In this document: piece by piece, positions 1-64,000 of the stretch
How positions within the stretch are numbered: position 1 is the first letter of the stretch
Layout: every line of letters begins with the position of its first letter
From: an uncultured Pseudomonadales bacterium
GTDB lineage: Bacteria; Pseudomonadota; Gammaproteobacteria; Pseudomonadales; Azotimanducaceae
Reading direction: 5' to 3'
Assembly (NCBI GenBank): GCA_951813295.1
Contig: CATOTI010000001.1
Coordinates: forward strand, 1-64,000
Length of the DNA: 64,000 nt
Translations under genes and position numbers: made by a program
The notes under the pieces: model-generated
Database searches by the model: none
The model's input: the letters and a program-made list of their open reading frames with translations, nothing else
Told to the model about the DNA's origin: nothing

Positions 1-1
1 T

Positions 2-784
2 GGCACCACGAAAAGCCTGGTCAGGATGCGGCTGAGCGACTGGCGCGAAGGCTCGAATGGATGGCATAAACTGCCAGGAATTGGATCCAAGAACCCAGTG
101 GCTGCTGACCTGTATCTGGGTTATGGGCCTGTACAATATGATCGAAGAATAGGAACGCGCTTAGCGCATGGGTCGGCGATTCAAGCTGAAGGTTCGGCAA
201 CCGTACGTCTTGCCGTGCCGGAAGAACATGAAGATGACATCGCCAACACGCTGGCACTGATCGACCAATTTGGCACCATCGGCGGGCGCAGCCGCAATGG
301 CTGGGGGTCGGTATCGCTCGAACCTCAAGACGGAACGCCGGAACTGGCGGTTGATGCCGGGAAATTCACCGCCAGGCTGGAACGCGCGTTACAGAGAGAC
401 TGGCCCCATGCCATAGGATGTGATGACAGGGGCGGCTTGCTGATGTGGCAGTCGGAAGCGGTTGCCAACTGGCAGAAGGCAATGACCCAACTGGCGCAAC
501 TGCGCAAGAATCTAAACAGCACATTCAAAACAAATCGACATTGGCTGAACTATCCCGTCACGAAACATGATCCCAAGAATTGGGGCAACAAGCGCCTGCC
601 GAGCAGCCTGCGTTTCAAGGTGGTTCCAGCCTCCAACAGTAAAGTGAAGGCCCTTGTGTTTCATTTACCCTGCCTGCCGCCGCTGGATTTTTCCCCGAAC
701 AGAACCGAGCTTGTGACGATGTGGAAACGTGTCCATGAATTTCTGGACGACGACCAACACGATATCCAGCGGAAACCAGCATGA
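2..784 (+). CDS. cmr1: Cmr1 RAMP subunit of type III-B CRISPR complex, 5'-truncated by window edge
   Basis: The reading frame is open to the left edge, so only the C-terminal ~260 residues are present. The piece carries the glycine-rich RAMP signature GGRSRNGWGSVSL about a third of the way in, which is typical of Cmr1 (RRM/ferredoxin-fold subunit that caps the crRNA complex near the 3' end of the guide). The ATG at 26 is internal and not a credible start. The stop overlaps the ATG of cmr2 (ATGA at 781-784), so the two genes are translationally coupled and this is the visible beginning of the cmr operon. Identity rests on the motif and operon position. Confidence 0.85.
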   Translation, partial: GTTKSLVRMRLSDWREGSNGWHKLPGIGSKNPVAADLYLGYGPVQYDRRIGTRLAHGSAIQAEGSATVRLAVPEEHEDDIANTLALIDQFGTIGGRSRNGWGSVSLEPQDGTPELAVDAGKFTARLERALQRDWPHAIGCDDRGGLLMWQSEAVANWQKAMTQLAQLRKNLNSTFKTNRHWLNYPVTKHDPKNWGNKRLPSSLRFKVVPASNSKVKALVFHLPCLPPLDFSPNRTELVTMWKRVHEFLDDDQHDIQRKPA

Positions 785-3700
785 GCACCCCAGACACCTT
801 CTGGCAGACCAAGCTGCACGCCCGCTTGCACGACCCGGCGGAAAAAGCCCTGGTGCTCTTGCGCGACCCGGCAGGCCATGAGGGCGGCACCTGCAAGGCG
901 CTGCACCGCGACCTCGGCTTTCACAATCTACCGGTTGGCGACTGGCTTGATCCGGACAATACCGATGTGCTGGCCGGCGTGCTGTTCAAGAATGGTATTC
1001 CCATCACCCTGTACAAGGATGTCAAACGCGCTGATTGGTGGGCCGCGGCAGCGGATCGTCCCCAATGGCCTATGGAAGAAATCACGGTCGAAACAAAAAC
1101 AGGCGCAACAAAAACCTTCAAGATCGCACCCGGCTGTCAGGTGCGCTGGACTCAATCGCCCATCCTGATTCACCCCTTGACCGGTGAGAGACTTGACCTG
1201 AAACGGCTGGCGGAAACAGACATTACGGACATCAAGCAACGCAGCTTCGAGCATTTTTCCAGCCTTGTCATCAAGGATGGAATCAGCGACAAGCCCGATT
1301 GGCAAAAAACCCTGCTGGCCTGCTGGCGCTTCGGCCCGAAACTCAGCGAGGAAGATGACGACGGCAAGCTGGGTTTTCTGTGGCCGTTGTTACCGGCGGA
1401 TACCCGCGTGCCGGACCATTCCATCTGGGATCATCTGGACCTGACCAGCGCTTTCGCCGGTACCTTCGCGGCGGATGGCAAGAGCGAAGCCGCGCTGCTG
1501 GCGCTGTCGCTGGGGCCGGTGCAGCCTTTTATTGCTGCGGCCCGCTCTACCGCCGACCTGTGGGCCGGTTCGCATCTGCTGGCGCGGCTGTCATGGGAGG
1601 CCATGAAAGTCGTCTGCGAACGCCTGGGTCCGGACGCCATTCTGTTCCCGCGCTTGCGTGGCATTCCCCAGGTGGATGTCTGGCTGCGGGATGAAATGGG
1701 GCTCCCGGCCGAGTGGTTTAGCGATTGCGACTGGGCGAAGTCGGCAACAGATGCCAATCCCTTGTTCGCTGGCGCCCTGCCCAATCGCTTTGTGGCCGTC
1801 GTGCCTGCCGATCAGGCGAAGGGGCTTGCGCAAGACATCGAGCAACAGGTTCGGTGCTGGCTGCAAAGCATCGGCGAGCAAACCGTGAACTGTTTGCTGG
1901 AAGAGATCGGCGCGACGGGCGGCGACGAAAAATACTGCCACACACAAATGCGTGACCAACTCGACGGCTTCCCGGAAGTCCACTGGGCCGCGGTGCCTTT
2001 CTCTTTGATCAAACCCCGCAACGAAGACCAGCAGACCGACCTGGATGTGTCTCGGTTACAAGAAGCCATGGCACCGTTCTTCGACGCAAACGAAGGCGGG
2101 GTCGGCGGCTTCCTGGCATCCGATGCGTGGAAGGTGCTGGTGGAACGGTGGGACGACAACACCACCTTCTGGCGTCCGAATCCCGGAGTGCTTTATCCGG
2201 CGGTCTACGATCTGGCCGAGCGTGCCCTGTCCGCCGCCAAGGCGGTGCGACCCTTCGACCAACTGACGCAAAAAGGCTGGCGTGATTCCCTTACAGGGGA
2301 GAGCGAATGGCTGACGCTGGACCGGGCAGACCTTGATAAGCCGCAAGGCCAGCGCGACGACACGCTGTGGCAAAGGCTGCATGACAAAAAACCTTCCTGG
2401 GCCAAAAAGGGGGAATATCTCGGCGGGTTATCGGCGGTGAAACGCCTCTGGCCAACCCTGTTTGCGGAAGAGGTTGGGCGGGCGACAGAAGCCCGGGTCA
2501 ATCGCTTTGTCGTCTCCACCCACACGATGGCGCTGGCGGCGCAACTTGAAAGCTGGCTGAAAAACAATAGCGAGCGTTCCGACGAGGCGCAGAAGCTACT
2601 GGACAGATACGACCCAGACCCAATGGCGCTACCCCGAAAGCTCATGGCGGATTACCGGAGCCACCCATCAATAGATCAGGCGAAGAAGCTGGCTGGCCTG
2701 TTGGACAAGGCGGATGACCTGGAGGATGAGCAAGAAGCGGATGAACTTCGCAAAGAGGTCAAACAGATTCTTGGCCTGGGCGCACAGGACCAACTGGAAG
2801 CCTACTACGCCCTGCTGTTGCTGGACGGCGACAATATGGGGCACATTCTGTCGGGCGATGAGAAGTTTGCAATCTCCTATGAAAAGAGTTTCCACCCGCA
2901 ACTCCGGGAATTCGTGAAGAAAAAAGCGCGAGACAACGCGAAAATCGGGGAATACGCAGCGTCGCCCCGTGCACTCTCGCCCAACCGCCACCTGGCGATA
3001 TCCGCCGCGCTGAACGACTTCGCCCTGCATGTTGTACCGCATATCGTGGAACGGGAGCACCTTGGCCGTTTGATCTATGCAGGTGGCGACGATGTATTCG
3101 CCATGTTGCCGGTGCAAGACCTGCTGCCGGCCATGCAGCGCTTGCGCAACGCTTGGAGTGGTGACGACGCGGACTATCAGAACAAAGACTGGGGCGATAT
3201 GCAGCGGGCAAGGCAGGCGGGGAAGCTGGTCTGTAAGAAAGGCTTTGCCTTGTTGCGCAATCAACTGTTCAGAATGATGGGCGGAGCCACCGCCAGTTGC
3301 GGCGCGGTGATCGCCCATCACAAGGCACCTTTGGCAGCGGTTCGCCGGGAAATGAAAGACGCCGAACAACGCGCCAAGTGCCAAGGCGGGCGGAACGCCT
3401 TCGGTATCACCATCGTCAAGCGCGCTGGCGGCGCGCTAAAGCTGACTGGCAAGTGGGGGGAGTTGCAGTTGCTGCAAGATGTGCGGGAGTTTCTCGCTAG
3501 GCCTTCCGTATCCCGCCGCGCCGCCTATCACTGCCTGCTGTGGCTCAAGGACCTGCCGCACGATGCACCGCAGGACATGCTCGGTAGCCTGCTGGATGAC
3601 CAGCTCCAGCGGCAGGCAGGCACTGGCGAGGACAAGGAATTCTGCCGTGAACAATTGCTCGCGAGTCGGTTGGCGACGCTCGCGATTAAGCAGGAAGACC

Positions 3701-3819
3701 GCCTGGACTATCTCGAAAACTTTCTCGGTGTGGCTGAATTTCTCGCGCGGGAAGTGCGCCTCGATAAACCGGAGCCAACGGCATCAGATCAGGAGAAGGT
3801 GAATGCACCCGCTGATTGA
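781..3819 (+). CDS. cmr2: Cas10/Cmr2, large subunit of type III-B complex with cyclase palm
   Basis: 1012 residues, usual for Cmr2. An HD dipeptide lies at H17-D18 in LHARLHDPAEKAL, the characteristic Cmr2 N-terminus, although a full HD-nuclease motif set is not obvious. The second palm domain has GGDD at residues 768-771 (RLIYAGGDDVFAML), the Mg-binding motif used by Cas10 to make cyclic oligoadenylate on target RNA binding. A first palm-like stretch, LLLDGDNMGHIL, lies about 85 residues earlier. It follows cmr1 with a 4-bp overlap and overlaps the next gene by 17 bp. An intact GGDD predicts active second-messenger signalling, which fits the CARF and csx16 genes downstream. Confidence 0.95.
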   Translation: MSTPDTFWQTKLHARLHDPAEKALVLLRDPAGHEGGTCKALHRDLGFHNLPVGDWLDPDNTDVLAGVLFKNGIPITLYKDVKRADWWAAAADRPQWPMEEITVETKTGATKTFKIAPGCQVRWTQSPILIHPLTGERLDLKRLAETDITDIKQRSFEHFSSLVIKDGISDKPDWQKTLLACWRFGPKLSEEDDDGKLGFLWPLLPADTRVPDHSIWDHLDLTSAFAGTFAADGKSEAALLALSLGPVQPFIAAARSTADLWAGSHLLARLSWEAMKVVCERLGPDAILFPRLRGIPQVDVWLRDEMGLPAEWFSDCDWAKSATDANPLFAGALPNRFVAVVPADQAKGLAQDIEQQVRCWLQSIGEQTVNCLLEEIGATGGDEKYCHTQMRDQLDGFPEVHWAAVPFSLIKPRNEDQQTDLDVSRLQEAMAPFFDANEGGVGGFLASDAWKVLVERWDDNTTFWRPNPGVLYPAVYDLAERALSAAKAVRPFDQLTQKGWRDSLTGESEWLTLDRADLDKPQGQRDDTLWQRLHDKKPSWAKKGEYLGGLSAVKRLWPTLFAEEVGRATEARVNRFVVSTHTMALAAQLESWLKNNSERSDEAQKLLDRYDPDPMALPRKLMADYRSHPSIDQAKKLAGLLDKADDLEDEQEADELRKEVKQILGLGAQDQLEAYYALLLLDGDNMGHILSGDEKFAISYEKSFHPQLREFVKKKARDNAKIGEYAASPRALSPNRHLAISAALNDFALHVVPHIVEREHLGRLIYAGGDDVFAMLPVQDLLPAMQRLRNAWSGDDADYQNKDWGDMQRARQAGKLVCKKGFALLRNQLFRMMGGATASCGAVIAHHKAPLAAVRREMKDAEQRAKCQGGRNAFGITIVKRAGGALKLTGKWGELQLLQDVREFLARPSVSRRAAYHCLLWLKDLPHDAPQDMLGSLLDDQLQRQAGTGEDKEFCREQLLASRLATLAIKQEDRLDYLENFLGVAEFLAREVRLDKPEPTASDQEKVNAPAD

Positions 3820-4087
3820 GCAGCATCGTGATCAAATCCTGACCCTGGCGCGACGGCGTGGTATTGAAAATGTGCGCATATTCGGCTCTATGGCGAGGGA
3901 CGACGCGGACGAAAGCAGTGATGCGGACCTGTTGGTGTCCATTCCCCGCGACAAGAGCGCCCTTGAGTTGGGCGGGCTATTGGTGGAGATCCAGAGTCTG
4001 CTCCATCGCCGTGTGGATGTGGTGAGCGATCGGGGCCTGCATCCCGCATTGCGGGATCGCGTTCTGGCCGAGGCTGTGACCTTATGA
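3803..4087 (+). CDS. mntA: MntA-type minimal nucleotidyltransferase antitoxin embedded in cmr operon
   Basis: 94 residues with the nucleotidyltransferase signature IFGSMARDDADESSDADLLV (residues about 27-46): a GS dipeptide followed by the DxD metal-binding pair. In HEPN/MNT toxin-antitoxin pairs the MNT protein neutralises the HEPN RNase by direct binding and AMPylation of a tyrosine near its active site. The ATG lies inside the 3' end of cmr2 (17-bp overlap) after a good AGGAG-type ribosome site, and its stop overlaps the HEPN start (ATGA). It is therefore locked into the Cas effector operon rather than being a separate cassette. The residue after GS is Met rather than the more usual Arg/Ala. 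Confidence 0.88.
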   Translation: MHPLIEQHRDQILTLARRRGIENVRIFGSMARDDADESSDADLLVSIPRDKSALELGGLLVEIQSLLHRRVDVVSDRGLHPALRDRVLAEAVTL

Positions 4088-4442
4088 AGCCCACGCGACA
4101 ATCCGAACGGGTTCTGCTTGACCATGTACGCGAATGCATTGAACGCATCCGTGAATACACGGGTGGAGCGCAGGATACTTTCCTGCAGACGCCCATGGTC
4201 CAGGATGCGGTGCTCCGAAACCTGCAAACGCTGGCCGAGTCCAGCCAACGACTAAGCGCAACAACCAAGGCAACGGAACCGGGAATTCCCTGGGCGGACC
4301 TGGCCGGTTTTCGAAACGTGCTGGCGCATGGGTATCTCGGGATTGATCTTGAGGTCGTATGGAATGTGGTTGAGCGTGATCTGGCTGATTTGTTGGCGGC
4401 CGTTGAGCGCATGCACCGATTTATCGAAGGAGACGGTGCCTG

Positions 4443-4443
<1 letters not shown>
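4084..4443 (+). CDS. hepT: HEPN (HepT/DUF86) ribonuclease toxin embedded in cmr operon
   Basis: 119 residues, all-helical. It contains the DUF86/HepT motif FRNVLAHGYLGIDL (residues about 77-90), in which R-x4-H gives the HEPN RNase catalytic pair and the following Tyr is the residue AMPylated by MNT partners. The start overlaps the mntA stop by 4 bp and its own stop overlaps the cmr3 ATG (TGATG), so mntA-hepT sits seamlessly between cmr2 and cmr3. A plausible role is an RNase arm released when the CRISPR system is engaged or lost, or addiction to the locus. This is inference from position. Confidence 0.88.
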
Positions 4444-6547
<2,104 letters not shown>

Positions 6548-6548
6548 T

Positions 6549-6977
6549 ATGCCGAAAACAACCCCGACGCCAACCCTGGAACAGCAACGCGCCAGACATG
6601 CCTGGGACAAGAGCAAGAGCTGCTCAAAGGAATACACGAACCTGGCCAAGGGCCTGCCCGCGCTGATCATAAACAGCGGGCTGATGCAGGTAATGGCTTT
6701 TCTGGAGCAGAAAAAAGGCGGCGAGCACGAACAACTGGCAGGACATCTGCGCGGTTGGCTACATCAGCGCAAGGGTGTGCCCGAGGATTTCGAGGGTTGC
6801 ATGGAGCACCTGCTGCAAACCGAGCCACGCGAGTTTCAAGAGATCACCACCGAAGCGATGGCCTGGCTACGCTGGATGCGGCAGATCGCTGCGGCGCAGC
6901 ATGGCGGTGATGATCCAGCCCAATCCCGCTCGGATGGACCTGTTGAAGGGCCGGATGCCCGGCGGGGAGGCCAGTGA
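6549..6977 (+). CDS. cmr5: Cmr5 small alpha-helical subunit
   Basis: 142 residues, helical, with the Cmr5 core LEQQRARHAWDKSKS...EYTNLAKGLPALIINSGLMQVMAFLEQK. Cmr5 is the small subunit lining the minor filament of the III-B complex and stabilises target pairing. It starts 1 bp after cmr4 and ends immediately before cmr6, and order and spacing are those of a standard cmr operon. The C-terminal ~20 residues, after QIAAAQHGGDD, are low-complexity and variable. Confidence 0.9.
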   Translation: MPKTTPTPTLEQQRARHAWDKSKSCSKEYTNLAKGLPALIINSGLMQVMAFLEQKKGGEHEQLAGHLRGWLHQRKGVPEDFEGCMEHLLQTEPREFQEITTEAMAWLRWMRQIAAAQHGGDDPAQSRSDGPVEGPDARRGGQ

Positions 6978-6978
6978 G

Positions 6979-8148
6979 ATGCCTGTAGCTGCCGTTCCGA
7001 AATATTTGGGAGACAGTTTCAAAGACGCTTCGCCTGCCTCGCGATTCGGCATGTTCTTAAAGTTATGGCAGAAGGTCGATTGGTCCAAAGAGACCGATAG
7101 CGTATCTGCGTCAAAAGAAGCAGCAGCTATCAACCCCGCTGATCGTAAAATGTTGGACGCCTTCGGCAAGCGCCAGAAGGCGGTGTTTGCGAACCTATCG
7201 GAGGAGTCGCAGCTTCAACTGATTGCCAGGTCAGACTCGCCCTTCGCCACCGGCCTGGGTAACGAACACCCGCTGGAAAATGGTTTCTCCTTCCTCAACC
7301 CCTACGGCCTGCCGTATCTGCCGGGCAGCGGTGTCAAGGGCGTGGTGCGACGGGCGGCGGAAGAACTGGCCGGAATCGCGCCGAGTGTGACCTGGGCGGC
7401 TCAGTCCGAAGATGGCGTATGGACGCAGGAAGCCATTAATACCTTGTTCGGACCAGATTCCTCTGATGCGGGGCATGGTGCCCTGTCTTTCTGGGATGTC
7501 CTGCCGGAAATATCCGGAGGCAGGCTCGCGATCGAGGTCATGACCCCGCACTATTCTCACTATTACCAAGGCAGTGCCTCGCCCCATGACTCGGGCCAAC
7601 CCATCCCCATCAATTTTATGACCGTGCCGCCAGGGTCGAATTTCACCTTCCATGTGGTTTGCGACCGCAAGCGCCTGACAACTGATCTGGCTGAAAATGA
7701 TCGTTGGAAAACCCTGTTGGAATCCGCCTTTGAACACGCTTTCGAATGGTGTGGTTTCGGTGCCAAGACCGCCGTGGGGTATGGGGCGATGCAACGAGAT
7801 ACGGGGCAGGAGGCCGAGATAAAGCGTCGGCACCAGGAACGCCAGCAACGCGAAATGCAAGAGAGGCAGCGGGCCGAACGCCTGGCGGCGATGTCCCCGA
7901 TAGAACGGGAGATCCAGGAAGTGCTTGAGGCGCGGACGGACAAGAACATGACGGAAATCGCTGCAATCATCCAGGCGGTGAAAGATGAGCTGTGGCGAGG
8001 TCAGGACAAAATCACCGTTGCGGAGGAACTCAAAGCCCGGATGCAAAAAGCAAAACAATGGCGTGAGACAAGTGCAAAGAAAAGGCCTGCCAAAGACAAG
8101 GACCATCAGAACACCCTGCGTGTCATGGCTTGGCTGACCGGCCAATGA
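6979..8148 (+). CDS. cmr6: Cmr6 RAMP subunit with long charged C-terminal extension
   Basis: The ATG at 6979 is chosen because GGGAGG sits 8 nt upstream and it follows the cmr5 stop by 1 bp; the frame extends further upstream but only through cmr5. The 389-residue product has the RAMP motifs LPYLPGSGVKGVVRRAAEELAG and GFGAKTAVGYGAM. After the final glycine-rich loop there is a ~130-residue Arg/Glu/Lys-rich helical tail, probably coiled coil, that makes the protein longer than typical Cmr6. Cmr6 caps the filament next to Cmr1. Its stop overlaps the cas6 ATG (ATGA). Confidence 0.9.
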   Translation: MPVAAVPKYLGDSFKDASPASRFGMFLKLWQKVDWSKETDSVSASKEAAAINPADRKMLDAFGKRQKAVFANLSEESQLQLIARSDSPFATGLGNEHPLENGFSFLNPYGLPYLPGSGVKGVVRRAAEELAGIAPSVTWAAQSEDGVWTQEAINTLFGPDSSDAGHGALSFWDVLPEISGGRLAIEVMTPHYSHYYQGSASPHDSGQPIPINFMTVPPGSNFTFHVVCDRKRLTTDLAENDRWKTLLESAFEHAFEWCGFGAKTAVGYGAMQRDTGQEAEIKRRHQERQQREMQERQRAERLAAMSPIEREIQEVLEARTDKNMTEIAAIIQAVKDELWRGQDKITVAEELKARMQKAKQWRETSAKKRPAKDKDHQNTLRVMAWLTGQ

Positions 8149-9071
8149 ACTCTTACCCCATCGTTCGCTACCGCTTCGAGTGCACCGTGCAGCAACCGCT
8201 GTCGCTGCCGCCTTACAGTGGCTCCATACTCAGGGGTGCCTTCGGCGCGGCCCTGCGGCGCATGGCCTGCGTCACAGGACGCACGGTGTGCGATGGCTGC
8301 CCGGTTCAGAGTGGCTGTTCCTATACGGCTGTTTTCGAGCCTGTGACCAGCGGTCCTGACCACCGTCAGCGCGCAGCGATGCTGCCCTATGTGATCGAAC
8401 CGCCACCCCCGGGCGACGCCATGTTGACTCCGGAAGATCAACTGGGGTTCCACATGGTGCTGTTCGGCAAAGCGCTGGCGCAACTGCCGCTGATCATCCT
8501 TGCCTGGCAGCAGGCCCTAGCTTGCGGGCTCGGTCGGAGCAAGGTGAAGGCGAGGTTATGCCGCGTCAGCCGCTGCGATGGCGAGCGGCACGAGAGCATC
8601 TGGCATGAGCACATGCCGGAAATCCCAACACACGAACAGCGTACCCGGGTGACTGCACCAACAGACGCCACCAGTATCCAACTGCGCATGGAAACCCCGC
8701 TGCGATTGCAACGCCAGGGCAAGGTGCTGGGGACAGCCAGACTGACGCCGGCGGATTTGATGGTCAGTTGCCTGCGCCGCATTCGCCTGTTTCAGGATAC
8801 TGCTGGCCTGCCGTCGGATACCGGGGACATCAGGGAACTCACCGAACAGGCGAAAACGCTGGGGAGCGAACACAAGCTGCGCCTGCTCCACTGGTCTCGC
8901 TATTCCTCCCGGCAGCAGCAGAAAATGCACCTGCCCGGGCTGGTCGGTGACTGGCGCATCACCGGCGAGTTGCGATCTTTCCTGCCGTCCCTGTACCTGT
9001 GTGAGTTGCTGCATGTCGGCAAAAACACCGGATTCGGGCTTGGGAAGTTCACAATTCACAACGTGACATGA
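8145..9071 (+). CDS. cas6: Cas6 pre-crRNA processing endoribonuclease
   Basis: 308 residues. The ATG at 8145 overlaps the cmr6 stop by 4 bp and is preferred over a TTG 15 nt upstream. The N-terminus has a RAMP-like LRGAFGAALRRMACVTG segment followed by a CDGCPVQSGC cysteine cluster seen in this Cas6 branch. The C-terminus has the glycine-rich loop GKNTGFGLGKFTIHN of the Cas6 C-terminal domain. Cas6 would cut each repeat 8 nt before its 3' end to give the ATTAAGAC handle. The catalytic histidine cannot be assigned by eye. Confidence 0.85.
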   Translation: MNSYPIVRYRFECTVQQPLSLPPYSGSILRGAFGAALRRMACVTGRTVCDGCPVQSGCSYTAVFEPVTSGPDHRQRAAMLPYVIEPPPPGDAMLTPEDQLGFHMVLFGKALAQLPLIILAWQQALACGLGRSKVKARLCRVSRCDGERHESIWHEHMPEIPTHEQRTRVTAPTDATSIQLRMETPLRLQRQGKVLGTARLTPADLMVSCLRRIRLFQDTAGLPSDTGDIRELTEQAKTLGSEHKLRLLHWSRYSSRQQQKMHLPGLVGDWRITGELRSFLPSLYLCELLHVGKNTGFGLGKFTIHNVT

Positions 9072-9111
9072 ACAGCCCCGCTCTGCCACCCACGTAAGGG
9101 ATGAAAATCTG

Positions 9112-9798
9112 ATGGCAAAACTCAAAGCGCATATCGGCTTCGTTTCTGATCAACCCTTGCCGAACATTTTGCCGATGCTGCATGAGGGCATGAAACCGGA
9201 AAAGGTCTATCTGCTGTGCAGCGATCAGCAACGAGACAAAGGCAATGGCAAAGCCCAGCGCGACGTGATTCAACAAATGGGTGTTGCCGTGGAACTTGTG
9301 CGGGTCGCGGATGCCTTCTGTTTGCAAGGTATTGAAGATGCCGTAGACGGGCTAATCAACAAACACAGTCCCCACGAAGTCGTATTCAACGCCACCGGCG
9401 GCACCAAGCCGATGAGTATTGCCGCGTTCGAACAATGTTCGTGTCGCGGCGTTGGTGTGTTCTACGTGCAAACGCCCGAAATTGTCTGGCTGAACCCAAC
9501 TGGCAATGAAAATAGCGAAAAGATCGTGATTGCCGGGTCGCTTCCGCTCCGGCACTTTTTGCAGGCCCATGGCATTGATCTGATCAAAGACGAAAAGTCC
9601 GATATACCCAAATATCTCCGTGACCTGGCCGGCTCTTGGGCTAATAGGGCGGAAAAATACGCCAACGCATACAGTACGCTCAACTATTACGCAGGAGAAG
9701 CGGAAGGAAAGCTGGAGCTGACTATAGACATACGCGAAGACAATAGGCCGAAACATCTAACGGATCTGTTAAGCGAACTTGAGAACGATAAGAGTTGA
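9112..9798 (+). CDS. CARF-domain sensor half of a Card1/Can2-like (DUF1887-type) effector
   Basis: 228 residues. The first ~150 form a Rossmann-like CARF domain: GFVSDQPLPNILPMLHEGMK, then KVYLLCSDQQRD, and the ligand-loop signature VVFNATGGTKPMSIAAFEQ. CARF domains bind the cyclic oligoadenylate made by Cas10. The C-terminal part is a helical/wHTH-like linker ending DLLSELENDKS. In Card1/Can2 proteins the same chain continues into a restriction-endonuclease-like domain; here that domain is in the next frame, overlapping by 4 bp. The start is 40 bp after cas6 with AAGGGATG upstream. Confidence 0.85.
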   Translation: MAKLKAHIGFVSDQPLPNILPMLHEGMKPEKVYLLCSDQQRDKGNGKAQRDVIQQMGVAVELVRVADAFCLQGIEDAVDGLINKHSPHEVVFNATGGTKPMSIAAFEQCSCRGVGVFYVQTPEIVWLNPTGNENSEKIVIAGSLPLRHFLQAHGIDLIKDEKSDIPKYLRDLAGSWANRAEKYANAYSTLNYYAGEAEGKLELTIDIREDNRPKHLTDLLSELENDKS

Positions 9799-10307
9799 TC
9801 AAGTTCATCAAGAAGGACAACCAAGATTCGGAGCAGTACAAATTCAAGGATGAATCCACGCGCCAGTTTGTCAACGGTGGTTGGCTTGAAGCACGGATAT
9901 TCGATGAATTGAAGTCGCTAAGAAACGAATATCGACAAATCGCTGCGAGCGCCCGCAACGTGACCGTCCAACACCGTGCTGGCGCGACCAGAAGTGCGGT
10001 AAGAAACGAACTGGATGTGATCGCGCTGATCCATCACCAAATGTGGGTGTTCGAGTGCAAGACCGGCAGATTCCATCCCAATAGCGGGCGCTCCGACCGG
10101 CGCGGCGGAGAGGACATGGTCTATAAGCTGGCAGGCACTATGAAAAACCTGGGTGGCCTGCGCACCCGGGGCTGTGTGGTGTCGTTCAATCCCCTGAGAG
10201 ATGTAGAGAAGTCTCGTGCCGATCTACTCGACATCGCCGTGATAGACGGTGGCAACCTTGCGAACCTGCGAAGCAAACTCGTCACCACGCTTGGGCTGGC
10301 GTCATAG
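9795..10307 (+). CDS. PD-(D/E)XK nuclease half of the Card1/Can2-like effector
   Basis: 170 residues starting at a TTG that overlaps the CARF gene stop (TTGA). The order TRQFVNGGWLEARIFDEL, then RNELDVIALIHHQMWVFECKTGR, gives the PD-(D/E)XK active site: Asp in NELDV and E-x-K in FECK. This matches the C-terminal nuclease domain of DUF1887/Card1, which degrades ssDNA/ssRNA when cA4 binds its CARF domain. No ATG is available and the frame is closed by TAA only two codons upstream of the TTG. It is either a reinitiated second gene or the product of a frameshift in one ancestral ~398-residue gene. Confidence 0.8.
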   Translation: MIKFIKKDNQDSEQYKFKDESTRQFVNGGWLEARIFDELKSLRNEYRQIAASARNVTVQHRAGATRSAVRNELDVIALIHHQMWVFECKTGRFHPNSGRSDRRGGEDMVYKLAGTMKNLGGLRTRGCVVSFNPLRDVEKSRADLLDIAVIDGGNLANLRSKLVTTLGLAS

Positions 10308-10372
10308 CGGGCGCTCGCGACGACTGACCTGAAGCCCTGCCCCCTTACCAACACTGAACGGGATAACACCCC

Positions 10373-10672
10373 TTGAAACGCTGGCTTGTTACCCGCCACC
10401 CGGGTGCGGGGCAGTGGTTCGCTCGGCACGACTATACTTTCGATCACCATATCCCACACGCAGATGTGAGCCGCATGGCTCCTGGCGATGCGGTGTACGG
10501 CACGCTGCCAGTGCCCTTGGTGGCTGAGTTGTGCGAGCGCGGTATGGAATACTGGCACCTGTCTATTCCCATGAAGGCCGCAGATCGGGGAAGAGAACTG
10601 TCTGCCGATGACCTCGACAGCCTGGGAGCGACCCTGGAACGGTTTTGGTGTGTCCGGCACCCCAAGCAATAA
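10373..10672 (+). CDS. csx16: Csx16 (VVA1548 family), probable cyclic-oligoadenylate ring nuclease
   Basis: 99 residues with the family hallmarks WLVTRHPGAGQWFARHD at the N-terminus, then PGDAVYGTLPVPLVAELCERG, YWHLSI and GRELSADDL. The start is a TTG giving MKRWLV. The family is found almost only beside type III systems, and recent work on ring nucleases groups Csx16 with enzymes that degrade the cyclic oligoadenylate signal. Here it sits right after the CARF nuclease, the logical position for an off-switch. There is a 65-bp gap upstream. Confidence 0.85.
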   Translation: MKRWLVTRHPGAGQWFARHDYTFDHHIPHADVSRMAPGDAVYGTLPVPLVAELCERGMEYWHLSIPMKAADRGRELSADDLDSLGATLERFWCVRHPKQ

Positions 10673-10696
10673 CCGACTGATGAAAAAGGCCAGTTT

Positions 10697-10723
10697 GCCG
10701 GGCGACAAGCTTACCAGCCCGGC
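10697..10723 (+). terminator. GC-rich inverted repeat between csx16 and cas2
   Basis: GCCGGGC at 10697-10703 pairs exactly with GCCCGGC at 10717-10723 around a 13-nt loop. There is no T-run after it, so it is only a possible attenuator/terminator separating the interference operon from the adaptation genes. Confidence 0.25.
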
Positions 10724-10780
10724 ATAACGCAGCCCCCGGCACTAACCTGTGCAGCAACTTTCGACAACCCCGGTGGCACC

Positions 10781-11065
10781 ATGCCAGAGCGTCAATGCTA
10801 CTTGTTCGCCTACGATATCCGCGACCCGCAACGGCTCCGCCGTGCGCTCACCGTCCTGAAGGACTACGCCTGGGGCGGTCAGAAGTCTGTGTTCGAGTGT
10901 TTTTTGACGGCAGCGGAGAAGCGCGAACTGTCCGCGCGGATCCGGGCAACGATTGATGAAGATGAAGACAGCCTGCTGGCGGTCAGAGTACCCGCTCCGG
11001 AGCGCATTCAAGGCCTGGGCATTGCCTGCCTGCCCAGGGACGAGCCACTGTTCTATGTTGGGTAA
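10781..11065 (+). CDS. cas2: Cas2, first copy
   Basis: 94 residues. It starts CYLFAYDIRDPQRLRRALTVLKDYAWGGQKSVFECFL, with the Cas2 beta-1 motif YDI and its metal Asp, then the strand carrying SVFEC. The C-terminal ...RDEPLFYVG matches the usual terminal strand. It is the structural dimer of the Cas1-Cas2 integrase. The gene begins a new block 108 bp after csx16 and is followed 23 bp later by cas1, so this is an adaptation operon distinct from the cmr operon. Confidence 0.9.
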   Translation: MPERQCYLFAYDIRDPQRLRRALTVLKDYAWGGQKSVFECFLTAAEKRELSARIRATIDEDEDSLLAVRVPAPERIQGLGIACLPRDEPLFYVG

Positions 11066-11088
11066 AACCATTTCGGGAGAGCAACGCC

Positions 11089-12027
11089 ATGGCCACGCTG
11101 TATATTGACCGTCAAGGCGCTGCGCTCAGTCATGAACGCGGCCGACTGTGGGTTCGCTATGCCGAGGAAAAACAATCGGTTCTGGTGAGGAGCCTGGAAA
11201 GGGTAGTGGTCACCGCAGGATGCACCCTGGACAGCCGAACGCTGCTGATGCTGAGCGAGGCGGACATTCCCATCGTCATTCTGCACCCGCGCAAACAGAC
11301 GGTGAGCTGGTGTGGCGGCTGGCACCACGGCAACACCGCCCGCCGCATCGCGCAATACCAACTGGCCCAGGATACCGCGCTGTGCGCCGAACTGGCCCGG
11401 CAATTGGTCAGGCTGAAACTGATGCGGCAAAGAAGGTTGTTGCGCCACTTGATGCCTCGGTATCCGGCGAAGCGCCGGGCGCTATTTGTCGGCTGCGCCA
11501 GGTTGGCTGAACTGGTCGACACGATTGGCACGCAGCGCATGGATGAAATACGCGGCCTGGAAGGAGCTGGTGCCCGCAGCTACTTCGCTGCCTATTGTCA
11601 GGTTTATCCCGAACGTTTCGATTTTACCAACCGCAACCGCAGACCACCTCGCGACCCGGTCAACGCCTGCCTGTCGCTGGCCTACACACTGTTGACGACC
11701 GACGCCTTGCGTGCGCTGCATGCCAGTGGACTGGACCCGACCATCGGCTTTTACCACCAGCCCGCCTACGGTCGGGCATCGCTTGCCTGTGATCTGGTGG
11801 AAATCGTCAGAACCCAAGCCGACTGCTGTGTTTTGGATATGTTCCGCAAGCAGGTGCTGGACAGCAAGCACTTCAAGCAACGCGATGGTGGTCTGTTTCT
11901 CGACAAAGAAGGCCGCCGTCGCTTTTTCTCCCGCTGGGAGCGGCAGGCCGATTCGCACCGCCGTTTTTTGCACCGGACGGCATCGGCCTGGGCAACCCGG
12001 GTAATCCAGTTGGCGGAGCATTCTTGA
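11089..12027 (+). CDS. cas1: Cas1 integrase, catalytically intact copy
   Basis: 312 residues. The catalytic triad is visible: E158 in RGLEGAGARSYF, H223 in IGFYHQPAYGR and D235 in SLACDLVE. The N-terminal beta domain (ATLYIDRQGAALS...LERVVVTAGCTLDSRTLLML) is normal. Cas1 integrates new spacers at the leader end of the array with Cas2. Its stop overlaps the ATG/TTG region of the next gene, a second Cas1-like protein (4-bp overlap), so both are made together. No reverse transcriptase fusion is present. Confidence 0.93.
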   Translation: MATLYIDRQGAALSHERGRLWVRYAEEKQSVLVRSLERVVVTAGCTLDSRTLLMLSEADIPIVILHPRKQTVSWCGGWHHGNTARRIAQYQLAQDTALCAELARQLVRLKLMRQRRLLRHLMPRYPAKRRALFVGCARLAELVDTIGTQRMDEIRGLEGAGARSYFAAYCQVYPERFDFTNRNRRPPRDPVNACLSLAYTLLTTDALRALHASGLDPTIGFYHQPAYGRASLACDLVEIVRTQADCCVLDMFRKQVLDSKHFKQRDGGLFLDKEGRRRFFSRWERQADSHRRFLHRTASAWATRVIQLAEHS

Positions 12028-12785
12028 GCCGCTGCCTGATGATAGACGCCTGCCAGCCGACTCGCCTACGACTGGATGGGCCATCATTGATGGTGCAGCG
12101 CACGGGTCAAGCCTCGCGACGGTTCCCCCTGCGCCTGTTGCGCCAGGTCGTCGTCACCGGCTCGCAGCTTGACGGCTTGCCTGCGGCCATCGAATGTGCC
12201 GCGCAACAGATCAACGTGTACTTTCTGAACGCCAGCAGTGAAATACGTGCCCAACTGATCGGGTACTTCCCATCCGCTGTCGAATGGAACGAATGGTTCG
12301 ACCAATGCCGTTGGAGCCAATCATGGCTTGGCGTTTACGAAGCCGCCATTGCTCAGTCAGTGCAATGCCTCTGCGTTGAATCCCGGCTGTTTGGGCAGTT
12401 GCGAAACAGTGGCCGCAACCGCTACTACCAACAGACCGCTGCGGCTTTGAAACGCCGCTGGGGAAAATCGGCATATGCCGACGCTCGACAATGGTTGCGC
12501 GGATTTGCCACAGTCACGGCCACCCAGGCCATGCTGGAAACTGGGGTCGCGTCTGGCCACCGTTTCAAAGCACGGCTGCTCCAGGACGCCACGCAACTGC
12601 TTTTTATGGATGCCCTGTTCAACTGCCACCAGGATAACTGCATCGCGCCACCCGATAATGCTCATGGCGCAGGGGTCTATTACCATGCCCGTGCGGAAGT
12701 CTGGCGTTCTCTGCTGACACGCCTCTACATGTCGCTGGAATATCACTTTACCGAAAAAGAAAAACTCGACGGGCTGCGGCCATGA
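12024..12785 (+). CDS. Cas1-like paralogue lacking the catalytic glutamate
   Basis: 253 residues. The N-terminus follows the Cas1 beta-domain plan (TRLRLDGPSLMVQ..., FPLRLLRQVVVTGSQLDG, then INVYFLNASSEIRAQLIG). The helical half is Cas1-like in length and layout. Where Cas1 has RG-x-EG-AA-xYF, this protein has RNSGRNRYYQQTAA, without the metal-binding Glu; a His and Asp may remain in GHRFKARLLQDATQ. It is therefore probably inactive as an integrase. It starts within the cas1 stop (TTG at 12024) and its end overlaps the second cas2 (ATGA at 12782). A structural partner in a heteromeric integrase is plausible but inferred. Confidence 0.72.
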   Translation: MSRCLMIDACQPTRLRLDGPSLMVQRTGQASRRFPLRLLRQVVVTGSQLDGLPAAIECAAQQINVYFLNASSEIRAQLIGYFPSAVEWNEWFDQCRWSQSWLGVYEAAIAQSVQCLCVESRLFGQLRNSGRNRYYQQTAAALKRRWGKSAYADARQWLRGFATVTATQAMLETGVASGHRFKARLLQDATQLLFMDALFNCHQDNCIAPPDNAHGAGVYYHARAEVWRSLLTRLYMSLEYHFTEKEKLDGLRP

Positions 12786-13054
12786 AACGCGATTATCTGG
12801 TGTGCTACGACATTGCTGACCCGAAAAGACTACAGAAAGTGCACCGCCGCGTGGCCAACGAAGCGGAATTCATCCAGCTATCCGTGTATCACTTGTCGGC
12901 GGACCAAGAGTCACTTGAGGCGTTTGTTGCAGCGCTAGATGAGTTGATCGACCAGCATGCCGACGACGTAAGAATATACCCGCTATCCTTAAGCGCCGAA
13001 CTCGAAACATGGGGCAGGGAACGCCGCGTAAACGGGCTATACTTGTTGGAATAG
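12782..13054 (+). CDS. cas2: Cas2, second and divergent copy
   Basis: 90 residues with the Cas2 opening RDYLVCYDIADPKRLQKVHRRVANEAEFIQLSVYHL (about residues 3-38), including YDI with its metal Asp. The product differs strongly from the first Cas2 94-residue protein, so it is not a recent duplicate. It overlaps the Cas1-like paralogue by 4 bp, giving the order cas2-cas1-cas1-like-cas2. The leader and array lie directly downstream. Confidence 0.9.
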   Translation: MKRDYLVCYDIADPKRLQKVHRRVANEAEFIQLSVYHLSADQESLEAFVAALDELIDQHADDVRIYPLSLSAELETWGRERRVNGLYLLE

Positions 13055-13362
13055 CTTCCGCCATGCGATGCAACCAGCGGACATATCTCGACACTGTACC
13101 GACCCACGACCCACGACCCACGACCCACGACCCGCGGGGGATGAATCAGCACAGTCGGAGAAGGTTGACATCGCCCTGCGCGAATGCGCATATTGCCCCA
13201 GTGGCTCTTGACGGACTCATTAACAGTTTGTATTTAGTAATCTGGCAAGAACACCTCTGAAGGTGGCTGGAATGGTCTTTGGTCGTCAACTTTTTTTCTG
13301 CACTGCAGGCGGTGATGTACCCATCTATCGCATTGATAGTAGTGGTATTTTTGCAGCTAGCG
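13055..13362 (+). promoter_or_regulatory. CRISPR leader region
   Basis: 308 bp between the second cas2 and the first repeat with no credible gene. It holds a short tandem array of the heptamer CCCACGA (about 13102-13133, four to five units), then an AT-richer stretch including ACTTTTTTTCTGCACTGCAGGC, and ends directly at repeat 1. The position on the adaptation-gene side and the orientation of the repeat handle make this the leader, with the array promoter inside. No exact -35/-10 pair can be chosen by eye. Confidence 0.6.
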
Positions 13363-13918
13363 GTTGGAATCCTTCCCTGATTTAGAAGGGATTAAGACGG
13401 TCGCGCCTCGGCGCGGGCGAGCTCTTCGTCCGGGTTGGAATCCTTCCCTGATTTAGAAGGGATTAAGACAGGGCCATCGCCCTGGCGGCTTCGGGCGTTC
13501 GCCCGAGTTGGAGTTGGAATCCTTCCCTGATTTAGAAGGGATTAAGACCCCCGTTTCGCCGACGACGGACGAGCCGATCTCGATCCGTTGGAATCCTTCC
13601 CTGATTTAGAAGGGATTAAGACCTCTCGACGCCGATGGCGATCGCCTCCCATGCGCATGGCGTTGGAATCCTTCCCTGATTTAGAAGGGATTAAGACCTC
13701 GCTGGCGACGGTCACCGCGCACGATCCGGCCATGTTGGAATCCTTCCCTGATTTAGAAGGGATTAAGACCGAGCGTGGCGTTTCGATAGGCGCGCGCGAC
13801 CGTCGAGAGGTTGGAATCCTTCCCTGATTTAGAAGGGATTAAGACTTACCCGTGCTGAGGTGGAAGCCGCCACGCGCATTACGTTGGAATCCTTCCCTGA
13901 TTTAGAAGGGATTAAGAC
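13363..13918 (+). CRISPR. CRISPR array, 8 identical 36-bp repeats, 7 spacers
   Basis: Repeats start at 13363, 13434, 13513, 13587, 13662, 13734, 13810 and 13883, all 36 bp and identical. The repeat begins GTTGGAATCC, has an imperfect stem (AATCCTTC / GAAGGGATT), and ends ATTAAGAC, the expected 8-nt crRNA 5' handle of type III guides. Spacers are 35, 43, 38, 39, 36, 40 and 37 bp and all are much more GC-rich than the repeat. Even the last repeat shows no decay, which is unusual for a trailer end and suggests that the array was cut off at 13918 by rearrangement. Transcription is on the + strand from the leader. Confidence 0.98.
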
Positions 13919-14186
13919 TTTCGAAGAACGTGTGATGCCGTCGCGAACTTGAACCGGGGCGGAAACGTCTGGATCGCAGCCGCCTCTCGCACGGAAATCG
14001 TCGTGCGGTCCAAATCCGGATGACCGAAGCGCACCTTGGCCGGCGACCGCGCCGTTAAGCCCGACCCCGCAGTCGCAGAGCGCTTGGCCTCGGCATCGTC
14101 GCCTCCGTATGTGAGGTCGAGATCCTCACCGCGGTAGAGGCGCACGAGGTTGGCGAGGAAGCCGATCTGCGCGGGCGTCCAGTCGT
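13919..14186 (-). pseudogene. Fused relics of two DNA methyltransferase genes
   Basis: The minus strand from the IS boundary reads DWTPAQIGFLANLVRLYRGE, like the C-terminal part of type I R-M HsdM (N6-adenine methylase) proteins, then changes into FGHPDLDRTTISVREAAAIQ and QTFPPRFKF. That second segment is the conserved C-terminal motif IX-X region of C5-cytosine methylases (SVREAAxxQTFP). The reading then runs into unrelated sequence at the last CRISPR repeat. Two different methylases joined within 270 bp, without start or end, are debris of a former defence island. The call rests on short motif matches only. Confidence 0.5.
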
Positions 14187-15565
14187 GAGTTATGACTGAA
14201 TCTGGTGTCTGACGGGATTTGAAGTATGCGGCGTGCCTTGTTGAAATCGGTTTTGCCGAACTGATTTTGACAAGAGGAACACGCCACACATGGACAACGA
14301 TAATGTGATTGATCTGGCGATGCCAGAGGAGAAGGACACCCTCACCGCAGTCTTGCGAGAAGGTGCGAGACGACTGCTGGATCAAGCGATCAAAGCGGAA
14401 GTGGAGGAGCTGTTGAGCGGCTACCAGGACGAGGAGACCGAGATCGGTCACCGGCGGGTGGTTCGCAACGGCTATCAGCCTGAGCGGGAGATCTTGACCG
14501 GTATCGGCAAGGTCGCCGTCCAAGTGCCGAAAGTCAGAAGTCGACAAGGCGAGCCAGTCAGCTTTCGGTCGGCACTGGTGCCGCCGTACATCAGGAAAAC
14601 GGCCACGATGGAAGCAGCCATCCCCTGGCTGTACTTGAAGGGTATTTCCACGGGTCAGATGCAAGGGGCTCTGGAAGCGCTGGTGGGTCCGCAAGCGAAG
14701 GGTTTGTCGGCCAACGTCGTCGGCCGCCTCAAGAAACAATGGGAGGCGGAGTATCAGACCTGGTGTCAGCGCTCGGTTGCCGATGACTGGGTCTACATCT
14801 GGGCCGACGGTATCTACAGCGGACTACGCGGTGATGACGGTCGGTTGTGTTGTCTGGTGATTATCGGCGTCAACAGCCGCGGCGATAAGCACTTTCTGGC
14901 GATCGAGGATGGTGTTCGCGAATCGAAGCAAAGCTGGCGGGAAGTGCTGTTATCGCTGCGGCAGCGCGGCATGAGATCGCCAAAACTGGCAATCGGTGAT
15001 GGCGCACTGGGTTTCTGGGCAGCGCTGGAAGAAGTCTATCCGGAGACGACCGTTCAACGCTGCTGGATGCACAAGAGCCAGAACGTGCTGAACTATCTGT
15101 CAAAGGGGACGCAGGACAAAGCCAGAGAGGCGTTGAAGGACATCTGGATGGCGGAAACCAGGGTCGAAGCAGAGACAGCCTTTGACGCGTTCGAGACGCG
15201 ATTTGATGCGAAATATCCGAAAGCGGTCGAGTGCTTGCGCAAGGACCGTGAGAGTCTGCTGGCGTTCTACGACTTCCCTGCCCAACACTGGGTCCACATC
15301 CGCACGACGAATGTGATCGAGTCCAGCTTTGCGACGATCCGACATCGCTCGAGACAGGCCAAAGGCTGCGTCACCCGCAAGACGATGCTGACCATGATCT
15401 TCAAGATGGGCGAATGTGCCGAACGGAACTGGCGCAAACTGAGAGGATTCAAACACCTGGCAAAGGTGATTGACGGAGTCAGATTCCGTGATGGAATCGA
15501 GCAGAGCAAGACCGACAAGGACGCCGCTTCGTCACGTCCTTAGACACCAGATTTGACAATAGCTC
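14187..15565 (+). mobile_element. IS256-family insertion sequence, complete, no target duplication
   Basis: About 1.38 kb bounded by imperfect inverted repeats. The left end GAGTTATGACTGAATCTGGT (from 14187) and the right end, read inward, GAGCTATTGTCAAATCTGGT (from 15565) share GAG, TAT and AATCTGGTGTCT. One transposase gene fills it. The 8 bp outside the left end (CCAGTCGT) do not match those outside the right end (TGGGAAGC), so the usual 8-9-bp target duplication is missing and the flanks are unrelated genes. This suggests recombination between two copies or an IS-driven deletion. Confidence 0.85.
14290..15543 (+). CDS. IS256-family transposase
   Basis: 417 residues, full family length. 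The DDE residues are visible: Asp in YIWADGIYSGLR, Asp in LAIGDGALGFWAAL and Glu in TTNVIESSFATIRHR, and the conserved CWMHKSQNVLNYL lies between them. The ATG at 14290 lies ~100 bp inside the left inverted repeat. The frame is intact, so the element may still move. It separates the CRISPR and methylase debris from the truncated sigma-54 activator. Confidence 0.95.
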   Translation: MDNDNVIDLAMPEEKDTLTAVLREGARRLLDQAIKAEVEELLSGYQDEETEIGHRRVVRNGYQPEREILTGIGKVAVQVPKVRSRQGEPVSFRSALVPPYIRKTATMEAAIPWLYLKGISTGQMQGALEALVGPQAKGLSANVVGRLKKQWEAEYQTWCQRSVADDWVYIWADGIYSGLRGDDGRLCCLVIIGVNSRGDKHFLAIEDGVRESKQSWREVLLSLRQRGMRSPKLAIGDGALGFWAALEEVYPETTVQRCWMHKSQNVLNYLSKGTQDKAREALKDIWMAETRVEAETAFDAFETRFDAKYPKAVECLRKDRESLLAFYDFPAQHWVHIRTTNVIESSFATIRHRSRQAKGCVTRKTMLTMIFKMGECAERNWRKLRGFKHLAKVIDGVRFRDGIEQSKTDKDAASSRP

Positions 15566-16496
15566 TGGGAAGCGACGTGCAGCTTTCGCGGATAAGCTAA
15601 TTCGGCTATCGGCGTTCGACGAGCCGGTCCTCATCACCGGTGCGAGCGGGACGGGAAAGTCAACCCTTGCGCGGTGGATCCACGAGCAATCAGGTCGGTC
15701 GGAAGGACCAGTCGCACGTTGGGGTTGCGGCGAGTTAAATACTCAGCTTGTTGAGGCGACGCTGTTCGGCCACAGCGATCAAGCCTTCACGGGTGCCCAA
15801 CGTGAGGTCGCGGGCATGTTCGAAGCCGTTGACACCGGCACATTGGTTCTGGACGACGTTGACCAGCTGAGCCGTGACAATCAAGCCAAGCTTCTCAACT
15901 TTCTCGACTCGGGCAGTTACCACCGATTGGGGGAAGCTGGCGCCACCCGTCACGCAGACGTCCGCGTGATCATTACCACCAACAAGAACCTGTTGATGCT
16001 CGCCGATTCCGGCGAGTTCCTCCCCGACCTGCTTTATCGCATTCGAAGCTGGTGGATCGGCCTTCCTAGTCTTAGTGAGTGTAGCGCCGGTGTTCCACCG
16101 CTCGCGAACCACCTACTGACCTATTACGACGCGGCTGTCGGCCGCTCATCGAGGCGCTTCGATGAAACGGCCAATCAATTGTTCGGCCTGATGTCATTTC
16201 CCGGCAACGTTCGCGAGTTGAACGACGTTGTTCGTGCAACGTCCACCTATTGCGATTCGGTCGGATTCGTCAGCGCCCGAAACCTCGTCGAGACCCTACG
16301 CGATCATGTATACGGTGGGCTTTCGACCTTCGGCATGACGAAGGCGACAAGACGGAGCCGCGATGGTGCGGTACGTAGGTTTTTGCCTTTGTTGAACTAC
16401 AACGCGCGCCTAACTGCAGTCGTACTGGAGTGCTCGCATCAGACGGTGTACGACGCGGCCCGGCGACTGGGCTTGTTGCCGCGCGCGGAGGGTTAG
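15566..16496 (+). pseudogene. Sigma-54-type AAA+ activator, N-terminal sensor removed by IS256
   Basis: The frame is open from the right end of the IS, so the native start and sensor domain are lost. The remaining ~310 residues have Walker A GASGTGKSTLARW, a GAFTGA-loop equivalent reading DQAFTGAQ (first Gly replaced by Gln), Walker B GTLVLDDVDQLS and the arginine-finger region LYRIRSWWIGLPSL. The end is a Fis-like helix-turn-helix (LTAVVLECSHQTVYDAARRL). Translation could restart at the ATG at 15816, but that would lose Walker A. It lies directly upstream of a perfect sigma-54 promoter, so it was almost certainly the dedicated activator of the next operon. Confidence 0.8.
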
Positions 16497-16618
16497 CGCG
16501 GCGACCGAACGTCTCGCGCTGCGTCAACCTGTCCAATAGCCCAACTCTTGGGCGACTTTGACACGTTCCTCTTGATCCAAAATTACACAACCTATTGATT
16601 CAGTTTAGAAACTACTTT

Positions 16619-16633
16619 TGGCACGAGGTTTGC
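16619..16633 (+). promoter_or_regulatory. Sigma-54 (-24/-12) promoter
   Basis: TGGCACG-N4-TTGC matches the sigma-54 consensus at every conserved position, with GG at 16620-16621 and GC at 16632-16633 exactly 12 bp apart and a T after the GC. The start of transcription would be near 16645, only a few bases before the ATG at 16648, implying an almost leaderless mRNA. It lies between the AAA+ activator and the VWA gene. Confidence 0.8.
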
Positions 16634-16647
16634 TTGCTGATCGTGGC

Positions 16648-17370
16648 ATGTGCGTTCACGTTTCGCGTTCCACCATCTGCCTCTTCGCTGCTCTGGCACT
16701 CGGAGCAGCCCATTCGGTAGAACCAGCCGAAGGTTCGGGGACGCGCCTCGGACGCGACTATTTGCTGTACCTCGATATCTCGGGGTCGATTATCGATGGC
16801 GACAGGGGATCGAACGAAAGCCCCGCCGCCGTTATGAGGCGACAGCTCGATCGCTTACTCACCCAAATTGAGGACTACCGCGTCGATTCACGGATCGACA
16901 CCGTACAGGTTCTAACCTTCGGCTCGTTGGTTAGACCGCTCAACGGTGATTGGCAAGATGCCCTAGCGACCTGGGCCGAGACCCGGCCGTCGGACTTCAC
17001 GAACATCGAAGCTCTGGTCGAGGATCTTGAGGTGCGGATCAATCCGCAAGTCGGTCGCAACGGCGCAATCAGACCAAGGTTCGTGATCATCGCTAGCGAT
17101 TTTATCCATGACTACGAGCCTCTGAACTCGTCGGGAGTCCGGATTGATGTCTGCTCGCGCAACGGCCGAGCGCAGGGGCAGTCGTTCGCAGACCGCGCGC
17201 AAAGTCGCATCGCCAACAAAGTAGCCGCACTAAACCCTGAGACAGTCGAATCCCGCGGCTACGCTTTCAAGACGGCTTTCGCGCTGATGACTTACCCAAC
17301 GAGAAGCCCCTACGGGAGCGACGAGGGGAACGCGTGTTTCGGTCGATTGGCGCAAGAGGCGTTGTCCTAA
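16648..17370 (+). CDS. Exported VWA-domain protein (probably the front half of one longer gene)
   Basis: 240 residues. The ATG at 16648 is chosen because the sigma-54 promoter occupies the in-frame sequence before it. The N-terminus is a signal peptide (STICLFAALALGAAHS). The VWA fold follows: beta-1 with the MIDAS motif YLDISGSI, beta-2 VQVLTFGS, and PRFVIIASDF. A long loop and a helix run to the stop at 17370. The last VWA elements are missing and appear in the next frame (SRIEFNDQDISVAVDNLARAL), so this looks like a chain cut by a 1-nt deletion or joined by a -1 frameshift. VWA domains usually mediate metal-dependent protein contacts. Confidence 0.75.
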   Translation: MCVHVSRSTICLFAALALGAAHSVEPAEGSGTRLGRDYLLYLDISGSIIDGDRGSNESPAAVMRRQLDRLLTQIEDYRVDSRIDTVQVLTFGSLVRPLNGDWQDALATWAETRPSDFTNIEALVEDLEVRINPQVGRNGAIRPRFVIIASDFIHDYEPLNSSGVRIDVCSRNGRAQGQSFADRAQSRIANKVAALNPETVESRGYAFKTAFALMTYPTRSPYGSDEGNACFGRLAQEALS

Positions 17371-19460
17371 ACTCATTCGAGCAAGAATTCAGCACATCAC
17401 GGATTGAGTTCAACGACCAGGACATTTCCGTGGCCGTCGACAATCTCGCTCGAGCACTGCGACAACCCCTCTCCGCCTGTCCTGGGATGACGGAGGGCGA
17501 CATTTGGCCGTTTCCCGAACCTGACAGATTTGATGAACTCTACGTGAAGTTTGCGAACACGAGCTCTAGAACTCAGTATCTTTCAGAACTCGAAATACGG
17601 GTTGACGACACACCGATACGCCGAATCGAAGCCGAACTCCCAATCGGCGCCTCGACCGAGACGGCGCTAATCCCGATACCACTCCAGGACGTCGTCAACC
17701 TGCTTGATCGGGGGAGTCGAGTTCAGGTTGCCCCTATCGAGATCATTGATGGCGTCGAGTTCGAGTCAACCCCTTGCGAAGTCATCTCTCAACGATCGGC
17801 CCCCGCGATAACCGGGTCCTTCTTTGAACTAGAGCCTTTTCGGCTAGGGCTAGAACTTCATGTCGAAGAAGAAGGTCGCCGTACTCCCCCAGATCTTGAG
17901 ATACGCGGTGCCGGTACGATCCGTTTGCCGGAAACGCGCCCCCTCACTAAGGGTCGAAACGAGGTGCTATATCCGCTGGTCGGTATAGCACCGACGCGGG
18001 GGGTCTACGAGCTCCGACTGCATCCAAATCAAAGTTGGCATGTCGTCCACCTCGCAACCGATCCCATCGAGTCCCTTTCGCCAGCAGAGCTCGTTATCCC
18101 AGACACCGCCTCTACACCAGCACTCTTTGAATTGCGCGTGAATCTCCGCACCGGGGGTACCGCACCCAACCAATTGACTGGCGCGTCGATCGCTGGCGGG
18201 GATACCTTCATGCCACGCGCATATACGAATGATCAAGAGCCCGGATCACTCGTTACCATATCACCCGGGCCACCGCAGACCGTCTCCATCGGAATACCGG
18301 CTGCTCAAGCTAGGGAGCTGGCGCGGCAAGCGGACCCGCGCATTCGCTTTACTGACATATCCCAGGCGGGAGAAACTGATGTCCTTGTCATCATCCCGGC
18401 TCCTCGTGTCCAACTCATGGTCGCTGCATCAGATCAGAACCCCGCTATTGATCCCGACCAGCTAATAAATGTCGCCGTCTTAAACAACGCGCCAGTTCCT
18501 ATTCATATTAGTCGATTGGTAGTTGACGAGTCTGAATCAATGCTTCTGACGCCCTTCCAGGCAAGCTCCTGTCTTATCGAAGCTTACGGTAGCAACGATT
18601 GCGCATTCGACCCAGCCAGCATGCGCGACAGACTAAAAAGCAGCAATTGGGTGGTTGCCGTACGCAACCAGTCGGACAACGACTCTTCGACGTTCGATAT
18701 TTCGCGAGGAACGCATACCTTTGTCAGGAATGCGACCCTCAAGCGCCACTCTCTCTACTCAAAAGTTTCCGCAACAGTTGATATCACATCGAAGGACGAC
18801 ATCAAAGCGATCACCGTACAACTACTCGTCCCAACTGGACGGTTATCAGGACCACTCGGGTCCGAAATGCCCGGGGTCCCACTCGGCAACGATCGTTACG
18901 TCGCGGAGTATCGGTCTTCGGACTTCAACTCTGAGCTCGATCGGTTGGACGCGACCTTTAATGAAGTCATCGTTAGTGTTGTTCTAAACGGGGACGGCGG
19001 GTTTGTGCTCAACGCCTACCCGAAATTCGATCAGGTAAACGAAGCAATCATGCTCGTAGTCTATTTGGTTGGTATTGTGATCGCCGTCCTAATTCATGAC
19101 AAACGTCGAGCGACATTCGCGACTTTCTACAGCTTGGCGTTCCCGCTCATATCAGGTGTTGTCGGGGCCGTCGTTCTACTTTCCGGCAACGGCTCCACTG
19201 CGCCGGCATTCCAGATCGGAGTAGCAACTCTGTGTGCGCTTGCGGTGGTAGCAGTTGGAATCGCAACGTGGAGTAAGAATGCTCCATTGATCGAGCTCCG
19301 ACTCGCAAGCCAGGGGGCGTTTTATACGGACGCATTAGATACCGAGACGAGGCGCCTGCAATCAAGACTTGTTTGGTGGGTCTTCGGCGCTGGGACAGGT
19401 GTTTTCGTTGCTGCGTACCATATGCTCGACCTGCAAACCGGCGCCTTTGGGGTTTTCTAA
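17334..19460 (+). CDS. Beta-sandwich-rich membrane protein, four C-terminal TM segments
   Basis: 708 residues from a GTG that lies 37 bp inside the VWA gene. No family is recognised. About 550 residues of beta-strand-rich, cysteine-containing sequence are followed by TM segments near residues 570-590, 598-620, 627-647 and 680-700. It has no signal peptide, yet the long N-terminal part with spaced cysteines looks extracytoplasmic. Reading it as the continuation of the VWA protein supplies both the signal peptide and the end of the VWA fold. Nine bases separate it from the tubulin-like gene. Confidence 0.6.
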   Translation: MFRSIGARGVVLNSFEQEFSTSRIEFNDQDISVAVDNLARALRQPLSACPGMTEGDIWPFPEPDRFDELYVKFANTSSRTQYLSELEIRVDDTPIRRIEAELPIGASTETALIPIPLQDVVNLLDRGSRVQVAPIEIIDGVEFESTPCEVISQRSAPAITGSFFELEPFRLGLELHVEEEGRRTPPDLEIRGAGTIRLPETRPLTKGRNEVLYPLVGIAPTRGVYELRLHPNQSWHVVHLATDPIESLSPAELVIPDTASTPALFELRVNLRTGGTAPNQLTGASIAGGDTFMPRAYTNDQEPGSLVTISPGPPQTVSIGIPAAQARELARQADPRIRFTDISQAGETDVLVIIPAPRVQLMVAASDQNPAIDPDQLINVAVLNNAPVPIHISRLVVDESESMLLTPFQASSCLIEAYGSNDCAFDPASMRDRLKSSNWVVAVRNQSDNDSSTFDISRGTHTFVRNATLKRHSLYSKVSATVDITSKDDIKAITVQLLVPTGRLSGPLGSEMPGVPLGNDRYVAEYRSSDFNSELDRLDATFNEVIVSVVLNGDGGFVLNAYPKFDQVNEAIMLVVYLVGIVIAVLIHDKRRATFATFYSLAFPLISGVVGAVVLLSGNGSTAPAFQIGVATLCALAVVAVGIATWSKNAPLIELRLASQGAFYTDALDTETRRLQSRLVWWVFGAGTGVFVAAYHMLDLQTGAFGVF

Positions 19461-19469
19461 GGACTAAAT

Positions 19470-22400
19470 ATGACTTCGTTTCCTGGGGCGGTACGACGGA
19501 TACCGACACTTTTCGTCGGTGCGGGTGGTACGGGTATAACAACCGCTCGAATAGTCAAAACAATCGGTCGCAAAGCCGATGATTCCGACCTTTTCGAGTC
19601 AATCAGGCGCGGCGCGTTCCAATTCGTTGGGGTTGATACTGATCGAAACGCCAATACCCGAAGGCGAGATTTTGACCCATCAATCATCCCGACCGATTCG
19701 CTCCTAGCAGGTGGCCAGCAAGTCTCGTTCACATCATTGGATCAGCTCGAAGGAGATCAATTCGTCGCGCTGAGTGCTAGATCGATCGCGAATGCACTAA
19801 ACGCGATCAATGCGGACGCGACACTGATTCAAGCCGGTGGGGGACTTTCGGGGTTGCGTCACCCTGAGATTGCGGCCTGGTTCCCCGGGAACAATACACA
19901 CGATCCAAATTCTCACCGTGATACACAGTCGACCGCCCGCATTGGCTACGGTGCTGCCGCGGCCAACGGTGCGGCCCAATGGCGCCCCCTTGGGCGCGTT
20001 GGTCTGTTTCTGTCAGCGGGTGCGATCTTCGCGAAACTGAGGTCTGCGCTTGAGCGAGTCCAGAGCGCGCTTGACAACCAAAGTTCAATCCACGCGCCTC
20101 CTCGGGCATACATCATTTCGTCACTAGCCGGGGGAACTGGAAGTGGGATGTTCTGGGACTTGGCCTATATGTTGCGGACCCTAAATCCGGAGCTCGACAT
20201 TCGAGGAATTTTCCTTCATCCCGCTGCGTTTGACGGATTAGATCAGGCAGGCCGGATCTACGCCAACGGATATGCCGCGATCAAAGAGCTCGTGATGATA
20301 AAAAACTGGACTTGGGACGTTCCACACGAATTCCGTTGGCCCGGTGTACCCGCGACATACATGGCGCAGTCGGGCGCCGCTCCAGCTTTCAATAGCGTGT
20401 ATCTGTTTCCCGGGATTAGTGCCAGTGAGGCAGCGTCAGATATCCATCGGGCACGTGTTGACCTTACATGCCTACGAATGGCCGAAGTATGTCTAGCGCA
20501 AACCCGAGACGATCTCTATGCCGATCTAGATCAAGGTAATGCGAATGAGCGGAGCGATAGCCGAGAACTATCAGGGCAGCCGGGTGCCCGGTATGTTTTC
20601 TCCACGGCTGGCGCCGCGCAGTTTGAATTCCCTGGTGAGGCAGAGATTCAAGCAGCGACCTACCTCGATGCACTTCCAAGGCTGGTCCACGACAACGAAT
20701 CGCCATCGAACGACAAGGACTCGCTCACGTCGCGTCTCAAGGGTGGAGATCCCGTTAGGTTGATCGCAGGAATCGTCGAGTCGATGGACAGAAACCAGGC
20801 CGCGCTCACAAAGTGGGCCGAACAACTGGACGGCCAATCAATTAGTGAAGACCCTGTCCGTCGATTTCAAGAACGGATTCCGCAAATAGTCCGTCGACGT
20901 TGGGCCGACGCCGTAGCTACAGCGGCCACTGCACAACCTACCGACCATGCCTTGTTTTCGCCCGAGGAGCTTCATGGGGATGCGCTGGTCGGTGCCGTAG
21001 AAGAGCTATGCAACGTCGTCTCGCGCCATATCGCCCGGATATCAGAAGACCGCAGCCTTCTATCTCGCGAGGATCGAAAAGCAAGTGAGAAGGTTATTGA
21101 GTGGCTGAACAAGCTACCGCGCGATTCACAGCGCCTTCACAAGATGCTAATCCCGCCGCAATACATCCAGGGATTCAGCGACCTTCAGCGTGCTGCGGTT
21201 CCGCGCCCGTTTCTATTTGGATGGATCTTCCGCATGCTCGATTGGATCGGAAGATTCGGACGGCGACAAATTCTCTCGGATATGGTCGACGAGATAATCC
21301 GATCGACAATGCTGCAAGTGCGCGAAATTGGTGACGCCAAGGCCGACGACGTAACGACTCAACTTTCGCGGAGCTTATCCCGCACTGGCCAATTGGACGT
21401 ACTACTGAGTTCACTCAAACGCGTTGTCGAGATCGATGATAGAAACCGAGAACGTCGACAGCAACTTCGACATGCCATCGACATCGAACGGTCACGCCTC
21501 CAGCTAGATGACACGGGTGAGCGATCGCCGATGCTTCTTGATCACTTGGCATCAATAGGCGAAGAGATTCGTCGACTTACATTGGATGAGATGGCTACGA
21601 AAGATCTTGTCGCAGATGCAGTCGAAATCTGGCAAGACGTTGAAAAACACGTTGAAAGTGGAGTGGCCAACAACCCTAGGTCAGTTTCGCCGAACCCCGC
21701 GTTCTGGCGCGACCTATTCAAGGATGCATCCCCTACCGACGGAAAAACGCTAGTTGAATGCCTAGCCGAAGCGGTAACGAAACGCGTGCCGTTTTTCGAC
21801 ATCGATGACGCAGGCACTATGCTCAGCAATCTCATCGTATGGCGTTCGGTATTCTTCACGGTTTTGCGCGCGTGGACTCGTCGACAAGAGGTCGCGCTTG
21901 CTCGACTTGGAAGCGAAACCGGAATTGAGGGGCGTTTGACCCAAGTCGATACTCCAATCTTCACTAGCGGCTCTTTGACGAACCCGATTTCGATCGACAA
22001 GGTCGTTCTAGTCCCTCCAGAGAGAACCCACATAGCTGTGATGCCACTCGACTTAAACGCCACGCAATCAGTTGAGCGCGCGTTCAAGAATCATGCAGGC
22101 GCGACGCTGCAAACGGAACCCAGCGTCTCGCGAACTGGTAGCGATCTACCGATCCTATACATGGAAAAACGCTCCCGATCCGTGGACGAGATCAAGGGGA
22201 TCGAAGAGCTTCGACGAAGTTACATCGACCTCTCACTCGATGTTCGTCCGCTCTATCATATCCTCCACGGAATCGCCGATGCACCAGACGTCGCGACGGC
22301 ATCGGCGTCCCCTTTCCCTGTGAAGTGCGGCAACGTCGGCTGTGAACGCGACCTCCGATATGACTCACGGATGCTGACCAACTGTGCTGAATGTAGCCAG

Positions 22401-23870
22401 CCGATTTGGAACCGCTGCGGAAATGAACAGTGCGCAGAGGATAACCTTCGAAACCGCTTGCTTAGAGAGAACGGCGGGGTCTTACCGAAACGGCTTCCTA
22501 ATGAATGTCCCGAATGCAACCATGAGTTACTCACCTACTGGTGGCGCTGTGCGCACCACCCCGATATGCCGATTCCCGCAGACAAGTCCAAGTGTCCGAA
22601 CTGCCTTGCGGAATACCAAGCAGGAAATCGGCAGTACAGCACCGTGGCGCAGCGATCGGATGCAGACTCGACCGAGTGTCCCGGATGTGAGCAACTAGGA
22701 GCCCCACAAGCCGAAGTAACGATAATTCCATCGAGTCTACGTAAGTTCTACTTCGACGGCGTGAACGGTCACGACTCGGTGACGTTTCCGGAGCTCGTTC
22801 AGAAGCACAAGCTAAAGCCGCATGAATGCGGGTATCCCGCACACAGGCACTTCCTGTTTCCAACATGCCCTGAGCCATCGGAGGACGGCGCGTATCACAA
22901 CCTTTACCGCGGGCCACATGGGCAGTTCATTTGTCCAAATCACCCGGCCAAGCGATTCTTCAGCTGTTTCCATTGCGATTATCCGATCGATTCAGATGAT
23001 CACAACCTTCGCGCGGACGGGACGACGACTTGTCCGCGATGTCTTCGCGGCATACGAGTGTGTACGTTTTGCACGCCGCAGAACCAGCATTTGTTTGAGC
23101 CGCAGCCACAGGGTTCTAGTCAGCGGTTGCACTGCCCGAACTGCTCCAATCTCGTTAGCCCCATCCGTGATCGTGCAGCAACATTGGATCTCAACGAAGA
23201 TTTTCGACCCGAACGACCGGGGTATTGCCCTAACACGACCGGCTGTGACGCGGGAGCAGCGCCTTGGGACACAGTTGCGAGGTATGACATCGGCACTTGT
23301 CGAATCTGCGACTCTGCGCAGTTGCTGAATCGAAGCGAGTTGGTCGAGAACATCAGTCGCTGCCCGGTATGCGTCTCGGTCTTTGGCACTCCAACGCCGA
23401 CCCAGCGCACGCCGACAACGATCCCGGCCGAACCGGATGATCTACGGGAGCACTTTGATTCGCTCAAAGCGCAACGGCCTTACGCGTTGGAGCGACTGAA
23501 TGAGCGCTGCGAGACGTGTGGAACAATTCCAAGCCGAATGTTGAGCGCAGGCAACATCGCGCTTGATGACGAGGATCTAGATGACGACCGCTTTCCAGCC
23601 GCTGACGCAACGGTCGAGATTGGGTTGCAACCCTTCTCGGTTATTTTTGAGGTTCTCCTTCGTAATCGGGATGATCTGGCGGCGCTTGACGCATTGAAGG
23701 AAATCGAGATTTTTCGTGCACATCGCGGCGATATTCGCGAGCTCATGAGTAAGTTTTTGGACCCGGTCGATACGCAGTCCGCTGCAGGTCGATCGCTGGA
23801 ACGTCGATTCGATGCGGTCGCAGCTCTGCACGAAGAGGAGATGCGACGAGAGTCGGGAGGACGGATGTAG
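19470..23870 (+). CDS. Giant tubulin/FtsZ-fold GTPase-like protein with zinc-ribbon tail
   Basis: 1466 residues. The N-terminus has a nucleotide-binding loop FVGAGGTGITTARIVKTIG (15-33) and the tubulin signature AGGTGSGMFWDLAYML with GGTGSG at 221-226; this matches the prokaryotic Tubulin_2-like family. A helical middle region follows. From about residue 952 to 1350 there are many CxxC/CxxH pairs (for example CGNVGCERD, CAECSQPIW, CPECNHELL, CPNCLAEY, CPRCLRGIRVCTFC, CPNCSNLV, CETCGT), implying a chain of zinc ribbons. A cytoplasmic filament or scaffold that meets the membrane VWA partner is plausible; the function is unknown. ATG at 19470. Confidence 0.75.
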   Translation: MTSFPGAVRRIPTLFVGAGGTGITTARIVKTIGRKADDSDLFESIRRGAFQFVGVDTDRNANTRRRDFDPSIIPTDSLLAGGQQVSFTSLDQLEGDQFVALSARSIANALNAINADATLIQAGGGLSGLRHPEIAAWFPGNNTHDPNSHRDTQSTARIGYGAAAANGAAQWRPLGRVGLFLSAGAIFAKLRSALERVQSALDNQSSIHAPPRAYIISSLAGGTGSGMFWDLAYMLRTLNPELDIRGIFLHPAAFDGLDQAGRIYANGYAAIKELVMIKNWTWDVPHEFRWPGVPATYMAQSGAAPAFNSVYLFPGISASEAASDIHRARVDLTCLRMAEVCLAQTRDDLYADLDQGNANERSDSRELSGQPGARYVFSTAGAAQFEFPGEAEIQAATYLDALPRLVHDNESPSNDKDSLTSRLKGGDPVRLIAGIVESMDRNQAALTKWAEQLDGQSISEDPVRRFQERIPQIVRRRWADAVATAATAQPTDHALFSPEELHGDALVGAVEELCNVVSRHIARISEDRSLLSREDRKASEKVIEWLNKLPRDSQRLHKMLIPPQYIQGFSDLQRAAVPRPFLFGWIFRMLDWIGRFGRRQILSDMVDEIIRSTMLQVREIGDAKADDVTTQLSRSLSRTGQLDVLLSSLKRVVEIDDRNRERRQQLRHAIDIERSRLQLDDTGERSPMLLDHLASIGEEIRRLTLDEMATKDLVADAVEIWQDVEKHVESGVANNPRSVSPNPAFWRDLFKDASPTDGKTLVECLAEAVTKRVPFFDIDDAGTMLSNLIVWRSVFFTVLRAWTRRQEVALARLGSETGIEGRLTQVDTPIFTSGSLTNPISIDKVVLVPPERTHIAVMPLDLNATQSVERAFKNHAGATLQTEPSVSRTGSDLPILYMEKRSRSVDEIKGIEELRRSYIDLSLDVRPLYHILHGIADAPDVATASASPFPVKCGNVGCERDLRYDSRMLTNCAECSQPIWNRCGNEQCAEDNLRNRLLRENGGVLPKRLPNECPECNHELLTYWWRCAHHPDMPIPADKSKCPNCLAEYQAGNRQYSTVAQRSDADSTECPGCEQLGAPQAEVTIIPSSLRKFYFDGVNGHDSVTFPELVQKHKLKPHECGYPAHRHFLFPTCPEPSEDGAYHNLYRGPHGQFICPNHPAKRFFSCFHCDYPIDSDDHNLRADGTTTCPRCLRGIRVCTFCTPQNQHLFEPQPQGSSQRLHCPNCSNLVSPIRDRAATLDLNEDFRPERPGYCPNTTGCDAGAAPWDTVARYDIGTCRICDSAQLLNRSELVENISRCPVCVSVFGTPTPTQRTPTTIPAEPDDLREHFDSLKAQRPYALERLNERCETCGTIPSRMLSAGNIALDDEDLDDDRFPAADATVEIGLQPFSVIFEVLLRNRDDLAALDALKEIEIFRAHRGDIRELMSKFLDPVDTQSAAGRSLERRFDAVAALHEEEMRRESGGRM

Positions 23871-24011
23871 CCGTTGCGTCGAGTTAGGTCTTATTGACTC
23901 GCTTCGAGCGGAATTGTTTCTGCAGAGTACCGTAGTCATCCCCGGGTACGGACGGCGTGGATCTGGAGTTTTCTGGCATGGTGAACGTGCAGGGAGACTC
24001 GAATACAACGA

Positions 24012-24205
24012 TCGCGAGTCACAGAAACGCTGATCCTCTCGATCCTGAAAGAAGCGCTGGGCTGAATGCGAAGGAGATTTGCCGCAAGCACGGCATCAGC
24101 GATGCGACGTACTACACCTGGAAGAGCAACTTTGGTGGCATGAGCGCGTCTGATCTGAAGCGCTTACGTGAGGTCGAAGACGAGAACGCTGTCAACGCCG
24201 GTTGA
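24012..24205 (+). pseudogene. IS3-family orfA fragment, frameshifted
   Basis: In one frame ETLILSILKEA and in another GLNAKEICRKHGISDATYYT followed by WKSNFGGMSASDLKRLREVEDEN give the helix-turn-helix orfA protein of IS3-type elements with a frameshift at about 24057. Neither end of the element nor orfB remains nearby. Before it, from 23871, about 140 bp show nothing recognisable apart from a short open stretch from GTG 23957 (VDLEFSGMVNVQGDSNTTIA) that could be the start of a lost fourth gene of the tubulin operon. Confidence 0.65.
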
Positions 24206-24270
24206 AAAATGCCTCCCTTAGGGCTGAATGCCGGAGTAAATGTGACCCCGTCGGTTTGTGTTGAGCGGCC

Positions 24271-24288
24271 GACTGACCTCTTGGTCAG

Positions 24289-24290
<2 letters not shown>
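24271..24290. repeat. Perfect hairpin next to istB relic
   Basis: GACTGACC-TCTT-GGTCAGTC, an 8-bp perfect stem with a 4-nt loop, overlaps the stop of the istB relic. It could be a terminator for the old IS21 element; no T-run follows. Confidence 0.35.
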
Positions 24291-24578
<288 letters not shown>

Positions 24579-24618
24579 TGACCCAGTGACCTGCCCGACT
24601 TTTTCGGTCCATTTGGAA

Positions 24619-25464
24619 CTAGAGGATGGCGGTTGAAATTGCCTCCTGGGGCAACTGGTTGATGAACTCGTTGGGGGTGAGATAGCCGAGGCTCGAATGC
24701 GGCCTGACAGCGTTGTAGTCGCGTCGCCACTGCTCGATCAGGATGCAAGCTTCGCGACGGGTGCGGAACCATTCCACATTCAAGCACTCGTCGCGAAACT
24801 TGCCGTTGAAGCTCTCGTTGATGCCGTTCTGCCAGGGTTTGCCGGGCTCGATGAACGCGGTGTCGATGCCCACCTGTCGTAGCCATCGTCGAACCGCAGC
24901 AGCAACGAACTCCGGACCGTGGTCCGAGCGAATGGCACGAGGTGCACCGTGCAGGCTCATCAGTCGGCTGAGCTCGGCAATGACCTGGCCCGATCGCAGT
25001 CGTCCGGCAACATGGATCGACAGACACGCGTGAGTGAACTCGTCGACGACCGTCAGGCACTTGAGTATCTGACCATTGGCACAACGGTCGAACACGAAGT
25101 CGATCGCCCAGAGGTCGTTGGCACGGGTTGCCGGGCGTGGCCTCGGTTGCGACGCCAAACGCCGCCTAGGGCGCTTCTTTGGCACTTGCAGCGCGGCTTT
25201 GCGCCACAAGCGATACGTTCGGTCAGAGCTCATCGGGTAGCCCTCGCGATCCATGAGCACCTGGATACGGCGGTAGCCGAAGCGCGGACGGCGCGCCGCC
25301 AGGCGCTTCATCACGGCGAGAATCGGCGCATCCTTGACCTCGAGACGCGATCGGTAGGCAAGCGTCGATCGCGACAACGAGACGAGTCGACAAGCCCGTC
25401 GCTGCGACAGACCACGGCGCATCGCGTACGCCGCTTGCTGCCGTCGAACGCGGGCGCTCACCAT
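24619..25464 (-). CDS. IS3-family OrfB (DDE transposase)
   Basis: 281 residues with an integrase core: Asp in LWAIDFVFDRCANG, Asp in AIRSDHGPEFVA and Glu in WQNGINESFNGKFRDECLN, 35 residues after the second Asp as in DD(35)E enzymes. An HTH_21-like N-terminal region (RRPRFGYRRIQVLMDREG) is present. It begins in the -1 frame at the A7 slip site inside orfA and is probably made as a fusion. The frame is intact, so the element may be active. Confidence 0.93.
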   Translation of the reverse strand: MVSARVRRQQAAYAMRRGLSQRRACRLVSLSRSTLAYRSRLEVKDAPILAVMKRLAARRPRFGYRRIQVLMDREGYPMSSDRTYRLWRKAALQVPKKRPRRRLASQPRPRPATRANDLWAIDFVFDRCANGQILKCLTVVDEFTHACLSIHVAGRLRSGQVIAELSRLMSLHGAPRAIRSDHGPEFVAAAVRRWLRQVGIDTAFIEPGKPWQNGINESFNGKFRDECLNVEWFRTRREACILIEQWRRDYNAVRPHSSLGYLTPNEFINQLPQEAISTAIL

Positions 25465-25749
25465 TTTTTTGCCTGGATCTCCTTCATGATCTCTACTTCG
25501 AGATCACGCTCCGCCAACAGCTTCTTCAGCCGGGCGTTCTCTTGTTCGAGTTGCTTAAGCTTGCGCACGTCGTTGACGTCGCCGCCCCCGTACTTCTTGC
25601 GCCAGGCATAGATCGTTTGATCGCTGACCCCGTGGCGCTTGGCGACCTTCGGAACGGACTCCCGATCCGTCTCCCTGAGGATCCGAACCATCTGCTCTTC
25701 CGTGAATCGACTCTTCTTCATGACTTCCTCCGTCGGAAGCCATCCTCTC
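24620..25749 (-). mobile_element. IS3-family insertion sequence, apparently complete
   Basis: About 1.13 kb with short terminal inverted repeats (AGAGGATGG at the left end; the same on the minus strand at the right end). The trinucleotide AAC stands directly outside each end (24617-24619 and 25750-25752), a likely 3-bp target duplication as made by IS3 elements. orfA and orfB lie on the minus strand and overlap at an A7 frameshift site. Exact ends are by eye. Confidence 0.8.
25458..25721 (-). CDS. IS3-family OrfA (helix-turn-helix)
   Basis: 87 residues starting MKKSRFTEEQMVRILRE; the HTH is KVAKRHGVSDQTIYAWRKKYGG and a leucine-zipper-like segment LKQLEQENARLKKLLAERD follows. It ends EIQAKKW just past a run of seven A on the coding strand (25464-25470), the typical A-AAA-AAA slip site at which a -1 frameshift gives the OrfAB transposase. 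An in-frame upstream extension to 25751 crosses the IS end and is rejected. Confidence 0.92.
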   Translation of the reverse strand: MKKSRFTEEQMVRILRETDRESVPKVAKRHGVSDQTIYAWRKKYGGGDVNDVRKLKQLEQENARLKKLLAERDLEVEIMKEIQAKKW

Positions 25750-25804
25750 AACTATCCTGCGGTCCGAAAATCACCTAGCAGGTCACCCGCGCTCATCCAT
25801 CTCC

Positions 25805-27463
25805 TCAAAGACTTTCGCCACGCAACGCGAAAGTCGACATCGCATTGCCAGATATGACCGTCACGTACTGCACGCCGTCGACCGCGAAGGTGACGGGTGC
25901 CATGACGATCTGGCCGCCCAGACTCGCCTTCCAGAGCATTTCGCCGGTCTCGGCATCGAGCGCGTAGAAGTAGCCCTCGCGGCCGCCCGTGAACAGGAGG
26001 TTCGTGGCGGTCGTCAGCATGCCCGCGTCGCTGACGTCGAAATGATCGAAAGTCCAGGCGGGATCGCCCGTGTCGGGATCGAGTGCTTTCAGTGATCCGT
26101 AACCGACTTCGCTCGTCCAGTTGTTGATCGGTGTGGTCCGTCCGATGCCTATTCCTGGGGCGCCATGGACGGGTGTCTTCACCGTGAAGCCGCCGCCGAG
26201 GAATGCTTCGCCGGGTGTGTATTCCTGCTCGAGTGGTGCATAGATCGTGGCGTAGTTTTCCCAGGCGTGGAAATAGAAAAGATCCGTCCTCGGGCTATAG
26301 GAAGGCGGATACCAGTTCGTGCCGCCCTGGTTGCCGGGCCAGGTCGGTTGACCGGCTGGTTGCGTCGTGACGATCGGTCGGCCGTTCTCGTCGAGACCGC
26401 TCGACCAGTTCACTTTGACGAACGGTTTGCCGAGTAGAAACTCGCCGTTGGTTCGGTCGAGCACGTAGAAGTAGCCGTTTCGATTGGCCCACAGCATCAG
26501 CTTGCGGTCTTCGCCCTTCCACGGACGATCCACCAGAACCGGGACTTGGACGGCGTCGTAGTCGTAGGGGTCGTTCGGAGTGAACTGGAAGTGCCATTTG
26601 AGTTCACCGGTATCGACGTCGAGTGCGATGACCGAGTCGGAGTAGAGGTTGTCGCCGGGGCGCTGTTCGGCATTCCAGTCCGGACCGGGGTTGCCGACGC
26701 CCCAATAGACCAGGTTGAGATCGGCATCGAAGGATCCCGTGATCCAGACGGGCGCGCCGCCGTGTTTCCAGTCGTCGCCTTCCCACGTGTCGTGGCCGGG
26801 TTCTCCTGGCCCTGGGATCGTGTAGAACTTCCAAGCTTCCTCGCCCGTGTCAGCGTCGTAGGCGACGACGTAGCCGCGAATCCCGAACTCGCCACCGCCA
26901 ACGCCCACGAGCACTTTGTCCTTGATCGCCAGCGGCGCCATCGTGATCGAATAGGCGCGTGTGACGTCGCCGACCTCGACGTCCCAGATTCGTTCGCCGT
27001 TGGTTCGGTCGAGGGCGAGCAATCGCCCATCGAGCGTTCCCGTGAAGACCTTGTCGCCGAGGACCGCAACCCCTCGATTGTTGGCGCCGCAGCAGACCTG
27101 GTAACGCGCGTCGGGGTTGTGCTGGTAGATCCAGAAGACGCGCCCCGTCATGGGGTCGAGCGCGATCACGTCGTTGGGTCGCTGGGTCAGGTACATGATC
27201 CCGTCGAGCACGATCGGGTTCGACTGCCATGCGCCGAACACGCGGTTTTGGAGCACCCACTGGAGCTCGAGATCGGCGACGTTGTCGGGCGTGATCTGAT
27301 CGAGCGGGCTATGTCGCTGACTCAGGTAGCTCCCGTTGTAGGTGAGCCAGTTGTGTGGTTCCTGGCTGCGAGCATTGTCGATCCGCTCGAACGTGACGTC
27401 TGACGCATACGAGCCAAACGAGGCAAGGAGACACGACACGAGGAGGTAGCTAGTGAGTTTCAT
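25805..27463 (-). CDS. PQQ-dependent (quinoprotein) alcohol dehydrogenase
   Basis: 552 residues with a signal peptide (KLTSYLLVSCLLASFGSYASD), so periplasmic. The eight-bladed propeller repeats include DVIALDPMTGRVFW, RLLALDRTNGERIW and GSLKALDPDTGDPAW. The adjacent cysteines C124-C125 (YQVCCGANNRG) form the vicinal disulfide over PQQ, and NDPYDYDAVQVP carries the catalytic-region Asp pair. The C-terminus lacks a haem domain; the electron acceptor is presumably the dihaem cytochrome c encoded immediately upstream with a 4-bp ATGA overlap. Substrate (an alcohol or aldehyde) unknown. Confidence 0.9.
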   Translation of the reverse strand: MKLTSYLLVSCLLASFGSYASDVTFERIDNARSQEPHNWLTYNGSYLSQRHSPLDQITPDNVADLELQWVLQNRVFGAWQSNPIVLDGIMYLTQRPNDVIALDPMTGRVFWIYQHNPDARYQVCCGANNRGVAVLGDKVFTGTLDGRLLALDRTNGERIWDVEVGDVTRAYSITMAPLAIKDKVLVGVGGGEFGIRGYVVAYDADTGEEAWKFYTIPGPGEPGHDTWEGDDWKHGGAPVWITGSFDADLNLVYWGVGNPGPDWNAEQRPGDNLYSDSVIALDVDTGELKWHFQFTPNDPYDYDAVQVPVLVDRPWKGEDRKLMLWANRNGYFYVLDRTNGEFLLGKPFVKVNWSSGLDENGRPIVTTQPAGQPTWPGNQGGTNWYPPSYSPRTDLFYFHAWENYATIYAPLEQEYTPGEAFLGGGFTVKTPVHGAPGIGIGRTTPINNWTSEVGYGSLKALDPDTGDPAWTFDHFDVSDAGMLTTATNLLFTGGREGYFYALDAETGEMLWKASLGGQIVMAPVTFAVDGVQYVTVISGNAMSTFALRGESL

Positions 27464-28275
27464 CGGCGTAGCGTCAATAGATAAGCGACGAGGTCGGCGA
27501 CGTCGTCGTCGGAAAGAAGGGTGGGTTGGTGCGTTGGCGCCTGAGCGACCTCGAACCGAACGAGATCGGCCTTCGCGAGCGATCGTAGCTGCCCCTTGGC
27601 ATCCATCAGCTGCACGGTGAAGGTGTCTTCGTTGAGACGACGTCCTTCGATCAGCTCTTCATCTCGCGTCAGAATCGTGACGGCTCGGTTGATTGGTAAC
27701 AGAGCCGTTTCCGGCTGGCGGATCGCCCGCTGGAGTGCGGCCGGCGTTCGTCGCCGTGCGACGTTACTGAGATCGGGTGCGGTGTAGGGACCCACGCCGT
27801 TCACTCGGTGACAGGCGCTGCAACCGCCGGCTCCGTTGAAGACGGTAGCGCCTCGCCGGGCGTCGCCGAGCATGACGGGTTCGCCATCGGGGTCGAACCC
27901 GGTACGCATGAACGCGATGATCCCGTCGAGACGGTTGGCGTTCAGGTTGAACGCTGGCATACGCCCGCCGGCTGCCCCTTCGGTGATGACGCGCCGCAAG
28001 TCGGCGTCGGTGACGACCGTTGGGAACTCACCTCGGGCCAGGTTCACGTCGGGGACCCACGTCCCGTCCGGACCATGACAGAGCGCGCAGTTCTCCACAT
28101 AAACTTCGGCGCCAGTCGCGAGCGCTTCGGCGGTGTAAGTGTGGTCCGCCATTTCTGCACCGCCTGCGGTCGTCGCGGCGATCGTGGCGGCGGCCAAAAG
28201 CGTTGCGCCGATTCGTCTCGATTGGTCGAGCGCATCCGTCCACCACGACGCACCCCCGTTTGCCGCTTCGGGCAT
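27460..28275 (-). CDS. Dihaem cytochrome c partner of the PQQ dehydrogenase
   Basis: 271 residues. A hydrophobic N-terminal segment (RIGATLLAAATIAATTAGGAE) exports it. Two CxxCH haem sites are present: CALCH at 63-67 and CSACH at 152-156, each in a typical class I cytochrome c domain with following Met-containing segments (GGRMPAFNLNANRLDGIIAFM). The stop overlaps the PQQ gene start, so the pair forms one periplasmic alcohol-oxidation chain. The exact start is uncertain because the N-terminal 20 residues precede the signal segment. Confidence 0.87.
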   Translation of the reverse strand: MPEAANGGASWWTDALDQSRRIGATLLAAATIAATTAGGAEMADHTYTAEALATGAEVYVENCALCHGPDGTWVPDVNLARGEFPTVVTDADLRRVITEGAAGGRMPAFNLNANRLDGIIAFMRTGFDPDGEPVMLGDARRGATVFNGAGGCSACHRVNGVGPYTAPDLSNVARRRTPAALQRAIRQPETALLPINRAVTILTRDEELIEGRRLNEDTFTVQLMDAKGQLRSLAKADLVRFEVAQAPTHQPTLLSDDDVADLVAYLLTLRR

Positions 28276-28364
28276 CCTTCCCCCAAGGTTCTGTTCGCCC
28301 GCTCGAGGGGCGCTTTATTTACATTAAGCGAGTTCGTTCCGGCTCGCGATGCGTGGCTTTTTTG

Positions 28365-29273
28365 CTAACGCGCGATTGCGCGAAACCCGTGTTGATCGCG
28401 GTGATATTGCGAATCGAACGTCTGCATGCTCTTGAACCACTCGTGCCGTCCGTCGGTTGCAACCTGCTCGACGCGCTTTTCGAGCGCCTGCATTTCGTCG
28501 GCGGTGTACGGCTCGAAGTCGTCCGCGATCGCGACGTCCTGGTCGAGGTCGGCATCGCTCTGGATGCCGCAGACGAGCGTGCTGATGCCGAGCGTCAACG
28601 AGTAGCGGCGGCATTCTTCGGCCGTCAGACCGACATCGCTGACGATCTGACCACCGCCGCCGAGGCTCTTCATGCCGATCACGCCGATCCCGCGGCGTTC
28701 GAGTTCCGGCAACATTTCATGCTGAAACGATCGGTAATGGGCGTCCAGTACGTTGATCGGCATCTGGCAGGTGTCCCAATCGAAATCCTGCGCGAGCATG
28801 CCCTTCAAGATGTGGGGGCTCTTGTGGCCCGTGAACCCGATGTAGCGGATCTTGCCCGCCTCGCGGGCGCGAAGCGCCGCCTCGACCGCGCCGTCGGCTT
28901 TGAAGATCCAATCCGGATCGTTGTCGTAATTCACCTCGTGGAACTGCCACACATCGATCACATCGGTTTTGAATCGCTTAAGGCTTTCGTGGAGCTGTTG
29001 CTCCGCGCCCGCTCGATCGCGAGCGCAGACCTTCGTCATGAGCACCACCTGGTCACGCTTCCCCTCGAGCGCGATCCCCATGCGGCGTTCCGCTTCTCCG
29101 TCGGCGTACTCCCAGGCGTTATCCATGAACGTCACGCCACGCTCGATGGCGGCGTGGATCAGGCGAACCGTCGTCGCTTCGTCGATCCGGGCGTTGGCAG
29201 AGTGACCGCCACCGAAGCCGATGATCGAGACGTCGAGTCCCGTTTTGCCGAGTTTGCGAGTCGGAATGCTCAT
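28365..29273 (-). CDS. Aldo/keto reductase
   Basis: 302 residues from the ATG giving MSIPTRKLGKTGLDVSIIGFG; a further 23 upstream residues in frame are not family-like. The catalytic tetrad of AKR enzymes is visible: Asp and Tyr in DNAWEYADG, Lys in VVLMTKVCA and His in DVWQFHEV. NADPH-dependent reduction of an aldehyde or ketone is expected. It lies between the PQQ operon and the Rieske operon on the same strand, but 89-245 bp gaps suggest separate transcription. Confidence 0.9.
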   Translation of the reverse strand: MSIPTRKLGKTGLDVSIIGFGGGHSANARIDEATTVRLIHAAIERGVTFMDNAWEYADGEAERRMGIALEGKRDQVVLMTKVCARDRAGAEQQLHESLKRFKTDVIDVWQFHEVNYDNDPDWIFKADGAVEAALRAREAGKIRYIGFTGHKSPHILKGMLAQDFDWDTCQMPINVLDAHYRSFQHEMLPELERRGIGVIGMKSLGGGGQIVSDVGLTAEECRRYSLTLGISTLVCGIQSDADLDQDVAIADDFEPYTADEMQALEKRVEQVATDGRHEWFKSMQTFDSQYHRDQHGFRAIAR

Positions 29274-29518
29274 CAAAGGGTCCTTAAGCTCACGAGCTGA
29301 ACGATGAGGTTGGCGCCCGAGCGGTTGATCGGCAACCCCCACGAAGCGGCGGGCGTTCCTTGCAGGGCATCGACTGTTCAGGAGCCATCAGCTGACCAAA
29401 TGCTTCAACTGGAAGTTAGCGTTCGAGACGTTTTGCGAGACTTACCACTTGCGTAGCCTGCGCCCGCACGTTGGGTCCCTAAGTGCACTCGGGTTTTCCC
29501 CTGCGACCAGTTTGGTCC

Positions 29519-30805
29519 TCACATGTTCTCGACGTTGATCGACCACGGCAGCGAGCGTTCACTAGCGAACCCACGGCGTTCTTGCTGCGAATCCCCGGCT
29601 CTAGTGAGCCACTGGCGACTAGGTGCCGTCTTCCCGGACTTCATGGATGGGATCAACCGCTCGCTCCCGATCGCCCGTGCAATGTTCTGGTGGTAGTAGA
29701 TCAGCGCTGGTTCGTTGCGACCAAAGACCAGGTCTGGCAGCGCACCGCTCGCAAGATTGCTGTGGATCGAGACACTCTGTGGGAAATCCTCTTTGGTGGT
29801 CACATCCCAGACCAGGTCAACGTTGAGATGTGCTTTGCGCTCCGCGTCGTCGTCCAGTGGGCCTGGCCAGAACACGTTCAACTCCACGAGGCAGCGATCC
29901 GCCCCATCCACCGGGTACACACGCCAGAACTGGATGTGATCCACCTGATGCGTCAGCAGCACGTTTGGTGCGATCAGGTATTCCGTCGTGCAATACGGCA
30001 GCGGGCTTCGCTGATCTTCCGCTGGTTTCTCGAACTCTCGGTCAATCGTCTTGCGTGGCGACATCAGGTGCACCACTTCGCGCATCCGATCCACCAGTGT
30101 TGAATTCGAATAACAGAAGGGGCTGATGGAGTTTTTGTGCAGCGGGGCGATGTGATAGGTCTCCGCGAACCCATCCAGAAAGAACTTGTAGTTGCACGCC
30201 AGTTCCGTGGACCGGCGATCGATGTAGACCGTGCCGGGTATGTCGAACAGCTCGAGGTCGGGCAGGACATCACCCACCAGCTGATCCACCTGAGCCTCAA
30301 TGCCCTCGCCCTCCAGCAGGACGAAGATCAGCCCCGCGGTTTCGTGACATTCCACTTCGATGAGCTCGTCGTAGCGGCTCTCCGCGGCCGCAAACCCTTC
30401 GTGGCTGTTGGGCCGCGCGATGATCTTGCCATCGAGTCCCCAGTTCCAGGCGTGGAACGGGCAGGAAAAGGAGGACTTGTGCCCTTGCCCCTCGGCGATG
30501 CGGGCGCCGCGGTGCCGACACGCATTCAGATAGGCGCGGGCCTTGCCGTCCTGATCTCGCACCAGCAACAGCGCGGTGTCGATTACGTCATGGGCAAGGT
30601 AGTCGCCTGGGTGCGGAAGGTGGGGGGTGAGCGCCACCAGCAGAGGCCGCTTGCGAAACAGCGCATCGATTTCCTGCTCCGTTTGCTCACCGGAGACATA
30701 GTGGGAGGCGGGCACCTGGAGGGCGAACGGCGCCATATCCGTGGTCTTGCTAGCGAGCCGTTCGCGAATCCGCTCCAGCATCTCGCGTTGTTTCTCACGT
30801 CGCAC
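29519..30805 (-). CDS. Rieske ring-hydroxylating oxygenase alpha subunit
   Basis: 428 residues. The Rieske [2Fe-2S] ligands are C96-x-H98 (ACRHRG) and C115-x2-H118 (SCPFHAW). The catalytic non-haem iron region is FLDGFAETYHIAPLH. It needs a reductase, which is not in the window, to hydroxylate or demethylate an unknown aromatic or cyclic substrate. A DUF1330 gene lies 76 bp upstream on the same strand, and a TetR gene with a large palindrome is divergent. A decayed copy of this gene is present at 53.9-54.2 kb. Confidence 0.92.
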   Translation of the reverse strand: MRREKQREMLERIRERLASKTTDMAPFALQVPASHYVSGEQTEQEIDALFRKRPLLVALTPHLPHPGDYLAHDVIDTALLLVRDQDGKARAYLNACRHRGARIAEGQGHKSSFSCPFHAWNWGLDGKIIARPNSHEGFAAAESRYDELIEVECHETAGLIFVLLEGEGIEAQVDQLVGDVLPDLELFDIPGTVYIDRRSTELACNYKFFLDGFAETYHIAPLHKNSISPFCYSNSTLVDRMREVVHLMSPRKTIDREFEKPAEDQRSPLPYCTTEYLIAPNVLLTHQVDHIQFWRVYPVDGADRCLVELNVFWPGPLDDDAERKAHLNVDLVWDVTTKEDFPQSVSIHSNLASGALPDLVFGRNEPALIYYHQNIARAIGSERLIPSMKSGKTAPSRQWLTRAGDSQQERRGFASERSLPWSINVENM

Positions 30806-30881
30806 TAGTTAGGCTCCGATCGGGCAACATTGACAAAAGCGCACGCGATCGCCGCGCCGCCCTGGGCGCACGCGCTGACGG

Positions 30882-31178
30882 TCATCCGGGTAGCTGGAAT
30901 TCTTCGGCTAGCACCATCGAGCCTTCGGTGTTGTTCAGGCGGTGATGGATGATTGCTTGATACTCCGGCGAGTCATACCAGTCGCGCGCCGCCTGGCGGC
31001 TGGGGAACCTGACCACAACCGTCACTGGCTCTGGCGACCCTTCCACGACCTCGCTGCCTGGACCAGCCACCAGAATCTCGCCCCCGTGTGCCTGAATGGT
31101 CGGTACGACCGCAGACGTGTAGGCGCGATACGCGTCCGGGTCGGTGATTCGGTAGTTCACGACAATGTATCCGGACAT
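30882..31178 (-). CDS. DUF1330 small protein, copy 1
   Basis: 98 residues from the ATG giving MSGYIVVNYRITDPDAYRAY; the longer start (10 residues more) is not supported by the paralogue at 54.3 kb. It belongs to the DUF1330 ferredoxin-like dimeric alpha-beta barrel group (FPSRQAARDWYDSPEYQAII). Function is not established; such proteins accompany degradation genes. It is first in a two-gene operon with the Rieske oxygenase, downstream of the TetR-operator palindrome. Confidence 0.87.
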   Translation of the reverse strand: MSGYIVVNYRITDPDAYRAYTSAVVPTIQAHGGEILVAGPGSEVVEGSPEPVTVVVRFPSRQAARDWYDSPEYQAIIHHRLNNTEGSMVLAEEFQLPG

Positions 31179-31224
31179 TGGACAAACTCCTGAGTTTTGA
31201 AGGGCCATCTCGACGTCGAAGCGA

Positions 31225-31259
31225 CTAGAGTAATTGCTCTAATAGAGCAATTACTCTAG
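31225..31259. promoter_or_regulatory. 35-bp perfect palindrome, candidate TetR operator
   Basis: CTAGAGTAATTGCTCT at 31225-31240 is an exact inverted copy of AGAGCAATTACTCTAG at 31244-31259, separated by AAT. It lies in the 164-bp gap between the divergent DUF1330/Rieske operon and the TetR gene. A TetR dimer pair binding here would control both directions. Confidence 0.75.
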
Positions 31260-31342
31260 GTTGCCCTCGACGCCTGGGCAAGTCCATTGATCAGGTGCCC
31301 GGCGACCCGATCCAGCGCCGTTCCATAGCTTGAGAGGACTGC

Positions 31343-31972
31343 GTGGGAAATCGCGAACGCATCATCGATGCAGCGATCGAGCTGATGAATCGCAGCGGCA
31401 GCGCTGTGGGTACGAATCAGATGGCCGAGCACCTGTCGATCAGTCCGGGAAACCTTTACTACCACTTCCGCAACCGAGAACAGATCGTGCGGGAAATCCT
31501 TCAGCGGTTGCGCTGCGACCTGGACGCGGTGCTCGAGATCGAAGCAGACCAGAGTCTTGACGCAAGCCGACTCGCTGACTGTTTCGCGGGTGGTGCGAAG
31601 GTGCTCTGGAAGTACCGGTTTTTCTTCTCCGCTTCCCTGGAACTGGTCACGCGGGATGAGCAGTTGGCTGAGGCTTATCGCGATTTCTGCGCTCGGGGCA
31701 TCGATCAGGTGGAAAAGGCATTTCGACGAGCCGTGGCGACGGCGCCCGGTAGATTGTCCCCGGCGAGCACCGAAAATCGCATGATCGCCGTGAACCTGTG
31801 GGTGCTGTGGACCAGTTGGCCACGGTACGTCGACGTCTTGCGGGCAGAGCCAGCGGGGGAGTCCGAGATCTTCCGCAGTCAGCACCACCTCTCGTTGATG
31901 CTGAAACCCTACCTGGCACCCGACTACTACACGGCCGTCGTGACTCACATGCGCGAACTCATGCGCCGCTGA
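31343..31972 (+). CDS. TetR-family transcriptional regulator
   Basis: 209 residues from GTG 31343, with GAGAGG 6-11 nt upstream. The N-terminal HTH is standard: RERIIDAAIELMNRSGSAVG, then TNQMAEHLSISPGNLYYHF. The C-terminal ligand domain resembles TetR_C_33-type sensors (ESEIFRSQHHLSLMLKPYL at the end). It faces away from the Rieske operon with the 35-bp palindrome between them, so it probably represses that operon and itself, released by a substrate or acyl compound. Confidence 0.92.
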   Translation: MGNRERIIDAAIELMNRSGSAVGTNQMAEHLSISPGNLYYHFRNREQIVREILQRLRCDLDAVLEIEADQSLDASRLADCFAGGAKVLWKYRFFFSASLELVTRDEQLAEAYRDFCARGIDQVEKAFRRAVATAPGRLSPASTENRMIAVNLWVLWTSWPRYVDVLRAEPAGESEIFRSQHHLSLMLKPYLAPDYYTAVVTHMRELMRR

Positions 31973-32100
31973 CGGATTAGCCTGCTGGTGCCGCAAGCCC
32001 GACCTCAGCCTGCTGGAGCGTCGCGTTGCCGAATTGAATTTGTGCAGAATGATCTGCGTCGATAGCTCGATGAGCGAGACGGGAACCGACGGAGAATCGG

Positions 32101-33765
32101 TCAGCCGTGGGTTGCTCCGGAATGCCGGACAACGCTTCCGGCCCGTATCCCGGTGTGCTGGTCGTTCTCCAACACCACCTTGCCGCTGCAAATCGTCGCG
32201 CGATAACCCTCGGCGTGCTGGACGAAACGCGGCGCATCGTTCGGCAAATCATGAACGATTCGCGGCATCCGCTCGTTGAGCCGACCAAGATCGATCACAT
32301 TCAAGTCGGCTTTTTTGCCCGCCTGAACGACGCCTCGGTCGGTCAGGCCAACGATGCGGGCGGGTGCCCCGGTCAATCGGCGAACGGCATCCGCGAGACC
32401 CAGAATCTGGGCGTCGCGGTGCCAATGCGTCAGCACGAACGTCGTCCATCCGGCATCCATGATCTGGCTCACGTGAGCGCCGGCGTCGCCGAGACCCGGA
32501 AGGCAGAAGTCACTCGATATGGCTGCGGCCAGCGCATCCATGCTCCGATTTAGCGCCCGCCAGGCGAACAACGCCCGACCGTCACTCTCGGCGGACATTC
32601 GCAGGAAAGTCTCCGCGGGATGTTCGTCCCTGGCGTCGGCAAGTGCCGCCAGAGTGCAATCGGCGCTAGCGACGTAGTCAGGTTTCTCCGCCGCGCCAAG
32701 GTAGTAAATGTTGCTGAGGTCAGTGCGCGGTTCGTGCTTCTTTGCATGATCGATCAGAGAAGCCACGAATTCAGGATCACGAATCGCACTGCGTCGCTCG
32801 TCGGGCGTTCTCGCAAGCAAGGCGTCCCAACTCCCGCCCTGCCACGGCAATGTGGAATTGAGGCTCATGAGGAAACCGGACGAGCGCGGAATCACCATCG
32901 CGCTGACGTCCAGCCCCTGTTCACGCATCGCGCTGACACGCGCCTCGATCTTGTCCCCGAAGCTTCGTGTCCGGCCGGTGTAGTGGCTGAAGAGCACTCT
33001 GGCGTATTGGGCTTCATCTTTCAGAAGATCGAGCTCGTTTTCGACGTCACCCATATTCATCACACTCTGCATCAAACCGCCCGCTGAACCGACGGCCTTT
33101 GCAATCTCTACGAGCTCACGGCGCCCGGCGTAGGTGCCCGGCACGGAACGCCCGTCCGGGATCTGATGCCCCGGGTTTCGGGAGGTCGAGAATCCAACCG
33201 CGCCCTGCGCCATCGCCGTGGCAACGATTTCCACCATCTGCGAAAGCTCTGCATCGGACGGTTGCTCGTCGATGCTCCGGTCCCCCATGACGTAGTAGCG
33301 CAGGGCGCAGTGACCAATCATACCGGCAACGTCGACGACGGGGTCGAGCCGCTCGAGTTCGTCGAGGTATTCGCCGTGGTGTTCCCAGTTCCACGACAGC
33401 CCCTGCAATATCGCTTCGGCGGGGATGTCTTCGACGGTTTCCATCATCCCGGCGAGGAAGGTATGTTCCCCCGGTCTGCACGGCGCGAACGTAACGCCAC
33501 AATTGCCAAGGACGACGGTCGTGACGCCGTGCCAGCTCGAGGGCGTGAGCATCGAGTCCCATCCGATCTGCGCATCGAGGTGCGTATGCAAATCGACGAA
33601 GCCCGGGGTCACGATATGTCCCCGAGCATCGACTTCCCGCGTACCCCGTTCGCTCACTTCACCCACGAAGGAGATTTGATGGCCGCTGACGGCGACATCC
33701 GCGTGGAACGGCGCGCCACCTGTGCCATCCACGACCAATCCGTTTCGTATCACCAGGTCCTGCAC
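32101..33765 (-). CDS. Amidohydrolase, N-acyl-D-amino-acid deacylase type
   Basis: 554 residues. The metal site HxH is in VDLHTHLDAQIGWD, the catalytic-type Cys is in VVLGNCGVTFAPC, and the Asp lies in GLGDAGAHVSQIMDAG, the layout of the D-aminoacylase branch of the amidohydrolase superfamily. The beta-sandwich start VIRNGLVVDGTG and end KADLNVIDL are complete. The exact substrate (N-acyl-D-amino acid or a cyclic amide) cannot be read from sequence. It diverges from the epoxide hydrolase operon. Confidence 0.87.
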   Translation of the reverse strand: MQDLVIRNGLVVDGTGGAPFHADVAVSGHQISFVGEVSERGTREVDARGHIVTPGFVDLHTHLDAQIGWDSMLTPSSWHGVTTVVLGNCGVTFAPCRPGEHTFLAGMMETVEDIPAEAILQGLSWNWEHHGEYLDELERLDPVVDVAGMIGHCALRYYVMGDRSIDEQPSDAELSQMVEIVATAMAQGAVGFSTSRNPGHQIPDGRSVPGTYAGRRELVEIAKAVGSAGGLMQSVMNMGDVENELDLLKDEAQYARVLFSHYTGRTRSFGDKIEARVSAMREQGLDVSAMVIPRSSGFLMSLNSTLPWQGGSWDALLARTPDERRSAIRDPEFVASLIDHAKKHEPRTDLSNIYYLGAAEKPDYVASADCTLAALADARDEHPAETFLRMSAESDGRALFAWRALNRSMDALAAAISSDFCLPGLGDAGAHVSQIMDAGWTTFVLTHWHRDAQILGLADAVRRLTGAPARIVGLTDRGVVQAGKKADLNVIDLGRLNERMPRIVHDLPNDAPRFVQHAEGYRATICSGKVVLENDQHTGIRAGSVVRHSGATHG

Positions 33766-33858
33766 AGTGCGTCACTCGAGCGCCATGGGAGGGGATCTTT
33801 TACCACCTACCGACCTGCACTTTCGCCTGGTTTGGACCGAGTCTGATCATTGGAACCC

Positions 33859-35004
33859 ATGCGTGAACTGAGTGCGTTTCAACTGGATGTGCCTCAAGCG
33901 GAGATCGAGGCTCTTCGACGACGGCTCGCGATGACGCGTTGGCCGGAGCCCGAGACCGTAGACGATTGGTCCCAGGGGGTTCCGCTCAGCTATCACCGGG
34001 AATTCTGCGACTACTGGGCGAACGAATACGATTGGTTCAGAACCCAGAGCCGACTGAACCAGTTGCCGCAGTACGTCACGACCCTCAGCGGCTTGCCGAT
34101 ACATCTGCTTCATGTGCGAAGCGCGCACGATGGCGCCAAGCCGCTACTGCTCACCCATGGCTGGCCCGGTTCCATCATCGAGTTTCTCGAAGTGATCGCA
34201 CCCCTGACCGATCCAACCCGATACGGAGGCGATGCGGGTGACGCGTGCCATGTGGTGTGTCCTTCGCTGCCGGGCTACGGGTTCTCAGGTAAGCCTCGCG
34301 AGCCCGGATGGAACGTCGCGAAGATCGCGCTGGCCTGGGATGAGCTGATGGCAACGCTCGGATACGACCACTACTACGCGCAGGGCGGTGATTGGGGCGC
34401 GGGCGTCACCATCACGATTGGGATGCAAGACCGGGGACGCTGTCGGGGCATTCACATCAATATGCCGACGGCAGGGCCGACAAAAGATGCGCTTGCCGAC
34501 CCGACGCCCGACGATCAAAGAACGTTGGATCGCATTCAGTACTTCCAGCGCTGGGGAGCCGGCTATCACAAACAGCAATCTACGCGACCACAAACCCTCG
34601 GCTATGGGCTAGCCGATTCTCCCGTCGGTCAGTCAGCGTGGATTCTCGAGAAGTTCTATGAGTGGACGGACTGCGATGGACACCCCGAAAACATCTTCAG
34701 CCGCGACCAACTGATCGACAACATCATGATGTACTGGCTCACCAATTCTGCAGCGTCGTCTGCGCGACTGTACTGGGAGACGTTTCAACCAGATTCCGCC
34801 GGGACTCGAGGAGCCAAGGTGAAGTTACCGGTCGGGATCAGTCGGTTCCCGAAGGAGATCATGGCCGGGCCCCGTTCCTGGTCTGAACGCGCATTTGAGA
34901 ACATCGTGTATTGGAACGAGGTAGACAAAGGCGGCCATTTCGCCGCGTTTGAACAGCCGGAGGCGTTTGTGCGCGAGATTAGAAATTGGCTGAAGATCGT
35001 CTAG
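33859..35004 (+). CDS. Epoxide hydrolase, microsomal/EHN type
   Basis: 381 residues from ATG 33859; an in-frame TTG three codons upstream is less likely. It has an N-terminal EHN domain (FQLDVPQAEIEALRRRLAMT), oxyanion motif THGWPGS, Asp nucleophile in QGGDWGAGV, and catalytic His in KGGHFAAFEQP. It opens epoxides to diols. The next gene, a GMC oxidoreductase, overlaps its end by 19 bp, giving a likely EH-GMC-PhyH operon for oxygenated cyclic or terpenoid compounds (inference). Confidence 0.92.
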   Translation: MRELSAFQLDVPQAEIEALRRRLAMTRWPEPETVDDWSQGVPLSYHREFCDYWANEYDWFRTQSRLNQLPQYVTTLSGLPIHLLHVRSAHDGAKPLLLTHGWPGSIIEFLEVIAPLTDPTRYGGDAGDACHVVCPSLPGYGFSGKPREPGWNVAKIALAWDELMATLGYDHYYAQGGDWGAGVTITIGMQDRGRCRGIHINMPTAGPTKDALADPTPDDQRTLDRIQYFQRWGAGYHKQQSTRPQTLGYGLADSPVGQSAWILEKFYEWTDCDGHPENIFSRDQLIDNIMMYWLTNSAASSARLYWETFQPDSAGTRGAKVKLPVGISRFPKEIMAGPRSWSERAFENIVYWNEVDKGGHFAAFEQPEAFVREIRNWLKIV

Positions 35005-36770
35005 GCCCGCCGGACGCCGACTTCATCGTGGTCGGAGCCGGCGCAGGTGGCGGCGCGATGGCGGCCCGACTTTCAGAAGATCCGGCCAAGCACGTCCTGC
35101 TGCTGGAAGCGGGCCGCGACTACGAAGACGAAGGTGATAACGAGCGTCTCCCGGACGCCATTCGATACGGCTATGGCAACCCGGGTAACGGTGGGCCTGC
35201 CGAAGTGCGTGGCCATCACTGGTATCCCGACGCCGACAACCCCGTGACCGAGCAAAGAGGTGACCCGTTTCGCGGCGGTCTTTTCGCCTACACGGGTGAA
35301 GGGGAGGCTCGCCATGCGATCGATCTCCCGCGGGGGCGGATCGTCGGCGGTTCGACGTCGGTGAACAGCCAGATGTGGCTGCGTGGAACGACCGAGGATT
35401 TCGACTACTGGAGCAGGGACCTCGGGTGCCCGACGTGGTCGTTCGACAAAGTGCTCCCGTTCTTCAATGCGTTGGAGACCGACCGGGATTTTGGCGCCGA
35501 GGGCTTCCATGGTGACAGCGGCCCCATTCACGTCCGTCGACATCGGCGCGAGGAATGGCGTCAGGCCGACATCGCCTGGTATGAAGCGTGCCTGGCCGAG
35601 GGATTCGCCCCTTGCGCCGACGCGAATGCGCCGGGGACGACAGGTGGCGTGGGGTCACTCACACTCAACAACGTCGACCGGGTACGCCAGAGTTCGGCGC
35701 TGACATTTCTCGCCGAAGCTCGAGGTCGATCGAATCTCGTGATTCGCGGTGACGCGGAAGTGCTGCGCCTACTTCTCGACGATTCGGATGGCGTCGTGCG
35801 CGCGATCGGCGTCGAACTGATCGACGGGTCGGTGCTGCGTGCGAGGAACGAAGTCATTCTCTGCGCGGGGGCGATCGGTACGCCACACCTTCTCCTGCGT
35901 TCCGGCATCGGTCCCGCGAACGAACTCATCGCGGCTGGTGTCGAGCCGAAGGTCGACCTACCGGGCGTTGGCAAGAACCTTCGCGACCACATCGCCCTGC
36001 CGCTCAGTTTTCGGCTCCGGGAAGACATCGACGGCGACAACGTGGATGGCTCAGCGCATCCCATGCCGATGTACCTCCGCTACACCGCTGATCCCGAACA
36101 CGGGGCGCCGCGGATGGAAAACGACATGTTGTTCTATCTCGGCCCCATTCAGAGTGAGGTCGGCGAGGTAGAACGACTGAACGGCCACAACACGGCCGGG
36201 CACAGACTGTTCGTCATCATTCCGACGCTGATGCTCGAGCTGAGCGCCGGGACGCTGACGCTGCCGCCCGCGAACGAAGACGGGACGCCTGACCTCGAGG
36301 CGATGCCAATCATCGAAATGCATTGGTTCGAACATCCAAGAGACCTGGCTCGTCTACGCGACGGCTTGCGGCTCGCCCTGAAGCTCGCGGCGTCAGCTGA
36401 GATGGCCAGTGTGATCGAAGCGCCAATCGTCCCCGACGTCGACGAGGTCACCGCGGAATCGACAGACGACGAGCTGGCGGCGTGGGTCCTGAGACGAGCG
36501 GTCACGTCGCACCATCAGTCGAGTTCGTGTCGTATGGGTGACCGATCGGACCCGCTGACCGTGTGTGATGAGGAAGGTCGGGTAATCGGCGTCGTTGGTT
36601 TGCGCATCGCGGACGCCAGTGCGATGCCTGATTGCCCGAGAGCCAACACGCAAGCGACGGCCTACATGATTGGTGAACGGCTGGCTCGTGTCGTCAACCA
36701 CGGGACTCTCGATGCGGCTATCCGCGCGGCCAATGGCGACGACGTTGCCTTCGTCCCGCTGACGGGCTGA
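34986..36770 (+). CDS. GMC-family FAD oxidoreductase (choline dehydrogenase-like)
   Basis: 594 residues from a TTG inside the epoxide hydrolase end. The FAD dinucleotide motif is DFIVVGAGAGGGAMAARL; the GMC signature is GRIVGGSTSVNSQMWLRG; VILCAGAIGTPHLLLRSGIG is the second signature; and SHHQSSSCRMG with the PRANTQATAYMIGERL tail is the conserved C-terminus. It oxidises an alcohol, perhaps the diol made by the preceding enzyme. No signal peptide. Confidence 0.92.
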   Translation: MAEDRLGPPDADFIVVGAGAGGGAMAARLSEDPAKHVLLLEAGRDYEDEGDNERLPDAIRYGYGNPGNGGPAEVRGHHWYPDADNPVTEQRGDPFRGGLFAYTGEGEARHAIDLPRGRIVGGSTSVNSQMWLRGTTEDFDYWSRDLGCPTWSFDKVLPFFNALETDRDFGAEGFHGDSGPIHVRRHRREEWRQADIAWYEACLAEGFAPCADANAPGTTGGVGSLTLNNVDRVRQSSALTFLAEARGRSNLVIRGDAEVLRLLLDDSDGVVRAIGVELIDGSVLRARNEVILCAGAIGTPHLLLRSGIGPANELIAAGVEPKVDLPGVGKNLRDHIALPLSFRLREDIDGDNVDGSAHPMPMYLRYTADPEHGAPRMENDMLFYLGPIQSEVGEVERLNGHNTAGHRLFVIIPTLMLELSAGTLTLPPANEDGTPDLEAMPIIEMHWFEHPRDLARLRDGLRLALKLAASAEMASVIEAPIVPDVDEVTAESTDDELAAWVLRRAVTSHHQSSSCRMGDRSDPLTVCDEEGRVIGVVGLRIADASAMPDCPRANTQATAYMIGERLARVVNHGTLDAAIRAANGDDVAFVPLTG

Positions 36771-36839
36771 CGTCGATCGGAGTTCTCGCATAGAAGCGCC
36801 GTCCTTCGAGCCGCGGTAAATCGTTAACATTGGGCGGAC

Positions 36840-38012
36840 TTGAGAAACAACGGTCCGACGATTGTGGCGACGTCCGGGAAAGAAACTCGGCTTGATCGAG
36901 AGCAGCAACCGTTCGTGTTGGGCGAGGTGACGCCGCCGCGCTTTCACGTCGATGATGCGGCGGGTATCCAGGCGCAGCTCGAGGTTGAGGGCTTCGCTTG
37001 CGTCGCGGACTGCTTGAATGCCGAGGAACTGGTTCAGGCGCGCGAACTCCTGTGGAATCACCTCGAAGGCACCGAGTGCCCACAGATGACACAGACCCGG
37101 CCGGTGGGCTGGCGGCGCGACGATGTCAGCACCTGGGTCGAGGGTCACGGCGACGGCCTGATGACCTCGACCTGCCACTGCGATTCGATGTGGTTCGCAC
37201 GCACGCGACCGGGTGTCATCGCCGGCTTTCAGGCCGCCTATCAAGAACAGGACGTGATACCGGCCTTCGATCGCATGTCTATCAATCTACCGACTGCGGC
37301 GGAGAATGAAGGTGTTCAGCGCCGGTTGGCGGCGACCAACCATGCGCACGGCAGGTTGAACATGCAGGAGCTGCACACGCACAAGAACTCGTTCTACGAC
37401 GAACGCAACGGCGCGCCCTTTACCGACTTCTATTCGATCGTCCCGTTGTGGGACATGAACCAGGCGACGGGCGCGACGGCCGTCGTACCCGGTTCGCACA
37501 AGCGCGTGGCCGAGATCCAGACGATGCGCGCGCGCCATTGGCAAGTCCCGCCGGGCGTCGAGATGCACACCCGCGAGTGGTGGACGGAGCGCAAGTGGGT
37601 GGGACCCGGTCGACCGGACGAAGATGTGGAGCAATACACCGCCCTGGGCCTGACGCCCAGTGTGACCAACGTCCGGGCCGGCGATATGGTGATATTCGAT
37701 ACCGCCCTCTATCACTCGGGATGCGCGGCGGCCGATCCCAGCGGGGCGTCCGGCAACGGGACCGACCAGTTGCTGCGAGCGATCTACATCATGGGCATGA
37801 CGCCGACGCGCCTTAAAACCTCGCGCGAACTGCATGCGCGACGGTTGGCGTTTGAGCTCGACCTGCCGTGGTACCCCGATCATGATCACCTTCAGATCAC
37901 CGAGCGGGTCTTTGCCGAACACACGAGCGAGGGCGGCCAGGCCGAAAGCGTGCGCCGGTTCAGTGAGGCTTCACGGGAAGTTCAGCTGCTGATCGACCCG
38001 ACGTTTGCCTAG
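36840..38012 (+). CDS. Phytanoyl-CoA dioxygenase (PhyH) family protein, copy 1
   Basis: 390 residues from TTG 36840 (a GTG at 36864 is the alternative). The Fe(II) facial triad fits H113-x-D115 in TCHCDSMWF and the distal His in TALYHSGCAA; the 2-oxoglutarate Arg is in LLRAIYIMG. It would hydroxylate an unknown substrate. It ends the EH-GMC-PhyH gene run, 69 bp after the GMC gene. Confidence 0.83.
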   Translation: MRNNGPTIVATSGKETRLDREQQPFVLGEVTPPRFHVDDAAGIQAQLEVEGFACVADCLNAEELVQARELLWNHLEGTECPQMTQTRPVGWRRDDVSTWVEGHGDGLMTSTCHCDSMWFARTRPGVIAGFQAAYQEQDVIPAFDRMSINLPTAAENEGVQRRLAATNHAHGRLNMQELHTHKNSFYDERNGAPFTDFYSIVPLWDMNQATGATAVVPGSHKRVAEIQTMRARHWQVPPGVEMHTREWWTERKWVGPGRPDEDVEQYTALGLTPSVTNVRAGDMVIFDTALYHSGCAAADPSGASGNGTDQLLRAIYIMGMTPTRLKTSRELHARRLAFELDLPWYPDHDHLQITERVFAEHTSEGGQAESVRRFSEASREVQLLIDPTFA

Positions 38013-38092
38013 GCCCACGTCTTGAGAGCTGAGGACGTACGTTCGCTGGAGTGCGGGTCGAACAGGTTTCTTGAACTATCCCGATGTGTTTT

Positions 38093-39778
38093 TCAGTCGG
38101 CGCATTCAACGTTCAAAAGCGCCTGCCTGCCCGCCTGCTTGACGGCGTGTAGGGCGCGTTCGATGGCGGGGACGAGTTCGTTGCGCTCGACGACGCGTTC
38201 GCCGTAGCCGCCGGACGCAGTGCAGTAGGCCTCGAATGCGGGGTTGGGTCCGAGATCCGAAAACCGTTGGTCACCGCCCCGCACCGCTTCCCCGTCCGGA
38301 TAGACACCCTGCGTCGCCCGGGCGACCGCACCCCACGCGGCGTTGTTCGCGATGACCGTCAGTACGGGCAGGTTGTTGCGCGCTGCGGCGTGGTGGCACG
38401 CGGCCGGATTGGCAAAGAGGTACGCGCCGTCGCCCATCAGAGCGACCGCCGGTTGACGCGTCACGTGGCTCGCGCCCAATGCGGCCGGCAGCGCCCAGCC
38501 CAATCCGCCTGCCGGTGGCAGGAAGAAGTAAGTGCCGGGCTTCTCTCGGCGCAGGAGCGTCGGCAATCCCCAGTACTCGTTGAATACGGTGACGTCGGCA
38601 TCGAGCAGCTGACCCAGTGACTCGGACATGAAAGCCTTTGTGATGGGCGCCGAAGTCGTAGCGGCATCCCCGGCCGCTGTCGGCTGGGCCAGCGCGCCTT
38701 CCGCGATCGAGCGCAGTTTTTCGCGCCGAGCTCGCGTAGGCCCGCTTTCCAGGGATCCCAGCGCTTCCTTCAGCATTTTGAGGATCGCGGCCGGTTTGCC
38801 GCTGATGCTGAGGTCGGAACGGTGGGACCGCATGGGATAGCGGGGGAAGAGCGGATCGATGCCTGCCTGGGCGACGAAAGCGTCGTCGCGGGGCGCCATG
38901 TGGGCGGAGATCCAGGGCACGTCGCACTCGAGGTAGAGGATCACGTCCGCACTCTCGTAGAGTTGCGGCCGCGCCATGCCGAGGTGCATCTCATGGTCGA
39001 ACGGCAGGTTCATATAGCGAGGGCTGACCTCCGCGACACCAATCGCGCATTCGGAGGCCACCTCGGCTATCTGACCAACCGCATCGTGGTCGGCGCCAGA
39101 CGCGGATGTGACGATCATCGGAAAAGCTGCCGCGGCCAGGCGTTCGGCAAGCGCCATGATGGCGCCGCGATCAGGATCACCTTGTTCCGGGATGGCGGTC
39201 CGGGGTGCTTGCGCGTATGCGTCGGGCATTTCCTGCGCCAGGATCTCGCGCGGTAGCGTGAGGTACACCGGCCCTTTCGGGCTGGTGTTGGCAATGCCCA
39301 TCGCGCGATCCACCACCTGATCGACCTGCAGGGGGTTTCTCAGCTCGTAATCCCACTTCACGAACTCGCGCAGCATGCCCGCCTGGTCGAACATCTCCTG
39401 CGCCCAGTGAATCATCGTGTCGCGGGAGCCGGTCATCCCGGCCTCGAGCAGCGGTGTGCGGCCAGCGGTGACGAGAAGCGGCACGTTGTCACGCGCCGCG
39501 TTTGCGACGGCGCAGATGGCATTGGCCGTCCCGACGCTGACGTGGAACATCACGGCCTGGGGCCGACCAGAAGAGAGGTACGCCCCGTGCGCCATGCCGA
39601 CGGCCAGGCTTTCGTGAGCACAAAGAACGGGTTCGGGGAGCTGGGTGTTGCTGCCGTTGGCATTGGCGGCGTACGCCTCGGCCAGCGGTGCAAAGTCGGT
39701 GCCTGCGTTGACGTAGAGGTGTTCGATTCCGTGGCTGGCGAGTTGAGCCAGGTAGTGGCCGGCGACTGAGGTTTTCAT
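38093..39778 (-). CDS. Thiamine-diphosphate enzyme (acetolactate synthase/benzoylformate decarboxylase-like)
   Basis: 561 residues from the ATG giving MKTSVAGHYLAQLASHGIEH, after GGGAGA; the longer frame overlaps leuD. The catalytic Glu is in LCAHESLAVGMAHG, and the ThDP motif is GDGAYLFANPAACHHAAARN ending in NLPVLTVIANN. A central Rossmann domain lies between. It decarboxylates or ligates a 2-oxo acid. It is last in a four-gene minus operon (lyase, LeuC, LeuD, this), so it may handle the oxo acid produced by the lyase. Confidence 0.87.
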   Translation of the reverse strand: MKTSVAGHYLAQLASHGIEHLYVNAGTDFAPLAEAYAANANGSNTQLPEPVLCAHESLAVGMAHGAYLSSGRPQAVMFHVSVGTANAICAVANAARDNVPLLVTAGRTPLLEAGMTGSRDTMIHWAQEMFDQAGMLREFVKWDYELRNPLQVDQVVDRAMGIANTSPKGPVYLTLPREILAQEMPDAYAQAPRTAIPEQGDPDRGAIMALAERLAAAAFPMIVTSASGADHDAVGQIAEVASECAIGVAEVSPRYMNLPFDHEMHLGMARPQLYESADVILYLECDVPWISAHMAPRDDAFVAQAGIDPLFPRYPMRSHRSDLSISGKPAAILKMLKEALGSLESGPTRARREKLRSIAEGALAQPTAAGDAATTSAPITKAFMSESLGQLLDADVTVFNEYWGLPTLLRREKPGTYFFLPPAGGLGWALPAALGASHVTRQPAVALMGDGAYLFANPAACHHAAARNNLPVLTVIANNAAWGAVARATQGVYPDGEAVRGGDQRFSDLGPNPAFEAYCTASGGYGERVVERNELVPAIERALHAVKQAGRQALLNVECAD

Positions 39779-39795
39779 CGTTTCTCCCGCTCTGG

Positions 39796-40389
39796 TCAGT
39801 CGATCGTCCCCGGGTAGATCCATGGACGCCGCCCACGATCAAGCGCTTCGAACGCGTCGATTTCCGCGTGGCGGGAAAGAATCAGTCCAAGATCATCGAC
39901 ACCGAGCAGCAATCCGTCTTTCTTCAGCGCGTTCACTTCAAAGGTCAGGGTGGTTTGCGAGGGGGTCGTCAGTGTCTGCGCCTCGAGATCCAGCGAAAAC
40001 TCTTTGCCACCGACGCACTCTGTTGCGAGGTCATCAACGTTTGCCAGCACGATCGGCAGGATCCCCTGCTGAAAACAGTTGTTGAAAAAGATGTCCCCGA
40101 ACCCGGTGCCGACGAGGCATCGGAACCCCAATTCTGCTATCGCGGCCGGGGCACTCTCGCGGGAGCTGCCACAGCCGAAGTTAGCACCACAGATCATGAT
40201 TTGTGCGCCCGCATAGGCGGGGTCGTTCAAGGCAAACGCAGGGTCGGGTGAACCGGTGTCGCCGTCTCCATCGATATACCGAAGCGGCTCGAAAGCGTAG
40301 TGACTGATCGAACGTCCGTTGCCTAACGCTGTCAGGCGGTTCATGGGAGTGATGACGTCCGTGTCGATATTGGGCTTCATGATCGGCAC
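39796..40389 (-). CDS. leuD: LeuD-like small subunit of an aconitase-superfamily hydro-lyase
   Basis: 197 residues from GTG 40389. The swivelling-domain motif ICGANFGCGSSRESAPAAI and MKPNIDTDVITPMNRL are diagnostic. Homology seems to continue 11 codons further upstream (IEKLNRLLSRA), but those codons begin with ATC right after the leuC stop, so the true start is uncertain. With the LeuC-like subunit it should isomerise or hydrate a malate-type acid; the neighbours suggest that it is not necessarily leucine synthesis. Confidence 0.85.
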   Translation of the reverse strand: MPIMKPNIDTDVITPMNRLTALGNGRSISHYAFEPLRYIDGDGDTGSPDPAFALNDPAYAGAQIMICGANFGCGSSRESAPAAIAELGFRCLVGTGFGDIFFNNCFQQGILPIVLANVDDLATECVGGKEFSLDLEAQTLTTPSQTTLTFEVNALKKDGLLLGVDDLGLILSRHAEIDAFEALDRGRRPWIYPGTID

Positions 40390-40422
40390 GGCGCGGCTGA
40401 GGAGTCGGTTGAGCTTTTCGAT

Positions 40423-41820
40423 TTACATCACCTCCCTAACATCGGCGATCTCGCCTTTGATCGCCGCGTAGGCAGCCATCGCCGGGCTCGCGAGGTGCGT
40501 TCGAGCGCCGGGCCCCTGCCTGCCGACGAAGTTTCGATTAGAGGTGGAGACACAGCGCTCGCCAGGGTCGACGTACTCGCCATTGGTTGCCACGCACTGT
40601 GAACAACCGGGCTCGCGCCATTCAAAGCCTGAATTCCTGAACCGCTCGTGCAATCCCAACGCTTCCGCGTCGCGCTTGACCTGTCCGGATCCGGGGACGA
40701 CCCAGGCGACGACACCATCGGCGACGTGTCCCATTTCGGCGATTGCTGCCGCTTCGATCAGGTCGGGAAGGCGACTGTTGGTGCAAGATCCGATGAACAC
40801 ACGATCGATCTCGAGGCCCTGGAGCGACTGCCCGGCCGACAACCCCATATAGTCGATCGATTCTCGCCACGATGCCGCGGCGAGATCATCCGGCGCGTCG
40901 AGGGGATCGGGTACAAAACCGCTGACGGGGATTGTCTCCTCAGGACTAGTACCCCAACTCACCTGGGGTTCGATCTGAGTGACGTCGATCGACACTTCGC
41001 GGTCAAAAACCGCGTCTTCGTCAGTGAACAGTCCGCGCCAGTGAGCGAGTGCCGCATCCCAGGCCGCGTTTTTCGGTGCGAAAGCCGTGTCTTTCAGGAA
41101 AGCGTAGGTCTGTTCATCGGGCGCGATGATTCCGATCTTGCATCCGAGTTCGATCGACAGGTTGCAGAGTGTCATTCGACCGGGCATGGGCAGCCGCGAG
41201 ATGGTCTCGCCCGTGTATTCGACGGCGTGCCCGACACCGTAGTCTGCCCCTTCGGTTGCGATCAGGTGGAGTGCCAGGTCCTTGGCGGTGACGCCGGTAC
41301 CCATCCGGCCGTGGAAGGTCACGCGCAACTGCTTAGGCTTTTGTTCGATCAGGCACTGCGCGGCGAGGACGTGAACCGATTCCGATGTGCCGATGCCGAA
41401 GCTGAGCGCGCCGAGTGCACCATTGGTACAGGTATGACTGTCGCCGCAGACGAGGGTCGCGCCGGGCAACGTGATGCCAAGTTCCGGTGCGATGACGTGA
41501 ACGATCCCCTGTTGTGCACTCTCGATATCGAAATAGGTGATCCCTTCGATCGCGGCGCGTTCCCGGAGGACAGGCACCAAACGGGCACTGATCTCGGTAG
41601 TTGATTCGTCACGGCCCGGATCGGTCGCGACGCAGTGGTCTGCCGTGGCAAAGGTGAGTTCCGGGTTTCGCACCGCGTGGCCACTTCGTTGGAGCCGGCG
41701 CAGGCTCATCGGCCCGCCGAGGTCGTGTAGCAGGTGGCGATCGACTCTCAAGAGCTGGTAGCCGCCCCCGAGTTCGGTAACGACGTGCTCGTCCCAGATT
41801 TTGTCGATCAGGGTTGGCAT
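40423..41820 (-). CDS. leuC: LeuC-like large subunit of an aconitase-superfamily hydro-lyase
   Basis: 465 residues. The [4Fe-4S] ligands are present: Cys in FIGSCTNSRLPDL and two in EPGCSQCVA; CGDSHTCTNGALGALSFG and SNRNFVGRQGPGARTHLASP are canonical. Some positions deviate from housekeeping LeuC (DHCVATD instead of DHNVPT), consistent with a catabolic paralogue. The gene is 7 bp after the lyase gene and directly abuts leuD. Confidence 0.88.
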   Translation of the reverse strand: MPTLIDKIWDEHVVTELGGGYQLLRVDRHLLHDLGGPMSLRRLQRSGHAVRNPELTFATADHCVATDPGRDESTTEISARLVPVLRERAAIEGITYFDIESAQQGIVHVIAPELGITLPGATLVCGDSHTCTNGALGALSFGIGTSESVHVLAAQCLIEQKPKQLRVTFHGRMGTGVTAKDLALHLIATEGADYGVGHAVEYTGETISRLPMPGRMTLCNLSIELGCKIGIIAPDEQTYAFLKDTAFAPKNAAWDAALAHWRGLFTDEDAVFDREVSIDVTQIEPQVSWGTSPEETIPVSGFVPDPLDAPDDLAAASWRESIDYMGLSAGQSLQGLEIDRVFIGSCTNSRLPDLIEAAAIAEMGHVADGVVAWVVPGSGQVKRDAEALGLHERFRNSGFEWREPGCSQCVATNGEYVDPGERCVSTSNRNFVGRQGPGARTHLASPAMAAYAAIKGEIADVREVM

Positions 41821-41827
41821 GTCGGGT

Positions 41828-42631
41828 TCAGTCCTCGTCGTACCGTGCGCCGAGTTCGAGTGTCTCCTGAACGCCGAGCGCCGCCACGGCGTGGCGGAAG
41901 CTCTGCCGCGAGAGGCTGATCTGTCCGTCTTGCTTCAGATGATTGAGGCTCGAGCCGAAATCTTCGAAGTGGCGCAGCATCGTGCCGGGGTGGATGACTA
42001 TGCGAAATCCCCGCCGAACCAGGTCGTCGACCGGTTCCAGCATGCCGTTGTACAACAAGGGGAGGTGCCCCAGTTTGCCGCAGTAATCGTCCAGTGCTCG
42101 TTCATCCGTGATGCCATCGACAAAAACGACGTCAGCGCCCGCTTCGATGAAAGCTTCTGCCCTTGCACACACGTCGTCCCAACCATTGGGTTGCAGAGCG
42201 TCCGTTCTTGCAATGATCACAAAGCCATCGTCGCGGTTTTCGCACGCGGCTTTGAGCTTTGGCACCATCCGGTCCAGGGGAATCACTTCCTTATCCCGTA
42301 AAAACCCGCACCGCTTCGGGAACACCTGGTCTTCGATGTGGATCGCCGAAACGCCCGCCGCCTGATATTCCTCCACCGTTCGAATGACATTGAGTGGGTT
42401 CCCGTAGCCGGTGTCGGCATCCGCGATCAGCGGGACTGTCACTGCACTCGCAATGCGACGTGCTTGCGTGACCATCTCGGTCATCGTCAGCAATCCGAGG
42501 TCCGGTAGGCCGAAGCCGGCCGCGGTGCCGAATCCCGTCATGTAGACCGCTTCAAAACCAGCCTGTTCAGCGAGTCGTGCCTGAACGCCATCGAACACGA
42601 AAGGTGCCACGATCGTGCGTTCATTCGACAA
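41828..42631 (-). CDS. Isocitrate lyase/PEP mutase-superfamily C-C lyase
   Basis: 267 residues. VPLIADADTGYGNPLNVIRT has the metal/substrate loop, and IHIEDQVFPKRCGFLRDKEV contains the KRCG active-site cysteine of true lyases (2-methylisocitrate or 2,3-dimethylmalate lyase type), unlike PEP mutases and oxaloacetate decarboxylases. It starts the four-gene operon. With a LeuCD-like hydratase it could convert an unsaturated dicarboxylate to a malate and then split it into an oxo acid plus a carboxylate (inference). Confidence 0.85.
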   Translation of the reverse strand: MSNERTIVAPFVFDGVQARLAEQAGFEAVYMTGFGTAAGFGLPDLGLLTMTEMVTQARRIASAVTVPLIADADTGYGNPLNVIRTVEEYQAAGVSAIHIEDQVFPKRCGFLRDKEVIPLDRMVPKLKAACENRDDGFVIIARTDALQPNGWDDVCARAEAFIEAGADVVFVDGITDERALDDYCGKLGHLPLLYNGMLEPVDDLVRRGFRIVIHPGTMLRHFEDFGSSLNHLKQDGQISLSRQSFRHAVAALGVQETLELGARYDED

Positions 42632-42747
42632 CGCTAGTTTTCGTTGTGGTGCTTTGTTGTTGATGAGATCTACCCCGCGATGCGTCGTCGCGCCCGTTGT
42701 GTGCCAACGGATAATCTACAACGCGCATGGAAGTGTTTTAGTGATTC

Positions 42748-42924
42748 ATGCTCGATAGCAGAATGTTGCAGTGGTGGACCGTGCCGGGCGATGACGGCGG
42801 CGTGCTCGAATTGCGGCGTGTGGCGGTTCCTGTTCCGGCGGCGGGTGAAGTGCTCGTCAAGGTCGCCAGCGCCGGCGTCAATCGGGGCGAGACAGCTCAC
42901 CCGTGCGGCCTGCGTGGTGGGTGA
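42748..42924 (+). pseudogene. MDR/zinc-type oxidoreductase N-terminal fragment
   Basis: An open stretch MLDSRMLQWWTVPGDDGG... contains RVAVPVPAAGEVLVKVASAG followed by VNRGE, the GroES-like start of quinone oxidoreductase/alcohol dehydrogenases, then a stop after 58 residues where ~270 should follow. No continuation is seen. It lies between the divergent lyase operon and the MFS gene. Confidence 0.7.
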
Positions 42925-42996
42925 GGCCTTTCGGACAGGTTGTTTTCGACATTCGAGCACATGCATGAGCGGAGCTAGGCCTGCCAGCTCCACGCA

Positions 42997-44271
42997 TCAG
43001 TCGAACTGCTTCTCGCCGCTCGCGAACACCAGGTAGAAAACAAGCCCGAAGAGGGTGACACCTGCCGCGGTCTGGAAGACCAACGCCCACGATCCCGTTT
43101 GTTCGAGAATCATGCCGCTGATGTAGACGCCGACGATGCCGGGAACGGTCGCGGCGGTGTTGGTGATCCCCATCAACGTGCCGGCGTGGCGTGGCGCAAT
43201 GTCCATGTGATTGACGCCGCTGCCGCCGAGTCCCGCCGCGCCAACCGCGTTGCCTGCCGACATGATCGCGATCGCTGCCCATGCCGACTCGACCTCTGTG
43301 ACGAGGAGGAGCGCGATCGCGATCCCGGCGAAACCGACGGTTTGCATCGTCTTTCGCACCGTCGTCACGGCGAATCCGAGGTGGATGAGTCGGTCGGCGA
43401 TGTTGCCCGCGACGTTGAGGAACAGAAAGGACGCCAGGTGCGGCATCATCGAGAAAAGGCCGATCTCGTCGAAATCGACACCGAGCCCCTGGTTCACGAA
43501 CGTCGGCAGCCAGGAAAGCAACACGTAGAGCGACCAGTTGCCGCATGTGTGGGCGACGAGGATTGCCCATAGCGGTCGGTTGGTGAGGAACGCGCGCCAC
43601 GGTATCGGCCCCGTCGCAGCCTCACTCGCCGGTGCCTCGTTGAGGATCATCTCTCGCTCATTGCTCGAGATCGTCGGATGCATTGATGGCGTATCGCTGA
43701 TCCGCCGGTTCCAGAATAGAAACCACACAACGCCGACGAGACCGAACGAGTAGAACGCCCATTGCCAGCCGAACTGGGCGACGATGATGGGCGTCACGAT
43801 GAGGGCGAATACCGTACCGATCGGTACGCCACTGGCGTTCAGCGCTACCGCTTTTGCCCGTTCTCTGTTCGGGATCCAGCGCGTGATCAGGCTGTAAACC
43901 GATGGGAAGGTCACGGCTTCGCCCATCCCCATCGCGATGCGGCAGAGGATCAGGAGGAGGAGGCCACCCATCGCGGCGAAGGGCGTGAAGATGGTGAAAA
44001 GCGACCAGGACAGGACGCCGACACCCAGAACGATTTTGCCGCCGAAGCGGTCAGCCAACCGGCCACCGACGATCTGGGTCAAGAGGTAGCCGATATAGAA
44101 CGACGAGAGCACCACGCCCTGGGTCTCGGGACTCCACGCGTAGTCGGCGGCCATGGGAATGATCGCGACGGAGATGTTCACCCGATCGATGTAGCAGACG
44201 AACGTCGCGCCGAAGCAGAGGCCGATGAGCGTGTAACGCCTGGGCCAGTATTTTTCGCTCATTGATTTCAT
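42997..44271 (-). CDS. MFS transporter, anion:cation symporter (ACS) type
   Basis: 424 residues from the ATG giving MKSMSEKYWPRRYTLIG. Twelve TM segments are predicted; the first loop shows the ACS pattern FVCYIDRVNISVAIIPMAAD and GYLLTQIVGGRLADRFGGK, and RWIPNRERAKAVALNASGVP is typical of the loop near TM4-5. It likely imports an organic anion (tartrate/phthalate/carboxylate-like), fitting the carboxylate-lyase operon nearby. Confidence 0.9.
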   Translation of the reverse strand: MKSMSEKYWPRRYTLIGLCFGATFVCYIDRVNISVAIIPMAADYAWSPETQGVVLSSFYIGYLLTQIVGGRLADRFGGKIVLGVGVLSWSLFTIFTPFAAMGGLLLLILCRIAMGMGEAVTFPSVYSLITRWIPNRERAKAVALNASGVPIGTVFALIVTPIIVAQFGWQWAFYSFGLVGVVWFLFWNRRISDTPSMHPTISSNEREMILNEAPASEAATGPIPWRAFLTNRPLWAILVAHTCGNWSLYVLLSWLPTFVNQGLGVDFDEIGLFSMMPHLASFLFLNVAGNIADRLIHLGFAVTTVRKTMQTVGFAGIAIALLLVTEVESAWAAIAIMSAGNAVGAAGLGGSGVNHMDIAPRHAGTLMGITNTAATVPGIVGVYISGMILEQTGSWALVFQTAAGVTLFGLVFYLVFASGEKQFD

Positions 44272-44292
44272 GCTCGTGATCCACCCTATCAC

Positions 44293-44620
44293 CGTCGCTT
44301 CGAATTCCGCGGCGGTGCGGCCGGATCGCTGGAGTCGTGGTCGAGCAGTATCGACACGTCACGATGCGGGGTTTCGACGCCGACACGCTCAATTCGATCG
44401 CACGACGCGGACTCGAAATCGATCGACGTACCGGACCACGAAAATCAGCGCTGAACGCGGCCGACCGGCAAGCAAGGTCGGTGTTTGCGGCCGGCAATGG
44501 GGCCGATGGCGATGCGGTAATGAATGGATGCGCGGACGAGCTGATCGAACGCCCCAGCGGAGTTGAAGGTCGAGGAAGTCGTGTTCGGGGTGCAACGGCG
44601 CGAAGACCGTTGGTCGCGAC
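44293..44620. other. Gene-free stretch
   Basis: 328 bp between the MFS start and the DUF3089 end. An open + frame from 44337 (FDADTLNSIARRGLEIDRRTG and on) matches nothing I recognise and lacks a ribosome site. The MFS promoter presumably lies at its left end. Confidence 0.4.
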
Positions 44621-45679
44621 TCACAAACGCCGCAGATACTGCTCCTCGCGCAGACCGGCGTTTGCCTTCACATCGCTGTGAAACAGAGTGTAGTCATAGT
44701 TGTGATAGTCGCCCGGGGTGAACGGATGGAAGTTCTCCGGGTCCGGGATGCTGACGCGCAGCATCCCTTGCTCGCAGCGAGCGGCCGTGTAGTGCGGCAC
44801 TGGCGCAGCCGGCGCGGGCAGGTCCTGTCGCGGTACGCGGTCCTCACCCACGACCCGCAAGCTGACCCGTCCGATCTCGGGAACCATGCCGCGGTGCTGC
44901 GCCTTGTCCGCCCCGCCGCCGACTTGCCAGGTCACCGGATTCACACAGACATAGGGATCGCTCAACTCCTGTTCTTCGGCTTCGTATTTCGTGCCGTACG
45001 TGGACCAGGCGGCGAGACATCCGGTCTGGATCGCTGAGTTGCACAGCGGGGTAGCGATGCCTTCGATCATCGACGACTGCGTGCCACCCGGCAGGTAAGC
45101 CACGACCAGGCGGTCGCGCGTGTCGCGGCTCCTCTCGACATCCCGCAGCAGTTGCAGACCGTGCAAGGTGCCCTGACTGTGTCCAGCGAGGATGAACGGG
45201 CGGCCACGATTGATGTGGGTGAGGAAGTATTCAAACGCCTCGCGCACGTCGGCGTAAGCCAGCGCCAGCGCGGCCCGGCTGTCGTCGCTGTCGGCATCCA
45301 GAAAGGCGTAGATGGTTGCTTCGCGGTACTTGGGCGCATAGACGGCGAAGTCGTCGAACACACTTGCCATGTTGGCCATCATCCAGCGCCTGTTGTGCGC
45401 TGCGGCGGTGTCGGGGTCGAGCGGGCTGTTCCAACGTTCACCCCGGAAGTACCCGGTCGGATGAATGAAAAAGACGTCCACCGCGGCGTCGGCATCGGTG
45501 CCATATCGCGCCCACGCCTCCGGGCTCGCGTAGTCCGGCGCAACCGTCGGCGGATCATCCGCAAACGCGTGTCGGGGGAAACTGAGCAGTAGCAGCAGGG
45601 TCTGCGGACCGACGAACACGAGGCCGGCGGCCACGAGCACGAGGGCGCCCGCAATCATGGCAAAGAGAAACTTCCTCAC
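44621..45679 (-). CDS. DUF3089 alpha/beta-hydrolase, membrane-anchored
   Basis: 352 residues from GTG 45679 (VRKFLFAMIAGALVLVAAGL, one TM anchor); an ATG at 45766 would overlap the preceding gene. Family features are VDVFFIHPTGYFRGERWNSP, NMASVFDDFAVYAPKYREAT and the nucleophile elbow FILAGHSQGTLHGLQL (GHSQG). It is probably an extracytoplasmic esterase or lipase; substrate unknown. Confidence 0.82.
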   Translation of the reverse strand: MRKFLFAMIAGALVLVAAGLVFVGPQTLLLLLSFPRHAFADDPPTVAPDYASPEAWARYGTDADAAVDVFFIHPTGYFRGERWNSPLDPDTAAAHNRRWMMANMASVFDDFAVYAPKYREATIYAFLDADSDDSRAALALAYADVREAFEYFLTHINRGRPFILAGHSQGTLHGLQLLRDVERSRDTRDRLVVAYLPGGTQSSMIEGIATPLCNSAIQTGCLAAWSTYGTKYEAEEQELSDPYVCVNPVTWQVGGGADKAQHRGMVPEIGRVSLRVVGEDRVPRQDLPAPAAPVPHYTAARCEQGMLRVSIPDPENFHPFTPGDYHNYDYTLFHSDVKANAGLREEQYLRRL

Positions 45680-45693
45680 GCTGGCTGCCCGAA

Positions 45694-46236
45694 TCACAAA
45701 CGAGCCGCGAAGTCTGCGGCCTGCTGCTTCGAACTGAGCACATGTACGTTCATCAATCCGCGGCAACGCGATGCGAGAGCACGCTCACGCTCGCGCAGCG
45801 GCTTCCGGTGCCGCCAATTGCGCCAGACGATACCCCACTCGTCACCGAGCCTCTGCGAGAGCGATTCGTCACAGCCGTCGGGTAGTGTTGTACCGGGCGG
45901 GCGGCGCAAACCTCGCCTGAAGGCACGCCATGAACAAAGCCACCAGGGCATCGCGAGGAAGACGAGTGTGTCCGCCCGCGCGAGGAGGAGGTCATCGTCG
46001 ACATCATTGCTGTCGACGATCCAGCGCTCACCGGCAAGCAGTTCGCGTTGCTTGTCGAGCAACTCGGGCCTGGGCACGCGGACCCAACCCGGCTTCCAGC
46101 TGTAAAGGTCGAGACTGATGACGGGCAAGCCCGTCTTCGACGACAACACGCGTGAGAAGGTGCTCTTGCCAGCGCCGGCCATGCCGGTGACGACGATGCG
46201 CTCACCAAGAACGGAGCTTGCGTCGGTCTCGTTCAC
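45694..46236 (-). CDS. P-loop kinase-like protein (FlaR/topology-modulation or adenylate-kinase-like)
   Basis: 180 residues with Walker A VVTGMAGAGKSTFSRVLSSK, then ISLDLYSWKPGWVRVPRPE and RWIVDSNDVDDDLLLARADT followed by LVFLAMPWW, the pattern of small nucleoside-kinase-like proteins often labelled topology modulation protein. The function is not established. It lies 14 bp before the DUF3089 gene. Confidence 0.8.
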   Translation of the reverse strand: MNETDASSVLGERIVVTGMAGAGKSTFSRVLSSKTGLPVISLDLYSWKPGWVRVPRPELLDKQRELLAGERWIVDSNDVDDDLLLARADTLVFLAMPWWLCSWRAFRRGLRRPPGTTLPDGCDESLSQRLGDEWGIVWRNWRHRKPLRERERALASRCRGLMNVHVLSSKQQAADFAARL

Positions 46237-46418
46237 AGCGCCCGCTTACTCACTGATCGCATGACAGTCGGCGCGCCTGTCGTCATCTCGCGCGGATCCA
46301 TCACCATCTCGCCCAGGGCAACGCCGAGGGCGCGAGTTCGTCGCCAACCAGTCTCTTACCCAAACTTGCCGGACACGGTGAGAAGTCGATCTTCGAACGT
46401 TCGGCGGCAAGCGGATCA

Positions 46419-47036
46419 CTACCAGTAGTTCTGATAGATGCGTTCGTTCTCGAACCGGCAGGTGAGCTTCTTGATGCGGGCGCCGCCCAGGCCACATGAG
46501 ATACCGTGCTTTCTGGCGCCGTAACGGTTGATGTAGTCGTCGATCAACTGGGTCATCTCGGGTCGAATTTCTTCTGGGAGTCGATCCCAGACGTCACGGA
46601 AATAGTTGCGGATCTCCGGCAACGTCTTGCCGCCACGAGCCGCCATGCCAAGCCAAGCCACTGCGGCGTAGGGATCCTGCTCGGTGCCGTATCCCTGCTG
46701 GAAGAGAAAGCCCACTCTGGCCTGGGCGAGCTTGAAACCGCGCTTCGCTGAGGCATGGAGATAGGGAAACGCCTCCTCGAATCGCCCTTGCTTGTAGAGA
46801 TAGGCTCCGCGCCCGCGGGCTTCATAGGTCTGCTGCATGTAGTCGTAGGATGGGATCTTGCCGGGCGCCGGCGCATCGGCGGTCACGATGACCTCTTCGT
46901 CGGCTTCAGGCAGCCCTTGTTGTTGCGATGCGGACTCGGCAGCAACCGCGATCGAAGCGAACGCGACAGAAGCAATCGCCACTACCCCCGCGACAGACCA
47001 GCGTGCTCGAATCGAGTCCCATGAAAAAAGTGCCAT
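46419..47036 (-). CDS. Exported Sel1-repeat-like protein
   Basis: 205 residues with a signal peptide (VAGVVAIASVAFASIAVAAE). The middle has Sel1/TPR-like helical repeats (EEAFPYLHASAKRGFKLAQA, VGFLFQQGYGTEQDPYAAVAW). The C-terminus has two cysteines (ISCGLGG and LTCRFENERIYQNYW). Probably periplasmic; role unknown. The 182 bp downstream (46237-46418) holds nothing recognised. Confidence 0.65.
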   Translation of the reverse strand: MALFSWDSIRARWSVAGVVAIASVAFASIAVAAESASQQQGLPEADEEVIVTADAPAPGKIPSYDYMQQTYEARGRGAYLYKQGRFEEAFPYLHASAKRGFKLAQARVGFLFQQGYGTEQDPYAAVAWLGMAARGGKTLPEIRNYFRDVWDRLPEEIRPEMTQLIDDYINRYGARKHGISCGLGGARIKKLTCRFENERIYQNYW

Positions 47037-47096
47037 TCTGTGAGCCTATCCGATGACCGCTTCAAACCGGCGTTGCCTTTGCGCCCTCGCCATCCG

Positions 47097-47673
47097 CTAA
47101 CTCGAAGCGTTGTTCAAAAACGTGAGGTTCCTGTCGGTGAAGGCCGTGTTTTCAGCGACACCCTTCAGCTCGACAAGGCGACGCACCTCGGACTCGAACT
47201 CGGAGATGTACGTTCGACCTAACTGAGCCTTTTGCTCGTCGGTGGAACGATCACGCCGAGACGCCATTTTGTAGTCGACGAGGCTCGCGATGGTGGTGAG
47301 GGTCGCCGGGAAGTCGAAGTATTCAACGTCGGTGGCGGAGTCACGAAAGATGGTGAGGACGTCGCGAGAGCGGCCATCTTCTAGATCGAGGTGCACGATG
47401 TCGCTGGAATACTGGCTTTCGCGGATCTTCGTCATCGTCCGCGAGATCGCTCGCGGTGCCAGCTCCTCAAGCTGCTGCGGGATGTAGATGTGGAATAGGA
47501 TCGGTCTACCCGGTTTCGACTCGGCAAGTCGAGTGATGGCTGGTTCGAAGGAAGTTCGTCACGTAGCCGTGCGCGAGCGCTCGTGGTGTGGAGAACTCTT
47601 CGAAGTCGAGTAATCGCGCGTACTCGAGCAACACGCCCGTTACTGCCGCCGACACCAGGCCGAGAACCAACGT
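47097..47673 (-). pseudogene. TM-STING-like gene, truncated by an IS and frameshifted
   Basis: The minus strand first gives a TM helix LVLGLVSAAVTGVLLEYARL, then LDFEEFSTPRALAHGYVTNF and LRT, followed after a one-base shift near 47540 by LAESKPGRPILFHIYIPQQL, VHLDLEDGRSRDVLTIF, VEYFDFPATLTTIASLVDYK and EFESEVRRLVEL. The order (LAxGYxxNFL, hydrophobic strand ending in IP, RxxxIF, Y-D-P-x-TL, C-terminal helix with F/Y...L) agrees with prokaryotic STING domains that follow TM helices in TM-STING, the cyclic-dinucleotide sensors of CBASS. The 5' part is cut off by an IS256-type element. No cyclase gene is nearby. Assignment is by pattern only. Confidence 0.45.
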
Positions 47674-48790
47674 GACGGGCGTGTCCTGATTTCTGTGTGT
47701 GAGCGTTGGTTCATATCATCAGGTTGAAGCGTTCGCCGAACTGGATAGCGAGCTGCGCCTTAGCAGCGTGCCACTCCTTCGGCTGCGCCTTCCAGTTCGA
47801 CTGGGCCTGCATCAGCGACAGATAGATCAGCTTGGTCGCTGCCTCATCGTTCGGGAAGTGACCCTTGTTGCGAATCGTCTTACGCACCTGGCTATGCAAG
47901 CTCTCGATCGCGTTCGTCGTGTAGATGATCTTGCGCACCTCCGCCGAGAACGCGAAGAACGGGATGACCTGATCCCACTTCCGCCGCCAGGCCGCCACGA
48001 TCGGTGGGTATTTCTGACCCCACGATCCGCGCTCGAACGTCTCCAGCGCGTTGACTGCGGCGTCGGCGGAAGCCGCGCTGTAGATCGGACGCAGCGCACT
48101 CGCGATGGTCTTGCGTTCCTTCCAGGAAGCGAACTGCATCGAGTAGCGGATCAAGTGCACGATGCAGGTCTGCACCACCGTCTCCGGGAACACCGCCGTG
48201 ATGGCCTCGGGGAAGCCCTTCAAGCCATCGACGAATCAGGATGTCATCGACGCCACGGCCCTTGAGCTCCGTCATGACACGCATCCAGAACTTGGCGCCT
48301 TCGGTCTGTTCGATCCATAAGCCGAGGATCTCCTTCATGCCGCGGCAGGTAACGCCGATCGCCAGGTACACCGCTTTGTTGCGCACGATGCCTTCGTCGC
48401 GGATCTTCACCCGCAACGCATCGAAGTAGACGATCGCGTAGGTCGTCTCAAGTGGTCGGTTCTGCCAAGCGACGGCTTCCTCCATCACCGACTCCGTCAC
48501 CGCGGAGACCAGGTTCGGCGACACACCGATGCCGTAGAGTTCTTCGATATGCCCCTGGATATCGCGCGTACTCATGCCGCGGGCGTAGAGCGCGATGATC
48601 TTCTCGTCGAAGCCTGGAAAGCGCCGTGCATACTTCGGGATCAGTGTCGGATCGAACTGGCCGTGGCGATCGCGTGGGATATCGAGGACGACGCGATCGT
48701 CGTCCATCGTCACCGTCTTCGATGAGTAACCGTTGCGATGGTTGCCGTCCGCTTGTTGCTCCGGATCCTCGAGATGCACATGTCGAGTGC
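47674..48790 (-). mobile_element. Degenerate IS256-type element (second type), 5'-truncated and frameshifted transposase
   Basis: The transposase is split: DGNHRNGYSSKTVTMDDDRV through KGRGVDDILI in one frame (to about 48235), then KGFPEAITAVFPETVVQTCI through NAIESLHSQVRKTIRNKGHF to FGERFNLMI in another (47711-48223). Bases coding for the AVVDGL segment are missing at the junction and the N-terminal ~80 residues are absent. The end next to the STING relic begins near GGGCGTGTCCTGATTTCTGT (47677). It is unrelated in sequence to the IS256 element at 14 kb and is inactive. Confidence 0.85.
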
Positions 48791-49004
48791 CCAACAGCCC
48801 GCGATGACCAACATCGATAGCCAAAGAACAACGACAAGCGCGCGCAAGTGCACGAATCACGGACGCGTGCCTCACGGTGATCCGAACAAATTGTCTGGCG
48901 GGGATCCCTTGCCGCCCATTGAGATCTACTTTCGTCGCGCCGTGACGAATCATTGTGCACGGGAGAAGCTCTCGAAAACCAGATCGCGGCCTTTGCGCTG
49001 AAGG

Positions 49005-49856
49005 CTAGTCCTTGGCCATTCCGCCGTCGACGTTCAACGTCTGCCCGGTGATGTTTGCGGCTGCATCGGATGCGAGAAACAGCACCGCTTCTGCTATGTC
49101 ATCCGTCGTTTGCTCGCGGCGCATCGCCGTTTGGGGCATGCCATCCCCGACGTATCGGCCTTCGCCGATTCCGACGAACCAGTCGCGCGCGTCTTCGCCT
49201 TTGAAACGTGGATGGTGCTCGACCATGCCTTCTGAAATTTCACGCCAGGCATCCGTGTAGATGATCCCCGGGCAAATCGCATTCACGTTGATGTTGTGGC
49301 GACCCACTTGATCCGCCAGGACCTGGGTATAGCGAATGAGGCCCGCTTTCATGCTGTGGTAACTGGACGGTATCGGGACGAGGTCGACATGCGGCATGCC
49401 CGATCGACCCGCGAGCGACGCCATGTTGATGATCTTGCCGGATCGCTTTTCGATGAGATGCGGCATCACGGCCTCGCACATCAGGGCCGGCGCTTTCAGA
49501 CTCATGGCGTAGGTCCCGTCCCACAGCGCCTCGGATCTTGCCAACGGGTTGTCCTTGTCGTCGACTTCACGAGCCGAACCGCCGCCCACGTTGTTGACCA
49601 CGATATCGATCTTGCCGAACGCATCGATGGCGCCGGCGACCATCTCGAGGATGACTTTGGTCCCGGTGACGTCACCGGCAATCGCCACCACTTTCACGCC
49701 AAGCGCCTCGATCTCGTTCGCCAGGGCTTGGGTGTTTTCCTCGCTGAACGAATTGATGACGACATTGGATCCCTCCTTCGCCAACCGCAGCGCGACCTCT
49801 TTGCCGATGCCTCTGCCACAGGCAGAAACGATGGATACCTTGCCGTCCAGTTTCAT
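49005..49856 (-). CDS. Short-chain dehydrogenase/reductase
   Basis: 283 residues. The cofactor loop is SACGRGIGKEVALRLAKEG, NNVGGG is the NNAG equivalent, and the catalytic Ser and Tyr-x3-Lys lie in INMASLAGRSG and SSYHSMKAGLIRY. The tail ITGQTLNVDGGMAKD is classical. It is third in an esterase-PhyH-SDR minus-strand operon. Substrate unknown. Confidence 0.92.
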   Translation of the reverse strand: MKLDGKVSIVSACGRGIGKEVALRLAKEGSNVVINSFSEENTQALANEIEALGVKVVAIAGDVTGTKVILEMVAGAIDAFGKIDIVVNNVGGGSAREVDDKDNPLARSEALWDGTYAMSLKAPALMCEAVMPHLIEKRSGKIINMASLAGRSGMPHVDLVPIPSSYHSMKAGLIRYTQVLADQVGRHNINVNAICPGIIYTDAWREISEGMVEHHPRFKGEDARDWFVGIGEGRYVGDGMPQTAMRREQTTDDIAEAVLFLASDAAANITGQTLNVDGGMAKD

Positions 49857-49907
49857 GCGGTAGTCCTTTTTGTCGTGTCGTTCAGCGGCGCCGACTCGCT
49901 CGAGCGC

Positions 49908-50834
49908 TCACTCGACGAATTCGGGTCGACCGTCGGCGTCGAGGCGGATGGGTTTCGAGGCTTCTCTGAGTGCCCGGCGCGGCGAGCAGAGGTCCTTACC
50001 GGCGGGCAGGGGCGGCGTGAAGTAGCCGAGTGAAGGGCCGGCGACGGCGTAGCCGAGTAGCGCCTGGAGTTTCGGGTCCAAATCCTTCGCGATTTCCGGG
50101 GGACAGGAAAGGTACTGGTTGTCCTCCTGTCGAAGCCAGCCGAGGGTGTAGTCGATGTTGAGGCCGACGCGATCGTGTTCGCTCTCGTTAGCACCCGCAC
50201 CATGAAAGACGGCGCCCGTAAACACGAGCATGGATCCTGACTTCATCTCGGCCGATACGTACGCCTCGTCGGCCGGTATCTCGTCATCGGGTAGCTGGGT
50301 TGAACCCGGGGCGATGCGCGTGGCGCCATTCGTCGCCGTGAAGTCGGTCAGCGCGAGCATCACGTTCAGTTGGGGTTCGATTTCCGTCATGAGCCGGGCG
50401 AGCACCGGGTTCACCCGGGGTTCGACGTCGGGCGGGAGTTGGATCTGGCTCCAGGCCCAACGATCGCGGTGCGGCATCTGGGCCGTCTCGCCGGGTAGCA
50501 CGCGGATCGCTTGAGTGACGTGCAGCTGGAACGTGTTCGCGTACGGCGCAAGAAAGGTCTCGACGAGCCCGAGCATTCGGGGGTCGATGGCCAGTTCGCG
50601 GCAGCGTGGTGAACGAGCGATCAGGGCGCCGGTTCGCGTCGTCTTGAAACCGCCGAAGTCGCTGGAACTTTTCGCTGTGGCGTTGATGAAGGGTTGCAGG
50701 TCGCGGTTGATGGATTCGATCTGAGTCTTCGAGGCGAAGTCCTTCAGAACGACGCAACCGTCACGTTTAAGGATCTTCGCCAGCTCCTCGCTCGGCGTGT
50801 CCGCCGGGCGGCGTTGGAGTTCGCGCTGAGACAT
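49908..50834 (-). CDS. Phytanoyl-CoA dioxygenase (PhyH) family protein, copy 2
   Basis: 308 residues. Iron ligands fit H-x-D in QMPHRDRWAW and a distal His in AVFHGAGANESEHDRVGLNI, with Arg for 2-oxoglutarate. The N-terminus LKRDGCVVLKDFASKTQIES is typical. It is only distantly like the PhyH protein at 36.8 kb. It lies 13 bp after the esterase and 51 bp before the SDR. Confidence 0.88.
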   Translation of the reverse strand: MSQRELQRRPADTPSEELAKILKRDGCVVLKDFASKTQIESINRDLQPFINATAKSSSDFGGFKTTRTGALIARSPRCRELAIDPRMLGLVETFLAPYANTFQLHVTQAIRVLPGETAQMPHRDRWAWSQIQLPPDVEPRVNPVLARLMTEIEPQLNVMLALTDFTATNGATRIAPGSTQLPDDEIPADEAYVSAEMKSGSMLVFTGAVFHGAGANESEHDRVGLNIDYTLGWLRQEDNQYLSCPPEIAKDLDPKLQALLGYAVAGPSLGYFTPPLPAGKDLCSPRRALREASKPIRLDADGRPEFVE

Positions 50835-50847
50835 GGTGTTTCTCCCG

Positions 50848-51852
50848 TCAAAAACGCCTGAATTTCGGGCTGGCGGCGATCACCTTCTCAGCGCGAGCCA
50901 AACTCGGCGCGAACATCGCGCTGAGTACGGCAGGCGCCCGAGGTCCGAGCGGATCGTATACGGGGTCGGCATTCTCGGCGTCCGGGTTGCCATTGGCGAA
51001 GTCCGCGGCGTAGGCGTTTTCGCCGTCCGTCAGGGCGATGTCGCGCGGTGCCAGACGACCGCCGGTCAAGCCCTTGGCGAGGAAACGATGCGCATCCAGC
51101 AGGCGTTCCGGAATGCTGGGTCCCAGATGATCCGCCCACCGCACCAGCCGATATTCATGTGGGATCTGCTGGTCCCACAGCGTTCGGTGCAGGAATTCCG
51201 TGCCCCAATGAAGATTCAGAAGGTCTTCATCGCCGCATTCGATATAGATGGCCAATCCGCTGCTGCGAATACGATCGGCGTTGTCGATGACCAGGTTCGC
51301 GGGATTGTCTGCGCGCCAGCGTGTCGCATCCACCGGATCGCCCCAGACGTCGACGTCGATGGTATCGACGCACCACCAATTGTCAGCGCCGAGTTCGGTT
51401 TGATAATCCAGATGTGGCAATACGCCTGGCTCGAGAGCGGCCACCGCCGAGAAGCGCTCGGGATGCTTGAACGCCATTTTGAGCGATCCGTATCCGCCCA
51501 TCGAGACCCCGGTAATGGCCGTATCTTCTGGTTCGAGCGAGACGCCGAATTCTCGATGCAGAAACGATGGATATTCGTCGACGACGAACGCCTCGTAACC
51601 ATCGGCGTAGAAAGAGAGACCCGCCGTGAAAGAAGCCACGATTGCTCGCGGCAACTCACCCGAGGTCATTAGATCGTCGTAGAGCGGCCTCGCATCGACG
51701 AGGCTACGCCGGTCGTCGCCGCCACCGTGCAGGTTGATGATGAGAGGTAGGGTTTCGCCGTCGAAACCGGGCGGGAACAGGACGGATACCTCCACTTCCT
51801 TGCCGAGGGCGCCGGAAGCGATGCTGGTCAGGAGCGGTTCGTCGGCGTTCAT
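50848..51852 (-). CDS. Esterase-D-like alpha/beta hydrolase
   Basis: 334 residues; LPLIINLHGGGDDRRS gives the oxyanion region, the nucleophile elbow is ITGVSMGGYGSLKMAFKHPE (GxSMGG), and the His is likely in VRWADHLGPSIPER. It has no signal peptide. First gene of the esterase-PhyH-SDR operon, perhaps releasing an acid or alcohol that the next enzymes oxidise (inference). Confidence 0.85.
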   Translation of the reverse strand: MNADEPLLTSIASGALGKEVEVSVLFPPGFDGETLPLIINLHGGGDDRRSLVDARPLYDDLMTSGELPRAIVASFTAGLSFYADGYEAFVVDEYPSFLHREFGVSLEPEDTAITGVSMGGYGSLKMAFKHPERFSAVAALEPGVLPHLDYQTELGADNWWCVDTIDVDVWGDPVDATRWRADNPANLVIDNADRIRSSGLAIYIECGDEDLLNLHWGTEFLHRTLWDQQIPHEYRLVRWADHLGPSIPERLLDAHRFLAKGLTGGRLAPRDIALTDGENAYAADFANGNPDAENADPVYDPLGPRAPAVLSAMFAPSLARAEKVIAASPKFRRF

Positions 51853-52171
51853 TTAGGCAAACAAGCCTTGATCTGATTTCGTTGAACCGACAATGCGCGC
51901 ATTGCTCCTCTTCGGCTGTAACTTTTTTGCGGGCGATCCTTGCGTCCATCTTCGATGTCATCGCCCGAAACCGCGGTTCGCCTCGATACCGATCATAGAC
52001 GCGGTCCGCGGGACTCGGGTTGTGTCGACTGAGGGCGCTGGCGACGGTCACCTTCGACCTCACTGAAGCCGGCGCTCGACACGTTGATGCGATCGGGGCG
52101 GTGTTCTTCTCCATGACCGCGAGAGCGTGCCGAGCGGTTGGATAAATGCATGGGTACCGACGTCGACATAG
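51853..52171 (-). other. Gene-free stretch with possible TPR-protein C-terminal remnant
   Basis: About 320 bp without an intact gene. On the minus strand near 51902-52012 the sequence RVYDRYRGEPRFRAMTSKMD resembles the common tail of TPR/adenylate-cyclase-like proteins (V-x-DxxRxxPRFxxM). No upstream part is found. Low-confidence relic. Confidence 0.3.
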
Positions 52172-52426
52172 AGTTTGCCACCGGCTAATCCCTATCTACC
52201 TCGAGACCTCACGCTCTTCGCGCCGGCCGAGCCGGACCGAATCGTTACCGCCGATGGTCGTATGCATATGACACGTGTCGTCGATATTGCAGGTGGCGTA
52301 CCGAAGGCGACTGCCTATCTCAAGCTAACTTCATCGCGCGCCTGCCGAATGCCGAGCGATGCCGCACATAAGGCTATCCTGCCGGCACTGTTCGGCGCCG
52401 GTGCGGCGGAAGAACGCCAACGGTAA
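52172..52426 (+). pseudogene. M16 (pitrilysin-like) metallopeptidase fragment
   Basis: An open stretch SLPPANPYLPRDLTLFAPAE followed by GRMHMTRVVDIAGGVPKATA matches the linker segment of protease III/insulinase-type M16 peptidases (LPxxNPYIPxDxxL, then a strand with PKAxxxL). Both sides are unrelated and no zinc motif is present. It is a short gene relic with no start. Confidence 0.55.
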
Positions 52427-52527
52427 GAAGCTTGGGGATCGGCAAGGGCTCGACGCGACATGAGCCTGGGTTCGGAGGACCAAGCTGTCGGCTAGACTGC
52501 GCCTTCATCCCATCGCGAGAGAGATCA

Positions 52528-52944
52528 GTGACGACAGTAACGGTTGTGGAACAGATTGCAGCGAGCGCGGACGACGTTTGGGCGATGTTGAGTGATTTCG
52601 GCGGCATCAAGGTCGGGGGCCCGATCCAGTCGTTCGAAGTGGAAGGTGAAGGTGTGGGTGCGGTACGAACGATTGGGATGGGGGCAGGCCAAGTCATCGA
52701 ACGGCTCGACGTCTTCGACCCTGCCGCGAGGACCTTTGCCCACTGCATTTTGAACGAGGACTGCCCGCTGCCCGTGTCCGGCTATTCGGCGAAGGTCGTC
52801 GTCACTGAAGATGAGCAGGGCTGTAGCGTCGAGTGGAGCGGAGAATTCGACGTAAAGGGCGGCGATGAGGAAGCTTCGTGCAAGGTGATCCGTGGCATCT
52901 ATACCGGCGGCATTGCCAGTGCGCGGAAGGCGCTCACGAGCTAA
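52528..52944 (+). CDS. SRPBCC-family (polyketide cyclase/START-like) protein
   Basis: 138 residues from GTG 52528 after GAGAGAG. The opening TVVEQIAASADDVWAMLSDF GG-IKVGGPIQSFEVEGEGVG and the ending EASCKVIRGIYTGGIASARK match the SRPBCC helix-grip fold that binds small hydrophobic ligands. Role unknown; monocistronic. Confidence 0.87.
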   Translation: MTTVTVVEQIAASADDVWAMLSDFGGIKVGGPIQSFEVEGEGVGAVRTIGMGAGQVIERLDVFDPAARTFAHCILNEDCPLPVSGYSAKVVVTEDEQGCSVEWSGEFDVKGGDEEASCKVIRGIYTGGIASARKALTS

Positions 52945-53093
52945 GCCAGCGTCGAATTCGGCGGGAGTTCCTCTGACGAGAGTTGGGCCTTAGTAAGCCG
53001 ACCTAAGCACACTTCATCGGATGACGAATCGGCCAACACCAAAATTGGCCGCTTTTTTTTCTGGCACTGCGGTCACCTCAACGGAGAGTTCAT

Positions 53094-53867
53094 TTGGCAA
53101 GAACCGTCGATTTCTACTTCGATTACCTGTCGCCCTACGCGTATCTGGCCTGGCGTTGTTTGAACGAGGTCACGGATCCGCGCGGGGTCGAGATCACGCC
53201 GAGACCCGTTTTGTTCGCGGGGCTCCTCAATCATTGGGGGCAGCTCGGGCCGGCGGAAATCCCGCCGAAGGGCCGGCACGTCGGTCGCGAGACCCGACGG
53301 TTCGCGGCGCTTCGCGATATCCCGATTCGTTCGCCGCGCTATCACCCGTTTCGACCCCTGCTTGCACTTCGTGTCTCGCTTGCCGTGGTTTCGGGCGAGC
53401 GGCAGAAAGAAGCCATCACGGCGCTCTTCGACGGCGGATGGGCTCACGGGATGGATCTTGGTGATCGAGGCGACATTTGTGCCGCTTTGAACGCGGTGGG
53501 TCTCGACGGCGAGCACCTCGTTGGGGCGGCTGAGGAACCCTCGGCCAAGGCCGCATTGCGCGAAGAGACCGACCGGGCGATCAGTCGCGGTGTCTTTGGC
53601 ATACCGACGATGGTGGTGGAGGACGAGTTGTTCTGGGGGCTCGATCAGCTCAAATACTTGGCCCTGTACCTCGACGGCAAGGATCCACTGGCATCGATCG
53701 GCGAGATCGAGGGCTCGCTAGGGCGCGCGGTCGTGCGGCCCGATTCGGTTGGCCGCGGACAAGGAAACGACGGCAAGGTGCTGAAGGCCGCTATAGCGCG
53801 GGCGTGCTGGAATTCAGGCCGCCCGTCGAACACGTCCCGTGGACCAGACGAGCGCTTGACTTGCTAA
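53094..53867 (+). CDS. DsbA-like 2-hydroxychromene-2-carboxylate isomerase family protein
   Basis: 257 residues from TTG 53094 with GGAGAG upstream. VDFYFDYLSPYAYLAWRCL has the Ser of SPYAY used instead of CxxC in the kappa-GST/HCCA isomerase group, and GVFGIPTMVVEDELFWGLDQ (GxPxxxx, FWGxD) is diagnostic. The family glutathione-dependently isomerises aromatic degradation intermediates. The last ~40 residues (GQGNDGKVLKAAIARACWNS onward) run into the decayed Rieske copy and look non-native. Confidence 0.87.
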   Translation: MARTVDFYFDYLSPYAYLAWRCLNEVTDPRGVEITPRPVLFAGLLNHWGQLGPAEIPPKGRHVGRETRRFAALRDIPIRSPRYHPFRPLLALRVSLAVVSGERQKEAITALFDGGWAHGMDLGDRGDICAALNAVGLDGEHLVGAAEEPSAKAALREETDRAISRGVFGIPTMVVEDELFWGLDQLKYLALYLDGKDPLASIGEIEGSLGRAVVRPDSVGRGQGNDGKVLKAAIARACWNSGRPSNTSRGPDERLTC

Positions 53868-53869
53868 AC

Positions 53870-54235
53870 CTCCTCAACGGGTTCAATCGCTCACGCCCGA
53901 TCGGCCGTGCGATGATCTGTGGTAGTAGATCAGTGCCGGTTCGTTGCGACCAAAGACCAGTTCTTGCACCGCGCCGCTCGCGAGGTTCCGCGGATCGAGA
54001 GGCTCTGCGGAAAGTCCTCTCTCGTGGTCGCATCCCACACCGAATCGACGTTGAGCCTGGCTTTGCGCTCGACTTCATCATCGAGTGGGCCCGGCCAGAA
54101 TACGATACGTTTAGCTCGACTGAACAGCGATTGGCGCCGTCCACCGGGTAGACGCGCCAGAACTGAATGTGGTCCACCTGGTGGGCCAGCAGCACATTCG
54201 GGGCCAGCAGGTATTCCGTCGTGCAGCTTCCTCGA
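53870..54235 (-). pseudogene. Decayed second copy of the Rieske oxygenase alpha subunit
   Basis: Minus strand: CTTEYLLAPNVLLAHQVDHI, then QFWRVYPVDGANRC, and after a frameshift FWPGPLDDEVERKARLNVDS, VWDATTREDFPQSLSI, then in a third frame LVFGRNEPALIYYHR-like remains. These correspond to residues ~268-400 of the intact Rieske protein at 29.5-30.8 kb with high similarity. The whole Rieske domain is deleted and at least two frameshifts occur. It lies just downstream of the second DUF1330 gene, as in copy 1. Confidence 0.85.
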
Positions 54236-54305
54236 CCTCTCGGTTGGTCTGGGGTTGAGTACGCCGTCAAACGCCAGCCGCCCGTCGCGAAGAACGTTCA
54301 CGGAG

Positions 54306-54602
54306 CTATCCAGGCATCTGGAATTCATCGGCGAAGACCATCGAGCCTTCGGTGTTGTCGAGCCGATGGTGAATGATCGCCTGGTATTCCGGCGAGTCGT
54401 ACCACTCTCGGATGGCTGCTTTGCTGGGGAACTTCGCAACGACGGTGACGGGTTCCGGCGTTCCTTCAACGGCCTCACTGCCGGGCCCCGCCACGAGAAT
54501 CTCGCCGCCATGCGCCTTGATTGTGGGGAGGACGGTACTCGTGTACGCGCGGTAGGCCTCCGGATTGGTGATCCGGTAGGTGGCAATCATGTATCCAGGC
54601 AT
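54306..54602 (-). CDS. DUF1330 small protein, copy 2
   Basis: 98 residues, the same length as copy 1 and very similar (YRITNPEAYRAYTSTVLPTI, HGGEILVAGPGSEAVEG, YDSPEYQAIIHHRLDNTEGS). It is intact while its Rieske partner is a relic. No TetR gene or palindrome is seen at this copy. Confidence 0.85.
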   Translation of the reverse strand: MPGYMIATYRITNPEAYRAYTSTVLPTIKAHGGEILVAGPGSEAVEGTPEPVTVVAKFPSKAAIREWYDSPEYQAIIHHRLDNTEGSMVFADEFQMPG

Positions 54603-54654
54603 TCAGTCGGTTCCTGATTTTTTGTCTTTCGTCTGAGATTCTATGGTTTTGATG

Positions 54655-55470
54655 CTAGGCACCGCTCGCGTCCGTGTTCGACTTCGGTCGCGGCCGCTGC
54701 TGTTTGGTCGTGTCCAGGTGGAGACCGTCCAACGTTTTTGCGACATCCATGGTGAGTGTTCCATCAATACCGCCCGTCGCGTACTCGATGACGACATGGC
54801 GTGGTGACGGCGCGAGCGGGAAGAAGAGCGTCAGCGCCGTCGTTTCGGCAGCGTTGACACTCGCGGGAAGCGTCGAGCGGCGGCGCCTGATTTCGTTGAT
54901 GACCTTCGACTTGTTGTACGCCCTGACCGTGCTGACCACCAATGCTGCCGGTGCCGCCAGAACCAGACCCGCCGTACCGGCCGCGGCGATCCCGTTAGAG
55001 ACACCGGAAAGCCCATACCCTATTCCGACCAGGCTCCCAAGCGTGCCACCGAGGAGAATCGCGCCTTCCCCCATCCCGGCCTTCGCCTTGAGCCCGGCTT
55101 TGCGATAGCGGCGAACAACCTTCTTGCTGGCGCGTACGAGCTCCCGCCGCTCATCCGCTGTGTCGATCACGACACCGAGCTGGTCGACGACGAACACCCG
55201 GTTGATGACGATCGGTTGATCCGACACGTTTTCGACCCGCAGGAGGTATTGGTCCCAATAGGCGTTTTTGGCCCATGTGCCCGGACCGCCCCGGAAGATC
55301 ACCCAATCGAGTGAAGCCCGTGCCGAACCGTCCTCCGCTGTCGCGAGTGAGACCTGGGTATCGTCGTAGGGGACAACGTGCTTTTCCTTGAGCACCTTCG
55401 TCCCTGCACATCCCGACAGCAGTAAGAGCGGCAGGAAGAGGAGTATCGGTCGCCTGTGGCTGTAGATCAC
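54655..55470 (-). CDS. Putative lipoprotein with glycine-zipper-like middle
   Basis: 271 residues from GTG 55470: VIYSHRRPILLFLPLLLLSG, followed by the lipobox Cys (LSGCAG). The middle carries a small-residue hydrophobic segment (GMGEGAILLGGTLGSLVGIG and GIAAAGTAGLVLAAPAALVV), suggesting membrane insertion or a glycine zipper. The frame extends 100 residues further upstream but that part is basic and non-native. No family recognised; outer-membrane lipoprotein likely. Confidence 0.7.
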   Translation of the reverse strand: MIYSHRRPILLFLPLLLLSGCAGTKVLKEKHVVPYDDTQVSLATAEDGSARASLDWVIFRGGPGTWAKNAYWDQYLLRVENVSDQPIVINRVFVVDQLGVVIDTADERRELVRASKKVVRRYRKAGLKAKAGMGEGAILLGGTLGSLVGIGYGLSGVSNGIAAAGTAGLVLAAPAALVVSTVRAYNKSKVINEIRRRRSTLPASVNAAETTALTLFFPLAPSPRHVVIEYATGGIDGTLTMDVAKTLDGLHLDTTKQQRPRPKSNTDASGA

Positions 55471-55699
55471 CGACGTTTCCGAGGACCATGGACGGCAGAA
55501 GTATACGTGTCGTTTTTGTGTGAGATGACGGGGTCGACTTGAGCGCTGCCGCGGCGCCGCCGAGAAGATCGCGCGTCGACGTGACGTCGCGTTGGCGCGA
55601 GGGGTTGGCTTCCTTCCGCCCAACGTCTCTCGATAACAGGTGTACGATCGAGATCGAGATCGGGGCCGAGTTCGGGCCGACTCAAAATAAGGCGCTCGC

Positions 55700-57019
55700 A
55701 TGCTGATATCGACTCGTTTCGCCATCGCTTCGACTTTCGGATTACTCGTCGCCTGCGGGCCATCGGAGCCCGTCACCGACGCGACGCCGGAGGCTTTACC
55801 TGATCGAGAAGAGAGTCAGGGTGTCGTGTTGTTGCGAGGGCTCCCCACGCTCGGCACGAAGCACAGTGTCGCCATCGTGGAGCTGGATCCGGAGGCGGAG
55901 AACTTCGGGGAGATACTCTACGAGTTCGAGCCCGGTCTCGAAGGCGAGCCTCTGCACCACCTCTACTACAGTCCACAGGGACGTCTCTATGCGACGGGTT
56001 TGGATCCGGCCTGCAGCCTCGCGGAGATCGGTCTGAACCGCGACGCGACCGGATCGCCGGCGGTGACGGGCGTCGATTGCCTCGACACGGCCGGTCAACA
56101 GGTGGGCGAAGACATCATGTGGCACCCGGCTGGTGGCACGGAGCGAATGTTCGTCACGTTCATGGGAGGCGATGGGACCGCCGACGGAGGCTCGTTGGTG
56201 GCGTTCGATTCGCAAACCAACGATGTGATCAAGGTCATCGAAGCAAGACAAAGTGATGTCGCCCCGGGTGAGCCGTACATCATGTACCCCCACGGAATCT
56301 CGGCGTTTGGCAACCGGATGGTGATCACCTCAACGATTCACCCGGATCTCGCGAGCGGCGTCGGTAACTCGATTACGGTGATCGACCTCGATTCGCTGAC
56401 GCCGACGGAGACGATTCAGGTCGAGGACGCGAAACCGGTCGGTTTCCCTTCTTCACCCGTCGAGGTTCTGTTCGTACGGCCGAGCATCGTTGCTGATGTC
56501 GAACCGGCGGTGCTCGTCAACACGATGTTCGGCTTCGAGACTTGGCGTATTCCCTACGACGAGGCGAATGATTCCTTCGGTCCTGTCGAGAAGATTTACG
56601 ACGGAGCGAGTTCGGGAACGGGCGTGCCTCTGGAGTTTTACGGTACCGCGGATGAGCTTTTCGTCAGCCACGCATTGCCCGGCATCGTGAAGCGCTATGA
56701 CCTGGCGAGTCTTCCCGATCTCGTTTCTTCAGGCCCCGACATAGAGACGGCGGCCGGCGCACATCACATGATTTTCTACACCACGCGATCGGGTCGAGAC
56801 GTGGTGGCGGTGCAGAACAATCTCCTGAACCTCGGCAACGCCGCCGACGAAGACCCGACGGACATCGACTTCATCGCCAAAATCAACGACCACTCGATCA
56901 CCGTCCATGACCTCGAAACGGGGCAACTGCTTGCTGGCGTCAACTTCAAGGAGCGCTACGGCAAAGGGATCGACAACGTCGAGGCTTTGTTTGGCTCTGG
57001 CTTCGTCCATCACCATTGA
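55700..57019 (+). CDS. Exported lipoprotein beta-propeller in the MbnH/MbnP operon
   Basis: 439 residues. Signal/lipobox ASTFGLLVACGPS. Repeating beta segments (GRLYATGLDPACSLAEIGL, GSLVAFDSQTNDVIKVIE, ITVIDLDSLTPTETIQV, HSITVHDLETGQLLAGV) imply a seven-bladed-type propeller distantly like selenium-binding/surface YVTN proteins. The product ends GSGFVHHH, a histidine tail that could bind metal. Its stop directly precedes the mbnH ATG. Role unknown, probably with the metal pair. Confidence 0.7.
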   Translation: MLISTRFAIASTFGLLVACGPSEPVTDATPEALPDREESQGVVLLRGLPTLGTKHSVAIVELDPEAENFGEILYEFEPGLEGEPLHHLYYSPQGRLYATGLDPACSLAEIGLNRDATGSPAVTGVDCLDTAGQQVGEDIMWHPAGGTERMFVTFMGGDGTADGGSLVAFDSQTNDVIKVIEARQSDVAPGEPYIMYPHGISAFGNRMVITSTIHPDLASGVGNSITVIDLDSLTPTETIQVEDAKPVGFPSSPVEVLFVRPSIVADVEPAVLVNTMFGFETWRIPYDEANDSFGPVEKIYDGASSGTGVPLEFYGTADELFVSHALPGIVKRYDLASLPDLVSSGPDIETAAGAHHMIFYTTRSGRDVVAVQNNLLNLGNAADEDPTDIDFIAKINDHSITVHDLETGQLLAGVNFKERYGKGIDNVEALFGSGFVHHH

Positions 57020-58138
57020 ATGCACAGTGCATCGCTTAGGCGGTTGACGCGCACGTCAATCGTCGGCGTAGCCCTGCTTGCTCTGGGCGCGGGGATCTAT
57101 TGGACGAGCGATCCGGTGCCGACGCCCTTGGCCGATTTTTCGGTGCCGTTCGTCTATGGGAAGTTCGCGGTACCGCCGGACAATCCGCTCACCGTGGAGT
57201 CGGTCGAGCTGGGCCGCCGACTCTTCTACGACCCGTTGTTGTCGGGGCCGAATACGGTCTCGTGTGCTACTTGCCATCGCCAGGAATTGGCCTTTACTGA
57301 CGGAAAGAGCGGATCCGTTGGCGTCTCCGGCGAACCCCTTGCCTTCAGTAGCATGAGCCTCGCCAACCTCCTATGGGGTCCGCGCCGGTTCTTCTGGGAT
57401 GGGCGGGCGATGTCGCTCGAAGAGCAAGCGCTGATCCCGATTCAAGACCCCGATGAGATGGATCAGGACCTCGATGTCCTCGTCGAGGAACTCGAGGCGG
57501 ACCCGATTTATCACGATCTTTTTGAACGGGCGTACGGCGAAATCTCTGCGTCCGCGATCGCCAAGGCGATTGCTTCATTCGAAAGAACGCTCGTTTGGGC
57601 AAATGCCAAGTACGATCGGTTTCTACGCGGCGAGGTGAACCTCACCGACGCCGAAGAAGCCGGTCGAAAGCTTTTTATGGCCCATCCCGACACGAAAGTC
57701 AGCCTTCGCGGCGGCAATTGTATTGATTGCCACAGCCAGTTCCTCACGAGCGGTTTCAGGGCTGCGTTCGACGGTTTCTCCAACAACGGTCTCGATGGCG
57801 AAGACGACCTGTTGGCGGGATTGGCCGGTGTCACGGGTCGCGCCGAAGACCGGGGACGATTCAAAGCGCCCACGCTGCGAAACATCGCGTTGACCGCGCC
57901 CTACATGCACGACGGCAGGTTCGCGACGCTCGAAGAAGTCCTCGAGCACTACAACAGCGGGATCCAGGACAGCACGACACTGAGTCCTTTGATCGCGGAA
58001 GCAACGAACAGCCCGAGCAGCGAGCACAGGATCAGCCTCTTCCTCACGCCCGACGAGCAAGCCGCGATCATCGCTTTTCTCCATACCTTGACGGATCACG
58101 ATTTTGTGACGGATCCACGCTTGTCGGATCCGTTCTGA
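57020..58138 (+). CDS. mbnH: MbnH-type di-haem peroxidase (MauG/CcpA superfamily)
   Basis: 372 residues with an N-terminal signal anchor (TSIVGVALLALGAGIYW). Two haem sites: CATCH (VSCATCHRQELAF) and CIDCH (GNCIDCHSQFL); KAPTLRNIALTAPYMHDGRF is the conserved second-domain segment. In the MbnH/MbnP pair this enzyme oxidises a Trp of MbnP to kynurenine, creating a copper site. The partner gene follows 2 bp later. Confidence 0.85.
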   Translation: MHSASLRRLTRTSIVGVALLALGAGIYWTSDPVPTPLADFSVPFVYGKFAVPPDNPLTVESVELGRRLFYDPLLSGPNTVSCATCHRQELAFTDGKSGSVGVSGEPLAFSSMSLANLLWGPRRFFWDGRAMSLEEQALIPIQDPDEMDQDLDVLVEELEADPIYHDLFERAYGEISASAIAKAIASFERTLVWANAKYDRFLRGEVNLTDAEEAGRKLFMAHPDTKVSLRGGNCIDCHSQFLTSGFRAAFDGFSNNGLDGEDDLLAGLAGVTGRAEDRGRFKAPTLRNIALTAPYMHDGRFATLEEVLEHYNSGIQDSTTLSPLIAEATNSPSSEHRISLFLTPDEQAAIIAFLHTLTDHDFVTDPRLSDPF

Positions 58139-58140
58139 CG

Positions 58141-58881
58141 ATGCGATTGCGGACGCCGGTAACGCTCGGCCTGGTCGGTCTCATCGCCGTGCTGTCCTTC
58201 ATCGGGTTCGAGCTTCGTGCGCGGATGGCAACGATGTACATCGAGCTGGTCTTCGCCGCTGTCGCGAACGGCGGCGCGTTGGAAAAGCACGCCTTCGTCT
58301 ATGACAACCCGGGCGGCGCAGGTCGATTCATGATCCGGGACTTCCAGTTCTTCGTGAGCAACATCAAGCTCGATGGAGCGCAAGGGAGTTACGTCGTGCC
58401 CGAGAGCTACCACCTCGTTCGCTTCGACGGCGACGACGGGACGTTTAGGCTCGTGCTTCCTGACGTACCCCGTGATCGTTACGACACGATCGAACTCGCG
58501 GTCGGCATCGACCCCGCGGCTAACGGTTCGATCACGCCGCTTGGAGATCTCGACCCCAACGGACGGATGGCTTGGAACTGGGAGACGGGCTACAAGTTCC
58601 TGTTGCTCGAAGGAATGCTGGAGCGCGATGGCGCGCGGATTCCGCTCGTCTACCATGTGGGATTCGACGAAAACTACACGCCGTTGTCGTTCAAGACGTC
58701 GATCTTGCCTTCCGCGGAACCGACCATCGTGATGTTCACGGTCCACTTATTGCGCCTCTTCGACTCCGATCCCCGTCTCGATCTTGCGACGCTACCCAGC
58801 GTGAAATTCGACCGGGCAGACGCCGGTCGGATCGCAGGACAGTTTCCGGCACTGCTGACGATTGGGGAGGATCCGCCATGA
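58141..58881 (+). CDS. mbnP: MbnP-family periplasmic metal-binding protein
   Basis: 246 residues; the ATG at 58141 is right after mbnH. A signal anchor (VTLGLVGLIAVLSFIGFELRA) is followed by the family motifs GRFMIRDFQFFVSNIKLDG and GRMAWNWETGYKFLLLEGML, the second with the Trp-rich segment that MbnH modifies. MbnP binds copper after Trp-to-kynurenine conversion. The pair is common in methanobactin and stand-alone loci; no methanobactin genes are seen here. Confidence 0.87.
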   Translation: MRLRTPVTLGLVGLIAVLSFIGFELRARMATMYIELVFAAVANGGALEKHAFVYDNPGGAGRFMIRDFQFFVSNIKLDGAQGSYVVPESYHLVRFDGDDGTFRLVLPDVPRDRYDTIELAVGIDPAANGSITPLGDLDPNGRMAWNWETGYKFLLLEGMLERDGARIPLVYHVGFDENYTPLSFKTSILPSAEPTIVMFTVHLLRLFDSDPRLDLATLPSVKFDRADAGRIAGQFPALLTIGEDPP

Positions 58882-59054
58882 GCAATCGTTCCTTGGCGTT
58901 TCGCGCGCCGGCGAAGCGCCGATCAGCCCATTGGGCTTCAAAACGAAGTGCGCGCCCGCCCAAGCCCGATCACCTCGGAAAGTTCGATCTGTCATCCTCG
59001 CGACCCGGATGACGTCCCTCGGGGCGGCGTCTACTCGAAAGAAAAGGTGAACTG

Positions 59055-59546
59055 ATGAACTGGGAAGCCATTGGGGCGGTGAGCGAGACGCTCGGTGCGA
59101 TTGCGGTCTTCGCATCGATTGTCGTCCTCATCTCTCAGGTGCGATCGAACACCAAAGCGATCGAGGCGGCCGCCGTGATGGATTTGGAGTCGCAAGTCGC
59201 AAAGTCGTGGCATGACGCAGCACAGAACCCCTATACACCCGGTGTTTTCCGTCGCCTTTACGACGGAGAGGAACTCTCCGTCGAGGATGTCGGCCGCTTA
59301 CGAGCGACGTGGCACGGCGTCTTCCACAATCTCCAGAACGGGTTCTACCAGATTCAGTACGGATTCTTGAACGAGGACTACCCCCTGAAAGTCCACGTAT
59401 TGAATGTGATGAAGTTCGCCGAAGGTCGACAATTCTGGGCAAGTGCGCATGACACCGTCAGCCCTGAATTTTCTCGTTTCGTCGAGGAGATTGCAGAGGA
59501 GACGCAGGGGGTGGAAGTTGATTCTGGCCCCAAAAACACCGATTAG
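59055..59546 (+). CDS. Small membrane protein of unknown function
   Basis: 163 residues with GAAAGGTG upstream. An N-terminal TM segment (IGAVSETLGAIAVFASIVVL) is followed by a soluble helical domain (QVRSNTKAIEAAAVMDLESQ, RLRATWHGVFHNLQNGFYQI). The pattern recurs as a widespread unnamed family in marine proteobacteria. It is 173 bp after mbnP and probably independent. Confidence 0.7.
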   Translation: MNWEAIGAVSETLGAIAVFASIVVLISQVRSNTKAIEAAAVMDLESQVAKSWHDAAQNPYTPGVFRRLYDGEELSVEDVGRLRATWHGVFHNLQNGFYQIQYGFLNEDYPLKVHVLNVMKFAEGRQFWASAHDTVSPEFSRFVEEIAEETQGVEVDSGPKNTD

Positions 59547-59659
59547 GATCTGGGTTTCATCGGTCGATTTCTCACCCCTGTTTAGTGATCGCTGACCGGG
59601 TTCAGATCGTCGCGCCGCAAAGGTCGTGGGACACGCGCATTAAGGTCAGGTCGACTCGC

Positions 59660-61654
59660 TCATCCGAGGGGCTCTTGGGCGCTCTCGCAACGAAGCTCCT
59701 GGAAGATTTCGGAGGTGATCGGTTCAGGCGATTCGGATCGTGCTGGATTCAACGAACGATGCTCGAGCCACCGTACTCTGGGATCTTTCGACGCCCGGAG
59801 CGAATCGCGCGCCGCCATCACTTCTGCATCCGAGATACTCATTGGGGCGATCTCCCGTCGACACGTCATCGTTCGAAGTTGCAGTCGTAAGTTTTCGGGA
59901 TTGTTCGGTTCGTGACCTAAGAGCTCGTCGACGATCGACTCGGCGCGCCGCAAGCTCGAATCGGTGGCTTCGGTGCCGCCGACTTCCGCCGCGAGGACGA
60001 GACTCCTCGCCAGATCCCGGCGGAATTCGATGTTGTCCGTGCCGGCCAAACGATCGAGTACCACCAGCGAAGAGGCGACGAAGGCCGACGCATCGTCGGG
60101 CCGACCTAGGTGCGCGAGGGCGAGGGCGAGTTCCTGCTCGACCCGGGCGCGACGCGCTTGCCAACGCAGTCGGTTCTGTTCGATGTCGATCAAGTGATCC
60201 CAATGATCGAGCGCGTCGCGAAGTAGCTTCTCGGCTTCCGCGTAATCGCCGTTGAGATTGAGGGTGAGGGCTAGGAAATAGGCGCTGATCGCGACATGTG
60301 ACCGGTAGTACTCATGATCGGGCTGCAGCAGCAGAAGGTCGCGCTTGATGTTGTAGTCGAATTCGAAGCTCGTCCGAGCCTGCGACAAATCGCCGAGCGC
60401 GACCGCGACTTTGCCGACGTTGTTGTAGGCAAAGGCGAGTTCGAGGCGCCATTCATCATTGTCGGGAAACCGCGACGTCAGTGTTTCGTTGATTGCGAGT
60501 ACTTCTTCGTATGCGTCGGCTGCCTTCGTCAGTTCGCCTTGCCGTTCGAGAACGCGGCCGAGGTTCGTGTTGGCGTAGGCATCCTCCATCAACCACTCCG
60601 GATTCGCGGGATCTTTCGTTCGCACGTCGCGGGTGATGAAGACGGCGTCCCGAAACCGGTCGGCTGCCGAGTCCAACTCGCCGCGCTGCCAGTGAACGTG
60701 GCCGACATAGAAGACGCTGTTCGCGAGAGCTATTTGAGCGTTCAGGTCCTCCGGCGTGCGTTCCGCGAGTTGTGAGGTCAGCTCGTAGGACTCCCGGAAC
60801 GCGAGGAGCGCGTCATCGAATTTCCCCAGCTCGAGGTGTACTTCGCCGATTTGGCGGAGGTTACGTGCTCGTTGACCGATGGCGACTTCGTCGTTGTCGT
60901 CTTGTGTTGCGAAGTACTCAAATGCTTTGGAACCGACACTGATGAAGACGTCCAGCCGCCCGATTGCGCGGAGCTCCTCTTGGAGATCACCCAGCATGAA
61001 ATCGACGAGATCCTCAGCATCGCGCCGGCGCTTTTCGGCTTCCTGCGTTGCGAGCACGGCATTGATGAGAAGTAGGATCGTCAAGCCCAACATCGCCAGG
61101 CTCGCGGTCGTCGCAAGCGCTAAACGCCGGTTTCTTCGGCGGAGATCACGTTGTTTGAGCGCGTCGAAGCCGATCTCGAGCATGCCGGCGGCGAGCTTCA
61201 GAAACGCGTCGCGTTTGCCGTCGCCGACGCTACGTGCGTCGGCTGCAATGGGTTCAGGGGGCGGCTGTGAATGAGCTGCTTCGAGTAGGGCCGGCGGGAA
61301 ACAACAATTGGCGCTTCCGGGCGTTGGATCGCCGCGCACGATGAAACAGAAGACTCGGTGATCTCGGCCGAGTCGTCGGAACTGTCGAATCTCTTCGTTA
61401 ACCCATTTCGACTGAGCGGCGTCGGGCGAACAAACGACGATCAAGCTGTTCGATTCCGTCAGCGCGTTTGCCACCGCGTCGGACAAACTTGAAGCACTCG
61501 CCAGCTCTTCGCGATCACGGAACACGGGGCCTAATGCCTCGGATCGTGGGAGGTTCAGATTTTTCGGCGGACGATAGCGTTCAAGTCTTCGGTGCAGCCA
61601 CTTCGCGACGGCGGCGTCGCGGTGGCTATAGCTCAGGAACGCCTGATATCGCAT
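59660..61654 (-). CDS. TIR domain - TM - TPR protein
   Basis: 664 residues. TIR domain at 1-110: YQAFLSYSHRDAAVAKWLHR, VFRDREELASASSL, and QSKWVNEEIRQFRRLG with Glu87/88 at the position of the NADase Glu. A TM helix follows at 179-202 (ALATTASLAMLGLTILLLIN), then TPR repeats from ~240 to 600. Proteins of this build are common in proteobacteria as membrane TIR-TPR sensors; whether this one hydrolyses NAD is unknown. A 123-residue protein is 41 bp upstream. Confidence 0.85.
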   Translation of the reverse strand: MRYQAFLSYSHRDAAVAKWLHRRLERYRPPKNLNLPRSEALGPVFRDREELASASSLSDAVANALTESNSLIVVCSPDAAQSKWVNEEIRQFRRLGRDHRVFCFIVRGDPTPGSANCCFPPALLEAAHSQPPPEPIAADARSVGDGKRDAFLKLAAGMLEIGFDALKQRDLRRRNRRLALATTASLAMLGLTILLLINAVLATQEAEKRRRDAEDLVDFMLGDLQEELRAIGRLDVFISVGSKAFEYFATQDDNDEVAIGQRARNLRQIGEVHLELGKFDDALLAFRESYELTSQLAERTPEDLNAQIALANSVFYVGHVHWQRGELDSAADRFRDAVFITRDVRTKDPANPEWLMEDAYANTNLGRVLERQGELTKAADAYEEVLAINETLTSRFPDNDEWRLELAFAYNNVGKVAVALGDLSQARTSFEFDYNIKRDLLLLQPDHEYYRSHVAISAYFLALTLNLNGDYAEAEKLLRDALDHWDHLIDIEQNRLRWQARRARVEQELALALAHLGRPDDASAFVASSLVVLDRLAGTDNIEFRRDLARSLVLAAEVGGTEATDSSLRRAESIVDELLGHEPNNPENLRLQLRTMTCRREIAPMSISDAEVMAARDSLRASKDPRVRWLEHRSLNPARSESPEPITSEIFQELRCESAQEPLG

Positions 61655-61695
61655 TTCGGGAGATCACCTTTGGCCTAGCCGACTCAACAATGAAG

Positions 61696-62067
61696 TCAGT
61701 TGCGGATCACCGGCCTGCGTTCAACGAGTCCGTCTTCCTTCCCGTCGGTTGTTGCGACCCTTGCGACCGTCTCTGTGGTCGTACACGACACGCCGTCCTT
61801 GGTGACGGTCAGCGTGTACTCGTACTCGCCGGTTCCACTGGGTTGGAAGGTGGACTTCAACCACTGGCCGTTACCACCGGTCGTCGCGTCGCTGAATGCT
61901 TCGTCGCTCCCTGTCGGGCTGAGCGATGTAATGTCGAATCGGTCGTTGTTGTCGTGTTTTTGCCACCGGATCGTGTCGCCGGCGTCGGCGTCCTGTTTGC
62001 GCTTACTCAGGACCACAGGTGGGTTCGCCGCAGTGTTCAAACTCACCGATATGTTCACATTCGGCAT
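61696..62067 (-). CDS. Small beta-rich protein linked to TIR-TPR gene
   Basis: 123 residues, mostly predicted beta strand (VNISVSLNTAANPPVVLSKR, TIRWQKHDNNDRFDITSL, EYEYTLTVTKDGVSCTTTET). It has no signal peptide and no family that I recognise. The immunoglobulin/jelly-roll-like pattern and the 41-bp spacing to the TIR gene suggest a ligand or partner. The 211 bp upstream (62068-62278) contain no gene and probably the promoter. Confidence 0.6.
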   Translation of the reverse strand: MPNVNISVSLNTAANPPVVLSKRKQDADAGDTIRWQKHDNNDRFDITSLSPTGSDEAFSDATTGGNGQWLKSTFQPSGTGEYEYTLTVTKDGVSCTTTETVARVATTDGKEDGLVERRPVIRN

Positions 62068-62278
62068 CTTCGTTTCCCCTTTAGTTTTGCGGCCAATGCA
62101 AGGTCGCCGCCCGTGAATCCACGCGCGTTGCGCTGCTCGAAATTACTGAAGGCTCAGTTGGCGCGCAAGCGAATCGGTCTCGCGGAAAACCCGATGCGAC
62201 GACCACAACTGACGTCGAGCTTATTGGTGAAGTGTCTCGATGTAATCAGCGGCGTCGGTGCTGGATAGCGATGACCGA

Positions 62279-64000
62279 TCACTCGATCGGCGGAATCGTA
62301 TCGCGGACGTTCGCGAACCAGTTCTGGACAAGCGTGAATGGCACGACGGGTGATTCGGTCAGCTTGACCATGAGGAGCGAGCCGTCGGGCGCGGCGTCGT
62401 AGTTCGGTGCGCCCGGCGCGGTACGGTAGCCCCAGGTCAAGAAGTGAACGACGGCTTCGCCGCTCGGCGCGCCATCGACCATTGCGATGGACCTCAACTC
62501 ATGCTCTGGATAATCAGTCCGGAAATAGAGCCGCCGCCCGGCAACACCCCAGATCGGGCGCGATCCTTTCCCGATCAGGATCGGCGGCGAGTCGTCATCG
62601 ATGGTTTTTACATAGACGCCCGAAATGCCATTCGCGAAGGAGCTATAGGCGACGAGTCGATCATCCGGACTCACTCTGCCCGCGAACTTCGGCGAACCAT
62701 CATCAGGAACAACAAGGTCGTATTCACCGGTCTCGAGGGAGAGTGAGACGACGGATGACCCGGCAAAGGTTACTGCGTCGTAGAGCAGGGTTTGTCCGTT
62801 GCCTGTCGCGGCGGTAGCTCGGTGGTCTCCTTCAAGTGCGTGTATCTCAATCGGCTCGGTCATGCCGTGTGCGTCGATCCGATAGATGTCCGCATCGTCG
62901 TCGACGCGCGAGAAGAAGAGCTCGGTTCCATCCGGGGTCCAGACGGGGCTACGAATATGACGTTCGTCTGCAAGGACTCGGCGTGAGTGCTTTTCGACTA
63001 TTGAGTACACGACGAGCGAGTCACCATCCCCGGGATCTTCCGCATCTAGAATGAACGCGATCTCCGTGCCGTCGGGCGAGATCCGAGGTTCGCGGTAGTA
63101 GTCCGGTGGCAGCGGTACGTTCGATTCGGTTCCGTTATCCGGGTCGATCCACACCAGGGTCGATTTGCGGTGTCCAGATGATAGGTGCCGCTGAACAAGG
63201 CGGTCGGTGGTTCGCGAGACGGATATCGGGAGGAGGTAACTGTCCACCTGGTGAATCGCGGCATGCGCGCCCAGGCGTTGCGTCGCGGCGTCGTATCGGG
63301 CGGCCAACAGATTGCGTCCGTCGGGCGAGAAGGCGACGAAATCATCCAGAAGGACGAACCCGGGAGCCGTCATTGCTCGCGGTGTGAGCAGCGGCGTGAT
63401 CGAACGATCGGCGGCGGAGTAGACCGCCAGACCGAACCGGAGCGTCGAGCCTTCTTGGACGTTCAGAAGAATATCGCCGTTTGGAAGAAATGATGGCCGG
63501 GTGTGGTGCTTTCCTTCCGTCGCTACTGTCAGAGCTGCGGCAAGCGACGAAAAGGTCGAGGCGGACTTGAGTCCCGGCGTCGACCAATCGGAGAAGACGA
63601 TTCGATCATCAGGTCCCCACGCCGCGCCATCGGCCCGAGCCCACCCCGACGGGATGTCGGTTGGAACGATCTCGATCGGGCCGCTGGTGCCATCGGTCCG
63701 GATGCGCATGTAGTCGCCATCACGAAGGTCTCGGTAACCGAGCCACTCGCCATCGGGCGATAAAAACGGGTCGACAACAAACTCCGCATCGAGCGGTAGT
63801 TCAATCGTTTCGGCGTTATCCAGGGAACGCGAAAAAAGGTGGTATTGGCGTCCGCGAAAAGCAAAGTAGACGAGCGTCTCGCCTTCCAAGAAAAACTCGT
63901 CGATCCGCTCCACGTCCGGCGGAACCTCGATCGTTGTTCGAACGATCGGTGGAATCGGGCGAGCGGGCTGCGCCTCGACCAGTTCTCCGCGAGCTCCGAA
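62279..64000 (-). CDS. TolB/WD40-like propeller, C-terminal part of a probable Ser/Thr kinase, cut by window edge
   Basis: The frame is open past 64000 (the GTG at 63913 is internal), giving at least 573 residues. The repeats have SPDG motifs: LSPDGEWLGYRD, FSPDGRNLLAARYD, ISPDGTEIAFILDAED, TPDGTELFFSR. The opening TTIEVPPDVERIDEFFLEG resembles the segment between an N-terminal protein kinase domain and the propeller in bacterial kinases. The kinase itself would be outside the window, so this is inference. Confidence 0.7.
   Translation of the reverse strand, partial: FGARGELVEAQPARPIPPIVRTTIEVPPDVERIDEFFLEGETLVYFAFRGRQYHLFSRSLDNAETIELPLDAEFVVDPFLSPDGEWLGYRDLRDGDYMRIRTDGTSGPIEIVPTDIPSGWARADGAAWGPDDRIVFSDWSTPGLKSASTFSSLAAALTVATEGKHHTRPSFLPNGDILLNVQEGSTLRFGLAVYSAADRSITPLLTPRAMTAPGFVLLDDFVAFSPDGRNLLAARYDAATQRLGAHAAIHQVDSYLLPISVSRTTDRLVQRHLSSGHRKSTLVWIDPDNGTESNVPLPPDYYREPRISPDGTEIAFILDAEDPGDGDSLVVYSIVEKHSRRVLADERHIRSPVWTPDGTELFFSRVDDDADIYRIDAHGMTEPIEIHALEGDHRATAATGNGQTLLYDAVTFAGSSVVSLSLETGEYDLVVPDDGSPKFAGRVSPDDRLVAYSSFANGISGVYVKTIDDDSPPILIGKGSRPIWGVAGRRLYFRTDYPEHELRSIAMVDGAPSGEAVVHFLTWGYRTAPGAPNYDAAPDGSLLMVKLTESPVVPFTLVQNWFANVRDTIPPIE

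Follow-up and report, generated by a model that had tools for sequence, protein, structure and literature searches.

The closest described counterpart of the locus analysed here is the FtsZl1–VWA module, in which a Tubulin_2 protein (FtsZl1, PF13809) is paired with a VWA protein and for which membrane remodelling was proposed (Makarova & Koonin 2010, PMC2875224). That paper's main text contains none of the terms 'zinc', 'sigma', 'transcription' or 'enhancer', and our literature searches, mostly by title listing, found no experimental study of FtsZl1 (Tubulin_2) function. Tubulin-domain and VWA/TM genes are also included in the GAP1-N2 GTPase-centred conflict systems (accessible part of Kaur et al. 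2020, PMC7159879). A further point of comparison is PspF, which has no cis sensor domain and is controlled in trans by PspA upon inner-membrane stress (accessible part of PMC3791423).

We examined a 64,000-nucleotide stretch of DNA from an uncultured Pseudomonadales bacterium (the window), in which an initial annotation had singled out a candidate uncharacterised three-gene system. That label holds for function, within the literature searched, but not for the VWA and Tubulin_2 (FtsZl1) pairing, which is not new because it was published in 2010 (accessible part of PMC2875224). On balance, the window locus probably holds the decayed remains of a rare type of FtsZl1–VWA membrane module, one that has its own sigma-54-type switch. 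Its features are as follows:

14199-14210 and 15542-15553: short terminal inverted repeats of an IS256-type element (inverted-repeat search)
14290..15543, + strand: IS256/Mutator-type transposase (PF00872, 3e-67), abutting the truncated activator
15564..16496, + strand: AAA+ enhancer-binding protein lacking a sensor domain, truncated at the 5' end, C-terminal segment HTH-like (Sigma54_activat, PF00158, 1.6e-44; alignment with three relatives)
16618..16634, + strand: -24/-12 (sigma-54-type) promoter TTGGCACGAGGTTTGCT, matching 13/13 specified bases and ending 13 nt before ATG 16648
16648..17370, + strand: N-terminal piece of the VWA protein, with signal peptide, VWA-type region, MIDAS-like DISGS and signature ASDFIHD; the frame ends at a stop
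17334..19460, + strand: C-terminal piece of the VWA protein in another frame, with ectodomain and three predicted TM segments
19470..23870, + strand: Tubulin_2 protein of the FtsZl1 type, 1466 aa in an uninterrupted open frame (PF13809, 1.2e-36; full-length homologues)
19470..20732, + strand: tubulin/FtsZ GTPase domain with SLAGGTGSG loop at residues 218-226 (AlphaFold, Foldseek)
22326..23522, + strand: Cys-rich tail with 11 CxxC motifs, conserved across the subfamily (homologue alignment, motif count)

The three genes (15564-23870) all lie on the + strand, tightly spaced as first described, and are the sole genes between the flanking transposase genes; inspection by eye revealed no target-site duplication of the IS256-type element. 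Three relatives with the same long Cys tail were found, making four long-tail loci with the window, itself the case given:

Magnetococcales contig (G185:C188/L009/L011): order activator-VWA-tubulin
Azospirillum brasilense (a soil bacterium) p1 (L005): order VWA-tubulin-activator, all frames intact
Acidobacteriota MO_135.B14 (L010/L024): order VWA-tubulin-VWA-tubulin-tubulin, with the activator on the opposite strand about 2.6 kb past the last tubulin gene

An exported VWA protein, a Tubulin_2 protein with a long Cys tail and a short sensor-less activator occur together in 4/4 of these loci. Measured against the accessible description of the FtsZl1–VWA module, the window shares the Tubulin_2 domain and a neighbouring exported/membrane VWA gene with a MIDAS-like loop (an adjacent VWA gene is present in the window and in 3/3 relatives), but it has a long 11-CxxC tail where the module has a coiled coil and a helical domain, adds a dedicated short sigma-54-type activator, and lacks GTPase, OmpA and kinase genes within its three-gene stretch. 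The Tubulin_2 subfamily with an 11-CxxC tail is new; so too, in our best reading of the sequences, is a module variant that carries its own sigma-54-type switch and may operate in the manner of PspF and PspA with a putative control partner.

The tubulin/FtsZ fold proposed for the 1466-aa protein is supported by a Tubulin_2 score of 127.1 bits (Pfam cut-off 27) and by a predicted structure of the tubulin domain, itself a weak model (pLDDT 57, pTM 0.66). Its best Foldseek match was CetZ (3zid) at E 1.4e-3, with none at 0.001 or below, and nearly all the matches listed were CetZ, FtsZ, TubZ or tubulins. No T7-type catalytic loop could be confidently assigned. The zinc-ribbon tail noted earlier is borne out as far as its 11 CxxC motifs go; that these form multiple zinc ribbons is presumed from the motifs, the structure model of the tail (pTM 0.33) being too poor for fold use.

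The VWA gene had been taken to encode one exported protein with four TM segments. The signal peptide and VWA-type region are indeed present, but the protein is split over two frames, changing between about 17338 and 17372, and a hydropathy cut-off yields three TM segments in the C-terminal piece, not four; in the relatives both parts lie in one ORF. Pfam recovers VWA_2 in the window only at E 0.2 and not in the relatives, and the assignment is based on the MIDAS-like DISGS, on an 'SDF[VI]H' signature in common with the relatives (one of which reads AGDFVHD) and on weak BLAST hits (1e-06 and 0.003 in a search against two subject sequences). The MIDAS-like DxSxS motif takes the forms DRTGS, DNSKT, DNSLT and DYSSS in the relatives, Thr replacing Ser in some.

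The annotated sigma-54 AAA+ activator has the expected domain, but its gene is truncated at the 5' end, because the first ATG, GTG or TTG in frame, at 15816, lies downstream of the Walker A and GAFTGA-loop positions; the start codon and about 24-32 residues are missing at the junction with the IS256-type transposase. The three intact relatives (340-348 aa) have the PspF-type architecture, an AAA+ sigma-54 domain followed by an HTH with no N-terminal sensor domain, whereas the window N-terminus is lost. Pfam detects Sigma54_activat in both of the two relatives searched, with HTH_8 above cut-off in Azospirillum and below it in Magnetococcales. In a tree with 21 other activators, the four form one clade with 100/100 support. 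The window protein aligns with the AAA+ and HTH parts of the PADLOC RtcR_PspF2 model (5.3e-63, 212 bits), a generic match because ordinary activators match this model far better (E 1e-85 or below in 232/249 genomes; best in the window's own genome 1.1e-109). A CARF/RtcR origin was accordingly rejected: RtcR-type CARF-bEBPs share the alignable AAA+ and HTH, but the three intact relatives lack a CARF domain and have no room for one.

The catalytic motifs of this clade are altered. Exact GAFTGA occurs in 0/4 clade activators versus 12/21 ordinary ones, being replaced by QAFTGA (window), GGFTGA, DAYTSS and DAYTSS; the Walker B Glu (DE) is lost in 4/4 (LDD for LDE in the window) and kept in 21/21, and the first R-finger Arg is lost in 2/4 and kept in 21/21. 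PspF, sensor-less like the window-type activators, retains both GAFTGA and the Walker B Glu (accessible part of its description). These substitutions raise the alternative that the protein is a bEBP-derived regulator acting at sigma-70 promoters or binding DNA with weak ATPase activity, or a MoxR-like AAA+ partner of the VWA protein; some NtrC-family proteins without GAFTGA do regulate sigma-70 promoters (accessible part of PMC10274813). We consider this unlikely, as the HTH-like segment aligns in 4/4, the GAFTGA loop retains its [FY]-T residues in 4/4, GG-N10-GC elements stand upstream of the VWA genes, and PspF E108D supports activation when the promoter has been opened beforehand (accessible part of PMC4132715). 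A MoxR-like pairing is further countered by the predicted location of the VWA part outside the inner membrane, apart from a cytoplasmic AAA+ ring. The rpoN gene was found in 3/3 genomes searched.

The perfect -24/-12 promoter reported initially was recovered in full and lies between the activator and VWA genes. By itself the match is not special, because the exact pattern and its reversed control are equally frequent in the genome (6 matches each); its placement in the 151-base gap between the activator stop and ATG 16648 is, unlike the bare match, noteworthy. If the promoter is used, its usual distance to the start point would leave a leader of merely a few bases ahead of ATG 16648. A GG/GC-core statistic, picked after the first promoter scans, gave scores (out of 13) upstream of the VWA gene of 13 in the window, 10 in Magnetococcales, 9 in Azospirillum and 11 in Acidobacteriota, reached by 0, 6, 124 and 7 of 2000 shuffles, respectively (for the window, dinucleotide shuffles of the 150 bases upstream of ATG 16648). 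GG-N10-GC elements thus precede the VWA gene in 4/4 loci and are significant in three, the Azospirillum element not being so. Among 257 upstream regions of triad and generic loci, 20 scored 9 or more and 5 scored 10 or more, two of these five belonging to the Acidobacteriota VWA and activator genes. The activators' own upstream regions scored 10 in Acidobacteriota and 0 in Magnetococcales and Azospirillum, no GG/GC-core element being present in the 150 bases upstream of the latter two.

The window triad has type III CRISPR genes and an array of 8 repeats as neighbours, is placed between insertion sequences, and had been tentatively linked to defence or conflict systems. Under this alternative, a sigma-54-induced tubulin/VWA effector would be triggered by infection, in line with the known tubulin and VWA genes of GAP1-N2 systems (accessible part of PMC7159879). 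In the relatives, the Acidobacteriota gene array has a PtuA1-like ATPase at a distance of about 6.6 kb (PADLOC 2.8e-148), and a RecF-like neighbour in Azospirillum matches PADLOC mad3 (2.5e-26) and AriA (1.2e-15), which we read as shared similarity of RecF/SMC-type ATPases. The defence reading is nevertheless unsupported, because, of ten proteins tested from the neighbourhoods of the three relatives, nine resemble housekeeping or metabolic functions and only the Acidobacteriota one is a strong defence match; those tested include GyrB, an acetyltransferase and a symporter besides the RecF-like protein in Azospirillum, and an HrpA-type helicase, a PreP-type peptidase and NeuB in Magnetococcales. 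PADLOC has no match for the window VWA and tubulin pieces (E up to 1), and no type III CRISPR link was seen among the relatives' neighbour genes examined, so a defence setting is not clearly conserved. Nor is there a TRAFAC GTPase gene among the window's three genes (the relatives' neighbours were tested in part), and the accessible part of PMC7159879 does not mention a sigma-54 activator for GAP1-N2. A viral or phage origin was rejected, the window tubulin having no tblastn match in 50,697 phage records and no relative in a pattern-limited scan of viral contigs. Taken together, an antiviral role appears distinctly improbable.

The long-tail variant is rare in the overlapping genome sets surveyed. 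A pattern scan of genome contigs with the window tubulin-like protein alone gave no match, and one with a three-row alignment gave two loci. Relatives occurred in 3 of 398 phylum genomes (the window's own, G185 and, as a weak partial match, G345), in 4 of 369 class genomes (its own and three weak partial matches), in 1 of a set of 48 and, as a close relative, in 1/129 same-order genomes, again its own; 17 of 396 genomes of the G747 phylum had matches, with a whole-model match in G747 only. Searching the 398 genomes for the activator clade (E 1e-78; in each genome the five top candidates of a first look were scored) returned only the two triad genomes, both already in the model. The Acidobacteriota activator was found with a model not containing it, as by far the best of 50 genome matches (1.1e-95 versus 1.9e-64 for the next).

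Generic Tubulin_2 matches numbered 19 places in the G747-phylum set, 3 in the class set and 1 in the 398-genome set; leaving out G345 (L003/L008), G611 (L014) and G560 (L015), we counted 20 loci, 19 from the G747-phylum set and one from the class set. A VWA-like motif (D-x-[ST]-x-[ST] preceded by a hydrophobic stretch, in an open frame of at least 150 codons within 1 kb on the same strand) stood beside the tubulin gene in 15; it occurred in 16/73 same-strand and 0/55 other-strand frames beside the gene, and in 10/333 elsewhere. Among the five loci without it (L048, L050, L061, L063 and L067), the tubulin gene of L048, L050 and L063 lies at most 600 bases from a contig end or runs off it. An activator, an ordinary one, was found in 1/20; the stretches searched extend no further from the tubulin gene than about 7.8 kb on its upstream side and 6.5 kb on its downstream side, and one lying beyond would be missed. 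Two Cys-bearing Tubulin_2 proteins (L053 and L054, 8 CxxC) were rejected as subfamily members, their tails failing to match the tail model even at E up to 10; likewise, none of the frames in their flanking stretches (L053, L054, L110-L113) matched the activator model. The neighbourhood test proposed at the outset, a conserved triad of Tubulin_2, VWA and sigma-54 activator, thus succeeds for the long-tail loci and fails for generic Tubulin_2. Because 4/4 long-tail loci carry an activator versus 1/20 generic ones, the triad appears from these gene neighbourhoods to be real but confined to a rare variant. That an ordinary FtsZl1–VWA operon simply lies beside an unrelated activator by chance, such pairs (15/20) and activators (50 matches in one genome) both being common, is very improbable given that one activator clade recurs in 4/4 long-tail loci.

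The three genes and the promoter of the triad proposed to be inducible are all present, but the window copy looks inactivated, because the start codon and N-terminal residues of the activator are missing and the VWA protein is split over two frames. For the same reasons, its own activator can probably no longer induce the system here; the interruption of the VWA frame could also stem from misassembly.

In the preferred reading, a module variant with its own sigma-54-type switch, the short activator would turn on the VWA–tubulin genes from the sigma-54 promoter. The ectodomain of the VWA protein would bind or sense a target beyond the inner membrane, on whose inner face the tubulin-like protein would assemble, remodelling the envelope or bracing it. 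Because the activator has no sensor domain, its control is expected to be external, and another protein may hold or release it as PspA does PspF; the only partners common to 4/4 loci are the VWA and tubulin-like proteins. Against this explanation stand the small number of loci (four), the altered GAFTGA and Walker B residues, the non-significant Azospirillum element, the element-free regions upstream of the Magnetococcales and Azospirillum activators, and the very short leader expected before the window VWA start. By analogy, one can envision an equivalent of the phage-shock response built on a tubulin-like scaffold, in which the scaffold would keep its own activator inactive via the Cys tail until membrane recruitment, by the VWA protein or by damage, frees it to drive more VWA protein and scaffold from the sigma-54 promoter. 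Such feedback would have evolved independently of PspA, which is ESCRT-III-like; we regard this extension as rather doubtful.

In this variant, a member of the tubulin family would be coupled to a dedicated transcriptional switch, and recurrence of the triad in distant bacteria gives a hint of how tubulin-like machines of one class are activated in bacteria. The activator offers a handle, in that finding the inducer of the promoter would reveal the trigger of the machine. The model is testable because one triad carrier, Azospirillum brasilense MTCC4039, has a complete plasmid record.

The tubulin-like protein of the window matches Pfam Tubulin_2 (127 bits), and an AlphaFold model of its residues 1-421 is weak (pLDDT 57, pTM 0.66), with CetZ, FtsZ, TubZ and tubulins making up nearly all of the 50 structural matches listed, among which the best reaches E 1.4e-3 and none E 0.001. 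Eleven CxxC motifs occur in each of six long-tail proteins of this type (window, Magnetococcales, Azospirillum and three in Acidobacteriota), a Cys pattern on the basis of which the tail is read as putative zinc ribbons. The searches, which covered 398 genomes from the phylum, 369 from the class, 129 from the order, 396 from the phylum of the Acidobacteriota genome and 48 from the class of the Magnetococcales genome, together with plasmids, phages, viral contigs and genome contigs, yielded four long-tail loci in total. The gene order is activator, VWA, tubulin in the window and in Magnetococcales (L009/L011), and VWA, tubulin, activator on Azospirillum brasilense p1 (L005); in Acidobacteriota (L010, L024 and L025), a VWA-tubulin-VWA-tubulin-tubulin array is followed by small ORFs and an activator on the opposite strand. 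A VWA gene and an activator thus accompany the long-tail protein in all four loci, or three of three without the window. By contrast, 20 generic Tubulin_2 loci, drawn from matches of the class and Acidobacteriota-phylum searches, have an adjacent VWA-like motif in 15 cases and an activator in one, an ordinary protein of 493 aa. The triad put forward in the initial annotation therefore holds for the long-tail subfamily and not for Tubulin_2 at large. The tandem array of Acidobacteriota, which runs from L010 10004 to L024 2057, comprises two VWA genes and three long-tail paralogues. Shorter tails of a different type, with 8 CxxC motifs, end the Tubulin_2 proteins at L053 7453-11430 and L054 4809-8768, which come from two genomes in the Acidobacteriota search and adjoin a VWA-like gene and another Cys-rich protein.

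The activators of the intact relatives are short (340-348 aa) and have no sensor domain. Sigma54_activat was found in both relatives' activators submitted to Pfam; HTH_8 passed its cut-off in Azospirillum, whereas the Magnetococcales match fell short of it. For the window, HTH_8 was not among the 25 Pfam matches listed. When analysed with 21 ordinary activators, of which 15 were taken from the remaining 49 of the Acidobacteriota genome, 5 from the window's own genome and 1 from stretch L062, the four triad activators group together with 100/100 support, albeit with two long branches flagged as meeting inside the group. Walker B reads DD or ND in all four versus DE in 21 of 21 ordinary activators, an exact GAFTGA is found in 0/4 versus 12/21, and the first R-finger Arg, present in all 21, is missing in two of the four. 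A search for this clade (E 1e-78; 398 phylum genomes, five candidates scored per genome) returned the two triad genomes, both part of the model, and no others. PspF E108D is reported to have reduced ATPase activity yet to support activation on pre-opened DNA (PMC4132715), and NtrC proteins without GAFTGA can reportedly target sigma-70 promoters (PMC10274813).

Within 150 bases 5' of the VWA start, with the GG/GC core required, the best -24/-12 match scores 13/13 in the window (reached in 0 of 2000 shuffles), 11/13 in Acidobacteriota (7/2000), 10/13 in Magnetococcales (6/2000) and 9/13 in Azospirillum (124/2000). Across 257 upstream regions of triad and generic loci, 20 score at least 9 and five at least 10, two of the five being those of the Acidobacteriota VWA and activator genes. 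Before the activators the scores are 0 (Magnetococcales), 0 (Azospirillum) and 10 (Acidobacteriota). The perfect pattern occurs six times in the window's own genome, as does its reversed control, and the window VWA leader would span only a few bases, which would be odd. All three genomes searched encode rpoN.

The co-occurrence, activator clade, domain content and promoter elements are direct observations; mechanistically, the short activator would drive the VWA-tubulin genes and would itself be controlled by the VWA or tubulin gene product, with the tubulin-like scaffold acting at the membrane. PspF, which has no cis sensor domain, is described as held in trans by PspA in response to inner-membrane stress (PMC3791423), and membrane remodelling has been proposed for FtsZl1-VWA genes (PMC2875224). 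The VWA-Tubulin_2 pairing is already known; our literature search of open-licence full texts found no description of an FtsZl1-VWA module with a sigma-54-type activator.

A defence role for the triad is possible but not favoured, given the Pfam identities of ten neighbours of the relatives: RecF-like, GyrB, acetyltransferase and symporter in Azospirillum, HrpA-type helicase, PreP-type peptidase and NeuB in Magnetococcales, and a CCG-domain protein, RlmN and one AAA ATPase. PADLOC calls this ATPase, which lies upstream of the Acidobacteriota array (L010 171-1502), PtuA1 (2.8e-148), which speaks for defence. The RecF-like protein also matches PADLOC mad3 and AriA.

In the window, three same-direction genes sit between an IS256-type element and transposase-like frames:

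14199-15553, IS256-type element
15564-16496, sigma-54-type activator
16648-19460, VWA/membrane protein, in two frames
19470-23870, tubulin-like protein, 1466 aa
24506-25751, transposase-like frames (read by eye)

This copy looks broken and is probably dead, which lessens its own interest and leaves that of the family undiminished. The activator frame has no ATG, GTG or TTG before 15816, a position 3' of Walker A and the sigma-54 loop, and the activators of three relatives extend 24, 29 and 32 residues, starts included, N-terminal of its first aligned residue. The right terminal repeat of the transposase (15542-15553) lies at the edge of this frame; no target duplication was seen by eye. The single exported VWA protein of the initial annotation was recovered in its parts but is divided, with a signal peptide, MIDAS-like loop and SDFIHD signature in the first frame and the ectodomain and membrane segments in the second, all of which the relatives encode as one frame. 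This break may be an assembly error (3 contigs, 98.6% complete and 7.4% contamination by tool estimate); the tubulin-like frame is uninterrupted.

Measured in 2-kb bins, G+C is 0.545-0.572 between 16 and 24 kb versus 0.590-0.645 between 24 and 64 kb. Type III CRISPR genes lie to the left of the three genes, as do eight identical repeats (starts from 13363 to 13883). A Card1-type effector occupies two overlapping frames at 9112-10307 (CARF part PF23400, 3.8e-12; endonuclease part PF09002, 3.6e-22), and at 10781-13054 a normal Cas1 (5.7e-76) is followed by a second, divergent Cas1-like protein (PF01867, just 1.8e-05), with two small frames that by eye resemble Cas2 on either side.
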